Shown here: positions 1-64,000 of the stretch, one piece after another | How the letters are laid out: each line of letters opens with the position of its first letter | Numbering within the stretch: position 1 is the first letter of the stretch | Made by a program: the position numbers and the translations under genes | The notes under the pieces: model-generated | Databases searched by the model: none | The model's input: the letters and a program-made list of their open reading frames with translations, nothing else | Told to the model about the DNA's origin: nothing | NCBI GenBank assembly: GCA_010093485.1 | Contig: MU001508.1 | Coordinates: 262,051 to 326,050, forward strand | Direction: 5' to 3' | Length of the DNA stretch: 64,000 nt | Source of the DNA: Karstenula rhodostoma CBS 690.94 | Lineage: Eukaryota; Ascomycota; Dothideomycetes; Pleosporales; Didymosphaeriaceae

Positions 1-389
1 CATCATCAACTGCTCGCAGCCGGTCAACGACAAGATCTTCGACATCCAGGCCTTCGAGAAGTTCCTGCACGACCGCATCAAGGTCGAGGGCCGCACCGGC
101 AACCTCGGCGAGACCATCCAGATCTCCCAGCAGGGCGACGGCAAGATCGAGGTCATTGCCCACCAGGAGTTCTCCGGCCGCTACTTGAAGTACCTGTACG
201 TTTTGTGTTCCATGCGCAATGTTGGCTTGTGTGAAGATGGCGGATTGCTGATGCCCACGCAGTACCAAGAAGTTCCTCAAGAAGCAGCAGCTCCGTGACT
301 GGCTCCGCGTCGTTTCCACCTCCAAGGGTGTTTACGAGCTCCGCTTCTTCAACGTCGTCAACGACGAGGCCGACGAGGACGAGGACTAG
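1..389 (+). CDS. RPL22: 60S ribosomal protein L22 (3' part)
   Basis: This is a structural protein of the cytosolic large ribosomal subunit. Only the C-terminal part is present because the window starts inside the gene. Exons are 1..195 and 263..389, with an intron starting GTACGT and ending CGCAG. The spliced product contains the L22e motifs [16 protein letters not shown] and [19 protein letters not shown] and ends in an acidic tail (DEADEDED), as eukaryotic L22e proteins do. The frame is set by ATC at base 2, and the TAG stop is at 387-389. The identification rests on the recognised family sequence. Confidence 0.95.
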
Positions 390-1129
390 ATACCACGATT
401 TGGCTACGCGATATGATCTGCATGTGCATGGAGTCTATTGCTCACAAATGGGTCTGGGCGGTGGTTTTTTAGAGGGTATATAGAGCAATGCAAAATTTGC
501 CGTGCCCTCCATTATGGATGCTTTCTACGTGTGAAGTTGGCTGTGTTGTATTGCTTATAAGGATGGCAGGGTGTCGTGATAGAGCACTGCGTTTTCGCTC
601 CTCTTCGCACCCTTGTTCAGACGACTGTCGGTACTTCGCGGGTGGGTATTTGAATTTTTCCATTCGCTGAACCATCTGATCCACACTCAGAACCCGCAAA
701 GGTTGCTATGCGAATCGCATACACAGGGCCAGCAGGCAAAGTTGCGGCCGTCGAGGCGACCAGTGTCTTCCTATCTCACCCGTCGCACCGTCTGCTTGAT
801 GAGTGCGCATAGGATCTGCTAAACTCGGATGAATGATAGTGATACGAGCAGGAGGAGACTTGTTTCGACAGGCAAGCAGAACATGATAGAAGGCATCTTC
901 ACTTGCATTGGTGGACCTCCGGAGCATTCGAGTACGTTCGTAAGCTGTTTCTTATCTAGACAATCCTAACTGTCGCAACTATCGGCGACTCTGAAGAGTC
1001 GCGTGCGAGATTGAGGCTTTCGTACAATGCCGTAGAGAAATGGAAACCTCGTACCGAAAAAGCCCTTAGGCCGATCAACGCCAAACGCCCGCCGTCATTT
1101 TCACAGAACGGAGCCTTAGTCCTCCCCGC
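390..1129. other. intergenic, RPL22/NHP2 convergent 3' regions
   Basis: This interval lies between two convergent genes and should hold both 3' UTRs and terminators. Short open frames are present on both strands, but none has a recognisable motif or plausible splice extension. Confidence 0.6.
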
Positions 1130-1875
1130 CTATTTCCTCACCGTCTTGCTCGCCTTGATGACGATATCCCGGAGCGTGCCATATGCCTCGTCCCACTCGG
1201 CCTTGTCGTCGCCGCTGACATCCTTCTTCTTGCTCACTCGCTCCCTGCCTACCAGCACGACACTGGTGGGCCTCTTCGTTGCGCTCGCCTCGCCGAGCTC
1301 TGCACGGCTCTTGACAAAGACGTACGGCACGTTGTGGTCTTCGCAGAGGACGGGGATGTGGGAGATGACATCCATGGGCGAGATGTCGGCAGCAATGACG
1401 ACGATGGCGGAGGGGTTGGAGATGTCGGAAGAGGGAGGTGCGTTGGAGGACGACTTGCGGAGGAACTTGACGACTTCCTTGACGCCGCGGCGAAGAGTCT
1501 TGGTCTTCGCGGCTGGAGCAACCGTTAGTGTTGGAATCTTCGCTCGTAGTGAACTGAGGGCTTACACTTCTTGACCGTCTTGAGCACCTTTTTGACATCC
1601 TTTGACTCCTGGAGCAGAGGCTCCGCAATGGGCACCAGGGCGCTCGCGGGGATGTCTCTGGGCGCAGAGTCGCCGTCCGCGTCCACGACCCTTACCATGC
1701 TCTCCTCAGGCTCCTTGTCGAGCTCCATCTCCAAGGTGTCTGCAACGTCACCATTGAGCTTCGACTTCTTTTCCTTCTTGGACTTCTTGACACCGTCCAC
1801 ATCGGAGCGCTTCTCTTTCTTTTCCTTCTTCTCCTTCTTGTCCTTCACCCTCCTCTCTTCCTTGTCTTTGCCCAT
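1130..1875 (-). CDS. NHP2: H/ACA ribonucleoprotein subunit Nhp2
   Basis: Nhp2 is the L7Ae-type RNA-binding core subunit of box H/ACA snoRNPs, which pseudouridylate rRNA in the nucleolus. Exons on the minus strand are 1875..1566 and 1512..1130. The intron starts GTAAGC, has a CTAAC branch site and ends CAG. The product is 230 aa. Residues 1-85 are a lysine-rich, low-complexity nucleolar-type extension (KKEKKEKKEKR). The L7Ae core follows, with LRRGVKEVVKFLRK, VVIAADISPMDVISHIP and LCEDHNVPYVFVKSR then ATKRPTSVVLVG, all diagnostic of Nhp2. It is longer than the yeast protein (156 aa) because of the N-terminal tail, which is usual in filamentous fungi. Confidence 0.94.
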
Positions 1876-2816
1876 TGCGAATGCGCGTGCAGAGGCTTTC
1901 AGTGTGCAAGGGTTGGTGAGGCGGGGATGGCAGGATATCAAGTCGCAATTGAAGGCTGCGCAGTAGCTTTATGTAAAAGGCGACTGGTTTCGAGGATGTG
2001 GGCGGGCCGACGCGTTCTTGATGTTGGCTGGCGAGCTTCGCACTTTTTCCGTCCAAAATTTCGAAGCTGCACGGTCTTAGCGCCTTGGCACCTGCAATAT
2101 CTTGGCGTCGTCCAGAGCGCATTGATTGCAGGGTAAACTCCAGCACCTTTACGACAGACGTTACCCAAAAACGTCAAAGTTTGTTTTCACGTATTTCAGA
2201 AGCCAGCCGAGATTCACCAAATGCATCCTATTATACATGACTATATAGCAACCGCAGCGCCCCCAAACACTTCTACTGCCCATTGACCTGACCTCCTCCC
2301 TCCTCCGCCGTCGCGAAGGCAGATGGAACAAGCACTAGTGGTATATGCGATAAGAAACTAGACCAAATGAGATGAGGAAGGAAAAAGCAAGAAAACAAAA
2401 CATTAACGGATTGTCGCATTACACCCGTGACGAACAAGAAGCGCAGCATGGGGCCAGCCACCAATAGTGATTCCCAAAGTAACGAGAGGGTATGTAAGAG
2501 CAGGAAAGGTATTAGTAGTGTGACCCCATGTCCAGAAGGAGCAAAGTCCAGGCCCAGCTGCGTCTACAAATGGACCGAGACCGCCCCATGCGCCAAATTG
2601 AACCCATTCTTAGAAAACAAATTTGAGATCGGGAGAGACAGAGACGGAATAAAAGTCAGCACCATATGCGGTCAAATTGAGAACAGCACACCGAACTCCG
2701 AGCCATGCTCCAAACAATCGGGACATGATGGAGGTAGAGACGTGCGAACAGTCTAAAAGTAAAGTGGAGACAAGAATAGAATGTCGTAAAAGTCGTGAAG
2801 AGCGGCGCTGGTGGGC
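1876..2816. other. intergenic: NHP2 promoter side and regulator 3' side
   Basis: The interval holds the 5' flank of NHP2 and the 3' flank of the downstream minus-strand transcription factor. No coding region was recognised. The 2300-2750 part is A/G rich and open in several frames, without motifs. Confidence 0.5.
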
Positions 2817-5611
2817 CTAGTAAGCCATTTGCATTTCGAGCACTTGGACCCCACCTGCCGCCATAGAGGGTGTCGCGGAGCCTGAGCGTTCAGACATGGC
2901 GTCTTCGTAGCCCACAAGGGCTTGGGAGTGGAGCTTGAAAGCTTCACCCATCAGCTTGGTGATACTGGCACTAGTCAGCGTTGATCCAACATGGGATATG
3001 AACGATTGCTTACCCCCAAACGACCACCTCATCGATCATGCTACCCCAAAGCCGAGCCACGGTAGAGCTAAGCTTGGCCCCGTACACATCGACAGAATCG
3101 TCATCGAACAGATTCCGAAGCTTGTTGTACATTGCTAGTTCTTCCTCGGTAGCGGGCTCCTCGTCGTGTTCCAGGCGGTACAACCAGAGTGTCAGAATGA
3201 CCATGAGATCCATACCAGTCAGAGGGTGTTCGATGCTCCAGTTGGTTGCTGAAGTACGTGCAACCCACCGGATGCCTTGAACAGCTGCGACTTCGATGCA
3301 GTCAAAGCATTCCTGAATGACCTTGATCATCTCCTCCGATCGCTGCACCTTGTCCCGTGCATTAGTCATGGCGGCAGCAACCTCGTAGGAGTCGTGGTAG
3401 CGTAGAGCCTCCTGGACGGACTTCAGATCTACCACAAGCCTCGTTCTGGTGTTCCTGTACATAGCCATGGCGTTGAAGATCAAGGGATGACCCTTGTGCG
3501 GCGCACTCAGCTGGACCACGACAGTCTCCGGTTCGCAAAGCTCGAGGGACTTCTCCCAGGTCTCCAACGCAAGCCTCAACTTGTACTCGGTTACAACATC
3601 CTGCAAAGCCTCTGGGCTACGCTTATGGTACCATACTTCCAAGAACAGTGCATTGATCATGACACGGGTAGCGAAAGCGCTGTACTGAGCTGGTTCTCCT
3701 TGGAAAAGATTGTCGTGAGCCTGGCGGAAGGTGATGATCTTGGAGGCCGAAACGCTTTCTCGCCATGACTCCTCGTCAGATACCTCCATGGTCCAAAGAG
3801 ATTCAGAAGACGGGAGCTCGAGTGTGTCGAACTCGTTGAAGCCCATGGCAGGTGTGTGGTTGTAGGTCAAGGTCATGAGACCAAAAAAGATGTACACTGC
3901 GTAGTAAGTGCGACGACATTGCTCGTCTACGGTCCACTCTTCATGGCTTGGCTGCGCGTTTTCCCGAGCCTCTGAGCGAAGCTTGAGTTCATATCGGTTT
4001 CCAGCTACCATGTTAGCCAAAAGACTCTTGATGGAGCAAGCCCACTCCAGACCCTTGGGATCACCGCTCCAGCTTGCGAAGATCATGTTCAGTAGAGTAC
4101 TTTGCATCGTCCACAGTGGGCACTTGCGAGAGCTAAAGTTTTCCTTGTTCTGCAAAAACTGGTTTACGAGAACTTTGGACCCAATGTGGAGCATGTATGC
4201 TTGATCTTGATCGAAGATGTATAGTGCACCAATCGAGAGCACAGCAAGGAGTAGCGGAGCTGCAACTTCAGTCGGCCGGAATGTGGCTGGGTGCAAGAAC
4301 GGCAGATGAGGATGAAATAGGTCGAAGTATGTCTTGAGCAACCTGTTAACCGTGTTCAAGCTCGGCAGGTGGAAAGTCTCCAACAGAGCATTTTCGCTGT
4401 CGTACTGCCTGACGTTCTCGAAGATCCTCGCGCATTGTTCATCGTTCTCTACTTGAGGAGCTCGCGCAACCATGAGTGCCTGGCTGGGACCAGGAGATCT
4501 ACGATAATCAACAGGTGACACTGGGCCGAGCATACCCGGATAGGGCGAGAGTGCACCTGGCGTCCCGAGACCAGCGGCAGCGGCAGAGCTGTTCATTGGC
4601 TGGAACGTAGGGGGGATGCTGGAGTTTGACATCTGACGTTCCATCAGCGGCGGCAACTGGTGAGGATGCGAGTTGAGAGCGCTGGCACTGTTGAACGCGG
4701 GATGCGTGTCCTGGGAGCCATGCGTCCTGGACTCGGGGACCATGGAATCTCCCCAGGGCATCTGCGGCAACGACATGGAGCCCGGGGCAGGATAGGTGAC
4801 GGCGGGCTCCATCATCGGCGGCCCAGTGGGCGAGATGACGGCGCTTGGGGCTTCGGTAGACATGTCAGGCTCCTGGCTAGCCATGGCCTTGTGGCGGAAG
4901 TCGGTCATCAACATGGCCGCCGCCTCTATGTCTACCATCTCTTCACTGCTGGCCTCGATCTGCTCTAGTGTAGTCGCCGACTCGTGTGCCATGACGCCTT
5001 TCGATGGGCCCGGCGCCACGGTCTCTTCTTGCGTCTTGTTGTTGGCACGGCGTTTGACCTCGCTGGTCAATGGCACGCCGCCGTCTTTTGCGTGGACGGT
5101 ACGATCGTGGCGCAACAGCAGGTCGCGACGGACGAAGGTGCTGCGGCATTTGTGGCATTTGAAGGGGCGTTCTTTCGTGTCTGTGAGGGGTAGTTAGCAA
5201 CAGAAACCCCGCAACGCGCCAGCTTCGCGACTTTCCGCATCAACAAAGCATCAAAAAAGGGATCGCAACAGCCATCCCGCACGTTGGAAGGAGCAACGGA
5301 TGACTTGATGCGAACGCGAGGGTGCGAAGCGCGATGGCAGCGGACAGTGTAGTGTCGCACCAATATTACCACGAGCACTCAAACATCACAGCCGCGCGGC
5401 GCATGGTCTCGGCGGGCGCCGGCATCAAGTCGGGACTCTATCAGGATATGGAAAACAACTTACGCGATCGTTCATGGCGGCTGCGGTGCTCGCTCCTGCT
5501 GAAGGCGCGGTTGCAGAACTGGCACTTGTACTTCTTCTCGGGTGCGGAGCCCGTCTTGCGGGCGGCAGGCGGTGCGGCGGCGGAGGCCATGGTCATGGCA
5601 GCAGCGGGCAT
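2817..5611 (-). CDS. C2H2 zinc-finger / fungal_trans transcription factor
   Basis: This is a putative nuclear DNA-binding regulator of 820 aa. Minus-strand exons are 5611..5464, 5180..3014 and 2964..2817. The introns start GTAAGT and GTAAGC and end CAG. Two adjacent C2H2 fingers lie at residues 30-50 (C30, C33, H46, H50) and 58-79 (C58, C61, H74, H79); the first intron interrupts the linker after finger one, and only splicing restores HTKERPF. A Ser/Pro/Met-rich middle region precedes a fungal_trans-type regulatory domain from about residue 300, seen in LFHPHLPFLHPATFRP and YYAVYIFFGLMTLTYNHTP. The last exon adds an amphipathic tail. This C2H2 plus fungal_trans architecture is common in Pezizomycotina. 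The target genes cannot be inferred. In-frame ATGs at 5611, 5596 and 5590 are alternative starts. Confidence 0.9.
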
Positions 5612-8600
5612 GTACCGGCAGAGGGAGGAGACTGGGTCTCTACGGCAAGGTCGCTCGGGTGTGAGGGCGGTGCTGCCGGGTGCGCGACGGTATTAAAGCG
5701 TGCAGGGTGAATCTAGTAGCATTCCTTCGCGTCGAAGTCAGCGTTCGCATAGAAATAGGCGTGCCGGAAGCCGGTGATAGATGGACGACTCGGGGGTTGT
5801 TGCGACGGCGGGTGGGATGGAATAATGAGGTGATGGGTGAGGAAAGAGCGCGGGCACGAGCGACGGAAAGGGGAGGGGTAGGGTTCAACTTCCAGCCACC
5901 CACTGTCAGTGCTGTGGCCTAGCTGGGGGCGTTGTGCTGGTGCCACGTCCGTCGCGGGTGCGGCTCTCGTTTCTTTTCCAAGGTTGCCGCCCGTTGTTTA
6001 TTCCCTGACCACTTGCGTGCATGCGGTGCTGATGCGCGCTGCCCCTCACTGTTGTTGACAGCACAGTCTGGTTCGCAGCGGGGTTGCTCTTGCCCCTCCA
6101 AAATGGAGCTTGAAGGCGCGACCACCAGCGCGTTCCCCCCAGCTGCCAGTGCACGCCAACTTCACAGACACCCGCCCTCCAGCACTCCCGCACCTCAGCG
6201 CTGAGCGCGGCCTGTATTGCGCGCTGCAGACGGCCGGCAGTGCTGCATCCCGCGAGCCGGCAGGAGCGCAGCATGGCCGCCCGCCTGCCAAACCGACCGC
6301 CCGCCTGCCTGCCAAACCGCCCTTCCAACAGCCCGTACCCAGGTACATGCCTCGCGAACGCAAGGCTAGTCGCGCCAGAGTGCCGTACGACGGAGCCGTC
6401 AATCGTCTTGAGCTGGCCGCATAGCATCCGGAAAGAGCGGTATGGCCTCGCTGTGCCCTCGCCATGCCCTCGCTATCTCCAGGCGGTCCACTTCTGCCAA
6501 CGACCGCATATCCACACCGCCTTCCGGCGCATCTTCGTGCCCAAAGTTACTGACATAGCGGTAAACATTACACCTGAGGGGCGAGCCACCCCCCTCTCAG
6601 CCCACTTTCGCTATGCCCAACCCATGACGACGACCATGGGAAAAGGGGGTGCTTTTGTCTCACGCAACGACGCCAGGACGAGCCTCGAAATTTCACCAAC
6701 AGCGAGGCTATCTTGTGGATGCGCCGGGACCGATCGGCGCCCACTTACTCGTTCCTAGCGAAGGCCCGTAGCAACGGGAGCTGGATATCCTTCCCCGGAC
6801 CCACCACCCTAGCTTTAGCACCATCGCGAGTCGCATGAGAAGGCCAAAGATTGTCTCAAGTCTCGGTTGCATCATGCATGTGCGACTTCGCGCAGCCACT
6901 TCTGACCTTGTAACCCGGTGGCATGCTACGGTATATCTACCACGGGAAGCGCAACAAGGACGCCACAAGCTCGACTCTCCTAGCCAGCAGGAAGGTGGCA
7001 TGTCTGGTTGTTGCCCCGCTGAGCCTGCTCGCCTCCAGGGATTGCGGGCGGCGACCTCGATCCTTAGGCATGGGTGACCGGCGGTAAAAGAGTTGGAAAT
7101 GCGGCTCGCTTGCCAAGTACTTGTCCAACAGTCACCTGCTTTTCTTTTCCTACACTGGACGCCGGGACGAAATGAGACATGGTCGTCGAGCAAATCTCTC
7201 CACGTACACCCCTCCATTCTCCGTTGCGGTGCTCCGAAGAGGGGCATTGCTTTTGCGTCAAGCCCCCACGCTAACACGGATCTCGTAATGCTCCAGAAGA
7301 AATGGGTCTGCTCCTGGTTTCATATGCGGATCGCGGCACCTTCCCGTTGTGCAGGAACACGCCGTGGGCGTGGGAATGATTTGTTGAGGATGCTCGACGG
7401 AAGTCATTGCCAGGATGAGGCTAGAAGGTACATGTTGATGATATGCCAATGCTTTCCACGTCGCTAGAACCAAGAGAGACTCGCTCAACCTTTTGGTTGC
7501 AATTAGCCGTGCGACAAGGTTTTCTAGCCATGTGCGCATGGCACGGCAGCCCTGAGTTACTAACACCGTCTCTTCACGTGGAAACATACTTTCTCAGAGC
7601 AGTTAGCTGCAGCCTCAACCCACTCGCGCTGAGAGGCGCACGTCGTCCGTTTCCACGCGAGCAGCTAACGTTTCTAAGCATCTTCCGGCAAGGTCAAGCC
7701 TGCACGTTCCTCGGTATGGAACGGTGGTTGTATTTTGATGTATGAATGCTGTCCGCAACAGTGCCATTCAAGTCAGGTAGTATCTTTGCAAGATCACCGA
7801 GAAGTTGGAGATGTGTGGTGTTGAGAGGTTACACAGGCGCCGTCATGGCCGAGTACTTCCCTGTAGGCGGATGACAGGTGGGCGTTCCACGGCTCGCCGT
7901 GTTATGACCACGGCCCATCCCGTTGCCGTGTGTGCACAGGGCTTGTCGGTCAAGACTCCCTTCCGAGCTCAGAGCCGTGCGTCTGATCGGGACTCGGAGC
8001 TGCGTCGCTGGACTTGAGTCAGCCGGCAACAGGGCTGCTGTCCGTCAACTTTCAAGGCCTCCCCTCGAAGGGGCGGTCTAGATGTGAGCGTCTGAAGTTG
8101 AGGTGGGGCAGTGTTGGTGATGCTGGCTCATGGTACCGTGGCTGTCTCGTGGCAGGTATCGTCGCGGGACAGGTAGGGAACTCTAGGCTTGCGTAGACGG
8201 CGACAATGCACGTCGAGACGTATACAAATTGCTGCCGCAATCAACGGACATGGATGGGCAATACCACATCGCATCGTGTAAAGACCATGTGTAACCGTAG
8301 ACTCAGCCGGCATGGCATGTACGGTGCGCCAATGGAGAAGCTCTGGACTGGATGCATGTTCCAGGATAACGGCGATCACGTGTGTAACCTCCTGCAGGCG
8401 ATGAGGCAGTTCCGGTGTGCAATCCCTCGCGGAGTCCTGTCCAGCTGCAGCCTCCTGGCGTGTCGTGCCGTTGCTCTCCCAGAACGAACCCGCCAGTTTT
8501 TGCTTCCCAGTGTCTGCACGCCTGTTTGCACCGCTCATTCGCTCCGCAGCCGCGAATGAGAGCTAGCCCTTCCGTCGCAAGCGCCCAGCGGCGGTCACAC

Positions 8601-8822
8601 CGATCCCTTTTCCATACGCAGATCGCAGCGCTGCCCGCCCACAGCACGCGGAGCTCCTGAACATCGCGACGCGGGCGTTCACCTCAGCAGCCTCCGTCTA
8701 GGGCTTCCGTTCGAGGGCTCCTGCAGCTGCTGCCGGTGGGGCCAACCAAGGCTACGCTCCGCTCCGTCTCATAGAAAACGCACATCCCCCCCCCCCGCGC
8801 AGCAACGCGACGAGGCTCCAGC
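5612..8822. other. 3.2 kb interval without a recognised gene
   Basis: This is a GC-rich, roughly 3.2 kb stretch between divergent genes (the C2H2 regulator on minus, the RasGEF on plus), so it carries both promoters. Many open frames exist on both strands, but they are compositional: Arg/Ala/Pro rich, no domain motif and no consistent splice extension. A short direct repeat of the GCCTGCCAAACCG type lies near 6285-6325. A run of 11-12 C bases near 8787-8798 immediately precedes the RasGEF start. Confidence 0.5.
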
Positions 8823-11800
8823 ATGGCGTTCAACGGCACCGTGCCCCCGCCGGGGAGCATGTTTGTGCGCGCCCTCTACGACTACGACGCCGACGATCGC
8901 ACGAGCTTGAGCTTCCGCCAGGGCGACATCATCCAGGTCATCACACAGCTCGAGAGTGGCTGGTGGGACGGCGTCATCAACGGCGTGCGCGGCTGGTTCC
9001 CGAGCAACTACTGTGCCGTCGTCACCCGCGCCGACGACGACGTGCACGATGACCGGAACGGTGCAGATGCAGTCGACGACGACACCCAGTCCGAGCTCGG
9101 CGGCACCGACTACGCCAACTCTGACACCGAGTCCCTCAACGGCAACGACACCATCCTGCCCATTGAGCGCAATGGCAGCGACAACACCAAGGAGGAGGAG
9201 GCCGCGTTTTGGATCCCCCAGGCCACGTCCGACGGTCGCCTGTTCTACTTCAACACGCTCACTGGCGTGAGCACCATGGAGCTGCCTCTCGAGTCGCCCT
9301 CGGCCAACGAGACTGGGCCCCGCGATCGCGTCAACGTCTTCATACCAGACTCCTCGAGGCCGCCGGCCGAGCTGCTGGCTTCTGGCTACAATGGGGAGGA
9401 TACAGACGACGAGAACTCGGCGTCGGACTTCGAGGGTCCGGGCATGATGGGCTCGCACAGCTCTCTGGTAAGCTCCGCCGCAGTCAGACACATTGAACGT
9501 GTATACTGACATGCTCCTCTCAGCCGGGGCGCAAGAGACTCTCGGACGGCGTGTCGCCTGCGACTTCCATGGATTCCATAAATCAACATACTTCCTTCGA
9601 CCGGTCGGCAGATGCAAATGGTACGAGCTTTTCAATCGCCAATATCCCCCCTCTCGGAACCACTGCCACCTCGTTTGCTGACAACCATACGGGTGGCCCA
9701 CACACGACCCCTGGTTCTCGCAAGTTCTACGACGATGTAAATCCCGTACCTCTGACATGGAACCGTATGGTCGAAGACATGCGACGAGCCATCGAGCGCT
9801 ATCGGCAGGCAATCAACAACAGCGACCGCTCCGAGTTCGTCAAACGTGCAGAAGATATCTCTGACCATCTGCGGCTGATTCTTGCCGCTGGATCTGGGAC
9901 AACCGACAATCACTCGGGCAATCCTTCCATCATTTCGACCAACAAAGCTCTCTATCCGCACTTCCGCGAAACCATGTCGAGGTTCTCAAAGCTAGTCCTC
10001 TCGTCTCATATCGCTGCGGCAGACTTTCCCCCACCAGATTCTTATTCCAAGTGCCTCAAGGAGGCCGACGGTGTGCTGAACGGTGTATACGGGTTTGTTG
10101 AGGTCGCTCGACAACAGCGCGGGGAAGACATCCCGCGCCTCGTTCCTGGCTTCGTGGTCGGTAATTCGGCGGGTGGCAACTGGCACAATAATGGCGTGGA
10201 TGTCTGGAATGCCTCAGCCCCGACCTCGTTCATCGATCAAGAAGACTATGAGCCGATGGTTGAACCTACCGTGAAGCTGGACTCTCGTGTGTTGGAGCGC
10301 CTTGAAGACCTGAAGCGGTTGATTGTCTCTAGCATTCGCAGGCTGGATGAGCAGCTCGTCGTTCGCGACAAGATTATGACGCCATACAGACATCAGATCA
10401 TCGGCGACAGCGTCTGCAACGCCGCTGGAAAGGTTCTGGACGTTTGCCGTCCTTGGATATCTACTATCGAGTCTGTCAATCTCTCTGCCCTCAGCTCCAC
10501 CATGCAGGGGCAGCAACTGGGTGAATTCAGTATACAAAAGCAAAAGGTCTACGACTTGGTTTCAGAGCTGGTTATCAGTTGCCAAGGTGTCGCGGCCCCG
10601 TTGGCCGACGAATGGGCTGAAAACCGTGGCGACTCCTTGGAAGAAAGGATCAACGGCTGTCGAGCTGTGTCGCGTGATCTGGAGACTACCATCGTGGAAC
10701 AATACGGTTTACTGCAGCACATGTCGGAAGCTGTACCTCTGGCTGATATTGCAGTGCGCAATGACCCACGACGGAACACGGACACGGAAGTAGGAGGCTC
10801 ACATGCCCTTGGAGGCTCAAGTACTTCAAGGCCGCTTCTGAAAGATGTACCTCAATCGCATACATACAGCGAAGGAACGTCACTGGAAGATAAGGTGGTG
10901 GAACCAATCCGCACAGCCAACAGCAGTAAGAAGATCAAGGACTTCTTTGGAGAAGTACCCAACATACCTCAAACAACGGTTGAGGAGGTGCCTGAGTTCC
11001 TTAAGCTCGACCACGAGGGCGAAATCTCGTACGATCATAAGACAACCCCACCTCAGCTCCGTGGAGGCACGCTGCAGGGCCTTGTAGAACAACTGACACG
11101 ACATGATCGATTGGATCCTGCGTTCAACAACACTTTCCTCCTCACTTACCGGTCGTTCACGACGGCTTCGGAGCTGTTCGAGATGCTCGTTAAGAGATGG
11201 AGCATTCAGCCGCCGTACGGACTCGCGAAAGAGGACTATCAGACCTGGGTCGATAAGAAGCAGAAGCCAATCCGTTTCCGCGTAGTCAACATTCTTAAGA
11301 GTTGGTTCGACAACTACTGGATGGAAGGCAATGACGAAGAGGCGAGAATTCTGATTCAAAGGGTGTACAACTTTGCCAAGGACCATGTAGCGACTACCAG
11401 TACTCCTGGTGCTGCTCCGTTGATGACATCCGTCGAACAACGATCTCGAGGCCCAGATATGCCGACCAAACGGATGGTTCTTACTCTAAATGCACAAACC
11501 CCCCAGCCGATCTTGCCCAAGCATATGAAGAAGCTCAAGTTCCTCGACATCGATCCTACGGAATTTGCACGGCAGTTGACCATCATCGAATCGCGACTTT
11601 ACGGCAAAATTCGACCTACCGAATGTCTCAACAAGACATGGCAGAAGAAGTTGACGCCCGGCGAGCCTGATCCAGCCTCGAACGTGAAGGCGTTGATTCT
11701 TCACTCGAACCAACTGACGAACTGGGTGGCGCAAATGATCCTGACTCAGCAAGACGTCAAGCGAAGAGTGATTGTCATTAAGCACTTTGTGAATGTAGCA

Positions 11801-12421
11801 GAGAAATGCCGCCTACTGAACAATTTCTCGACCCTGACTTCGATCATATCGGCCCTTGGCACGGCGCCCATTGCCCGACTTAACAGGACGTGGCAAGCTG
11901 TGAACGCACGTTCAATGACGACGTTGGAGAACATGCGGAAGCTCATGGGTAGTACCAAGAACTTCACAGACTACCGAGAGACACTACACAAAGCGAACCC
12001 ACCGTGCATTCCTTTCTTCGGTATGGTAGCACGATTCCGCTCGGCCTGAGTACTCGCTAACAGTGCAGGTGTGTACCTTACGGATCTGACATTCATCGAG
12101 GATGGTATCCCGTCGTTGATCAAGAAGACCAACCTCATCAACTTCGCCAAGCGTGCGAAGACTGCTGAGGTGATCCGCGACATCCAGCAGTACCAGAACG
12201 TACCTTACCCGCTGCAACCGGTACCGGAACTGCAGGATTACATTCTGACCAACATGAACTCGGCTGGCGACGTGCACGAGATGTACGAGACGAGTCTGCA
12301 AGTGGAGCCTCGAGAGCGTGAAGACGAGAAGATTGCAAGGTCAGTGATGGCGTGGTCCAAACTGCAGTTTTCAGTGGATTGACGGCTTAACAGGCTTCTC
12401 TCTGAGTCTGGATTCTTGTGA
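8823..12421 (+). CDS. CDC25: Cdc25-type Ras guanine nucleotide exchange factor
   Basis: The protein activates Ras by GDP/GTP exchange, upstream of adenylate cyclase/PKA in ascomycetes, and acts at membranes. Exons are 8823..9467, 9524..12020, 12069..12339 and 12394..12421, giving 1146 aa. An SH3 domain spans about residues 14-65 ([25 protein letters not shown]). A WW-like segment follows near 125-155 ([20 protein letters not shown]). RasGEF_N begins near 727 ([20 protein letters not shown]). The catalytic CDC25 homology domain runs from about 887 to 1105 ([40 protein letters not shown]). The second intron splits the codon in PFFG|VYLTDL, and only splicing gives the conserved motif. The last 28-base exon gives RLLSESGFL; without the last splice the protein would end a few residues later, so its C-terminus is the least certain part. 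Confidence 0.94.
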
Positions 12422-13716
12422 TGATACCCCACCCCTCAAACGCATTTGACATTGTTGATGATACGACTTCTTCGACTTGGCGTTTCCAGGGCATGAAATG
12501 ACGCTATTTTGCTTTCACGGACACGACTCCCAAGGCGCACATTGCTAGGCATTTAATGCGCGAGCTTGGGTACAAGCTACGATGGGCATGTGACGAAGCA
12601 CGCGAATATCGGATCATCTTGTTCAGCGGCTGGGTCTGGGAAGGGCGGCGTTCGCCCAGAGGCTTTCTGGTTAGGAATGCTATTCTACGTACCATGTTTG
12701 TAATCAATGAAACGAGATGCGAGTGCCGTGAGTGTATGTACTGGTCTGGTCTTCGTTGTTGTTGACAGAGTGTTGAGGGCGCACGGCGAAGGCTGGGCGT
12801 TGCTGGCGTGCATGTGACGGGTGACATGCTGATTGGCTCGTTTCGCAAACTTACACGACGTCTGCCAGTCGATACCTGAAGCCAAAGAGCAGAGGCGGAG
12901 TCGGTACACGGGATAGCCATTGTTGCTAGTCGATATGTACGCTGGTCATGTGGAGAAGTCAACCTCATATTCCAGCCAGCCACCCTCCCCTCGCACGGCA
13001 TCAAGCAGAGAAAACCAGGACAGTCCTGCCAGCTCTACACTCTATAACAACTATCAAGACGTCCTTTCTCGTTTCCAGTAAGCTGGGCTCGAAACAGCCC
13101 AGGACGCCCTTGCGGCGGGCATTGCGGGCTGTCCCAATGCATTGCCCTCGGCATCCCACGACCACCTTCCCGGTCTCTGGCGAGGGATACAAGTGTACAC
13201 AGTATGCAAAACTTAAAAGGGAGGCTGGTTGCACAGCGTCTGCAGTCCGCCGGTGGGCTTCTACATTGCAGCAGGACCAAGCAGGTCGAGGGCGTCGCTC
13301 CCGCCTCACGCCTTTGACAGGTGGGCGCGCCAAACAGCTCCGTGTCAAATCTCTCGTCTCCGCTGTGTGCCCGGCGACAGACGGCGCGCTATCAAGCTGC
13401 TAGATACACAGTAGTTGTCCTGCTGCACTTGCAACAAACGCCGTTGGCACCTAAGATGCATACAGGGCCGTGCTTTCTGCTGGCTTATTAGAGAATCTGC
13501 TCTTGATTTGGGCAGGCTGGATCCGCTGCCACGGCCGAAGGAGGGTTGGCCTGCCTGCCATCTTCCCCAGACGCCCGCCCCTCCCAAGTCCTGGCCTCCT
13601 CGCTCTACTACTTGAGTCGCGTGGCGCCTCGATCGCTTTCGCCCGTCCTGTCGCTCTTTTGGCCTCGTCAATAACCTTTTCCACCTTCTATACACTCACT
13701 GCTACCTTTTTTTGCA
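12422..13716. other. intergenic, RasGEF 3' and GH16 5' flank
   Basis: No gene is recognised in these 1.3 kb. The 3' half leads into the promoter of the GH16 gene. Open frames around 12500-13650 on both strands have no motif and no third-position signature that I can defend. Confidence 0.5.
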
Positions 13717-14982
13717 ATGTTCAAGCTGCGCGACGCCATAGGCGGGTTCCCGTGGCTAGTTCTTACCATGTCTCGCTTCGGTACGTATATTCACACTAAG
13801 AATTCCCCGCAAGCGACAACTTCTACCGCGATCCTTCAGCGATCCTTCAGCGCGCTAATGCGCCTCCCTAGCCATTGCCGACTGCGAGTGTGGCTACTCC
13901 ATCAACGGAACCAACAGCGCAGCCGTCGAAGTTTTCACCGATCTTATGGAGAATGACTTCTTGCACACAAGCGGCGATAACGTAACGGCTTTCGGCTGGC
14001 AGCCACAGGTATACAATGTCTCGGCCAAAGATGCGCGTGGATCGTATGGCAAAAGCTTCAGTATCGCCAACGTGGAGTTGAATCCGTTGAAGAACGCCCA
14101 AGCTTGGTCTGGAGACTCCATCAACGGGGGTGACGCAGGCTTGAAGTTGTGGGTGCGCGGCGATCATTCACAGGGATACGTAGGTGGTGCAGAGGTGGCC
14201 ACAGTGCGCAACGACACTCTCTACGGCAGCTATCGCGTAGGCATGAAGCTCTCGGCGGAGACTGGGACATGCGGCGCTTTCTTCTGGGTATGGCAAAGCT
14301 TCCTCACCAAATGCACGGATGGTTTCGCTGATTGCGGTAGTTCTACAACAACTCGCAAGAGATCGATATGGAATTCCTCTCCAAGCAGTTCAACGAATCC
14401 CAAGGAACGGTCCAGCTCGTGCTCCAGTCTCCCCAGTCTGTGCGCAACGGCTACGATGCATCCCGCACGGCCGGATATCAGATCCAGCATCTTCCTTTCC
14501 GACCGGACGAGCAGTTTCACGAGTACCGCTTCGACTGGACACCGGGGAGCGTCATCTTCTACGTGGACGGCAAAGTCATGCACGAAATGACCGAGAACGT
14601 TCCCAGCGAACCCGGGCACATGTTCCTGAATCATTGGAGCAACGGCGACCCACTATGGTCAGCGGGTCCTCCAGCAGCAGACACTTCGATGACTGTGTCG
14701 TACATCAAGGCGTACTTCAACTCGACCGATACTGCACGCCACCACAAGTACAGCAAGCAGTGTCCCAAATTTGATTCTTCAAAAGTTTGCTCAATCCCAG
14801 AACAGACCGTGGCACCCGATGGTAGCAACGCAAAGACGTACTTCTTCTCTCAAGCGGATGACACAACACCGGGACAAGACATATACCACACCACCAATGG
14901 GAACAGTGCTGGAAGACTTTTCGGCTCGCACACAATATACATTTCAATCCTCGTCAGCTTCTTTAACTGGGCCATGATATAG
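13717..14982 (+). CDS. GPI-anchored GH16 family glycoside hydrolase
   Basis: This is a predicted cell-wall beta-glucanase or transglycosylase of family GH16. Exons are 13717..13780, 13872..14287 and 14341..14982, giving 373 aa. It starts with a short hydrophobic leader (GGFPWLVLTMSRFAIADCEC). The catalytic signature ExDxE is present as E167-I-D-M-E171 at the start of exon 3, directly after the second intron. The concanavalin-like fold segments WKLSAETGTCGAFFW-like, YRFDWTPGSVIFYVDG and MFLNHWSNGDPLWSAGPP are typical of fungal GH16 proteins outside the Crh group. The C-terminus has a Ser/Asn-rich segment, then a hydrophobic tail (IYISILVSFFNWAMI), consistent with a GPI signal. The exact substrate (beta-1,3 or mixed glucan) cannot be told from sequence. 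Confidence 0.88.
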
Positions 14983-16393
14983 CTGTGTCCCAGGACTAAC
15001 AGCTTGCGCCTAGGCGTAACCCACTCGACGGCCTCACATTGCTCCCATTTCCTTTTCACGATCTAGCACGAGGCGGCACGGCGTTACGATTCTGCATCTT
15101 CTTCCGAGCGCGCTCACCCTTGACGCTGCTCTTCTGCCGGACCCATTCCCTTTACTATCATTGAATAGTGTTTACTGCCCTTCGCTTCTTGTATCTACAC
15201 GTTTTCTACTCGAGCATCTCCACACCACCCGATGATGTGCGAGGCCTCGCTTTTCTCTTTGCTTCGTTTCTTGCTGTCCGGCAGTTTTATTGGCGCATAT
15301 ATCGATACCACGTTTTGGGGACTTGGGCGGCTTTTTTGGACGGGATACTGGAGATGCATGGGGAGGTGCAGAGCAAAAGTAGAATAGATGTTACAATACA
15401 TATGCATATCATATACACACATTCGTAGGTCAAAAGCTCAAGTCCATTATGCTACCGCTATATTTAGACCGATTGTATTTGGCCTCTTGTCTTGGGGCTG
15501 CTCTGTCAATGCAGGGCACCGAGCATCCCGGAGGACGCGATGGTCGGGCTAACGGAGCGGCGTTGCTAATTGAACACGCGGGATTTGGCGGCGCTCGGGC
15601 GGCGATGACATCGATTGTCGAACACTACGTGCGTGGACCCCGGTCGGAAAGATGATCGCGAGAGCCATCTGTTGCCAGCACATAGTGAGGGAAGTACTCA
15701 TCAAGGAGGTGGCAGCTCGGTGCACCCTCTCGCCAGTGCTCTGGAAGTTCGCATTTTCGAGTGGCTTCGACTGGGCTGCAATATGAAACCACGTGACCTC
15801 ACCTGGGCAATGATCACAAGGTGCGATGGCTGATCTGTGCAGGCTTGGGATACTCGGTGCCACTTTGAGCTAAACGGGCTCTTTGCCTCTTGCGTGGTGC
15901 GTGCTGGATCTCGAAGACCTGCGTTGCGCTCGAAAGCTTTTTTTGTCATTTGCGAACGTGTTTCGAGGACAGCCAATCTCCGAGCGAGCTGGCCATCTAG
16001 TGCCTCCACCGTTCAACACCACCGAAACATGGCCGGTCCATGGGACGATGTTTGCTATCCGATATGGGCGTCTGATGCAGTCTTCTGCTTAGAGTCTCCT
16101 GCCACGTTGTGTTGACAATGAGGTCCGTTGTATCCCTGAAGTTGATTTGCACAAAAATAGGAGACGATCTTCCACCACATCCTCAATGCATTCAGATAAT
16201 TCGGCCGAGCTGCCGAGATCCACTCCACCTGCATTGAGCGTCGTCCCGTCGAAGTGATCGTCCCCAGGGGGGCTAGAGAGCGCTCCAGCGCCGTTCATTA
16301 CGCACCTTATATAACGATGATTGTCTGCTGGAGACATCCTGTAGCGCTTTCACGCTCCTTTTCTTTGTACATACACTCCTAACATTTGACAAG
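14983..16393. other. intergenic, GH16 3' and beta-lactamase-like 5' flank
   Basis: No gene is recognised in these 1.4 kb. The last 90 bases contain a plausible core promoter for the next gene. Confidence 0.5.
16308..16314 (+). promoter_or_regulatory. TATA box of the beta-lactamase-fold gene
   Basis: The TTATATAA-type element lies about 80 bases upstream of the ATG at 16394, a usual distance for a highly expressed or inducible fungal gene. Confidence 0.55.
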
Positions 16394-18375
16394 ATGATTT
16401 TCTCACGCTCGCTTCTGCACTTATTACCACTACTTTCTATTACCTCTGCCTTTCCTTCTGAACGTGCTCGCAACGTACTGTCCAGGGGTAATGGAACAGC
16501 CTCGGGTGTTTACTACGGCGTTACAAGCGCGGAACATGAGGAGCGCAGCAAGAGCTTGAAAGCAGGGGGATATCGAGTCCGATCCATCAGCGCCTTCGGG
16601 GCGCCTCCGGAGGTCAAATATGCGGCTGTCTGGACGAAGGCAGACGGTGCAGAGTTCGAGACGATTGCGAGCGCTGACGAGGACACCTTCAACGCCTGGT
16701 ACGAATCTTGGAAGAACAAGGGATACGTCTCGACGCATGTGGCCGCCACTGGGCCCGCCGAAGGAGCCGTCTTCGCTGGTGTGATGGAATATGGCAATTT
16801 CACGGAGATACAGCGATGCGGCATGAACACGCCGTGGGCGTATTTGAATGCTACGATGGGTGTTGATATGATCGTCAAAGGCGTGAGCGTTTACGGATCG
16901 CCTGCCAACCACCGGTACTGCATCTTTGGCTACGAGAACGTTGGGAACAGGAAGCAGTCGACGTATTATGGGACGGATGCTAACCCGATCGACTATCAAA
17001 CGGTGCTTAACGCGGAGCTCCAGAAGCGCTTCTGGAGGCCGACATACATTGACGTTAGCAACGATCACCTTATCTCGGTCTTGTTCGATGATTCTAGTAT
17101 CGGGAAGTGGGAGGCAAAGGTCGGTCTGACGGAGGCTGAGCTTACTGCTGAGATCAAGACTCAGGCTGGACATGGACTTTCCGTGGTCCAGCTCCAGGGC
17201 GGAGGTGATGGTGACGACGTGCTCTACACGGCGATCTTCGCTGAGACGACGGTGCCCCTCCCTCGAAACTGGAACGCCAAAGGAAATATTACCGGCTTCG
17301 AAGACAACAAAGCGGTGACCTCGTCGCTCGATGCTACCATGAAGGATTGGATGGCACGCAACGGCATCCGCCAGGCCCAGCTAGCTTTCTCCCGCGACGG
17401 CAAGCTTTTCGGCGAACGCGCCTTCACGCTCGCCGAAAGCAACCGCGCCGTCGTGCAGCCCACGGACAAGTTCCTCCTCGGCAGCGTAAGCAAGATGTTC
17501 ACGCACGCCGCGACCCAGCGCCTCATCGACGACGGCCTGCTCGCCCTCGACACGCCCGTCTACCCGCTCCTAGGCTACAAGCCCGCCGACGCGCGCGCAA
17601 ACAAAATCACCGTCAACCACCTCGTCCTCCACACCGCAGGCCTCGACCGCTCCATCTCCGGCGACATCGCCTTCATGTTCCGCGATGTCGCGCGGTCAAA
17701 GAACAGCTCCTCCCCGCAGACCCTCCGCGACATGATCGAGTACATAGTCGCGCGGCCTCTGGACTACGGCATTGACGAGGACGGGTACGCATACTCCAAC
17801 TACGGGACTATGCTGCTGAGCTACGTCGTCGCCAATCTGACGGGCAAGGCGTACATGGATTTCCTCAAGGAGCGCGTCTTCACCGAGGGCGTCGAGGCGG
17901 AGCTCTTCGCCACGGCGGGCGAGGCCCACATCAACGACCCCGTCGTCCAGGAGACCATCTACACCGGTCCCTCTCCCCTGTTTCCGCAGGAGGATGTCAT
18001 CGTGCCGCAAACGGCGGGCGGCGAAGGCGATATCAAGGAGGAAGCTGTGGGTTCTTTTGGGCTGCGGGCGTCTGCGAGCACGATTGCGAGGTTCATCGGC
18101 AAGAATGGTGAGTTGTTCTTCCTCCGTGATGCTAGCTGGGTTGGTTGCTAATGATTGCCGCAGCTGTCTGGAAGATTGGGCCGCGCGATTGGGGTTACTC
18201 TCGCGACGGCAGCGTGGCGGGCGCTCGCGCGTATGCGTCCAGCGAGGGCTTGGCCAACTTTGACTGGGCTATTCTACTCAACTCGCGCGAATATTCGTCC
18301 GAGGATGAGTGGAGTGACTTGTTGTATTCTAAGCTTCCTGCTGCTTGGGCTGTGAGTAAGATGGTTGAAGCGTGA
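16394..18375 (+). CDS. secreted polyglycine-hydrolase-like protein (beta-lactamase fold)
   Basis: This is a predicted secreted serine hydrolase of 641 aa. Exons are 16394..18107 and 18164..18375 (intron GTGAGT...CCGCAG). A signal peptide (MIFSRSLLHLLPLLSITSAF) is followed at about residues 30-330 by repeats with the pattern GGYRVRSISAFG and YAAVW, matching the tandem-repeat domain found N-terminal to the hydrolase domain in fungal polyglycine hydrolases. The C-terminal class C beta-lactamase/transpeptidase-like domain has S364-V-S-K367 (SxxK nucleophile) and Y467-S-N469 (YxN). Fungal polyglycine hydrolases have this architecture and about this length, and cut glycine-rich linkers of plant class IV chitinases. 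Assignment to that activity is inference from architecture; it could be another secreted beta-lactamase-fold peptidase or esterase. Several NxT/S sites are present. Confidence 0.85.
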
Positions 18376-19822
18376 TTGAGGATAGGGGGAAGAGAGGTGG
18401 AAGATAAAACGCTGGAAAGAAAATAGACAGGGATACCCAATAGATTGTACGATAGACTCTCATAGTCAATGTTATCCAATTCAGTTTGACACGAGGACTG
18501 CTATCTTTTGTACCTCTTTGACTCTACACTACTATCCTCACGACGAAGGATTCTTGCTTTTTATTCTCTCCCACCACTAATACAGGATGGGTGGGTTCCT
18601 GGTCGTTGGTTTGAAAGGCCGCACCGCTGGCTTCGCTGGGTCGGTAAGACGCCACTGCAAAGTTTGCTAAAGCCACGAGAACATTCAAGAGAATGCCGAA
18701 CTTATCTCCTGCTCATCAAGTGGAACACACTACCACCCATCCACCACTTCTATCATCTACATAATATCATTTCACCGTAGCTCCCGTTTGGATAATGGAG
18801 TCTTGATTACCTTCACCAAAGGATTTTAGATTCGAGCTTCGTCGGGCGCGGGACGGCACGGACGGCACTGAGCTGTTGAGAGTCGGAAATCTGGAGCGCT
18901 GGTGAAGAGTACTAGCCCAAGCGGTGTGGATGGTATGGCTAACCGATTCGTCTCTTTACAGGGCTGCTTTACGGTGTTGCGAGGTCGGGAACGCAAGGCT
19001 ACCGCTACGAAAGGTGCACCTCTTATAGGAACATAAAGACCAGATATAAGTTAAGGCCTTTGCTAGTTAGATATAGAATAGTTGATCCTAGAGTAATTTA
19101 GGATACTATTTAAGTCTACAATCTTAACCTAATACTGTATTACTGGTGTTCACTTTCCCGTGAGGGGTGCACCCGCCCACGGACTGAACGGAGTGTCTCC
19201 TTTCGCTGCACACATCTATACCTCCAAAATGAATTTAACAAGGTACGCGCGTCGATGACTTCTTTCCGGGTAAGTGTGATGGTCGCGTGCGTAAGCTTTG
19301 TCTAAGCTATGTTAAGCTTTGATGGTGCTGAAGCTAGATGTATTGGTGGGTCGGCCATGATAGAGTTTGTGGGGCAATAGCGTGGGATGAGGAAGTGGAC
19401 AAGAAAGAGGAGGCTGTGCAGGCGGTTAGATGCTGGTGGCTTCTGGTATCAAGGGGCGAAGGTGCAGTGGAAGATTGGTAAGAGAGGGGGGCTGGGGGAG
19501 ATGTTGATCGGTCACAATGAAGAAGGAAGTCATGGGATGGTGTGTCCTAAGTAGGAACGAAGGGAGCTGTTTCTGAAATTCGTGTACCGTCACACATGAC
19601 GTCGACATGTAGGCACATTGGACAGAGCAGCAGTGGCAGACCATTTTTTGGTCTAGATTTCAAGGTATTCCTAATGACTAGCTCTCACAGAAGGCAGGTA
19701 CTTTCCGCTCACTCACGAGCCCATGCCAAAAAGGTTCATCAAGTCGCCTAGACCTTCGCAAATGTATGGTATCGTTTTTCCCTCGAGCCCATATCTCATT
19801 CCCCCAACTACTCTATAGCATC
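18376..19822. other. intergenic with an AT-rich scar
   Basis: No gene is recognised. The interval includes the AT-rich relic listed separately (19018-19143). The rest is ordinary-composition DNA between the plus-strand hydrolase gene and the 3' end of the minus-strand six-cysteine gene. Confidence 0.5.
19018..19143. repeat. short AT-rich, TA-rich relic, possibly RIP-mutated
   Basis: About 125 bases are sharply AT-rich with many TA dinucleotides (for example AGATATAAGTTAAGG and AGATATAGAATAG), set inside GC-moderate DNA. In Pezizomycotina such islands are often remnants of transposons mutated by repeat-induced point mutation. No element ends or coding remnant can be recognised, so the origin is inference. 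Confidence 0.4.
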
Positions 19823-20496
19823 TCAATTCCGGCACTTGAAGAAGCAGCTCAGTGTCAGATCCTGCAACAGTCAGCACCACTCTCCCACGCAGCACCTCAA
19901 AGAACCCAACTCACCCGGTGGTCCGGCGGGTCAACCTTGTCGCACGCAATCCCATCCTTGGACCACGGCTGATCAACCCGACATCCATATCGCGTCTTCG
20001 CGCCGTCATCGCTCTCAATCCAGTGGACGATCTCGGGCGCGTGCGTGCTTGGATTCACCCAGCCCCAGCCCAAGTGCACCTGGCCGTCGCCCGACAAGAG
20101 GCGATCGATGGAGAGTTTGCCGTTGATGAGCTCGTTGCGGGAGGTGAGGGGGATGGTGAGGGGGTCCTTCGAGATGGGCTGCTCGTCTGCGGGGACGGGG
20201 ACCGCGGACATGGAGGGCGTGAGGAGGTTGGAGACCTTGGCGTATGTGGCCTTCGTCGTGGTGGGGCGGAAGACGCAGCGCTCGGTGATGTGGGTGGTGA
20301 AGGTGCAGTTGCCTGGGTTGAGAGGTCAGCGGGACGGGAACGGGTCACGGAGGGAGTACTTACGGGCGTCTCGAGCGACGAGGGCATTGCGGATGTCGAT
20401 GGGCGGTTGTGCACGATGGGGGGTGCGGACATCGATGGGTGGTGCTGCGACCGCCAGGCCGGCGAATGCGAGGAGGGAGAGGAGTTTGGAGAACAT
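19823..20496 (-). CDS. secreted six-cysteine protein A (candidate effector)
   Basis: This is a small secreted protein of 189 aa with unknown function. Minus-strand exons are 20496..20364, 20312..19915 and 19861..19823; introns start GTAAGT and GTGAGT and end CAG. The signal peptide is MFSKLLSLLAFAGLAVAAPP. Six cysteines lie at C47, C57, C155, C168, C183 and C187, giving spacing x9, x97, x12, x14, x3. The 13-codon last exon supplies the CFFKC end. The neighbour at 20860-21511 has the same intron positions and phases and nearly the same cysteine spacing, which validates both models. Shared motifs are NCTF, RYGC and a C(F/W)FKC end. The pairing suggests three disulfides. No known domain is recognised. 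Confidence 0.85.
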
Positions 20497-20859
20497 CTTG
20501 AAGGGCGGTTGCCTGTTCTAGAGTATATGGAGAAGAAGACGAGCTCAGGGATTCTTTTCGAAAGAGGGCTTGAGGGGTGTAAGAAAGGTCGAGCAAACGT
20601 GGGGAAGTTATATAAACATAGGTAAAGGAATTGACCAAAGCTTGGACACTGCAACCGCGCCACGTGCGTGGCCCTCGAGGTGAAGGCAGATCGACCTCCA
20701 CCATTCTGTCTCGCCCCTCGGCTCTATCAGCTGCCCTGCGTAACATGGCAGCACCTTGACTAAGACCTGCATACAAAACTCACCTTCGGGTAACACTATA
20801 CTCAGGCTTGTGTCCAGACGCCGTACTTCACCTTCGCAGCTTCAACAACCCCTGCCCAC
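20497..20859. other. spacer between the six-cysteine paralogues
   Basis: This 363-base spacer contains the promoter of gene A (including its TATA element) and the 3' flank of gene B. No other feature is seen. Confidence 0.6.
20608..20617 (-). promoter_or_regulatory. TATA box of six-cysteine gene A
   Basis: On the minus strand the sequence reads TTTATATAAC about 112 bases upstream of the ATG at 20496. Confidence 0.5.
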
Positions 20860-21511
20860 TCAAGAGTCCGAATCAGCCACCCCATTGCACTTGAACCAGC
20901 AGTCCAAGACCTTCTCCTGCACACGGTTAGTCAGCACATCACCACACTCCCACCACTCACCCTCTCATCCGTCGGATGCGCCCCATCACACCTCGTCCCA
21001 GGCGCGTCCCAATCCTGCCGCACCGCACAGCCATACCGCCCCTCTGTACCCGCCGTATCCTCGCTCCACCGCTCCGTCACCGGCCGTCCACCAGAAGGTC
21101 CATACGTCCACCGAAACTCGACCTTCGTGTTGTTCGGGCGCTCGATGTCCAGCGTCCCCGCAATGTTCTCCTGCGGACTGCGGGCGTCGATGGAAAGCGG
21201 CGCGGCGTCGATGTTGACGCCCTCGGTGGCGTTTGTGATGTCGTTGCCCCAGGGTGAGAGGACGGTGGTGAGGGCGGCCGAGGTGCTGAGGGAGGGGGTG
21301 GTGGCCAAGTGGCAGGCTTCGGTGACGCGGAGGGAGAAGGTGCAGTTTACTGGGGTGGGTCAGTAAGTTTATGTGGTGGATCGCAACGCGTGGGTGGGGA
21401 AGATGGTGACTGGAATGCTGACGTACGGTGATGACTATTGGGGGCTTGCGAGCTCGGGGCGGACATGGCCGTCATGATGAATGAGGCAAGCGTGAAGAGT
21501 AGGGAGAGCAT
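20860..21511 (-). CDS. secreted six-cysteine protein B (paralogue of A)
   Basis: This is a small secreted protein of 176 aa with unknown function. Minus-strand exons are 21511..21427, 21349..20961 and 20916..20860. Introns begin GTACGT and GTGAGT and end CAG. The signal peptide is MLSLLFTLASFIMTAMSAPS. Cysteines lie at C31, C41, C136, C149, C164 and C168, with spacing x9, x94, x12, x14, x3, almost identical to protein A (x9, x97, x12, x14, x3). Both genes have a phase-1 intron two codons before NCTF and a phase-0 intron before the last exon. Sequence identity outside the cysteines is low, so the duplication is old or diverged fast, as is common for secreted effectors. Function is not inferable from sequence. 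Confidence 0.85.
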
Positions 21512-24028
21512 TTTGATCGCAACCGTAATCATAATTGTTGTTGCCAGATATGCACTTCTTTGGGCCTCAAGTGTCGCAAAGTCGATGGATTTTCTGCTGC
21601 AGGTAGTACGCGTCGATAGATCTAGCAATCGGGGAGGCAGAATGGAATATGTTCAAGGCGCCGGCAGTTCAGCGGTTGCAAGGAAAACATCTCCATCGAG
21701 TGTTGCAGTCCAGCTCATGTGCACAGACGCGAAGTGAAGGTCGTACAACCTCAACGCGGAAATTAACACTCAATCTCCACAAGCACTTTGTTGTAGTCTG
21801 GGTAGCACTGCTCGTAAAGTGTGCCCAGTCCTGTGTAGCCGTGCTGTTGATTAAAGTCGGTATATCCTTGTTTACCATCGTATTAACCCCGCGCCGGCTT
21901 GTATGCTAGTGGTGTAGGCTGTGGGAATCCATGGTGTCGATCTATCAGCGTACAGAAGTGAACGCAGGGGGTCCAGCCAATAGAGGGATAAATGAATATG
22001 CATGGGCATTTTGAAAATGCCATACTAATTCTGCATGTGCATGTGAGTCCTGAGAATAAACGTGTGGCTTATGAAAACGTTTCCAGCGTATGGAGCGTTC
22101 ACCTGTGCTTCTCGGTAGTAACAGTGGTAATCGTAATCTACCAGTGGATTCTCCTGAATAGGAGGTGAACCTTGCAACTCAAGTCTTCTACAATACCAAG
22201 ACAAAAGTTTCGGTACAACCAGCCTAGGTATCCAATTACCTGCCTTCACGTGATATACTGTACCCGGACTTTTGTTTGAGCGCTCTATGCTGTGCGTGCC
22301 ATCCACCGCCAAAACCAGTCGACTCATTTCCATGCTCATACATTCACTGAAATGGACAAGTCGTCATGGAAACCAGTCCTTCTCAATCGCGCAACGATAT
22401 CAATCACTAACAGCGTGATCTGCCTTTCGCTAGAGCTTCCAGCTCGAGTACTGTTGTTCCGGTTTAGGTTGAGCAAAAGAGGGCCTTGTAACTTGCTGAC
22501 CATTGTATGCTTAACTGTGCGGTGCCGTTCTCCTGAAACGTTGGACATGTAATTGAAAGTCGCCGGAACTATCGGTTTGATACATCGAGCTTCGTTGCTT
22601 CTTACGCATCCCGTGGAACCGTGTTATTAAGACCAATTCACGGAAGATGCAGAGAAAACGAGGTTGTGAGGGTGCCTGTAGAAGCAACGGCCAGTATCCG
22701 AGTTATAGCACCCAATCGGGAGCTGAGATCCAGCTAAGGCGATTGAGGCAAGTCTATACGACAACGCCGAGCCGTTGCACCTTTGGAGGCAAGGGAGAGG
22801 GATTCTATAGCGGGAACTAGAAGGTAGCTGCCTTCTGGAAAGACACTCCTAGGGATGGCGCGCAGGCTACTACAGATGCCCTGCGTCCGTTGCTCGGTCC
22901 GCATCCGAACGCAGCCACCTTTTGCGGTGTAACACAATTTGACAGACCAAGGTCGAAAACCGGTGCAAAGTTCTCAAATTGGCTGCCACCAAGCCTCGGT
23001 GACTAGCTGCAGGCGATCAGGAGAACAGTTTGAAGGGGGGGCCTTGATGTGGAGACCGGCATGCCGCGGTGAGAAGAAAAGATGGTCGGAAGGCCGCGTA
23101 GGGCTGACCATCGCTCAAGTCCGTCCCCACAAGCCGCATGCCGATGGAGAAGAGAGCTTCCAGTCCAAAGCCAGACGGCGCACATGGGCAGCCACGGTCC
23201 AGCTCGGTCTTTGTGTTGTACAGCGAGATGGAGGCGTCATGGTGATGAGCGGTGAGCAGGGTCTAGTATTGTGCGGTGTTCAACTCATGGAGCCACGAAA
23301 TGGCGCAAGCCGGTGATTGACAACACGACAACGGTGGACGAGTGGCCAGACCGTCTCGATGTAGTTTTGGAGCACGTGTCGATGGCACAAGCGCGAAGGA
23401 GTGCTTTGCTGGACTGGCGTCGACGATTTGCGCAGAAACTGCCGGTCGGCTCCACCGCGAAACGGTTGCGGTGGGTCTGCGGTGTGCAATATTGCCATGT
23501 TTTGACGCAGAGGACTCATGTTCATGGTCCGAAGCAAGACCGATGCACGCGCTTAACGACGGAAGGCGATGCAGCTAGCTTAGGCTTTCCGGATCGAGAT
23601 TCAGTTTAGCATGTACCAAAAATACGCGCAGTATCGTGATGGTGAGGTGGGCTCAGGAAGCTGGCGCCGTGGTCGGGCTGTATCGCGGTGGGATGGGTGG
23701 AGAAGGTGGGCAGCGTTTGCTTGCTGGGTGCGGAGGTGGTCCATCGCTGATGGGGTTTGCAGAAGAGTCTGGATGCTGGCAAGTGGAGATGGGTTACAGG
23801 AACGTCGTCTGCGATGTGCTCGTTCACAGCGAGGATGTGCTGAGGTGAGTCAGGCGCGACTAAACACGGGCACCATGCGGGACCGGACCCTAGAAAATTT
23901 TCTACATTACCTAACGCTGCAGCGGCTTGGCATCGAAGCCGAAAGTCGAAAGTGGGTGCCGGCATCACGAAATGTGGCGTCGTAAGCTGCACAATTGACG
24001 GACAGCGACATTGTGACACACGTGGAGC

Positions 24029-24080
24029 GAGAGGAGTGGAAGGAGTGGCAGGAGTGGGAGGAGTGGGAGGAGTGAGAGGA
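24029..24080. repeat. GGAGTGGGA-type minisatellite
   Basis: About five to six imperfect nine-base units of the GGAGTGGGA type occur in tandem. There is no coding evidence. Confidence 0.7.
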
Positions 24081-24455
24081 GACGACGGCGAGTTAGAGGA
24101 CGTCTGGGGAGCTCCGAGGAGATGTTCCATGCGTCCACCGCCCGCTTTCTGTTTGAGCGTGCCACCAGGCCATGCCTCGAGGCTCCTGAGAATTGCGGGG
24201 GACAGTCTCGCGATCCTCGTGCCATGGCGGATGGCCAATGCCGGTGGAGAGCGTCGCGGGTACCCAATCTAACGTCCCCAGGATCCGCAGTGCAGCGCAG
24301 CGTCTACTGTTGATGAATCACGATGCGGGCAGCTTGGCCGTCGGCGAGCGAAAGCTGACGGTCGGGACGCGTCCCGGTGCTCAGACGGGATCAAACATCA
24401 CGACTTTTAGTCAACAACGGCAATGGCCAGCGAAGACGCGATAGCCGTGAGTCAC

Positions 24456-24507
<52 letters not shown>

Positions 24508-24524
24508 GCCAGGCCAGGCCAGGG
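24456..24524. repeat. (CCAG)n tetranucleotide microsatellite
   Basis: Roughly twelve tandem CCAG units are followed by about four GCCAG units. Translation of any frame is only a repeat of a few amino acids, so it is not treated as coding. Confidence 0.9.
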
Positions 24525-24639
24525 GCCGAAGTTGGGCAGCTGAGGGTGAAGGTGAGGTTGGCCGACCCCGACTTACTCGCACCACGACTGTGCTGGGGCC
24601 ATCACAGCGCAGCGGCAGCGGCAGCCCGTGCGCACCAGC

Positions 24640-24712
24640 ACCACCAGCACCTGCACCACCAGCACCAGCACCAGCACCAGCACCACCAGACCAGCACCAC
24701 CAGCACCAGCCT
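24640..24712. repeat. imperfect CACCAG trinucleotide/hexanucleotide repeat
   Basis: The stretch consists of CACCAG and CAGCAC units over about 70 bases. No gene context is apparent. Confidence 0.75.
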
Positions 24713-25170
24713 CATCCACCCATCCCATGACCCTAAGATGCACGAATGCCAGCAGGGATGCACTCCCTGGGAGCAGGCTAGTGCTGCTTGTGAAAAGCTT
24801 GGCGGCGGTTGCGCCATGCCATCAGACACTTGCTGCACGGGGCTGCCAGTCCAGTCACGGAATTTTCATCATGTAAAAGTTCATCCGACACCTGAGAGAA
24901 CTCTTTAAAAGGCCTCGGGCCCCAAGCCCCTCAATTGCCCCCACCGCCATGTTCTGTCCGCTTGCCCTGCTCCATCAATTGCATTCGCACAAGATCAATT
25001 CATAGCCGTTCCTCGCTGCACACCACTTCGACGCCCGCCAGAACCATCAACGCCTCCCAGAGATACCCCACACGAACCTGCATCTTCTTACCGCAACCCA
25101 GCACACCTCGACGCCCACTTCACGCACCCCAGATTCTCTCGCAGCCCTCCGTGTCGGCTAGCTTGGAACT

Positions 25171-26529
25171 ATGCCGGGCCGTCTTCTTTCTCTTGTTCGC
25201 CCCGCGCCTGCGTCATCGCCGCCCCTTGACCAGTTAAAAGGCCACAAGAAGCATTCCGACACACCGTTGTTCCCCCCTGTCTACTCTGTCGAGCGCCCCT
25301 CCCAGAAAAACAAATCACAAGAGTCCCTCGTCATGGAAGCTTTCAAACGCCACGGCCTGGGCGGTCGCCAGAACTCGTTCAAGAAGAGCCCCAAGACCAG
25401 CCCCAAGGCCGAACCCCAGCCTGCTGCCGTTTTGAACATGCTTGTCGAGTCGCCGCCCCTGGTCTTTTTCAATTCGCCGCAAACATCCACCGGTGCCATC
25501 ATCTCTGGCTTGCTCAACATTGAGGTGCACGAGCCGAATGTAACACTCGAGCACATGGAGATGCGTCTCCTCGCCATTGTTACAACAAAGAAACCCGTGC
25601 ACCAGCATTGCTCCGACTGCACTTCTCAGACTACCGAGATCCACAAGTGGGAGTTTCTGCGGGGAGCCGTCCAGTTGCACTTTGGCCAGCACTCGTTCCC
25701 TTTCAGCCATCTCGTCCCTGGACACTTGCCTGCGACCACCCACGGCCAGATTACCGCCCTGGACTACTACCTGGATGCCGTTGCTACCTTGTCCAACGGC
25801 AAGAAGCTGGAGTACAAGCGCGCTCTCGACATCAAGCGCTCCATCGTCCCCGGCCCCGATAAGCACTCTATCCGCATCTTTCCTCCTACCAACCTTACTG
25901 CATCCGTCAAGCTGCCTCCGGTCGTTCACCCCATTGGCGACTTTGGCGTAGAGATGCGCCTCTCCGGCGTCACCCAGACCAAGGATGACTCGCAGTCGCG
26001 CTGGCGCCTCCGCAAGCTCAACTGGCGCATTGAGGAGACCCAGAAGTCCATCTCTCCTGCTTGCCCCAAGCACGCCAACAAGGTCGGCGGAGAGGGAAAG
26101 GGCATTCTCCATGACGACACCCGTACCATTGCTAGCGAAGAGGTCAAGACGGGATGGAAGACCGACTTCACCGAGGGCAACATCGACTGCGAGTTCCGCG
26201 CCCGATGCAACATCGCTCACAACCCCCTCTGCGACATGGACAGCCAGAGCGGAATGAGCGTCCGGCACAACCTGGTCATCGAAATGGTCGTCGCCGAAGA
26301 GTGGGCCCCTCTCAAGAAGCTCAACCAAGCCACTCCCACGGGCGCTGCTCGTGTCCTCCGGACGCAGTTCCACCTCGTGCTCACCGAGCGCTCCGGCATG
26401 GGCATCTCCTGGGACGAGGAACAGCCCCCGCTGTACGAGGACGTTCCCGCCAGCCCGCCCACCTACATCGGCGACTACGATGGCCCCCCGCTCCACGACG
26501 AGCACGACGAGCTCCACCTCGGTCCTTGA
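25171..26529 (+). CDS. arrestin-related trafficking adaptor, Ldb19/ART1-like
   Basis: Alpha-arrestins recruit the ubiquitin ligase Rsp5 to plasma-membrane transporters and trigger their endocytosis. This single-exon gene encodes 452 aa. The N-terminal arrestin sheet includes SPPLVFFNSPQTSTGAIISG and LLNIEVHEPNVTLEHMEMRL, which fits the Ldb19 arrestin family. HSFPFSHLVPGHLPATTHG is the usual arrestin PFSF...P..LP region. Two PY motifs lie close together near the C-terminus, PPLY and PPTY, the expected Rsp5 WW-domain docking sites. CSDC and CEFRARC cysteine pairs are also visible. The start at 25171 (MPGRLLSLVR) is the first ATG in the frame; an internal ATG at 25333 is possible. The Ldb19 rather than another ART assignment is moderately sure. 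Confidence 0.85.
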   Translation: MPGRLLSLVRPAPASSPPLDQLKGHKKHSDTPLFPPVYSVERPSQKNKSQESLVMEAFKRHGLGGRQNSFKKSPKTSPKAEPQPAAVLNMLVESPPLVFFNSPQTSTGAIISGLLNIEVHEPNVTLEHMEMRLLAIVTTKKPVHQHCSDCTSQTTEIHKWEFLRGAVQLHFGQHSFPFSHLVPGHLPATTHGQITALDYYLDAVATLSNGKKLEYKRALDIKRSIVPGPDKHSIRIFPPTNLTASVKLPPVVHPIGDFGVEMRLSGVTQTKDDSQSRWRLRKLNWRIEETQKSISPACPKHANKVGGEGKGILHDDTRTIASEEVKTGWKTDFTEGNIDCEFRARCNIAHNPLCDMDSQSGMSVRHNLVIEMVVAEEWAPLKKLNQATPTGAARVLRTQFHLVLTERSGMGISWDEEQPPLYEDVPASPPTYIGDYDGPPLHDEHDELHLGP

Positions 26530-27252
26530 TCCTCACCCCATCACCATCACGAATCTCCTTAGTGTCACCACAAAAGTTTTCTGAATTTACACCCGTCTCT
26601 CGTCGGAGAATATACCCAACCTTGTTCAGCTCGATCTGTCGAGTCTTGTTGATTACCATCACCAGGAGCATCTTGGCTCTCACGATACCTCTTCTCTTCC
26701 ATCTCAGGCACTTCACTGTACACTAGCGCGGCGTTTATGGGACACTGGCTCGACGGCTCAAGCCTCGCCAACGGGGAATTGTTTTTGACGCTGCGAATCT
26801 TACCTTCACTGTGGTGGACAGAAGCCTTACGTAGTACATAGACCTCATAATACCTAGTGCAGGAGCATCGAAATCCGTCACGGATTCGATTCCTGCAATT
26901 GCCTCATTCACACAATTTTGCCATCCATCCCATGTGATTGCCCCCTGATTAGTCAGTGACATTACCCCGAGTGACACGCCCTCCGTTATGCAGGGCGTGT
27001 CGTTGACGTTCCGTTCTGCGGCTAGCGCATCACGCCACTGCACCTCGCGCCATCGCCTACTCACATGACGCGTGGAAGCCGCAACGAATACACCCCAACG
27101 CCGATCTCCGTCGCCGCTTGCTCCAACTCCGATCATGGCCTCGGAGTGCGTTCGGAGCCCGGAGCTCATCCCTATCTTATCAGATCTCTCGCCTTGCCTC
27201 CCGACATCGCACCACAACTGTGCTGTGCCTCCACGTCTACCCCTACCCAACA

Positions 27253-27276
27253 CGCACACACACACACACACACAGA
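27253..27276. repeat. (CA)n dinucleotide microsatellite
   Basis: About ten consecutive CA units lie within a C-rich region. Confidence 0.85.
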
Positions 27277-27767
27277 CACGCACACGCCAGCGCCTCACCC
27301 ACGCCACGCCACGCTTGCAACAAAGAATCCAGTCCAGACCCTGCATCAAACCACGCCTCCCTCGCCCGCCCACGCGCGCGCCCCACCCCTGACACATAGA
27401 AATCCTACCTCCATCCCATCCCATCCCATGGACTTCGCAGAACGCAGAACGCAGAACGCAGATGGGCGGCTACGTGTGGGTACGTACCTGTAGGATGCGC
27501 GCAGGGGTGGGGGGGACAACGAAGTCTAGAATCGAATCGAGGGAGGGCGTGTGAGGCAGATCGGTTTGGGTTGCGGGTAGCTACGGTGGGTGGATTGTTA
27601 CTTTTGGGCGAACGTCCATGTTTGTTTACTACTTTATGGGAGTCCGCTTTTTGGTTCGTGTCAACGATTAGAAAGGCATGGTGGGTGGAACTGCTGTTTT
27701 TTTTTTCTTGGCTGAGTAGGTGGGTGGATCAAGGTGGGAGGGTCGCTTGGCTGCTGGATGAGGTGCG

Positions 27768-27840
27768 ATGGGATGGGATGGGATGTGATGTGATGTGCTC
27801 TGATGTGGTTGTGATGTGCTCTGATGTGCTCTGATGTGTT
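27768..27840. repeat. GATGG/GATGT-type microsatellite
   Basis: Repeated GATGG, then GATGT and GCTCTGATGT units run in tandem. They look like stepwise slippage derivatives of one motif. Confidence 0.75.
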
Positions 27841-28015
27841 GGGTGTGACGTGGTGGTGTGACAGCGACTGAGAATGGATATGCACGAACGCGTATGTACA
27901 CCGGGGATCCGGGTAGGGAAGTTGTGGGCCTCTTACGAGTACGTACCTGATGTTGTGATTTGGTGGTTTTGTGGGGCGCGACGATGTTGTTGTTGCTGTG
28001 CCAGCGTAAGGTGTT

Positions 28016-28052
28016 TTCTTTTTCTTTTTCTTTTTTTTTTCTTTTTTTTTTT
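28016..28052. repeat. poly-T/C tract
   Basis: An almost pure T tract is interrupted by single C bases. It is probably a simple repeat; a worn poly(A) tail of a retroelement is possible but unsupported. Confidence 0.7.
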
Positions 28053-28596
28053 GGTGAAGTCGCTGAGCCAACTCGATAGGCTTTTTTTTATGTAAAGCTG
28101 CCATTGCAACTACCCAGTGATAAGGAAATATCTAGAGGTCCTCGATAGGCTTTACTTTGTCAGTATGCTTATTGAGATGATGTATTTTAGCTAGGAATGT
28201 TTTTTTCTTCATAGTCGGGTAGGCTTGCGGCTTATGATAGCAGGGTAATGTCTGCGATCACCTTGTTGGACTAGGTGAAGTAGATTGTAAGACCGGAGTG
28301 CTGTAGACATGGGAACTGAACTTTCTAGTCGAGTACAGTACAAACTGTCTTGCGCAGTCAAGTTCAGTAGTCTATCACGGTTGTCATCGACAACGGCATA
28401 CTGCAACGATGCACGCAGATTCATACATTGGACCGTGTGATGTAATATATGCCGCGAGGCGATGATCGAATTCTCGTCCACGGGACGGTAGGTGCTTCGA
28501 AAGCTCTAGAACACAATATGAAAAGTACCACACCAACCCATGATCTTTCCAGACCCAGGCCCCAGTTCTAGTCCATCTTGCCACATTCTACTCCCC

Positions 28597-29517
28597 TTAT
28601 ATAACTTCGTGTAACCGCATCGCCCCCTTCCCCAAGCTAGACACCTTGTCAAAACACCTCCCACACAGCATCTCCTCGGCCCCCTTCCACAGACACGTCT
28701 CATCACTCTGACAATCCCCCTCCTCTCTCGGCAACATCATCTGTGCCTCCAACCACCTCGCCAGCGTCGCATCCACGTCTCCCCCAACCCGTGCAAACTG
28801 CACGCCCCTCACTGCGGTAAACAGCTTCAAGACGGCATAGTCGCACGCCTCGTACTGCGCCTGCCACACCCTGACTTCAAGATACTCGGCCCCGGAAAAT
28901 GCAGCCGCTGCCTGCGCGGCGGTGAACTGCGGATCGGTGTCGAGGCGGAGACAGACTTGCCAGCGCGAGATGAGGTTGATGACGCTGGGGTACAGCACGG
29001 GCTTCGCAGAGGATGTGAGATGGGGAAGCGAGGCCAGCAGGGAGGGATGCGCGTGGAATATGTGCGGGGCGTAGAGCAGCTGTGTCGCTTCGTCGTGGAT
29101 CTTGCGACACGTGGACAGGATGGCTGGGTGGAGGGATGTCGCCGTCGACGTCTCGTTGTAGTGCCGCACGTTGAGGTCGTTTGCTCTTTTGGTGATGCTG
29201 TGCAGGTTCACGGCGTCTGGGCAGAGAAGCTCGGTGTAGATCTGGTTTCTGAGCTCTGCGGGGAGTCGGAAGAATAAGGAGGCTTCCTGGTCTGAGGTCG
29301 AGCCGGGTAGGACTCCTAGGCTCGAGGATATGGACTCGCGTTGTCCATCAAACACAGCGCCCCTGGAGCTTTGTTCTTTCCTTGTTGGTCGTGGTACGAT
29401 CGGTTTTGCGGTGTGTAGCTGGAGCTTGGGATGCGAAGGCTCAACAGCGGGATATGCGTTCGCTCCGTGGTATACCACGGCGGTATTTGGATGGTAGTAG
29501 AGGGCGTATGTTGCCAT
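28597..29517 (-). CDS. 2EXR/F-box-like protein, function unknown
   Basis: This uninterrupted gene encodes 306 aa. The segment FFRLPAELRNQIYTELL at residues 82-98 is the classic start of the fungal 2EXR/F-box-like family. It is followed by HPAILSTCRKIHDEATQLLY, which these large Pezizomycotina families share. Such proteins are expanded in the group, and their substrates or partners are unknown. The C-terminal part has CLWKGAEEMLCGRCFDK with three cysteines. The start at 29517 (MATYALYYHP) is the only ATG before the conserved block in this frame. A different minus-strand frame is open upstream and overlaps the first 200 bases (see findings), so the true 5' end could be more complex. Confidence 0.75.
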   Translation of the reverse strand: MATYALYYHPNTAVVYHGANAYPAVEPSHPKLQLHTAKPIVPRPTRKEQSSRGAVFDGQRESISSSLGVLPGSTSDQEASLFFRLPAELRNQIYTELLCPDAVNLHSITKRANDLNVRHYNETSTATSLHPAILSTCRKIHDEATQLLYAPHIFHAHPSLLASLPHLTSSAKPVLYPSVINLISRWQVCLRLDTDPQFTAAQAAAAFSGAEYLEVRVWQAQYEACDYAVLKLFTAVRGVQFARVGGDVDATLARWLEAQMMLPREEGDCQSDETCLWKGAEEMLCGRCFDKVSSLGKGAMRLHEVI

Positions 29518-30906
29518 TGCTGCTGATCCGTCCTCAATCGATTGGTCTTCGATTTTGGTAGAAGGCTTTCCCGGTTATATGAATTGGACCGGAAGTACGT
29601 AGGTTGCGGTACTGGGCGTTGCGAAGCAGTTGCGGCTGTGAAGCACGTGCTGGTAGGCGATTGAGATGGGGTGGTTGCTGGTGTTGACTGGCTCGAACTA
29701 TTCGGTGTCGATTCCTCGGATATTGTTGGGAATGCTGGTCGTATTATGACTGGCGATTCCTCGGATATTGTTGGGAACGCTGGCCGTATTATGACTGGCG
29801 ATGTCCAGGCTGCGGTCATTGGAGAGCTACTCTCCTATCTGTTTTGGGGGTTGGCTTTTCCCGGAAGTTTCTCCGGAAGTAGGTGTTGGGCTAGTCGTTG
29901 TTGCGAGTAACAATGGCGAGGCGATGATAGCCCCTAGGAAGGAATTCTAGGGCGTTATAAAGAATTCGACATGAAACAACAAAAAAAAAAACAATTTTGC
30001 CTACACCGTCCAAATCACGTTTTTGGCAAGCGAATCTTCCCGAGAGATATGGTCCGTGCGCTGTGATAACAGACGGTGAGCGAGAAGTAGCGCCACACGT
30101 CACACCACCTTCAGCGACCAGCTCACCACCTGCGCGCAGCCGTGGTCTGGCTGCGGCGTTGTCCCACAATAAAAACTTGTTGATATCTTCATCTCCTGGG
30201 ATCATGCGAGTACGATACTTTCCACGTTCTCCTGCTTTGGTCTCGATCCTTGAATGTGTTGGCGCGCCTGCGCCTACGATGTCCATCTGAAAAAGCTCAT
30301 CCTGTGCACACGCCGCACAGCGACTGCCACCGCATCGGCGGCGACTCGGCCAACCCGGCCAACGACGAAGGCCTTTTGAACAACACGTTTGGATCTTTGC
30401 AGTGCCCGAGTCATGAAAACCACTTCCGGAAAGCAAAAGCCCAGACTAGGTTCCGTGTCTCTGGCTCGCTCGATCTACGACGTGATCGGAGAAGCGGCAG
30501 AAACCGCGCAATTTTACGCTGTGAAACGCACCGACCAAAACAAGCATACGATAACGAGTCGCTTGAAACAATAAAATACCGAACGGGTCGCATGGGTTTG
30601 CTTTGTCCACAGGCGATATTGTATGGTAGGCTCTACCATCGGAAGAGAATATCTGGATGACATTTGTTACGCAGTAAATAAGCTACCAGCAGTCATGCTG
30701 CACGACCAGTATTCCATGATATGATGTTCCACCTCTTCATCCTGGACACCATCGCTCCACGCCGTTCGGGTATAATGCAACGCCTTCCTCCATATCGATT
30801 CCGTCCAAAGCTATGACCAATGCGGGTGTTTCCGCTCAAATCTGAGCCCATATCATTGTCCTCGTACTCTGGTATCCACCTCTCCACGCTATCGTCGTCC
30901 TGCTCT
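29518..30906. other. intergenic with a 45-bp tandem duplication
   Basis: No gene is recognised with confidence. The interval includes the 45-base direct duplication at 29710-29799. Confidence 0.5.
29710..29799. repeat. 45-bp tandem duplication
   Basis: Two adjacent 45-base copies (29710-29754 and 29755-29799) differ at only two positions. On the minus strand they keep an open frame and would encode a 15-residue repeat (SPVIIRPAFPTISEE). Confidence 0.9.
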
Positions 30907-31633
30907 TCAAACCATGCCAGCAATGCCTATACCCATGACTGCCATGGCTCCCACTTTCCACTCCGGTCCTACGGTTTTCGCAGCGCCCTCAATCACTGTC
31001 CTTGTAACACCCAGTCGTCCTGTGAGCGTTCCCATGCCTATCTTCCCTTTGCCAGGAGGCGGAGCGGCTTCGGATAGCGCCTCGTTGCGCAGTGTGATTG
31101 TGTGAGGGAGCCATGTCCGAGAGGTACCGCCAATCCACGTCTCAACCCACTGTACGGTGATGGATACTCCAGGCTCGTTCGGTGGTGCCGCCACAGGCGC
31201 AGGAGGAACTGCAGCAGGTGGTGCAGGCATAATTGCAGGAGGTACTTCGAGTGTTGCGGCCGGGGAAATGCTGGGGGTGATTGCTGAAGGGTTTGTTGAA
31301 ATTACCGCTGTAGATGTTGGCACAGCCGGCGGAACGACAGCCCCGACCCCGACGTTTGGAGCTGCTGGAACTGGCACAGCTCGACGAAGACTGCAGGCAC
31401 TGTCAACGTTCGCCATCACTATTGATATTACGTCCAACTCACTCGAGCTTCTGCATGCTTGGACTATCCGGAGCTTGGGTTATCGCAGGAGCATAGGAAT
31501 TTGGCGTCAAGGCTGAAACCGCGTCGACTCTGGTTGCCGAAGCAGACGTGAAGCGCAAGAGTTCGGCGAATTGAATAGCCTCGCTTGAGGTAAGAAGTGA
31601 CAGGAAAAGCGCGGTGATTGCTGTTGTCCGCAT
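30907..31633 (-). CDS. secreted fungal protein of unknown function, possible GPI tail
   Basis: The predicted secreted protein has 224 aa. Minus-strand exons are 31633..31443 and 31390..30907 (intron GTGAGT...CTGCAG). The signal peptide is MRTTAITALFLSLLTSSEA. A Pro/Ala/Val-rich, probably O-glycosylated stretch lies at about residues 65-135. A compact conserved block follows, with ITVQWVETWIGGTSRTWLP then HTITLRNEA and GKGKIGMGTLTGRLGVTRT. I recognise this as a type seen in other ascomycete secreted proteins, but know no assigned function. The C-terminus (WKVGAMAVMGIGIAGMV) is hydrophobic, consistent with a GPI signal or membrane anchor. Splicing is needed to join the signal peptide to the conserved block. 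Confidence 0.82.
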
Positions 31634-32449
31634 GTTGGGGTTGTTCTCAGCTGGTGCTTGTGGCGCATATCAGCAACTCGTTACCCATGTCGGTGTTTGG
31701 ACGTACCAGCGTATGCTGACACCAAAATCTGCGGGACAGAATGCCCAGATCCAAGGCTGCTTTATAAATCTTCTCGCTGCTCACTCAAGCGTCGAGCATG
31801 AGTCACGCACGATACTGTGCAGCTGCTGTCGAACGTCGATGCAGGCACCGTTCTCCGTAAACCTTCATTCACTGTTCGACCATGTACCGTGTCCAGCTAA
31901 TCTCGGATGCGATATCCTGCGTATGGAAGATGTTCTAAGGGCGAGGATTGGAAGAGCACAGCGTAAGCGAGCGGCGTAAAAGTGCTGAGTAAAGGAGTGT
32001 GTTGAATGTATGGCATTCAAAGAAAGCTGTATGTTATGGAAGAGAGACCTCGGAGTGATTGATCATGGCGTAGCATGACATGTTCTTGCCCGAGGCAGGA
32101 GCTGTTGCCATCGTGGGGCAGGCGGTGACGTGGAATCTTTAAAAGAAGGCAAGGGACGACCCTCCGCGGCAGCTCTTGCCGTCTTGATACTCCAAAGCCC
32201 CTTTGACGACAAGCAAGAACATTGCCGCCGTTGGATGCATATGATGTACCCATGTGTGTTCTCTGTAAGAGAATCCTGTTCCTCTGTACGCATCTTAACC
32301 GCTGAGCAGAGTCTTCGTTGAGGAAACTAAGCTTTGAGTTCTACATCCCTTGCTCAATGCATCCCAAAAACCTCGACACGATATCCCCCACGCAAGCGAC
32401 CGTCCCTTCCCATCCCTCCGTCTTTCCATCCCTCTGTCCCTCCCCTCCC
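31634..32449. other. intergenic
   Basis: The interval holds the promoter of the unknown secreted protein gene and the 3' flank of the GH25 gene. Nothing else is recognised. Confidence 0.55.
31761..31767 (-). promoter_or_regulatory. TATA box of the unknown secreted protein gene
   Basis: On the minus strand the sequence reads TTTATAAA about 130 bases upstream of the ATG at 31633. Confidence 0.45.
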
Positions 32450-33173
32450 TCACCCACTAGCCAACCTCGTTAACCCCGCCACATCCCCATTGAACACATC
32501 GCTATCCCCCCCATACGCATTACTATCCTTATACTGCCAAACAGTATAATACGGCCAGCCCCCCGGAATCGTCCCCGGCGCGCTCGCCCACCGCGCCAAC
32601 ATCAACGGACTCGTATCCTTGAACGCAGCGCTATTCCCTGTGCAGCTCGTCCACCAGCTCAGGTTCGTGTAGATGACGGGATACCGCCCCGTCAGGCTGT
32701 GGTACTGGTTCGAGAAGGACTGGATCCACGCGACGGTCTGAGTGGTGGAGAGGCCGCCGCAGTCGGCGACTTCGAGGTCGAGCATGCCGGGCAGCGTTCT
32801 GCCGTCGGCGCTCCAGCCGCCGCCGTGCGCGACGAAGTAGGAGGCTTGGTTCGCACCGGACGAGGAGCCGGGCTGTGCGAAGTGGTAGCCGCCGCGGATA
32901 AAACCTGCGTTTGTGGCGCCGCTGTAGTGCTGGGAGAACTTGGGTGGGGGTTGTTAAGAGGAATGGTGAAATGGGTGGAGACAATGTACGTACCTTGGGA
33001 TCTTGGTAGGTTGTGCCTTCTGTAGCTTTGATGTAGACGAAGCGGAGACCGCCTGCATACGCGGCTGCGAAGTCGACAGTGGGTTGGTAGTGCGAGATGT
33101 CGAAGCCTTGGACTGCGGCCTGGGACGTTGCGGCCAGGAGGGCGAGCGCTGAGAGGTGTGCTGCGAACTTCAT
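32450..33173 (-). CDS. secreted GH25 lysozyme (N-acetylmuramidase)
   Basis: This is a Chalaropsis-type muramidase that hydrolyses bacterial peptidoglycan between N-acetylmuramic acid and N-acetylglucosamine. Minus-strand exons are 33173..32994 and 32938..32450, giving 222 aa. The signal peptide is MKFAAHLSALALLAATSQAA. The GH25 barrel starts at GFDISHYQPTVDF with catalytic-site Asp25, and LDLEVADC carries Asp114 and Glu116 of the conserved DxE pair. IYTNLSWWTSC and LMLARWA...PGGWPYYTVWQYKD complete the family pattern. The intron falls at codon 60 in phase 0. Fungal GH25 enzymes are thought to act on competing or prey bacteria; fungi have no peptidoglycan of their own. Confidence 0.95.
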
Positions 33174-34265
33174 CGTCGTAGAATTGCTGGAAACCGAGTT
33201 GAGTCTGACCTCGCCTTGAGCACGCAAAAAGCTCAGGATCTCTACACAGCTTTATACGTCCGTTCTGTCTTTGATATAACAGTCGTCCACAGACGGCGCA
33301 CGACACTATTCCCGAACCCTCACCACTTTAGCGAGAGTTGCGACGATCCCATCGTACACGCCCCAATCGAAGTCCAGCGCTCTAGACATGTGTGGACGTT
33401 GCTTCGTATCCCGGACTTGTTTTCGCCTCTGATCGTCATACTCTTGTTTCGAATCGGCAGGTGTGTTTCGCGATACGCATTCCTATATCGGGAGGTGCGT
33501 GGTAGGCACAACGTAGAAGCTTAGTTGTGGAGGTTGTTTCCTACGCCGAGGAAACTCCAGGGCCAGTTTGCGCGGCCCGGTAGACACAACCGGCTGGAAC
33601 CGTACGAGAACTTGCGCAAGGGTCGAGAAACACGAGAGTCGAACCATCGAGCTCCAGGCACGCTCTGAACGGCCGACGAAGGATGGACGAAACTGACATC
33701 ATCGTATCGTCGAACACAACATTCGCGTGTCGGACCGCATTCGATTGAGGAAAGAATACGAGATTGAGGTGGCTATTAATATCGCGCGGAAGAGCCCTGC
33801 AATTCTTGGGCAAAGATCGCCGTGCTTGTGCAACGACACAAGCCTGCCCTGGCTGCGTCCCAGCAGCGAATGCCGGACGGAGCCCGGTTTCCGCAATCAG
33901 AAAAAAGGCCAAGGACAGGACCCTGTCGACGGGACCGGCAGTTCTGGAATGTATGTATGTAAGTCTTCGGAATTCAGTCGTTCGTATGGTGGAGATGCAC
34001 GCGATTGACTCTGGCTGAGGCCGATCATGTTGAAGAATATCATTACACGATAGTCGTGGTCCTATGTTCATGGTCGCGTAGCTGCGCTCGCAACTCTGTC
34101 GATCCCGTACTTACCTATGTACAATCGTGCATATCGTAGCATGCACCCCCCAATGCAAGCGAGCCAAGGCCTGCTCCAGGTCGCAGTCCTCCCGGACCGT
34201 GACAAACCCTCCAAACGCCGTGAAAATGGACCAAAACATCGGATATCACCGTCGTCCTGCTAGAC
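33174..34265. other. intergenic
   Basis: The 1.1 kb interval holds the GH25 promoter and the GH76 3' flank. A 176-codon minus-strand frame at 33541-34071 has no recognisable motif and is not annotated. Confidence 0.5.
33251..33256 (-). promoter_or_regulatory. TATA box of the GH25 gene
   Basis: On the minus strand the sequence reads GTATAAAG, about 80 bases upstream of the ATG at 33173. Confidence 0.5.
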
Positions 34266-35866
34266 TTAAATGACCAGCCAATATGCACCGCCGACCGTCC
34301 CAACGGTCATGAAGATGGTAAGAATCGCCGCGCCCGCCTTTTCTCCTGCTGTAGCGACCGGGTAATCTATCTTCGGTATTCCTTCGTCTTCACCGGTCCC
34401 TAGTCCGGGGTCACCCGTGCTGGTTCCACCGGTATTGCCTGTCAATGGAGCCTTTGAAAACGGTACCATGTTTGCAGCAATGATACTAAGGGCAGCCAGT
34501 TGTTGACCCACTCCCGACTTGCCATCGTAGCCTTTCATGTACCACCGGTTTCCGCATTCGTATTGCCCACCACCGGTAGAGGAGGGTCCAACACAAGACT
34601 GTGCTGCCGCTATGCCTGACTTCTGTAGGTGTGGCATGACCAGAGGTGCAGTAAACGGAGCGAGTTGGGCGGCCACGGCGTACCACCTAGCGAGGTAGCC
34701 TTTGAAAGACACCATGTCACCGTTGCAGTTTTCTGGTCCTTCGCAAGGCTCAGTCATGATGCCGTTGTTTTGGTCAGGGAAGAAGATGGCCGTTTTATTG
34801 ATGAATCCAGACAAGCGCTTGCCCCAGAGATCGGACCCGTTCGTGTAGTTGTACATCTGGCAAGGTCAGCACATGTCACGGCACAGAAAGCGCAGCGCTT
34901 AATGTATGCGCGTTGATGACTTACGTAGGCAGCGCCTCCAATCATGATGCCGTAGTTGTAGGTCCACTGGTTTGTGTCGGGCTTGGTGCAATTACCCGCA
35001 TCTCCTTTAGCAGGGGTGGGATCAACATTTGCACCATCGTAGACAACATAATCATGAGTCACAAGCGAGCTCATATCCTCCAGCCAGTCAAAGATCTCCA
35101 CCGCCCTGTCCGCGTATGTCGAGTTGCCGGTGAACAGCGCCAGCCGAGCAGATAGCTGGAAGTATCCACCGTTCGAGGCCAAGTTCTTGTAACCCCAGCC
35201 TGGCAGCCACTGGTATATCTGCCACCGCACTCCGCCACCGCATGTCGCAGCTTCCCATCGCGTCCCAAGCTGGTTCCAAATGGACTGGCTGAGGGCGAGC
35301 CAGCCGGGCGTTCCATCAGGAGGGTTAGGAAAGTTGTATTCGGCGGCACTCATAAGCGTGAAGGCCCAGAACAATTGGTCGTCGTTGCCTTCATCCTTGG
35401 ACTGGTTCGCGGGCATCTACTGCGTGTTAGACGTTGCAGCGGCAGTGAGGCATGTCAGGCAAAATGGGCCGCGCTTGTTCAACCATGCGCGACTGCAGGG
35501 CTGCGCGGGAACAAGACTCACATAATCCCACTTGTCTCCTGCTTGGTGTACTAAGCCGTCCCGGATCATGTTGTTGTAAGAATCATCACCAGTGTAGTAC
35601 CAATAGTCGATCAACTGGCCAAACATAGCACCGGCTTGCCACCAATAGTAAGGCGGGTAGGTCAACAAGCCGGTTATCCCGGAGATGACCTGGTTGTCCG
35701 TTGTCGCATACATGGACCACAGGACTTGGGCGACATCTTTCGAAGCGGCGCGCACCGAGTCCTGGCTATTCGGGTCGAGGACAATGGCTGATGCGGGGAG
35801 CGAACACAAGTTCGCCGCCAAGAGTGACACGGCAGTCCAAGCCTGGGCGGCGCGGAATGGCTTCAT
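34266..35866 (-). CDS. GH76 mannan endo-1,6-alpha-mannosidase (Dfg5/Dcw1 type)
   Basis: Dfg5/Dcw1 proteins are GPI-anchored wall enzymes thought to cross-link GPI-protein glycans to wall glucan. Minus-strand exons are 35866..35522, 35416..34925 and 34856..34266, giving 475 aa. Both introns are phase 0. The signal peptide is MKPFRAAQAWTAVSLLAANL. The alpha-helical GH76 domain is shown by LLTYPPYYWWQAGAMFG, GNDDQLFWAFTLMSAAEYNF with the conserved Asp pair D127-D128, and NYGIMIGGAAYMYNYT. RWYMKGYDGKSGVGQQLAAL is the usual C-terminal block. A Thr/Gly/Ser-rich stem and a hydrophobic tail (AAILTIFMTVGTVGGAYWLVI-like) indicate GPI anchoring. The length matches the family. Confidence 0.95.
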
Positions 35867-37741
35867 GTCTGCAACATGTGTATGCGCGAGGTTGCGAAGG
35901 AAAGCGAGTGGACGGGGAGGGCGCGACGGGAGCGACAGCAAGGCAATTCGATGGCGACAGATTGGCGGAAGTATGTGGGTGTAGGAAAAGGTAGACAAAG
36001 GTAGTCAAAGGTGGACTATTGCCAAGTACCCGTGGCAGCCGGTTTAAGGTGCTGAGGAATGCACAAACGAGGGCAGCACTGAGCAGCACGATGGATCCGG
36101 CATTAGCAAACGAAACGGCCAGTCGAGCGGCATGGAAGAAGCACGTCACGCAGCCAGTCCTCGGCAGCGTGGCCAGTGACGGCGCCGTCGTCGAAAGGAA
36201 AGGCCTCAAAGCGGTCGGCGGCGGTCGGCGGGTGTGGGTGTGGGTGTGGGTGTGGGCGTGACCCTGCTCGACCCTCCGTCATGGCGATTCCCTGCTTCGA
36301 CGTGGCTGAGCCTGCTCGGTGCCACTGTTGTTGGTGCTCAGTGCTGCCGTCGTGGGCCGCCCGGCTCGTGTTCCTGCCTGTGTCAGCGAGCGCGTTGCCG
36401 GTAATAATTTCGCTGCGAGGGCAGCACCCGGGAGGAACTGTGGACCGGAGCCGGAAATATTGCAACCACCAAGCTTGCTACGGGAAGTGAAGCATGATCA
36501 AATGTGGGCGCCTGGACCGGGCGTGAGCTTGAACCGCACCCCTGCACACGCTAGGCCCGTCGCGTCACCTGCGATTGGAACGTCCGCCCAAAACACCACG
36601 ACAGCAGCCCACTGTTCGATATGGAGATCGTCAAAGGAGGGAGCTGCATCGGCATTCGAGAGGTCGCTATATGAGCTGCACAGCCGCCCTCGTTGATTAA
36701 GGGATGGACTCTACCGACCGTTTGCGCAACAGTACGCGCAACAGCTTGCGACAGACACAGCTACGGAGTGTGGTGATATTCCATCTCCCAGTGTCACGTT
36801 TCACGCTTAAGAGGGAATTGCAAACGAGGCAGGGAGTGCTTAACTCGCCCTATAACTGAGCGAAGAAACCTCGGACAGTGGTTGATAGATAAGTGGGCAT
36901 GGAGCGCATCAACGTGAGCAATTCCAACGACATAACCTAATCTATCGCGAGGCACCAGCTTACAGTCACGGGTCGTCGGCATCCGTAATATCCTCCCATG
37001 CTCTTCAAACATCCAATCAAAGGTCAACAGATACGCGTACACACGATGCGCATGAGGGATCCAGTGCTGGAAAGCAGTAGCCGACGAGCTTCCACTCACA
37101 TAGCCGTTCACACACACACATTGCGCGATCGTCTCTCGCAACGGATGTACCTCACCAAATGACACCTCGACTGTAGCTCAGCTGATCTGTCCTGAGTAAA
37201 CGTAGACTCGTACGGGGAGTCGGACGAACAGCTGTCGCTTCTACACGACCATCTCGTGGTCTCTGGCGTCTTGCTGGCCGCGTTGTCAGCAGACTCGCGT
37301 ATCTATCCGTACAATCCGAAATGACTGGATGCCTAAGATTGCCAGTACTGGAATGGTAAGAACATGGCTATTTGCGGCGACTGCAAAGAGCTCTCCTTCA
37401 TTGGTTTCTTAAACTCCGTCGAGATGATCGAAGTGGTTACGTGTTGTGCGAACTATTGGCTTTTGCGTACTTCCACGCGGCCACGGTACGTTCTTGCCCG
37501 TCCAACTCTACGACCCAACCATAGCAAGTCTACCAACATACTTAATTCGGAAAGCCAAGTGCCGCTAGCTGTGGGGAAGAGGTACATTCGGCTTGTCGAC
37601 CCGTACTAACGATACCTCAAATGCGGCAGGACAACTGATGGCGATTGCATATATCTGATCGTGTGTGGAACGTATGGGGATCAGTCACTTGTATCCCTTC
37701 ATCAAGGCGACCGCTTCGAACGCGAACGCTTGTGGTCCTCC
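35867..37741. other. intergenic, with a TGTGGG repeat
   Basis: This 1.9 kb interval is the GH76 promoter side and the 3' flank of IST3. It contains the GTGTGG-type repeat at 36231-36258. No gene is recognised. Confidence 0.5.
36231..36258. repeat. (TGTGGG)n microsatellite
   Basis: About four tandem TGTGGG units. Although G-rich on one strand, it is too short and the wrong motif for a fungal telomere (TTAGGG). Confidence 0.85.
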
Positions 37742-38677
37742 TCATCCGAGCTGTAGCGGACTACGGTCACTGCGGTCGCGATCCCGTCGATCTCGTGGCT
37801 TATCCCGAGCTTCTTCCCTGTCGCTCGAACCATCGCGACGTTGCCGCGAGCTTTTGTGGCGGCGCTCATCATCGGACGCCTCCCGCCTGCTTCGATGTTC
37901 CTTTTTTCTACGACTGTCCTCTTCCGAGTCCTCACGCCTGCTCCGATGCTCCTTCCTTCTGTGACGGTCTTCATCCTCTGAGTCCTTGTCCTTGATCCTC
38001 CTGTGCTCCCTATCGCGATCGCGACTTCGATCTCGCCGTGGTGAGCGGTGACGCCTGTGATGCTTCCGTTCCTTCTCCTTCCGTTTGCTCTTCTTGAACT
38101 TTTTGACCGCAGACTCAGCCTTCTCCTGCAGCCTCTTCACCATAGATTCCTTCATCGGGTCTTCCTCGTCAAGATCACGTATGTCCTTTTCCAGCTCAAT
38201 CTCCTCCGGTAGCAGCGGGCGGTCGTCGTCCGAATCGCTCTCACTTTCTGTGCGCTGCCTCTTGCGCCGGCCGCCATCCTCGTCCCCAGCCATATCGACT
38301 TCTCCCATCGTGTTGTCTCCCATGTCCTCATCGTCCTTGGGCTTGTAACGCGTGTGATCCACCTTCAGCACCCTGTCCATGACCGTCGCTCCTCCCAGAT
38401 TGTCCACAGCCAGGTCGCAGCTCCTCTGGTCCTCATATTTCAGCCAACCAAAGCCCTTCGACTTGCCCGTTTCCTTGTCGCGTGCCAGTCGTATCCACAC
38501 GGGCTCTCCAAACTGTGAGAATATGGTGATAACGTCGCCTTCGGAAAGCTCGAAGGGCAGGCCGCCGATGTAGATGAAGGCCGTGTCGCGGTAGTCGGTA
38601 TGCCATGAGCCTTCCGGATTGATGCCTGCCTCCAGCTCGCGCTTGTTAAGCTGCTGGATCGCGCGTATGGAATTCAT
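37742..38677 (-). CDS. IST3: U2 snRNP / RES complex RNA-binding protein Ist3
   Basis: Ist3 (RBMX2 in animals) is an RRM protein of the RES complex, needed for splicing and pre-mRNA retention in the nucleus. The frame encodes 311 aa without introns. MNSIRAIQQLNKRELEAGI then SWHTDYRDTAFIYIGGLP is highly typical. The RRM spans about residues 33-111, with RNP2 as IYIGGL and RNP1 as KGFGWLKY, followed by the DRVLKVDHTRYKPK end. The remainder is acidic, then rich in Arg/Ser/Asp/Lys (RS-like). The annotated frame ends abruptly with SPLQLG at 37742, while an adjacent frame continues with RS-type sequence to about 37702 (see findings). A second, upstream-extended reading to 39313 in the same frame is not supported, since family proteins start at this ATG. 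Confidence 0.93.
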   Translation of the reverse strand: MNSIRAIQQLNKRELEAGINPEGSWHTDYRDTAFIYIGGLPFELSEGDVITIFSQFGEPVWIRLARDKETGKSKGFGWLKYEDQRSCDLAVDNLGGATVMDRVLKVDHTRYKPKDDEDMGDNTMGEVDMAGDEDGGRRKRQRTESESDSDDDRPLLPEEIELEKDIRDLDEEDPMKESMVKRLQEKAESAVKKFKKSKRKEKERKHHRRHRSPRRDRSRDRDREHRRIKDKDSEDEDRHRRKEHRSRREDSEEDSRRKKEHRSRREASDDERRHKSSRQRRDGSSDREEARDKPRDRRDRDRSDRSPLQLG

Positions 38678-39063
38678 GGCGAGTGTGCGCGTGCGCGCGG
38701 GCTGAACGCGATGGGAAGCCGCAGTGGTTCTGGTACGTCGGATTGGGATGGGCGGCGGGCGTCTCGGTAAGTCGCAACGTCCACGACGTGGCCAGGGCGA
38801 AGTATAGTAGTGCAGTTGTGTCTGTGAAAAGGTCGTGAAGGTGACGGCACATTTTGTCTTGGCGGTCGCGTATCCCTGCATGGAAAGCTTCCGACAAACA
38901 AACGGGTCCAACCTCCACAACATCCCCGCAGCATCCTCACACACACGTCGCCGCCTATCGCTCCATTTACGCGCAGTCACTCTCGGGCTCTGTGCTGCGC
39001 TAACGCTTTTGGAAAAGCGCATGACTGTCTCGTTGCCGTCTTGAACCTGCGAGCTACTCCGCA
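38678..39063. promoter_or_regulatory. divergent promoter, IST3 / dynein light intermediate chain
   Basis: 386 bases separate the start codons of two divergently transcribed genes, so both promoters and 5' leaders must be here. Confidence 0.6.
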
Positions 39064-40771
39064 ATGGCCAGCGCGCGCAGCTCCAACTTCCCCGTGCGGC
39101 GGCCGAATAGCAGCGACCAAGAGAAGGAGGAGATATGGAAGCCCATGCTGGACAACATCTCGAGCGGGAAGCGCCTGCCAGAGAAGAGCTTGCTGGTACT
39201 CGGTAGGGCATACTGGAGGACGGGAGACAGGGGCACATGCTAATGTGACCAGGCGGTACACCGGAAACACAGAGAGAGTTCCTCGAGTCAGTAGCCACAG
39301 ACCCTACGAACAACCGGAGACCTCCGGATAGAGGACGGAAGCCGCCAATCGCAAACCAATTCGCGCTGGGCTACACGTATCAAGACGTGCTCGACACCGA
39401 TCATGAAGGTACACGTAGCGACTCCATATTCAGGGAGGGGACTGACTCGTGCAGATACACTCGCTCGTCTTTCTCTATACCTGCTCGCAAACCCGTCGCC
39501 ATCATTCACACCGCTCATAAAACCGTACCTGAATCCTCGCACGCTCCCGCATATGCTAGTCGTCATTTTGCTTGACTGGAATCACCCATGGTTATGGATA
39601 AGACAGCTGCGCGACTGGATCCGGGTTCTGCGGTCGCTCATCCTATCCCTTGATGTTGCTTCGAAGGAGGTGCTCGAGGAGAATATCACCACCCTCCAAG
39701 ACAAGGGTCGCACTGTCGGCGGTGCTGAGGGGAACAGTGCGCTGGAGAACGTGAAAGTGCCCATGGGGCCTGGAGAGTGGGATGAACCTCTTGGCATACC
39801 ACTATGCGTCGTTTGCCAGAACGCCGACAAGATCGAAGCTCTGGAGCGAGAGCGGGGATGGAAGGAAGAGGAGTTCGATTTCATCCTGCAGTATCTGCGA
39901 ACCATACTTCTCAAGCACGGTGCCAGCCTTGTATATACGATGCCGTCGGCCCCAGGATCGCTTCAGACGCTCATTCATTCCGCTTTGGGGATCAAGTCCC
40001 TCCTGAAGCAGAAACAACTCAAGCACAACGTGACGGATCGGGATCGAGTGTTGGTTCCGCCGAATTGGGATTCATGGGCCAAGATCAGAATCTTGAGAGA
40101 CGGCTTCGATGTGGAAGGAGTTAGCGAGAAATGGTCGGTCGACATCGATCACATCCCGCAACAAATGAAGGTAGTCATGAACGGCGAAGTCCCAGCCGAA
40201 GGCGAGGAGCAGGAAGTCAGTGTCTCGCCGCAGCAAGAAGAAGAAGACGAAGGCCCCTCTGCCACCACAATCTACGAAGAGACGATCCGCAACCCCGAAT
40301 CGGACTTTCCGCTCTCCGCACTGCATTCCAAGCAGACGAACGGCATCGAGATATCAAGTCAAGACACGCAAGACTTCCTCAAGGAGCAAGTCAAGGTTTT
40401 GGATCAACTGCGTCTCGAGGACGAAAACGAGGCAAAGGCCAAAGCAGCGAAGAAAGACGTGGACAACTACAGGACGTATACGGACGATGCGTCAGGTGTG
40501 GTGGAAGAGCACATCGGTCCTGTGCAGTTCAACATGGGCGGTATTCAAGTCAACGCTGACGAGATGGTCAAGCGATTACAAGTATGTTTTGCATCCATTC
40601 TGATAACAAAACCAGTATTGACATTCCCCACAGGAGCGCGAGACCAGCAGAGCTACTGAATCCGAGGCTGCCACGACACCGCCCGTCAACGGTTCCGATC
40701 CCGCCAACATGGACAACGAAAAGCTCATGTCCTTCTTTTCTGGTCTCATCAAGAAACCCTCCGCCAAATAG
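39064..40771 (+). CDS. cytoplasmic dynein light intermediate chain
   Basis: This subunit of cytoplasmic dynein links the heavy chain to cargo adaptors for minus-end transport on microtubules. Exons are 39064..39202, 39253..39408, 39455..40581 and 40634..40771, giving 519 aa. The start reads MASARSSNFPVRRP and exon 1 ends in LLVLG. The Ras-like DLIC domain continues with GYTYQDVLDTDHEDTLARLS, DWNHPWLWIRQLRDWI, LVYTMPSAPGSLQTLIHSAL and VLVPPNWDSWAKIRIL. The nucleotide-loop position reads GGTPETQR rather than a GxxxxGK(S/T) P-loop, so nucleotide binding is doubtful. The C-terminal half is acidic and Gln/Glu rich, ending in the short conserved helix NEKLMSFFSGLIKK, the adaptor-interaction type of segment. 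Confidence 0.93.
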
Positions 40772-41512
40772 ACACCTCCACTTTCCGTCTTTTACCGTCC
40801 GATGGCTTCCCCTTTAGTAGATGTCGCGCACGTGTGCTGTTCATACGCGAGGTTTGATCAGCTGTTCTGGGTCGGTGCTTTTCCATTTTGCGATCAAATT
40901 CAATGTGTCTATGTTCGGTTGGCGGGTTTGGGGTTAGCATAGCTTTATACCCACAGCATAGTCTGCGCTATCGATCTCTTGTGTCGTTGGCATTCTCCTT
41001 AGGAAACCTTGCTTGTTTGCTTGGTATACGACGATTATCCGTGTCTACTCGGGCTGATATATAACAGTCAGCCTTGGCTTGCGCATGATTGCTGACTTGG
41101 AGTGGTCACATAAGTCGCTGAACGTGATCTGTTTACATACGTAACATATCCGCCAGTTGTAGTCGAATGCACATTCCATCGATCGCGTCCAGGTTTCGCA
41201 AACATGGGCCTTGCTCAAGGGTGTAGTGTAATCAACTCCGCACTGGAGCTCAGCTCTTCTACGTGTGACATTACTAATATGGGTCTTACAAGCTCTAGAC
41301 TAGCGGCTCCCAGCTTCTCGTTCCCCACACCTTGGCCCAGAGAAGTAGTAAGACGTCTCCATCTTGGGACTCAGATCACGAACAGCGAGTTTCAGCTTTT
41401 CAGCTCGCTCGGCCCACCGCCAGATATACATACCCACCCACTCCCAGCCAGACTTTACTCGCAACCTCAGAGTCGCCAAATTCTCCATCCAAGTTTCGAC
41501 ACACCTACCACC
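40772..41512. other. intergenic, promoter of the nitronate monooxygenase gene
   Basis: 741 bases between two plus-strand genes. The nitronate monooxygenase frame stays open upstream to 41204, but that segment looks like 5' leader. Confidence 0.5.
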
Positions 41513-42580
41513 ATGTCATCCCAACAATGGTCCCGCACACTATCATCCTACCTCCCCTGGACATCCTCTCCCCTCCTCATCTCCGCCCCAATGGGCGGCT
41601 TCGCATGGGCGCCCCTCGCCACCGCCGTCTCTCTCGCCGGCGGCCTCGGCCTCATCGGCAGCTTAAACGACATGTCGCAACTCTCTACCCAGCTCTCCCA
41701 GGCACGCTCCACGTTCGCAGCGTCCTCCAACGCAGCGATCAAGGCCTCATCAACGCTACCACTAGGCGTCGGCATCCTAGCCTTCATCTGCAAAATCGAG
41801 GACGTGGTGCCCGTTATACGGGAGTTCAAGCCCGCAGTCGTATGGCTCTTCGCCGCGAAGCAGCTAGGCGACTACAGAGCGTGGGTAGATGCGCTGAGAG
41901 GCGCGAGTCCCGAGACGCGGGTCTGGATCCAAGTCGGCAACGTCGAAGCCGCGCTATACGTCGCGAACCATGCGCGCCCCGATGCTATCTGTCTCCAAGG
42001 CGCCGACGCAGGGGGCCACGGGTTCGAGAAGGGGGCGGGTGTCATTTCCCTCGTACCTGAGGCGGCGGATGCGCTGAGGCGGGAGGGATTCGGCGACGTG
42101 CCGCTGCTTGCGAGTGGGGGCATTGTAGACGGGAGGGGTGTCGCTGCTGCGCTTGCGCTGGGGGCGGCGGGCGTGGTTATGGGGACGAGGTTTTTGGCGA
42201 GCAGGGAGGTGACGATTCATCCTGTTGCGCAGGCGGCGGTTGTGGAGGCGGAGGATGGCGGGCAGGTCACGAAGAGGAGTAAGCTGTTTGATCAGTTGAA
42301 GGGGCCGAATGTTTGGCCGGAGGCATATGATGGGAGGAGTCTGGTGGTGAGGAGTTATGAGGATTATGTTGGTGGGGTGGGGTTGGAGGAGATACAGAGG
42401 CTGCATAATGAGGCTGTTCTTCAGGATCACAAGGGGTATGCGACGGGGAGGAAGGGGAGGGCGGCCATTTGGGCGGGGACGGGGGTGGGGATTGTAAGGG
42501 AGGTGGAGGGGGCGGCGGATATTATTGAGAAGGTGAGGAGGGAGGCGAAGAGAATCATGAGCGGACTGGGGAAGTTGTGA
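41513..42580 (+). CDS. nitronate monooxygenase (2-nitropropane dioxygenase family)
   Basis: This FMN enzyme oxidises nitronates such as propionate-3-nitronate to the aldehyde or keto acid plus nitrite or nitrate, protecting against plant- or fungus-derived nitro toxins. The single exon encodes 355 aa. Family hallmarks are LLISAPMGGFAWAPLATAVS at residues 21-40, the catalytic-histidine-region signature GADAGGHG at 162-169, and the FMN-phosphate segments LLASGGIVDGRG and LGAAGVVMGTRFLAS. I chose the ATG at 41513 (MSSQQWSRTL) because family proteins start about here. The frame runs open from 41204 with 103 extra codons that lack conservation signs. Third positions in the last 400 bases are extremely G-rich. 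Confidence 0.9.
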   Translation: MSSQQWSRTLSSYLPWTSSPLLISAPMGGFAWAPLATAVSLAGGLGLIGSLNDMSQLSTQLSQARSTFAASSNAAIKASSTLPLGVGILAFICKIEDVVPVIREFKPAVVWLFAAKQLGDYRAWVDALRGASPETRVWIQVGNVEAALYVANHARPDAICLQGADAGGHGFEKGAGVISLVPEAADALRREGFGDVPLLASGGIVDGRGVAAALALGAAGVVMGTRFLASREVTIHPVAQAAVVEAEDGGQVTKRSKLFDQLKGPNVWPEAYDGRSLVVRSYEDYVGGVGLEEIQRLHNEAVLQDHKGYATGRKGRAAIWAGTGVGIVREVEGAADIIEKVRREAKRIMSGLGKL

Positions 42581-45185
42581 TACTCTACACCAGTACTAGG
42601 TGAATGGTATGAGTACTTCCTTGCTCCTCCTGCGGCAGGACATTATACTCTAACTTTTGTCTAACCATTGTACCGTGGAGGTATTCTATCTTACGACATT
42701 TGATCACACTGTATGCGGATTCCGCAGACACTCATTTTGAAGAGTTTGGAAGTCATCACTGGACTTGTGAGTGGTCGCTTTTCTTACGCAAAGCAGTGCT
42801 TCGGTTGCGGGGACAAACCCGAGCGAGCGAAGGCGAAGAGCTGCGCCCAGAACGAGATCTGAACATGGTCATCGTTTAGCACTGTTGAGCAAGAGAAAGC
42901 CGATCACTGTTCTCAGTGTGGACAGATATCGTTTATTGTCAGGCCGCCTGCCCATCCGATTGCAGGGGTACCTGGGAACGTCATCGAGCCGCTATACGCG
43001 CAAGCGCAAGTACACTGATGGTTCGTCACGGTCTGATAAAAAGAGCAGGTGCAGCAAGAGGGAGGGGTCTCATGCACGGCGCTATCGACATCGAAAGAGC
43101 CGATATACGCGTCCTACAGATTTGCCGTTCGGCAACAGCTGCATAGGTAAAACAGAACAGGTGCTTAAGCGATCGTGCCCACGCAGTGTACCTTCCAAAT
43201 ACATACCGCAACCTTGCCTCTCATATTTCTTCTCTTTGGGCCATCAGTGACACATCCTCCTCTTACTGGATGCCAAGCGCGCAGATTTGTAGCCGAGCGC
43301 ACAACGTCACATACACATGCAGGATCAGCATGAAGATGGTGTGCTGATCGTTGGATTGGGGACGGATAGCCGCGGAAATCTAGAGATCTAAAGGCAAGCT
43401 TATTATGCATGATGCTATATAGCTAGGATTGATGTAGACGAGCGGTTCGAAGAGGCCAGTTCTGCGAACGTGGCTCATGGCATTGATTTATCAGTAGAGA
43501 TTCACGCCTCCACGTGGTCCCGCGCACACTGTTTAGTATCTACAAAATACTTGTTTTTCGAAAGATGCGGAACAATCCTGTGAGCAGGTGTCTTTATGCA
43601 CTCGACCTCATTTGCAGCATTGACGGCAAATCCTGTTTGCACAAGGTACGGGCCGCGTAATCGACTCACTGATTCTGTTAAGACGAGTCCGGAATAGATC
43701 GTCTCGGTAGCACGGCACACGCACACAATCTTGTTGGGGTCTTGCGACTCGGCACAGAGCTAAGTGTTGTCATGGCTGTCCCGCTCGGCTACGTGGATGC
43801 TTTTTCTCCCCACGGTGAGGTTTGCGCGGAATTATGCAATGTCTCTCTTTCCTCCAGCAAAATCTCAAATCGAAAACCAGGTCACTAGATCGACCTGGTC
43901 CCATGGTCCATGGTCTCCAGGGCTCTGAAGCTGGTGTACGTAGCATAGGTCTTGCACTTGAATCCGACAGAACTCATCACTTGAAGAACCGATTAGGACC
44001 CTATCAACCGCAAGACTGGATGGCTGACGCATAACAGGCTGAACAGAGGGATGGTATTTTGCCGTTCCAACAGGTAGAATGAGCAGATGACGGTCGACTG
44101 TGCCGCAAAACCCATGATTACCGTTGACCTCAAGCCTGGATTAGGAAGCTGTGTCGTGCGAAGTGCATCGGAACCACGAACCCTTCCGTGCCCGACATGG
44201 ATGGCTTCAAGGGACGTCCTTCTCAGACGAGTCTTTCTGGGTTCGGCTAAAACGGTTACTGAACTTAGGTCCTTGCCAGTTGAATTCAATGGCATCGTGT
44301 TTTTGTGATATCAAACAGTCTCTTCCATCCGCTTTCTGCGGGTCATGTTGAAGAGTGGAAGAAACGCATTGAACTGTGCCTCGTCGCTGCCTGAATCGTG
44401 CTAGGATCTTGCTGATGTATGCGGGTTAGTGCTCCGACCGAGCAAGTTTGCATCGCGAGGAAGTAACAGCAGGGTTCAGCTCAGTGGGAGGGCTGGCCCA
44501 TCATGGTGTCGATACGGATCTGGACGTTGTGGAGGCGCGGTAGCCTCTCGTTTCTCCCGCAAGCGCCGTGGCGCCGTCTATGTTTGGTCCGTGCTGGCGC
44601 GCAGATCGCCTGTAATCAGACCAACGGACAAGGATTTAACGCGCCAAGTAAATCAAAGCACTGTTTGGTTGGTGGGAACAGAGAAACGAACAACGGCTTG
44701 AAAGTCAGCCCCAGCGCCAACCTTGCGACTTTCACCAAACGAGACAAGAGCCATGCGGGAGCCACAAGGAGCGGGTCGTCCGGCGCGTATTTGGGCTTTC
44801 TGTAAGGCTTAGAACCTTAGCAAGCATCCTGCTTTGCTGGCCTTCGATCCTGGTCCATATATGTCCTCTGCAGGGTAGTTTGAGGCTCCTCAGTACGTGT
44901 GCGCTTGAATGCGGCGTAAGCATGGGGCCACCCGCACCTTTGCCCGTGACTGGAGTTTCGAGCGATCGACGAGCGCTTGCCCCAGAGCGGGTATTTTTAT
45001 TTCCCAAATATAGCCATTACGGGAACCGTGCCACATCTCGTAGAATAAGAGTATCATTAGCCTCTCCATGCGCCATCGATCCATTTGATTCTCTACGGTC
45101 CGCTGGCGAACTACTCCTTTAGTCTTAATCATTCACAGGTGAAACCAGTCCGGACTGGCAGTCACTTGTAACGTCCTCGTTCAAC
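42581..45185. other. 2.6 kb interval without a recognised gene
   Basis: No gene is recognised. Open frames at 42.8-43.3 kb and 44.4-44.8 kb are short, Arg/Ser rich and without motifs or splice-consistent extensions. Confidence 0.5.
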
Positions 45186-47738
45186 ATGCCCAGGTTTCCA
45201 GTATCACCATACTGGTCATCGAATCCGAACATCCCTATATATCTGGATCACGGGGAAGATTACGAAGAAGACCGACGGGAATCTTCACACTCAACACAAT
45301 CCACACAGTCTGCGCAGTCTGCACAATCGGCGCGATCGATAAATTCGACAAATCCTGTACACTCTGCACGTTCTCCGCACCCAAGACATGTCCCAGAACA
45401 CATATGTCCGAACTGCAACCAGAACTCACGAGATACGCCGATTCACTGTGTATCAGTGTCGCTATCACCTGCTCCTCCTTCGTACAACTCCATCTCTCCA
45501 CCTCCGCCTCCATCACCACGACATTTGACCGTACCGGTTCTCACAATAGAGACACCTCGACACTGGTCCAAGCCTCAAGCTCCTGGTCGATCTCTCCAAT
45601 TTGACCCGGAAGGAAGACCGAACGTTCGCTTTCGCCGAAACGCCTTTTCGCCGCTATCTCCCACAGTCACCGAGTTCGATGAGGTTGATTGGAGTCGCAA
45701 AAGTCAGATTGGTCTCGGCATTGATAACACTTCCATCAGACAGGACACAAGCCCGATAACACCTGGTACAGCCGAAAAGAGAGGCGACGGTGACGCTACA
45801 GAGTTCGGACGCCCTACCAACTTCGCGCAACGAGTGGAACAAAAACTCTGGAACTACACTGCCTCTCGAAGTGCGATGAAGAGGTGGTTGTTGGAACTTA
45901 TTAGCTGGTCGCTTAGCGCTGGGTGTATGGCCGGTATCGTGGGTATGTTAATGGGCTATCAGAACAAACGCATACCCGATTGGCCCTTCGGGCTAACACT
46001 CAACGCTTGTATTTCGGTACTCGCGAAGATTGCTTCCGCTGCTCTCCTGTTGCCTGTCTCTGAGGCCCTTGGACAATTGAAATGGAGCTGGTTTCAAGGC
46101 GACAATTCTAAAAAGATGTGGGATTTTGAGATTTTCGACAATGCTTCTCGCGGACCTTGGGGATCGCTCCTACTCCTAGTGCGGACTAAGGGACGATCGC
46201 TCGCTGCGCTTGGCGCCGCAGTTACCCTGATGGCCCTCGCCCTCGATCCATTCTTCCAGCAGGTCGTCGAATACCCTGAGCACTGGAGACTCCAGGAAGG
46301 AAAAGGCCGCATCCCCAGAGCGACGGGCTACAATCCATTCGTCATTGGTCAAGAGTTTCAGCAGAATCATCTGAGTCTTGAGCTTGATCAAAGCCTGGTC
46401 GGACTCACCTTCCAATATTTCTATTCCAATGGAACGCCACCAACAACTTTCGGAAAGGGTACCAGAGCTGAGGTACCACTGGGATGCCCCAACAGCAATT
46501 GTACATGGCCAGAGTACGAGACATTAGGGGTTCATAGCGAGTGTGTTGATGCCTCTGATCGTTTGGAGTTCAAGTGTCTGCGCAAGGAAATGGACTGGGT
46601 ACAGAACCCGAACACAGATCCCGACCAGGAGCAGTTCTACACCTTTCCGAATGGTACCGCATGTGGATGGTGGCTCAAAGCGGACAATCCACTCCTGATG
46701 ACTGGATACAATGCGGATCAAGGGACGAATCATTCTGGAGAAGTCCTTTTGACGCGCAATCAGCCACTTTACGACGTTTTTTCGCGAGACTTCATGCCAG
46801 GCTACGAGTCGAAGCTCAACAACAGTCGAAACCCGATCGCCCACGTGGTCATTGTTAGCGGGGAAGATGTCGAGAGTATCCACCAAAACTCTACACCTAT
46901 TGCCCACGAATGTATGATCTCCTGGGCTGCGAAGAAGATGCTGTCAACATACTCGGAAGGAGGCTATGTCGAGGAAGTGACCAGCACGCTTGTCAACTCA
47001 TCGGTGACGGAATCGCCGTGGCTTACAAGAACGATACCAAATGATGATCCTCTTTTGGTCATGTATGACTATGTGTACCGGGAGGACGTACACGTGGTCA
47101 CCGACAGTGCGATCTACACCATTGACAACTACACACATGCGGCCACCATTTCACTTTTTGACGACATATTTCCAGCCTACTTCGCTCTAGACACCCACAA
47201 GCCTACCGATGAAGGCCAAAACAATACCATGCTTCGCTATAAGGCCTACAAACTAGTCACACCGTATACGCGCAACATGCCGTACAACCCTTTCTTGTAC
47301 AAGAACGTTACGAACCACCTGGACCGTCTTTCTTTCGCGATGACGAATTTATTACGATCAGCAACGCAAGATACTGAAATGGTGGAAGGCCAGGCATTTG
47401 ATCTGGAAAGTTACGTCGATGTCCGGTGGGCATGGATGGCACTTCCTCTTGGGCTTCTGGTTTTCACCGGCATCTTTCTTCTTGCAACAATCTTTCGCAG
47501 CTCAAAAGAACAGGACCACGTTGGCGTATGGAAGACATCAGCCATTGCCACACTCCTGTACGGTCTCCCCGATGACATGTCAAAGAAGATGACATCCTCC
47601 AAAGTCCAGGGAACTCCGCGAGCTAAGGCCAAGGAAGTCAAAGTCAAGTGGATTCCCAAGCGAGGTTGGAGGTTCTCAGGCATGAGCATTTCCCCGACCT
47701 CGGTGAAGGCTCGGGGTAGTACGCAACACTGGTCATGA
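45186..47738 (+). CDS. DUF3176 membrane protein
   Basis: This is a predicted plasma-membrane or endomembrane protein of 850 aa without introns; no function is established for the family. The N-terminal 220 residues are disordered, with STQSTQSAQSAQSARS repeats and a proline-rich segment. The DUF3176 region begins near residue 235 with WLLELISWSLSAGCMAGIVG, NACISVLAKIASAALLLPVS and EALGQLKWSWFQ, giving two to three membrane segments. A further one follows (SLAALGAAVTLMALALDPFF). A large loop with many NxT/S sites and several cysteines then faces the lumen or outside. The last membrane segment is ALPLGLLVFTGIFLLATIF, followed by a basic tail. This order is typical of the family, which is expanded in Pezizomycotina. 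It may not be linked to the neighbouring precursor genes. Confidence 0.9.
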   Translation: MPRFPVSPYWSSNPNIPIYLDHGEDYEEDRRESSHSTQSTQSAQSAQSARSINSTNPVHSARSPHPRHVPEHICPNCNQNSRDTPIHCVSVSLSPAPPSYNSISPPPPPSPRHLTVPVLTIETPRHWSKPQAPGRSLQFDPEGRPNVRFRRNAFSPLSPTVTEFDEVDWSRKSQIGLGIDNTSIRQDTSPITPGTAEKRGDGDATEFGRPTNFAQRVEQKLWNYTASRSAMKRWLLELISWSLSAGCMAGIVGMLMGYQNKRIPDWPFGLTLNACISVLAKIASAALLLPVSEALGQLKWSWFQGDNSKKMWDFEIFDNASRGPWGSLLLLVRTKGRSLAALGAAVTLMALALDPFFQQVVEYPEHWRLQEGKGRIPRATGYNPFVIGQEFQQNHLSLELDQSLVGLTFQYFYSNGTPPTTFGKGTRAEVPLGCPNSNCTWPEYETLGVHSECVDASDRLEFKCLRKEMDWVQNPNTDPDQEQFYTFPNGTACGWWLKADNPLLMTGYNADQGTNHSGEVLLTRNQPLYDVFSRDFMPGYESKLNNSRNPIAHVVIVSGEDVESIHQNSTPIAHECMISWAAKKMLSTYSEGGYVEEVTSTLVNSSVTESPWLTRTIPNDDPLLVMYDYVYREDVHVVTDSAIYTIDNYTHAATISLFDDIFPAYFALDTHKPTDEGQNNTMLRYKAYKLVTPYTRNMPYNPFLYKNVTNHLDRLSFAMTNLLRSATQDTEMVEGQAFDLESYVDVRWAWMALPLGLLVFTGIFLLATIFRSSKEQDHVGVWKTSAIATLLYGLPDDMSKKMTSSKVQGTPRAKAKEVKVKWIPKRGWRFSGMSISPTSVKARGSTQHWS

Positions 47739-48775
47739 AGACAAGCCCTTCTATCGTGTGTTGCTCGGCTACAACCTTCCTTGATACTCACGCCTGTCAC
47801 TCTCTAAAATCAAATAGTAATCAATGACCTTTACGATTGGGTTTCACTCACCAGCACACTGAAGTCGTCGCTCCTCGGTCCGAAGTGCGACTCTTCATTC
47901 GGCAGTGCAACGGTATTGGGCGCCACGTTACGTGCGTTATCATACCAAGCAATCTGTGCGTCTGCTCGCCTTATCTCGCTACCTTCCCGATGCATACATT
48001 ACGACCAGAATGTCTAGGCGTATCACCGCGAAGCAGCATTGTGGCTGCAGTATCCCTTCGACGATTGGATATCGCTGTACACCAACTCGAAATCAATAGC
48101 AGTCCGCGAGCCAACCAGAAACGTTTTCGCTTTCGTCAACTGATGCAATAACGCCATGGCGGTTACAATCAAGCCAGGCACTGGTAGCGAACAAGGGATG
48201 GCGGGACGTGCCCAACTGCAGTATGGGGCAGAAAGGATCGCCTGGAGGTGGAGAAGCTGCATGGCTCGCAGTTCTAGTGGACGAGCGGTCTCAGCTTCGG
48301 GCTTCCAAGCAGGGGCACTCTGCATTTGCTCCAATGGACGTTCATGCTGATTCCAGCGTTGTGGTTCCTGGCGGCTAAATTGTTCACGTGTGTTGGCCCA
48401 CGTTTAGCCTCTTATGGTTTAGATTGACGCCTATTTTTATCGTATGCCTCCACTATCACGCAAATGCATGAGAACCCCCGTAGGACAGCGCTTCCGTATC
48501 TTGAGTCACTTGCCCGTTGCACCAATCATCTTTCGCCATGTTGAGGATGCCATCTCGTTCCGAGTCTGCTTCACAATGCTTAAAGCACCACTCATTCCCA
48601 AGCATTTGGAACGACAGAGGATCCGGATCTTCCCACGCATTCTTTGCAACATCACATTCTACTACCAGGCTGTGCCTACCTTTGTTGATTTAATTAATTT
48701 TACGTGCTGTGCACCATTTGCAAACCAAAATTCCCGAAAAGTAAACTACATCACACTAATTCCCCCACCGACAAC
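47739..48775. other. intergenic, promoter of repeat precursor 1
   Basis: About 1 kb upstream of the first Kex2-repeat gene. No other gene is recognised. An in-frame ATG at 48704 would extend the precursor by 24 residues but would destroy the clear N-terminal signal peptide. Confidence 0.55.
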
Positions 48776-49861
48776 ATGCGTTCCGCACTCATCATCGCTA
48801 CTTTTGCCCTTGGCCTCCTTGCCGCTCCCGTTCCTGACGCTGAAATTCAAGCACTCGCACCAGTAGAGCGTGGTCTTCTCCGCGGATCAAACGGCGGATT
48901 CGTGATCTCATCTCGCGAGATCGCAGAGGAGGAAGAGGAGGTTGAGGCACGCGCCGTTCGAGGCTCAAACCGGAGGGATATTGAGGAAGGGGAAGACGAG
49001 GAGGAGTTGGAAATCCGCGCTGTTCGTGGCTCCAACGAAAACAACAAACGCGCAGTTCGCGGCTCAAACGGAAACAACAAGCGCGCTGTTCGCGGCTCAA
49101 ACCGTCGCTCTGAAGATGACGAGGAAATCGACGCCCGTGCTGTTCGCGGTTCCAACAAGCGTGCGGTGCGAGGTTCCAACCGCCGATCCGATGACGATGA
49201 GGACGAAGAGATTGAGGAGATTGACGCTCGTGCAGTGCGAGGCTCCAACCGTCGTTCTGAAGAAGACGATGACGAACTAGACACCCGCGCTGTCCGTGGA
49301 TCCAACAAGCGCTTTGCTGAGGACGAGGAAGAGGAAATCGACACCCGTGCTGTTCGTGGCTCCAACAAGCGTGCAGTCCGCGGATCCAACAAACGTGATG
49401 CTGAGGCTGAGGCTTCGCCCGCCGTTCGGGGGTCCAACAAACGCGATGCCGAAGCTGAGCCTGCCGTCCGTGGCTCTAACAAACGCGGTGCTGAGGCTGA
49501 ACCTGCCGTCCGTGGTTCCAACAAGCGTGAGCCTGCTGTTCGTGGCTCCAACAAGCGTGATGCCGAAGCTGAGCCCGCCGTCCGAGGATCGAACAAGCGT
49601 GAGGCCGAAGCTGCTGTGCGCGGTTCCAACAAGCGTGAGCCTGCCGTCCGAGGATCTAACAAACGCGAGGCCGAGGCTGCCGTCCGAGGATCCAACAAGC
49701 GCGAGGCCGAAGCTGCCGTACGCGGTTCCAACAAGCGTGAGGCCGAAGCTGCTGTCCGCGGCTCTAACAAGCGCGGCACCTGGTCCAATGGTCTCATTGA
49801 GGCCTTGAAGGCTCGTGGCTTCAGCAGCGCTGCCCTCATGAGCGTACGTGCGCCCAACTGA
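48776..49861 (+). CDS. Kex2-processed repeat precursor 1 (20 x AVRGSN)
   Basis: This secreted polyprotein precursor has 361 aa and no introns. The signal peptide is MRSALIIATFALGLLAAPVP. AVRGSN occurs 20 times between residues 60 and 331, plus one variant LLRGSN at residues 35-39. Most copies end in KR or RR, the Kex2 protease sites. Copies 1-9 are mostly preceded by acidic spacers ending in a single Arg (EIDAR, LDTR, LEIR). Copies 11-20 are preceded by KR and then EP, EAEA, DAEAEP, GAEAEP or DAEAEASP, all composed of X-Ala/X-Pro dipeptides as trimmed by Ste13-type aminopeptidase. A 28-residue tail (GTWSNGLIEALKARGF...) ends the protein. The design matches fungal Kex2-processed repeat (KEP) proteins, including alpha-factor and dikaritin precursors. 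The mature product is predicted as the hexapeptide AVRGSN; biological role unknown. Confidence 0.9.
   Translation: MRSALIIATFALGLLAAPVPDAEIQALAPVERGLLRGSNGGFVISSREIAEEEEEVEARAVRGSNRRDIEEGEDEEELEIRAVRGSNENNKRAVRGSNGNNKRAVRGSNRRSEDDEEIDARAVRGSNKRAVRGSNRRSDDDEDEEIEEIDARAVRGSNRRSEEDDDELDTRAVRGSNKRFAEDEEEEIDTRAVRGSNKRAVRGSNKRDAEAEASPAVRGSNKRDAEAEPAVRGSNKRGAEAEPAVRGSNKREPAVRGSNKRDAEAEPAVRGSNKREAEAAVRGSNKREPAVRGSNKREAEAAVRGSNKREAEAAVRGSNKREAEAAVRGSNKRGTWSNGLIEALKARGFSSAALMSVRAPN
48953..49774 (+). repeat. coding tandem repeats of precursor 1
   Basis: Twenty copies of an 18-base segment encoding AVRGSN lie within 24-60 base units. In the last third the unit is about 36 bases (core plus KR plus EAEA). 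Copies use different synonymous codons (for example GCT GTG CGC GGT, GCC GTC CGA GGA, GCC GTA CGC GGT), yet the peptide is unchanged. Confidence 0.95.
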
Positions 49862-52658
49862 TGGTCATCAACTTGATACTTGGTATGATTTTCTCCATTT
49901 CCAACGCCTGATAGTGTTGAGGACTTTGTCTTGTCCCAGCGGCACTTCGCCGAGCCCTGTGTTTTCACTCATCTTTTACTTCCTTTGTCAGATTTGTACA
50001 TGCTTTGGATGATAGTCCCCACATGGGAGAGTGCGACAGCGAGGCAAGATGCACGCAGGAAATACATATTCATGTAGACTTCAAGCCAATAAAATCCCGT
50101 CGCGCACTTCGTTGACACCAAATGGCATGCAACCGTGACCCGTACCTCGATCGTTGTGAATCTCTTCGAACGCATCAACGACCTATGAACTGACACGCTC
50201 ATCACTCTGAAGAGACTAACACTTGCACACGAAGACCTGTTGTGAAGCAGATGCCCGGGTAGAGCGTTTGCGATCACACGGGAGTTGCTGCAGTGAAATC
50301 AATATCCGGGCCCAATACATTGGTTGTCTGCGCTTGCGCTCTCCTCTTCATCCTTGAGTGACGCAGATCATTACGTAACTTTGCTGAAAATATGTGGGAC
50401 CGATCTGGAAGCAACTGATGGTATACCTATGTGCATGAAGTACTAACAAAAAAAAATTGCTTCTTGGGCGGACTGGAGCGGTATAGGCTACAAGCCTGCG
50501 CATAGACGCTGGGCGCGCCTTAGCCGCTTTTTTGGTCCCCCTTCGTTCGTGCATTAAGCACAACGCGCCTTTTTGTCCCCCCTGCTTTATAGATCCACCC
50601 CGTCTCATGTGATTATCTACAATATAGGCTGCAAGTCATCCACGTGCATATTGATAATTGCCAGTCCCTCTCATTTACGTTAACAAAACCACCATGCATT
50701 GAGTTTTATGCGCATAGCCCAGCTTATCATTGAGTTCAAGACATGTCTGACGGGCAGATTGGTGGTGTGGTCACCGCTATACTTGAAACCAATTCATGCT
50801 ACATGCGCTGTTTCGTGTGGGAGGAGGTTCACCGGATTTGTGAAACTTAGTCGGAGCCCCTGGTCATGATAACACTAATATAACGTGGTCGGGTTGATAA
50901 GTAATGTCCGCCAGGGTGTCCTTAAATTCTTATTTCTTTTTCTATTATACGCTCTATAACGCCCCAAGATGTATCTTTCTACCAATCAAAGTGTATAAGT
51001 AGGACCTTCTTCACATATATATTCTAGAACTCTGTATTGCGTTTTTCCGCGGCTTGCAGAAGCTCGCGAATAGTCAACAATTTATATATTTCAGAATCTT
51101 ACTGCTAGGATTGCGTCTACGACACTACTTACCTATCCGACCACAGTATTTAAAGTGAAGCTACTGACCCTAACCAGAATTTTATTAAGGAAACGTCGTC
51201 TATAGAAGCTCGAAATTTTGCTTTGCAACCCCTCGTAGTCAACTCCGCCTCATTCATACTGTCAGTATCTATGCCACCGCAGAAAACTACTTTTCCTCAT
51301 CTTGCACAGTGACGACACGGGGAAAACATGCACCATCTATATGCTGATCAGCCTCCAGAGACTCTACTTATGAACTTCACTGAAATGCATTATAGCTACG
51401 GTAGTCCACAAGAATCTGTGCCACGTGAGAGGTGACATTTAGGTATTCACAGCCAAAAAAAAAACCCCCCATAAAAGCTGCATAGAGGACTTTGAATCGT
51501 ATGTACGATTGTTAATTGCATACTACATGTTAAGTTAAGGTTCTCATATTCCTTGTGCAAGGGTAAATCGGCAGGCCAAAGAGATTGACTTGCCACTATT
51601 CGAACATGACTTGTTACTCAAAGTCAAAAAGAGGGACTGATATTGTATCGAAGATGTCATGAGTACAGCGAGAGAAGCTTACTACCATATGTAGATTCAT
51701 ACTAGCTCGAACCAATTCACATGTATTTGCTTGAGCGCTACCTAGGTTCGCTTAATTGATCTGTCTTTTGCTCATGGATTTGGGTCGTGGCGCAAGTGTG
51801 TGAGATTTTTCAACCCCGCATATCAAAGACCTGCATGCAGCGAGCCGAGAAAACGCCAGATTTGGACTTTCGCGTTATTCCAACGACAATCGGTTATGAG
51901 TCAGTTGTGTTCAATTGAGCCTTCTACACCATTATGTATTCTCTGTAAATAGCTCAATTGAAGTCTGCCTTGCAATATCCAGCAATTTTGAGTCCAGCGG
52001 TACCAGCTGCGGCTGATCACACTCGATCTGCACGGGTATTCGAGGAAAGCTTATGAGCGCCTTCCGGATATGATCGCAGGTACCCGAGGATCCCGTGGAA
52101 GCGCTACGGCGTAGTTCAGAGGGGCCAAGTCTAAATGGGGTCCATTCCACCATTGGCTGAGGCCGTGCCGGCAGTTCACGAACGATAAGCTAAACACGGC
52201 TGAATATATTCAGCCGGCAGTAACTCCGACCCAAGCGCTTAAATGGATTGCGGTTTTGGTAGTAGTCTATGCAGTTGTAACTTCGAGCCAATAGGAGAGC
52301 TAAAAGGTCTGTACGCTTAGCTCGTCGTGGACTAGCTTAGGGTCGTGGTGCTTTCACGTCTTGTCTGTGATCAATGACGACCACGCATAGCCTCATTCAC
52401 CTGTGCGGCACAGCCAGCACTGCAGGACAGGAAACACTCTAGCAGTGTCTCTATCACTGCTTCCAAGTTTATACTCGAGCAAACTGCGAAAGGTATAAAA
52501 CCTGCGTGTTTGCCATCTTCCAAGGAACAGAAAACCAACAAACCATTCTTTCCAATAATCTTCAATTCACAGGCTGTGCCTTTATAACTTCAAGTGCTGA
52601 GCACTCTCTATACACCAAAACCAATCTTGAAAAACATTCATACACATCCACCGACAAC
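49862..52658. other. 2.8 kb spacer between the two precursor genes, partly AT-rich
   Basis: No intact gene is recognised. The part from about 50600 to 52000 is clearly richer in A+T than the rest of the window and dense in stop codons. It may hold old, mutated mobile-element sequence, but no terminal repeats or coding remnants are recognisable. The last 200 bases are the promoter and leader of precursor 2. Confidence 0.5.
52494..52500 (+). promoter_or_regulatory. TATA box of repeat precursor 2
   Basis: TATAAAA lies about 160 bases upstream of the ATG at 52659, followed by an AC-rich leader typical of well-expressed fungal genes. Confidence 0.5.
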
Positions 52659-53540
52659 ATGCGTTCCACATTCATCATTGCTACTTGCGCGCTCGCTGTC
52701 TTCGCTGCTCCTGTTCCAGAGCCCAACCCAATCTACAAGAGCGGTGGAACAGGGTGCGCCAGGGTATTAGCTGGTGTATGCGTCAAGACAGGCAAACGCG
52801 AAGTTGAAGCTCCAGTCAGGTCAAACACCAAGCATGCACCCTCACCGTTCGGCAGAAGTTCACACCCACGGGATGTTGAAGACGACGATGAGATTACCTT
52901 CGAAACTCGTTCGCCTGCACCGGAGCCATTTGGTCGAAGCTCACACCCGCGAGATGTTGAAGACGACGATGAGGTTACCTTCGAAACTCGTTCGCCTGAA
53001 CCGGAGCCTTTTGGCCGAAGCTCACATCCGCGTGGTGTCGAAGACGACGATGAAATAACGCTGCAGGTGCGTGACGCTGTGAGAAACCAAGGCCGTTCTC
53101 CTGTCAGGTTGGGCCGACCCAAGAATTCCCGCAGCGTTGCACAAGAGGAGGAGGATGTTGAAGCACGCGCCATTAGAAACCAGGGCCGTTCTCAAGAGGT
53201 GGAGGATGTTGAAGCACGCGCCATTAGAAACCAGGGCCGTTCTCAAGAGGTGGAGGATGTTGAAGCACGCGCCATTAGAAACCAAGGCAAGCGATCGGTA
53301 CGAGAGAAGAAAGTGTCTGAAGAGGACGTCGAATCTCGCGCTATTAGGAATCAGGGACGCAATGCTGAGCCTGAACCTTTCGGTCGCGCCGGTGCTGGCA
53401 AGCGTACTCCCGAGGCTGAACCTGGCTTCACCCGTGCCAAACCTGGTTACCGCCGATCTGCCTCAGCAGAGCCAGGCACTGTTCGACCTTCGAACAAGCG
53501 CACCGCAGATGCCGAGCCTATCAACCGCATCCATGGTTAA
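52659..53540 (+). CDS. Kex2-processed repeat precursor 2 (several peptides)
   Basis: This secreted polyprotein precursor has 293 aa and no introns, related to precursor 1. The signal peptide MRSTFIIATCALAVFAAPVP and about 20 bases around the ATG match those of precursor 1. In order it contains a two-cysteine segment (C33, C41) ending in TGKR at 44-47; three 27-residue repeats with FGRSSHPR and acidic DVEDDDEITFETR; AVRNQG once; AIRNQG four times after EDVEAR or EDVESR; then four different peptides each after X-Ala/X-Pro spacers. These four are NAEPEP|FGRAGAG|KR, TPEAEP|GFTRAKPGY|RR, SASAEP|GTVRPSN|KR and TADAEP|INRIHG|end. GTVRPSN resembles the AVRGSN of precursor 1. Most AIRNQG and FGRSSHP copies are bounded by single Arg, a weaker Kex2 site. 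Function unknown. Confidence 0.87.
   Translation: MRSTFIIATCALAVFAAPVPEPNPIYKSGGTGCARVLAGVCVKTGKREVEAPVRSNTKHAPSPFGRSSHPRDVEDDDEITFETRSPAPEPFGRSSHPRDVEDDDEVTFETRSPEPEPFGRSSHPRGVEDDDEITLQVRDAVRNQGRSPVRLGRPKNSRSVAQEEEDVEARAIRNQGRSQEVEDVEARAIRNQGRSQEVEDVEARAIRNQGKRSVREKKVSEEDVESRAIRNQGRNAEPEPFGRAGAGKRTPEAEPGFTRAKPGYRRSASAEPGTVRPSNKRTADAEPINRIHG
52845..53060 (+). repeat. 81-base coding repeats of precursor 2
   Basis: Three tandem units of 81 bases (27 codons, the last partial) encode FGRSSHPR plus an acidic spacer. The units are highly similar at the nucleotide level. Confidence 0.9.
53151..53289 (+). repeat. 51-base coding repeats of precursor 2
   Basis: Three almost identical tandem copies of a 51-base unit encode EDVEARAIRNQGRSQEV. 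A fourth, diverged copy follows near 53320. Confidence 0.92.
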
Positions 53541-54122
53541 TAAACTCCCACGATGCCGCGACAACATCACTGGCTCTTCAGGTGCAATCGAACACTTTGT
53601 GCATCCGCCCACCCACCTGGCTAGCTGGTCCTGCATGCTCCTCCACTCGCATGGAACCATGATACTACCGCTTCTAAGGTTCTTTTCCGACGCTCTTTTC
53701 TGCTCTTTGTGTATGTGCTTGGCTGTTCTGACAATAAATGAGATCAATTGGGGAGGGACGACAGATAGGGTATACATACACTATGTAGACTACTAGCTAA
53801 GACCATGAACCGTCCCGAGAACTTTGTGTTCCTTTTGCAGTGTACCTTTCAGTGACTGGTCCCTAGCTTGTGCGAACGAATCTGCAGAGCTGAAGTTATA
53901 TTCAAGTCATGACTGCCTGTCGAGCAACTGAGGATTGTACGAGTGAACTCTCATGTTCGACATTTGGAATGCAATACTGCTGAATATACCTCGCCTAAAG
54001 AGACCATACATACGCCGTTCCCTTTGCGCCTTCACGCCTTCAGCGCCTGTCACCAAAAATCGCTCAATATAGTTGCAATCCATGACCACTCCCAACCGCC
54101 TCTTCAATAGGTACCAGCCCTT
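53541..54122. other. intergenic, convergent 3' flanks
   Basis: 582 bases between precursor 2 (plus) and the next gene (minus). No feature is recognised. Confidence 0.55.
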
Positions 54123-54794
54123 TCACACAGCAACCTCAGCCACAGCAATCCTCACGCCATCCGCCCGTTGTTCGCCCTCCTTTGCCGGTATCTCCCACAT
54201 CCTCTGTATCTTCGGCGCATCCTCATGGTGTCCATGACAGTGACACTTCTTGACGCCCGCATACGCACTCCTAAGATTTTCGTCACCGTCGCCCTTCATG
54301 ATATCGCGCAAAAGCTCCTCGCTCGGCAGCTCCGGAGATGGCGGGTCGTCCTCGTCCGATGAGCCCTCTTCAGATGGAACAAGGTCCGGAGGCTCCTGCG
54401 GTGGTTTCGCCGACCCGGATGGAAACCGCATAAGCGAAAGTTCGTCCTGGTCGTCATCGCTGCTTATGTATTCGTCTTCTTCCTCTTCGTCGTCCTCATC
54501 GCTTGCATGCATCTCGGCAAACCTGTTTGGAGGCGGGCTCGTCTTCCTCTTTGTGGGGCAGTTGTTAGCGGCCTGGAATCTGACGCCGGTTGCATGGCTC
54601 GGTTGCTGGACTGTGGCTGCTTCTTCTTCGATCTCGACTAATCGCAATGACACCGAGTCCAGGGTAAGCGCGTGCCCGAGCATGAACCTCAGGTCTCTGT
54701 CGGGACGGTTTGCTGCTAGATGGAGCTTGCATTCGGCGGTATGGGCGATGGACAGTGTCTCGCGAAGTGATGCCTTCCTCATGCTGGATGCCAT
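54123..54794 (-). CDS. conserved hypothetical protein with acidic middle and CHCHGHH tail
   Basis: The frame encodes 223 aa. The N-terminus MASSMRKASLRETLSIAHTA and ECKLHLAANRPDRDLRFMLG looks conserved and helical; I recognise it as a type present in related ascomycetes but without known function. The middle is disordered and strongly acidic (SDEDDEEEEDEYISSDDDQDE). Near the C-terminus, SAYAGVKKCHCHGHHED has a Cys-His cluster that could bind metal. The ATG at 54794 fits the conserved start; an upstream in-frame ATG at 54827 would add 11 residues. Head-on orientation to precursor 2 gives no functional hint. Confidence 0.72.
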   Translation of the reverse strand: MASSMRKASLRETLSIAHTAECKLHLAANRPDRDLRFMLGHALTLDSVSLRLVEIEEEAATVQQPSHATGVRFQAANNCPTKRKTSPPPNRFAEMHASDEDDEEEEDEYISSDDDQDELSLMRFPSGSAKPPQEPPDLVPSEEGSSDEDDPPSPELPSEELLRDIMKGDGDENLRSAYAGVKKCHCHGHHEDAPKIQRMWEIPAKEGEQRADGVRIAVAEVAV

Positions 54795-55764
54795 GGTTGG
54801 TGTAGTACTAATCACATATGCCCGCAAGAGATTTTGGTGGTTGTCAGGCAGCCGTTCCTTTGATCTGTCAAATGTGGCGCTTGTTGGTGGAGGCGTGGGC
54901 TTTGAACTTGTTGGGTTCCGACGACAAAGGGATCAGTTCAGGACGGATGAATTTGCGAAGCACCGCATGTAAGTAAAGTGTCTCGGCCCGTGATACCTAA
55001 TCCGAGAAGTGCGGAAGGATGAGTCAACTCGGCATCGCTAGAGTTGCTGAGTGAGGGCTCTGCTTATGAATCTCACGACAGCTGCAGTTGTGATTGGCCG
55101 GATCAAAGTCAAAGAAGCTGCGTGACATCACGGGCCCGAGTAACCACCAACCAACAACCATTGCAGCGCAAAGAGCAGTCGTGTTTGTCATCCAAATGTG
55201 CGACGTTTGCGGCCTGTCGTGTTCACAGTTTGGCCAGGCCCACGCCGTTGATGAGCTCGGGTGAAGATTCTTACACGATCTCAACGTCGATGTAGACCTA
55301 TTGATCTCCAACGAAGATCAGGATGTGCATGTGATTTTTTTCCTCTAGCAATGCTTGTGCTAGGTGGTGAGTATTGGGTAGGGGAAGATTTTGGATCAGT
55401 AATTTCCTCACACAGCGTTCAGGAACGAGCAGAAAATTGATGCTTCCACTGCAACAACGCAACAGATTCAAAATCCACTCTGCACTATACGGACCCTGCA
55501 TGTACATCATCTCCCACTAGCAAATCACATGATCTGGGTCCATCACCACGGCTACTACATAGCGCTAGCAGCCATACGCACCCATTACATCACTGCCCAA
55601 TCATGATCCCCGCATCCGCACCTCATAGGTAATTGCAGTAGGCCAACGCAAAGCATCCCCGACTTTAGCTTTTCTGCTTCTCTCTGCTGTAATTGCAATT
55701 CACACTTCAGACGCGCGACATACCCATATCCAATTATACGACACCACACCGACCACACACAACC
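54795..55764. other. intergenic, divergent promoters
   Basis: 970 bases between divergent genes. Only short frames without motifs are present. Confidence 0.55.
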
Positions 55765-56283
55765 ATGGCCCCCCTCCGCCTCTCCCTCCGCCCTCTCCTC
55801 ACCCCCCGCCACCTACGCCTTCCCATCCATACGCATACCCGCCCCTCCTCCACCTCCCCCACCAACCCCCCAGACAACAACTTCATCAAAACGGGCGAGC
55901 GCAAAGACCCCGCGCGAATCAACGTCCACGCAGACGAGTACTCCCAGTCCGGCGGCGACTCGATGGTAGCCGCGCAGTCGGAGGCAGCCTTCGGCGGCGA
56001 CGCGAGCTCCGCGCGCAGCAAAGCCATGGCGGGTAAAGGGAACGTGGTGAATCCGCTAGAATTTAGTCCTGCGACGCCGGCATTAAGTGACAGGGTTGAG
56101 GCGGTGAGTTGGATTCCCGGGATGCGTAGTACGGAGCTGATTTGGAGATAGAGAGTTGAGAAGGCGGTTGAGCGGACAGAGGGAATGCGTACGGGGCCGG
56201 GGGTGACGAAGAAGGCGAAGGTCGTGGTCAAGTCGGAGATTGATTTTGATACTGTGAAGCATAAGCAGCCTGGTAGCGGGTGA
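55765..56283 (+). CDS. small putative mitochondrial protein
   Basis: Exons are 55765..56103 and 56152..56283, joined over a 48-base intron (GTGAGT...GATAG), giving 156 aa. The N-terminus MAPLRLSLRPLLTPRHLRLP is rich in Arg and Leu without acids, a good mitochondrial presequence. After it come an unstructured segment, GERKDPARINVHADEYSQSG, and VNPLEFSPATPALSDRVE. Splicing continues with RVEKAVERTEGMRTGPGVTK and a Lys/Val-rich end (SEIDFDTVKHKQPGSG). Without splicing, translation stops at 56151. No function is recognised; location is inferred from the presequence. Confidence 0.68.
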
Positions 56284-56697
56284 GGTCGGGGCTTGTCGCA
56301 TTATGCACGGCGTTTGCACAGGAGTGTTGTGGAGTTCTTGGTCGCTGGGAGCATGAGGTAGGACTGGGCATTATGCATGGTATGGGCGTCTTTGTAACAT
56401 GAATCTGGGTAATCGAATAGGAAGAGGTATCGGTAAACTGGCACCAACGCCCCCTGCTTGTACACTAGTACAGCTGTTCCGTTTTCCAACGCCTTGAAAA
56501 TGCATTCGCCGTGTGAACCACCAAGGCATAACCTGTCCGACCTGTTTGGAATCGTCGTGAAATTTTCAACGCCCCAATCGCTAGTCAGATCTTCTCGCCT
56601 TCCTCGTCGTTTTTATTTTCTTTCTACTGGCACAACAGATGTCAGCAGTACATCTCAACCAGATTGAAACTAAAGAAGTCCCTCCCCCGACTCTTTC
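56284..56697. other. intergenic, convergent 3' flanks
   Basis: 414 bases between convergent genes, with no recognised feature. Confidence 0.6.
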
Positions 56698-57634
56698 TCA
56701 CCTCCGCCGACTCCTATCACCACTCGCTTGTTGCGCCGCTTGTTGAGCAGCCTCATGTCCCAGCTCTGCCCTGAGCGACTTGAGCTTGCTCTCCGTGTCT
56801 TCTCTCTTTTTGTTCTCTTCTTCCAGTGCCTTCTCGACCATCTCCATCTTAGCCTTGAGCTGATTTATCAGCTCGGCCTCCTGCTCCTGGCTGAAAGGGA
56901 TATCATCGCCTCCTTTCTCCGGTAACTGCGCACTTCGCTCGCCGTTGGGGAAACCGCGTTTCGGTCGCCCATTGGGTCCTGTGCTCATGCTCGAGGTCTT
57001 CTTACCACCCTTCGCACCCAGCGCAAGATAGCTCCATTGGTCGTCGGCGGTGAGCGCCTCGTACAGCGCCTCGGTAGGTTCGTTGAACTGTACCACCTCC
57101 AGGTACTCGCTCCTCACACAGCCCGTCCTTTCCTGCTCGGCTTGCAGCTTCTCATCGCCGTACTTCTCCAGCTGCAGAAAGTGCTGTCTGTACTGCGCTT
57201 TCTCCCCGCTGATAGGCTGGAAGTGTAACCGTATGTCGATGGTGAAGCCACCCCAGCCGGTCTCGGTAACCTGGAAGGGTGGATTGTCGCATGTGCGGAG
57301 CGGATTCTCGTAGGTATTGAATATCTTGAATTGCACCTTGTTGAGCCAGGTTGTGAGGGAGGGATCGCCGTCTGGTTGGCGCACGTAGACGGTCCATCGC
57401 TTGGTGTGGTCGTCGGGTACGCCCTTGGGACGGTCGGGATGGCCGACGGGAGGGAGGGCCCAGGCTTCGGAGCCGATGACTGTGCGTGTTAGGGAGGTTG
57501 CGCGTTCATGGTGAAGCTTGCGTACTGATATTGCGACTCACGCGCTTATTCTGCGCGTCGTTAGCTCGCGAGCGTAGTAGGACATGTGCGCCTTCACCGA
57601 CCTTGACGCGCTTGTTTGCTGCGGGGGCGGGCAT
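56698..57634 (-). CDS. YAF9: YEATS-domain protein Yaf9
   Basis: Yaf9 is a nuclear YEATS-domain reader of acylated histone H3 and a subunit of the NuA4 acetyltransferase and SWR1 remodeller. Minus-strand exons are 57634..57602, 57550..57526 and 57479..56698, giving 279 aa. The 25-base middle exon is needed to give KRVKNKRVSRNIIIGSEAW, which aligns with the conserved KRIK..SVSRPIIYG start of yeast Yaf9. The YEATS domain continues with HTKRWTVYVRQPDGD, VQFKIFNTYENPLRTCDNPP and FQVTETGWGGFTIDIRLHF. Then YLEVVQFNEPTEALYEALT marks the family end region. A C-terminal coiled coil (ELINQLKAKMEMVEKALEEE) is present, as in Yaf9/GAS41. The gene is divergent from the COQ11-like gene with 329 bases between start codons. 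Confidence 0.93.
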
Positions 57635-57963
57635 CTTTGCGAGAGCGCGCATCCGATCCGCTCTGTCTGCTAGTCTCCGATGTTGTCGAGTTGCAGGGCG
57701 TCCGAGACAGGAATAGGAGGACGCGAAGATAGATATTCGATCGCAGGTCGGTGCGCCGTTGGAAAGGACTCCCAAGGTTTGTTGTGGAGTTGCTGAGCAC
57801 ACCTCCCATGCAGCTTCCAAAATCTGGGGCTCGCCGCGGGAGTCTTGGCAGTCGCGTGGGACCCCGGTCCCGCCTTTGGTGGATAGCTTCGGTGGAGTGA
57901 CCTCACCACTCGCCATTTTGAGCTGCAAGTCTGGAGCTTCTTTCCTTTTCACTCGACACAACA
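57635..57963. promoter_or_regulatory. divergent promoter, YAF9 / COQ11-like
   Basis: 329 bases separate the two start codons, so this is a compact shared promoter region. No specific site is claimed. Confidence 0.55.
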
Positions 57964-59000
57964 ATGGCTTCAGCAGCGAAAAAGAAGCTCGTGGTCTGCG
58001 GTGGCAATGGCTTCCTTGGTAAGTACTCCATCCATTGACCCAGACTTTACCCTACGCGCTACAAAATCTCGAGAGACAATCGCCAGCGCAAAGCTCTTTG
58101 AGTTACCCCACGATGAACCTTACAAAGACCGATCGCATAACATATCAATTCTCACGTATATCTGCTAACCTACCCCCAGGAAGCCGCATCTGCCGCGCCG
58201 CCATCCAACGCGGCTGGTCCGTAACCTCCATCTCGCGCAGCGGCGCCCCCACCTGGTCCGCCGTAACCTCCTCGCCCACGCCCCCCTCCTGGTCAACCTC
58301 CGTCTCCTGGGAAAAAGGCGACATCCTCGACCCCTCCACCTACACCGCGCACCTCACCTCCGCGACCGCCGTCATCCACACCATGGGCATCCTGCTCGAA
58401 GCAGACTACAAGGGCGTCGTGTCCGGCCGCGAGTCCCCCATTTCCGGGCTGCAGCGCGCGTTCAGCGCTACAAAAGCTGGAACGCAGAACCCGTTTGAGC
58501 GGAAGGAGGGCGAGGTGCTGAAGTCGCAGGAGAAGGATGGGCAGCTGACGTACGAGGTTATGAATCGGGATAGTGCCGTGAGTCTCGCGAAGGAGGCGGA
58601 GGGCAAGAGCGTGGGGACGTACTTGTATGTCAGTGCGGCGGCGGGGGCGCCGGTGCTGCCGAGGAGGTATATCACGACGAAGAGGGAGGCGGAGGATATT
58701 CTTGGGAGCAGGTTTCCCGGGATGCGGAGTGTGTTTATACGAGCGCCGTTTATATACGATTCGAGTCGGTCGTTTACGCTGCCGATTGCGGCGGCGGGGG
58801 GCGTCGCGTCGATGGTGAATAGTGCTGTGGGGGGACGGTTGACGTGGTTGATGGGTGCGGGAGGGATTAAGCCACTTAAGGCGGATACGGTTGCGGATGC
58901 GATTGTAGAGGCGCTGGAGGATGAGGAGGTCAAGGGACCGGTGGAGGTTGGAGAGATTGAGAAGTTGGCCACGAGGGCGTGGAGGAAGAACATGTTGTAA
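57964..59000 (+). CDS. COQ11: mitochondrial NAD(P)-binding protein, Coq11-like
   Basis: This atypical short-chain dehydrogenase/reductase is similar to yeast Coq11 (YLR290C), a member of the mitochondrial coenzyme Q synthome. Exons are 57964..58018 and 58180..59000, giving 291 aa. The Rossmann loop GGNGFLG at residues 13-19 is split by the intron (L18/G19) and only complete after splicing; the first exon is just 55 bases. Continuing motifs are SRICRAAIQRGWSVTSISRS, GDILDPSTYTAHLTSATAVI and HTMGILLEADYK. YLYVSAAAGAPVLPRRYITT and KREAEDIL place the Y..K-type region, and FIRAPFIYDSSR is family typical. Yeast Coq11 supports efficient ubiquinone synthesis. The ortholog assignment is from motif recognition. 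Confidence 0.87.
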
Positions 59001-59577
59001 GATATCGAACAAGAGAAGCTTGGGATACTGTACGATGAATGGTGTAGATATATATAGGCTTTAGACTCAGCGTCAAGCAGTGCAAATGACTTCTGTAATG
59101 CGCTTTTGCGCGTAAGTACTCGTCAAATGAAACTTCTTCTAAACACCTGTACCAACCCAAAAGTCTTGGTACATGCCGCTCTTCTCCCTGCCCGAAACGC
59201 AATGCATGGGATTCCGGATGCGGCGTGTGCATCGAGCTCATAAGCTATCGTCTGATCCTCGTCAGTACATTATACATCCACGCTTTGTGAAACCAACAGC
59301 CGATTCCAACGACTCTCAGTGCTCTCTTTGATCCGCAAAGCAACTCCACAGCCAAAGCCACAGGGAAGCTATTCGGCGACACCTAGTTCCAGCCGCCCGC
59401 CAGACGGGCTATCTTGCGAAAACCACTCCCTGTCAGACGTCTAGAAGTGCCGAGCTTTTCTTCGTCACGAGTCCAACACCACAGAGGTAGCCGGGGGGTA
59501 AACTTACTCTTAGTGCGATCGGTGTCCAACCGTCCAACAACACAGAAGGGAAATGAAGATGCGTACGATGAATTCCC
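59001..59577. other. intergenic, convergent 3' flanks
   Basis: 577 bases between convergent genes, with no recognised feature. Confidence 0.6.
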
Positions 59578-61086
59578 TCACTTCTTCCGCGACGACTGCG
59601 ACACCATCTTCTTCTTCACATGCTTTGGCATCTTCTCCTTCCGCTTCTCGCGCTTCTCCTCTTTCACCGCCTTCTTGTGGTCGCGCTTCACATCTTTGTC
59701 CATGTTGCGTTTCCCCCTCGGCGTACCCTTCTCGAACCTGCTTTCGTCGTCTTCGTCCGTCGTACCGTCCGAGTCGCTGCCCTCATGCGACGCATCGGAC
59801 TCGTTCTGCGACACCGTCGTCCCATCAGTGGCCTTGCCAGCCAGCAGACCCTGGTAGATGAGCGCGTCGCCCTGACCGCTCTTGACGAGCTCGGCGTCGC
59901 GCTCGATGTCGTAGACCTGGTCCAAGGTCTGGGGGATATACTGCTGGCGGAAGACCTCCTCGTCGTTGTCCTCGCGCTGCTGGTCCTCCGAGGTCATGGC
60001 GTCCTTCTTCTCAAACATGCCCTGCACATACTTCTCCATGTCGGCCGGCTCCTTGCCGCCTTCTGCGCCCGTCACGAAGATGAACACCTTCCGCTCGGAG
60101 AGCACGTCGACGTTGCGCGTCCGGAAGAAGTCGGACACGTTCTTTACATCCATGCGCAGGAACTCGAGGGAGCGCGGGTGGTCGTGCTCAACGGACTGCG
60201 AGACGTCGATCACGTAGAGCGTGTTTTCGTGGTAGAGGAGGTTGTACTCGCTCAGATCGGCGTGGACGAGGCGGCAGGTCTGGTACATGGTTCGCATGTA
60301 GCCCAGTAGCTCGACGTATATGCTCGTCCACTTCTGCTCCTCCTCTTCGGCCGTGAGACCCTCGAACTTGACGTCGCGGAGCCGTGGAGCGGGCCAGCCC
60401 TTCTTGTCGCCTAGGAAGCTCATGACGAGGACGTGCAGGCGCAGGTACAGAGGCTCGGGAGCCGGGATGCCAGCGTTGTATATCCGCCTGAGATTGCGCA
60501 TCTCTTTCTCTGCCCACACCTTGACCATGGCGCGGTTGTTGCTCTTGTTGTAGCCTGTGCGGAAGCGGTACTCGCCCGTAACGTACTTGTCGCGATCCTT
60601 GAAGACCAAGATAGACGTCTTGTACACCTTGATCGCTCGGTGCAGTGGCTGCGCGTCGTCTTCAGGGATGGTAGCGGCATGGTACACATTCGCCTCCTTG
60701 CCTGTGGAAATGACACCGTTGATCTCGGACACAATGTTGCGGTTGAGGAGTTGCAGCAGGATCATGCGCGTCCTCGGGTCCAGCACCTGCTCGCTCGTTG
60801 CGCGGTCGGCCTTGTCCTTGTCTCTCGATGGACCTCCACCCATACCCGCCATTTTGTTGTCGAGACGTATTCGGCCTGCATGTTTCGATAGCGACGCCAC
60901 TTGGTCGTCTAGAGAGGCGCTGGTGTTCGCGGAAGGTTTCGACTGTTTCTGCGCGTTCGGACCAGCCACGAGTTCGGGTACCTCATCGTCGTCAGACGGG
61001 TAGAAAAGGTCTTCGATGTCGCTCTCGCCTTCGTCGTCAACGATCGGCTCGGTCGTGGTGGGGACGGTGGGCTCGGTGCTCGCCAT
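59578..61086 (-). CDS. RIO1: RIO1 atypical serine kinase/ATPase
   Basis: Rio1 acts in cytoplasmic maturation of the 40S ribosomal subunit and in cell-cycle control. The single exon encodes 502 aa. The P-loop is STGKEANVYHA at residues 127-137. The ATP-binding lysine lies in HRAIKVYKTSIL. The catalytic loop is LVHADLSEYN with Asp277, and the metal-binding loop is VIDVSQSVEHDHP with Asp294, all matching RIO1 rather than RIO2. The N-terminus is acidic. The C-terminus is acidic, then Lys/Arg rich (KRDHKKAVKEEKREKRKEK), as in other Rio1 proteins. I chose the ATG at 61086 (MASTEPTVPT); the frame is open to 61272, but the added residues look non-coding. Confidence 0.96.
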   Translation of the reverse strand: MASTEPTVPTTTEPIVDDEGESDIEDLFYPSDDDEVPELVAGPNAQKQSKPSANTSASLDDQVASLSKHAGRIRLDNKMAGMGGGPSRDKDKADRATSEQVLDPRTRMILLQLLNRNIVSEINGVISTGKEANVYHAATIPEDDAQPLHRAIKVYKTSILVFKDRDKYVTGEYRFRTGYNKSNNRAMVKVWAEKEMRNLRRIYNAGIPAPEPLYLRLHVLVMSFLGDKKGWPAPRLRDVKFEGLTAEEEEQKWTSIYVELLGYMRTMYQTCRLVHADLSEYNLLYHENTLYVIDVSQSVEHDHPRSLEFLRMDVKNVSDFFRTRNVDVLSERKVFIFVTGAEGGKEPADMEKYVQGMFEKKDAMTSEDQQREDNDEEVFRQQYIPQTLDQVYDIERDAELVKSGQGDALIYQGLLAGKATDGTTVSQNESDASHEGSDSDGTTDEDDESRFEKGTPRGKRNMDKDVKRDHKKAVKEEKREKRKEKMPKHVKKKMVSQSSRKK

Positions 61087-62269
61087 GGTTGCGCGCAGTG
61101 ATGATGGAGTGGCGTGTGGCGAAAGTATATGTGCGAATGCTGCGAAAGATGATGAATGTTGGAAGCAGCTGTTCTTGAAGTCCTGCTGGCACCACTGAGA
61201 GGCGCAGACGTGGCAATGATATATGGCGGCGGCGGTATGCAATAATGAGTGACTCCGAGGCGCGAGGGGCATAAAAAGTTCGGCGAGCGTATCGATAATA
61301 CGCCACTAGTTGGCAGTATAGCGGGGTTGATCAGCCTTACAGAGGCGGTCTGCCTGCCCCTCGAGCCTCGCCCCTCTGGTGCCTGGACGATCAGAATGAT
61401 CAATCATGAGTCGATAAATATGCTCTTTCTCCCTCTGACTGCTAAGCTTCCAGCTAGCCGCCGCGACCTTCACACAGTTCCATCGCCACACATGCTTTGA
61501 CTCATCCCAGCTGCCTTCATCATTACCTGTCTAGATGCCAACGTAGTCCGCATGATGCGTCTCCACGCTGTCAGTTACCCACCGGACTAGCAGTACGACC
61601 TAGCGCCGCACCCGCTGGAGGGGTATTGAGTAAGCAGTCTACGGTAGCCAAGTTCTCGATCTTTTGCATTGCTTATCAACATCAGACAGTGTAGCCCAAA
61701 GATATCAATGTTGGATTCGTTCACCAAAGATGAAGCTTGGAGCGACTCATCCATTGTTCCACCGCCCAGTTTCCGGCCTGTTGCTGTAGCCAATCTATTG
61801 CAATGGAGTATGTACGCAACAAATGGACCTTAAGTATGCTTTCATAGGCTCTGTCTTACTTCTAGCAGTGTCCGCTAACAACTGCCTTCTGTCCGTCAAT
61901 CGCTCCGATAGCCTTAGTCCGGCCCTCTAACCCAGACGCGACCATGTACTTGCTCCTGTAAAGACTTCAAAAGCTATCATTCTTTCATCGCAGAATGTCA
62001 TATTCCCTAACAGTCGAACTTTGTTCGAATGGCTAGAGTTTCGACTAATTGCAGCTTCAGATAGCTGATACCTGTTCTACGCACACTCACGCTAGTCATC
62101 TGTAACCTCAACTATGGGTAGGAGCAGGTAGTAAACTGATGGCTCGAGCGGATCAAGAGCCTGTAGCATAACGTGGTAGCGCGATGGGACTCTTTCTTTC
62201 ATCGGTAACGTGCGACGGGATGCGCAGTGGTGGGCACAGACAAACTGACTTCGTGCGGCATTCAGCGAC
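61087..62269. other. intergenic, RIO1 5' and ATG17 3' flank
   Basis: 1.2 kb with no recognised gene; it holds the RIO1 promoter and the 3' end of ATG17. Confidence 0.55.
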
Positions 62270-63806
62270 TCACATCCTTCTCTTAACCCTGACCAAAGCA
62301 CGCTCCACGACATTTCGGCCTAGCTGCGGGATACTTTTGGCGACGACATCGGTGTCGTGAGCCTCTTCACCCTCTTCCAGCTCCTGCTCTCGCAGGACCG
62401 GAACGGCTCGTACTTCGTAGCGTCTAGGTGGGTCTCTCAAGCCAGGCCATATGTCCAGTGGTAGGAAGTCTCCTTGGGCGAGAGTAAACTGCTCGCGTGC
62501 GCGCTCATCCTCAGCGTGCAGCCTGTCCAGCTCCTTTTGCGCTTCTTCGGCCTTTCGCTTCGCCTTCTCGTGTCTTCGCCTGCGCGATGATATCTCCACC
62601 AATAGCTCAGCATATGCCAGATCGAACCGCTCATAGAAGTCCCGCTGGTTTTCCCACTCCTCGATCCCGTTCAGCAATGTAGGTCGCGTGTCGTCCAGCC
62701 ACGAAGTGTGGAAGGCTCTCGAGGTGGCAATGTGGCCCTTGACCTCCTTTGCAATGTTCGCTATCATCTTGAGGATACTGCCCAGGGCGGAGTCCTCGTT
62801 GCGTAGATGAGTGATGTGGTTGTCGATCTGCGACAGCAGATACGACATCTCAGAACCGTGTTCGCGGATCTCGGTCACAACATCTTCAACTTCTTGGGCA
62901 TCCCTTTCCAGCACACTCAGCATCTCCTGGCGCTCTTCTTCCGAGATGGGCTCCGGAGGAGGACTGTGATCATCGCCCGCTGGCAACGAGACATCACCGG
63001 TGGCCTGCGTCACAGCAGCAGCACCGCCTTCGGTATGCCGGAGAGCAGTCACGCAGAGATCGTAATGCTTGACGAGAGATTGGAAAGCTTGTGCAGCTTC
63101 CCTCGCGTGTCCTTCAAGACCATGATACAGGGTAGGTATGGGGCTCGGCGTTGAGTTGGTGACGGGCGTCTTCGGGACATTGACAATGGACGAATGGAGG
63201 TTCTCGAGCGAGGTATCGAAAGCGTCGGTGCTCTCTTCGAGGCTTGATCGGGCCTCGTTGTATCTGTCTATGCAAGCTCTGAGCGAGTCCTCAAGAGCGG
63301 ACACGGTCGTGTTGTCGATGAAATCGTAGAGGTGCTTCTGCGGCGTGCCGGAAGGCTGGAGGGCAGACTCTATCGGCGTTTCGCGCAACACGGCGAGGGT
63401 CGAGTTCAGGGTAGCAAACGAGGTATCTAGGTCATGCAGCAGTTGCTGGCTGGTTAGTCTTCTCATCTCGCGCATAGAGAGATGAAGATACCTTGAATTC
63501 AGCCTGCACGTTGCCCTCCACGACGTCTATCCCGCGGCGCACAGCCTCCAGCGCGTCAACTTGCTCATCGACTATGTTTATGATGGACGTGTTCTTGGCG
63601 GCGAGAACGGCGTTTTCCTCCAGCAGCTCGCGCGCAGACGTCACGATGTCGTTGGCGCGCCATAGGATCGTCTGCGTCTGCAGGGAGCGCTTCGAAGCTA
63701 CAAAGTGGGTCACGAGGTCCTCGAGCGTGTGCGGCCTGTTCTGGTGCAGCGACCTTTGCGAGCTCGCGCTGGTAGTGGACGATGCTGGGGACGGTGGAGA
63801 GGCCAT
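62270..63806 (-). CDS. ATG17: autophagy scaffold protein Atg17
   Basis: Atg17 is the elongated coiled-coil scaffold of the Atg1 kinase complex that organises the phagophore assembly site. Minus-strand exons are 63806..63492 and 63445..62270 (46-base intron GTATCT...GCCAG), giving 496 aa. The N-terminal block LEDLVTHFVASKRSLQTQTI and LWRANDIVTSARELLEENAV is characteristic of the Atg17 family. Splicing joins NVQAEFK to QLLHDLDTSF. Long helices follow, including SLVKHYDLCVTALRHTEGG and YERFDLAYAELLVEISSRRR. An insert rich in Pro/Ser lies near residue 275. RDPPRRYEVRAVPVLREQEL lies near the end. The last residues (KRRM) precede a GTGAGT, so an additional short 3' exon is conceivable. Confidence 0.92.
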
Positions 63807-64000
63807 TGCACGCGGCTGGCGGCTGGTCGTCAGCAGCAGTGAGTAGGGTAGACAGCAGCGCAAGGATCAGATTGCATCTTTCCCAGGACAACGTTCAACG
63901 CGCAAACACCAACGATGCGCGCAAGTGAGATTCATTCATTGTTGTTGGTCGTGAGAGCTCAGGCACAGGCAGCAGGGCACATGCACGCTTGCAGCATCAC
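63807..64000. other. ATG17 upstream flank at window edge
   Basis: These are the last 194 bases, presumably ATG17 promoter. Nothing more can be said. Confidence 0.5.

What the first reader, a model, noticed from the sequence alone, without database searches (positions are those of the whole stretch)
48776..49861. Secreted precursor with 20 exact copies of the hexapeptide AVRGSN
The protein has a signal peptide and 20 invariant AVRGSN copies, mostly followed by KR or RR. Established knowledge: Kex2 cleaves after KR/RR in the late Golgi, and fungal Kex2-processed repeat proteins include yeast alpha-factor, dikaritin precursors (ustiloxin, phomopsin, asperipin) and epichloecyclin precursors. I do not recognise AVRGSN as any described peptide. 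Inference: the gene encodes a multicopy secreted hexapeptide with signalling, effector or RiPP role.
Basis: partly seen in the sequence, partly recalled or inferred. Interest (0 to 1): 0.9.

Follow-up and report, generated by a model that had tools for sequence, protein, structure and literature searches.

The report
Fungal multicopy hexapeptide precursor, alpha-factor-style spacers
A fungus, apparently from the Paraphaeosphaeria family, carries a precursor laid out like the yeast mating-factor gene that should release about twenty copies of one small peptide, AVRGSN, probably an unmodified secreted signal rather than a mating pheromone or a cyclic toxin.

Summary
In detail: 48776-49861 (+) is one uninterrupted 361-codon ORF with an apparent signal peptide and 20 exact AVRGSN copies; 18 are followed directly by KR or RR. 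The copies need at least 15 synonymous changes and no amino-acid change.

Ten C-half copies follow KR plus in-register X-Ala/X-Pro dipeptides, the alpha-factor Ste13 layout. Six N-half copies follow acidic spacers ending in aliphatic-x-x-Arg, close to a described extended Kex2 site. A sister precursor (KEP2, 52659-53540) with the same leader lies 2.8 kb downstream. The named relatives are Didymosphaeriaceae; their cores drift (AVRGSD, AVRGNQ, GFRSNQ) while the leader and C-terminal tail mostly stay.

Best reading: a Kex2-processed repeat protein (KEP) giving a linear, non-mating secreted peptide. The dikaritin reading is disfavoured: the nearest UstYa match is 273 kb away and the core has no aromatic residue, whereas 3 of 8 other KEP-like loci examined in this genome lie within about 1.5 kb of UstYa matches. 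Two alpha-factor-like loci lie elsewhere. Expression, cleavage and activity are untested; the peptide might also be cut inside the core. A new member of a known class.

The parts
48776..49861 (+). KEP1: precursor of the AVRGSN hexapeptide, 361 aa, single open exon
   Evidence: related protein P0001
48776..48826 (+). apparent signal peptide (17 residues), similar to that of KEP2 and of the nine relatives aligned
   Evidence: helix 2-16 in the low-confidence model; cleavage point inferred by eye
48953..49390 (+). N-terminal half: copies 1-10 of AVRGSN; 6 follow acidic spacers ending in V/L/I-x-x-R, 4 follow KR directly
49397..49774 (+). C-terminal half: copies 11-20 of AVRGSN, each preceded by KR and 1 to 4 X-A/X-P dipeptides and followed by KR
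49775..49858 (+). C-terminal tail, 28 residues; over 21 positions 18 are kept in P0001, 18 in P0002, 12 in P0019; short predicted helix (335-346)
52659..53540 (+). KEP2: sister precursor, 293 aa, same leader; AIRNQG and FGRSSHP repeats, and GFTRAKPGY, GTVRPSN, INRIHG each once behind X-A/X-P spacers
   Evidence: (E 4.6e-7 to KEP1)

Best explanation
KEP1 is a Kex2-processed repeat protein (KEP). After signal-peptide removal it would be cut in the late Golgi by the genome's kexin after KR/RR and after aliphatic-x-x-Arg; a Kex1-type carboxypeptidase would remove C-terminal K/R; a Ste13-type dipeptidyl aminopeptidase would strip the X-Ala/X-Pro spacers. The product would be about 18 identical free AVRGSN hexapeptides plus two with ENN or GNN tails, secreted linear and unmodified. 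The most likely role is a peptide signal of the fungus itself, neither its mating pheromone nor a dikaritin toxin, made beside the peptides of the sister gene KEP2. Shown by sequence: ORF, repeats, spacers, relatives, encoded kexin and dipeptidyl peptidases, distance from UstYa. Inferred: secretion, each cleavage, linear form, signalling role.
For: 20 invariant copies with only synonymous change. All 10 C-half spacers are whole X-A/X-P dipeptides in register; for the 5 distinct spacers this has a chance of 3e-6 from their own letters. In 39 of 39 cores of three types (AVR, AIRN, GFR) that are preceded by a single Arg, P4 is V/I/L/M/F (14 proteins; the same 39 of 39 over all 21 distinct proteins held; the proteins are related, so these are not independent); for the six in KEP1 the chance from spacer composition is 1.2e-5. 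Kex2 is described as preferring Leu or another aliphatic residue at P4, with variation allowed at P2 (PMC8528282, passages). In-silico processing gives 18 clean AVRGSN (its single-Arg rule was written after seeing these sites). One P_proprotein match (kexin, C13) and three DPPIV_N matches (two read as long ORFs). P0019 has AVRGNQ five times, four of them behind DAEAEP.
Against: No transcript, peptide or activity data. Single-Arg sites: Asp at P3, present in 4 of the 6 in KEP1, is reported unfavourable for Kex2, and Ala at P2 (3 of 6) is not among the alternative P2 residues listed (PMC8528282). The P4 rule is not general in the family: of 41 single Args followed by two or more X-A/X-P dipeptides in 21 proteins, only 23 have V/I/L/M/F at P4 (SHPR seven times). 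KEP1 also has three aliphatic-x-x-Arg sites that do not precede a core (ISSR, LKAR, MSVR). The core's own Arg could be cut: it reads R-A-V-R before GSN in 10 copies and P-A-V-R or A-A-V-R in the other 10, and Ala or Pro at P4 is also said to be tolerated; that would give GSN instead. Only 5 of 13 cores in the close relative P0001 are exact AVRGSN, and P0002 has GFRSNQ-type cores, so the exact peptide is not conserved. Nothing tested bears on a receptor. A Kex1-type carboxypeptidase was not searched for.
Confidence: 0.65

Rival explanations
1. AVRGSN is a linear peptide made for another organism (host-directed effector, antimicrobial or competitor-directed peptide) rather than a self-signal; the processing is as in the best explanation.
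For: C. cinerea kep knockouts had no detectable phenotype and the authors suggest a role in interaction with the biotic environment (PMC9769878, abstract and passages). Drift of the core between relatives would fit an arms race.
Against: No lifestyle or expression evidence for this genome; the core is small and hydrophilic with one charged side chain.
Confidence: 0.25
2. The intact, highly charged repeat protein is a wall or surface structural protein and is not cleaved to small peptides.
For: Cleavage was not shown here; repeat proteins can be structural (general knowledge).
Against: In-register X-A/X-P spacers and an aliphatic P4 at the six single-Arg sites before cores are hard to explain without proteolysis; no cysteine; low-confidence, largely disordered model (alignment of only 3 sequences).
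Confidence: 0.07
3. KEP1 is a dikaritin-type RiPP precursor whose AVRGSN core is cyclised by UstYa-type oxidases encoded elsewhere.
For: Dikaritin precursors share the signal peptide plus Kex2-repeat layout (PMC9769878 and PMC7329392, passages). The genome gives 59 UstYa matches, so such enzymes exist; and two other KEP-like loci with Tyr in the protein (C5, C16) also lie far from any UstYa match, so distance alone does not sort KEPs.
Against: No UstYa match in the window; nearest 273 kb away. Core has no Tyr, Trp, Phe or His. Three other KEPs of this genome, all with Tyr in the core, lie within about 1.5 kb of UstYa matches. Twenty window ORFs scanned with Pfam include no tyrosinase or UstYa domain.
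Confidence: 0.06
4. AVRGSN is the alpha-type mating pheromone of this fungus.
For: Layout is that of alpha-factor precursors; a Ste2 receptor gene is present; the Pleosporales motif PYG[LM]P[IV]G gives no match and none of the 18 PYGxPxG matches lies in a KEP-like context.
Against: Two other loci with apparent signal peptides and KR-EAEA/EAEP spacers encode alpha-factor-like peptides: W(H/Q)SGF with LPGQPIG on C14, NCRFPGMPC with LPGQPIG on C15. Six residues is below the 9-24 range given for alpha pheromones (PMC6339444, Results).
Confidence: 0.05

Closest known systems
Kex2-processed repeat proteins (KEPs), surveys PMC6339444 and PMC7329392
   Same: apparent signal peptide, at least three near-identical cores between dibasic sites, repeats filling much of the protein
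   Different: the PMC6339444 pipeline cuts at KR/RR/KK only; here six copies are bounded upstream by aliphatic-x-x-Arg, and the two halves of one precursor use two spacer types
Ascomycete alpha-pheromone precursors (yeast MFalpha1 type)
   Same: KR followed by X-A/X-P dipeptide spacers before cores
   Different: core is 6 aa and unlike the pheromone motifs described; alpha-factor-like loci lie elsewhere in this genome; no Pfam mating-factor domain
Dikaritin precursors (ustiloxin, phomopsin, asperipin) with UstYa
   Same: signal peptide and Kex2 repeat layout
   Different: no UstYa match within 273 kb, no aromatic residue in the core
Basidiomycete KEPs with STE13 motifs giving ...AADW peptides (Lentinula, Pleurotus; PMC9769878, passages)
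   Same: non-pheromone KEPs with X-A/X-P spacers, there detected as processed peptides
   Different: core unrelated; here an ascomycete and no mass spectrometry
Unnamed 'hypothetical' proteins of Paraphaeosphaeria and Bimuria (Didymosphaeriaceae), e.g. P0002, P0005, P0009, P0010, P0017
   Same: same leader, similar spacers and Arg-centred cores; P0002 also shares the tail
   Different: cores differ (GFRSNQ, AIRNEG, FGRGSHP, INRIFG and others)

Membership tests
KEP (Kex2-processed repeat protein) | N-terminal signal peptide | tested here: inconclusive
   Typical by eye and shared by the relatives aligned; no predictor run
KEP (Kex2-processed repeat protein) | three or more similar cores bounded by KR/RR/KK | tested here: met
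   20 copies; 18 followed directly by KR or RR, 2 by ENNKR/GNNKR; upstream, 14 follow KR directly or KR plus dipeptides, 6 a single Arg
KEP (Kex2-processed repeat protein) | repeats cover at least 15% of the protein (PMC6339444 threshold) | tested here: met
   20 x 6 of 361 residues = 33% (threshold)
KEP (Kex2-processed repeat protein) | a kexin encoded in the genome | tested here: met
   one P_proprotein match, C13, in a 782-aa subtilase-like ORF with a hydrophobic segment near its C terminus (segment by eye)
KEP (Kex2-processed repeat protein) | core peptide released in vivo | not testable with these tools
   needs peptidomics
alpha-type mating pheromone precursor | X-A/X-P spacers after the dibasic site | tested here: met
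   10 of 10 C-half spacers; none in the N half apart from one FA
alpha-type mating pheromone precursor | core like described pheromones (PYGxPxG or two-Cys type, 9-24 aa) | tested here: not met
   AVRGSN is 6 aa with none of these motifs; alpha-factor-like cores lie on C14 and C15
dikaritin RiPP precursor | UstYa (DUF3328) genes next to the precursor | tested here: not met
   nearest UstYa match 273 kb away; three other KEPs of the genome at about 0.6-1.5 kb
dikaritin RiPP precursor | Tyr in the core for cyclisation | tested here: not met
   no Y, W, F or H in AVRGSN

The most novel reading that the evidence does not exclude
KEP1 and KEP2 form a neuropeptide-precursor-like system in Didymosphaeriaceae: one gene makes about 20 copies of a single peptide, its neighbour a mixture of related Arg-centred peptides, all released by the alpha-factor machinery but serving non-mating cell-to-cell signalling through a receptor not yet known, with leader and tail kept while the peptide diverges between lineages.
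Probability: 0.3. Interest if true: 0.75.

Novelty: new member of a known kind. Interest (0 to 1): 0.47.

Why it matters
Most KEPs have no known product or role. This one predicts an exact mass for one abundant hexapeptide. PMC6339444 (Results) states that the STE13 signature is generally dedicated to alpha pheromones in Ascomycota; here it sits on a gene that is probably not the pheromone, and a KR-[ED]A-[ED][AP] signature also occurs in the three UstYa-adjacent KEPs of the same genome. If aliphatic-x-x-Arg sites are cut, surveys that cut only at KR/RR/KK miss product ends.

Tried and rejected
Dikaritin/RiPP: disfavoured on UstYa distance and core chemistry. Mating pheromone: disfavoured on the core and on alpha-factor-like loci elsewhere. 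Antisense gene: a 373-aa antisense ORF exists but its repeats vary. Amphipathic, candidalysin-like tail: no support; the helical hydrophobic moment of three tail segments is reached or exceeded by 92-95% of shuffles. Folded protein: the model has mean pLDDT 44.6 and pTM 0.14 from an alignment of 3 sequences, so low confidence is also due to the thin alignment; it shows helices at 2-16, 296-329, 335-346 and 351-355; no structure search was made. Pfam: no family at the curated cut-off for KEP1, KEP2 and eight relatives. A general P4 rule for single-Arg sites: not borne out beyond three core types (23 of 41).

Literature: eight text searches. AVRGSN: 0 papers. Six family strings: GFRSNQ, AIRNQG, AVRGNQ, FGRGSHP and IEALKARGF had 0 occurrences; 6 papers hold only the letters nringr (listing). 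Paraphaeosphaeria with Kex2: only PMC7329392, one mention, in a genus list for a KEP type mostly accompanied by DUF3328 genes. The Didymosphaeriaceae search listed 8 of 981 partial matches, none holding that name.

Limits of the counts. One search lists 59 UstYa exon matches, not genes, from the best candidates only. and one search scored only the 7995 candidates sharing most words. The 8 other KEP-like loci are C3, C4, C5, C14 (two), C15, C16 and C18; an apparent signal peptide was seen by eye for C3, C4, C14 (two), C15 and C18, not established for C5 and C16. C5 is 144 kb from a UstYa match, C16 has none on its contig. One search used 14 of the 21 distinct proteins held; one search used all 21. 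KEP2 was first given one codon early (52656), so one extra residue stood before Met; the start is 52659. P0001 and P0003 were trimmed to an internal Met (P0001; P0003). The end of the C18 KEP used for its distance was my estimate.

Full report
OBSERVATION. The ORF 48776-49861 (+) is real and uninterrupted (361 aa). It holds 20 exact AVRGSN copies; 14 are followed by KR, 4 by RR, 2 by ENNKR or GNNKR. The copies are written in 18 different 18-mers, differ at a mean of 3.4 of 6 third positions and at none of 12 first and second positions, and imply at least 15 synonymous and no replacement changes. This points to selection on the peptide rather than a fresh DNA repeat. The antisense ORF over the repeats varies between copies. 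In the 44.3 Mb genome a degenerate AVRGSN pattern (CGN and TCN codons only) matches these 20 places and one other, against 2 for the control.

ANATOMY. After a 17-residue apparent signal peptide (by eye) the precursor has two halves. In the N-terminal half, copies 1-10, four cores follow KR directly and six follow acidic spacers ending in VEAR, LEIR, IDAR (twice), LDTR or IDTR. In the C-terminal half, copies 11-20, each core follows KR plus 1 to 4 dipeptides that are all X-Ala or X-Pro: DAEAEASP, DAEAEP, GAEAEP, EP, EAEA. The five distinct spacers have this register with a chance of 3e-6 from their own letters. That is the Ste13 signature of alpha-factor precursors (PMC6339444, Results and pipeline sections read; PMC9769878, passages). 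After the last KR comes a 28-residue tail.

SINGLE-ARG SITES. For three core types (AVR, AIRN, GFR) 39 of 39 cores preceded by a single Arg have V, I, L, M or F at P4 (and the same over all 21 distinct proteins); the proteins are related, so these are not 39 independent cases. In KEP1 alone the six sites have a chance of 1.2e-5 from spacer composition. PMC8528282 (passages) gives Kex2 a preference for Leu or another aliphatic residue at P4, tolerance at P2, and an LxxR search motif. Against: the same passages call Asp at P3 unfavourable (4 of the 6 KEP1 sites) and do not list Ala among the alternative P2 residues (3 of 6). A wider count, single Arg followed by two or more X-A/X-P dipeptides in 21 proteins, finds V/I/L/M/F at P4 in only 23 of 41, SHPR being the commonest exception, so either other single-Arg sites are cut as well or the rule is specific to some cores. 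KEP1 also has ISSR, LKAR and MSVR, which precede no core. The Arg inside the core could be cut too: 10 copies read R-A-V-R, 6 P-A-V-R and 4 A-A-V-R before GSN.

PREDICTED PRODUCTS. Cutting after KR/RR and at aliphatic-acidic-x-Arg, removing C-terminal K/R and trimming X-A/X-P gives 18 AVRGSN, one AVRGSNENN, one AVRGSNGNN and the tail. The single-Arg rule was written after seeing the sites, so this is a consistency check, not a test.

SISTER GENE. KEP2 (52659-53540, +; 293 aa) has the same leader and is the only strong match to KEP1 in the genome (E 4.6e-7; two others at E above 1). By the same rules it releases GFTRAKPGY, GTVRPSN and INRIHG once each behind X-A/X-P spacers and AIRNQG once cleanly; the other AIRNQG and the FGRSSHP copies keep C-terminal extensions unless further single-Arg sites are cut.

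FAMILY. None has a described function. The closest, P0001, has 13 AVR-type cores of which 5 are exact AVRGSN and 4 AVRGSD. P0019 has five AVRGNQ, four behind DAEAEP, but not the leader; P0002 and P0003 have GFRSNQ and GFRGNQ cores, and P0003 ends before the tail. Over 21 tail positions 18 are kept in P0001, 18 in P0002 and 12 in P0019. VRGSN also appears twice in P0004 and once each in P0008 and P0012. Pfam has no family for the ten proteins scanned.

MACHINERY AND COMPARISON WITHIN THE GENOME. One kexin match (C13); three DPPIV_N matches, of which one ORF on C13 has an N-terminal anchor-like segment and one on C1 a signal-like start (by eye) and the third, on C8, carries two stops; Ste2 on C1. 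A DNA pattern for KR-[ED]-A-[ED]-[AP] gave 42 matches against 17 for its control. Together with L024, 8 other KEP-like loci were examined: 3 lie within about 1.5 kb of UstYa matches and have Tyr in the core, C4 (ATYAPLVYTGG), C14 (AYTRVDGSPLGFKIN) and C18 (WYDITYVD); 5 do not, namely C3 (RVYDHGAVN, 72 kb), C5 (144 kb), C16 (none on the contig) and two alpha-factor-like loci, C14 (WHSGF and LPGQPIG) and C15 (NCRFPGMPC and LPGQPIG). KEP1 is 273 kb from the nearest UstYa match. Neighbours of KEP1 are dynein light intermediate chain, nitronate monooxygenase and DUF3176 on one side, YEATS, RIO and ATG17 domains on the other: not a recognisable biosynthetic cluster.

MECHANISM. Best supported: a KEP releasing a linear AVRGSN peptide by kexin, carboxypeptidase and dipeptidyl aminopeptidase. 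Cleavage and secretion are inferred; the signalling role is inferred from the alpha-factor layout, the lack of modification genes nearby and the invariant core. A role towards other organisms remains a serious rival (0.25, overlapping with the best explanation in its processing part). Uncleaved structural protein, dikaritin and mating pheromone are each 0.07 or less.

NOVELTY. KEPs are a known and very diverse class (7878 in PMC7329392, abstract). These proteins and cores were not found in the text searches made, but the survey supplements could not be opened. I call it a new member of a known kind, with two spacer types in one precursor and a sister multi-peptide gene as the unusual points.

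Noticed in passing
52659-53540 (+): KEP2, a multi-peptide sister precursor with the same leader as KEP1.
   Followed up: yes
L065/L066 (genome C14:1512727-1512865) and L069/L070 (C15:1553327-1553530): Alpha-factor-like precursors (W(H/Q)SGF, LPGQPIG, NCRFPGMPC) whose repeats lie in separate short open stretches, as if introns interrupt the repeats.
   Followed up: partly
L049-L051 (C4), L064 (C14), L001 (C18): Three KEPs with Tyr-containing cores next to UstYa matches: likely dikaritin clusters, also bearing X-A spacers.
   Followed up: partly
L024:1294-2241 (C3): Another KEP-like ORF with six RVYDHGAVNKR repeats and an apparent signal peptide; nearest UstYa match about 72 kb away.
   Followed up: partly
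L052 (C5), L072 (C16): Two KEP-like ORFs with repeated ...WGKR ends (for example STIGWGKEKR, VSFSWGKR), not near UstYa matches; signal peptides not established.
   Followed up: no
48850-49968 (-): A 373-aa open antisense frame over the KEP1 repeats; its copies vary in sequence, so it looks like a by-product of codon make-up.
   Followed up: yes
16277-18148 (+): ORF with a beta-lactamase domain and polyglycine hydrolase-like repeats (Pfam BTRD1).
   Followed up: no
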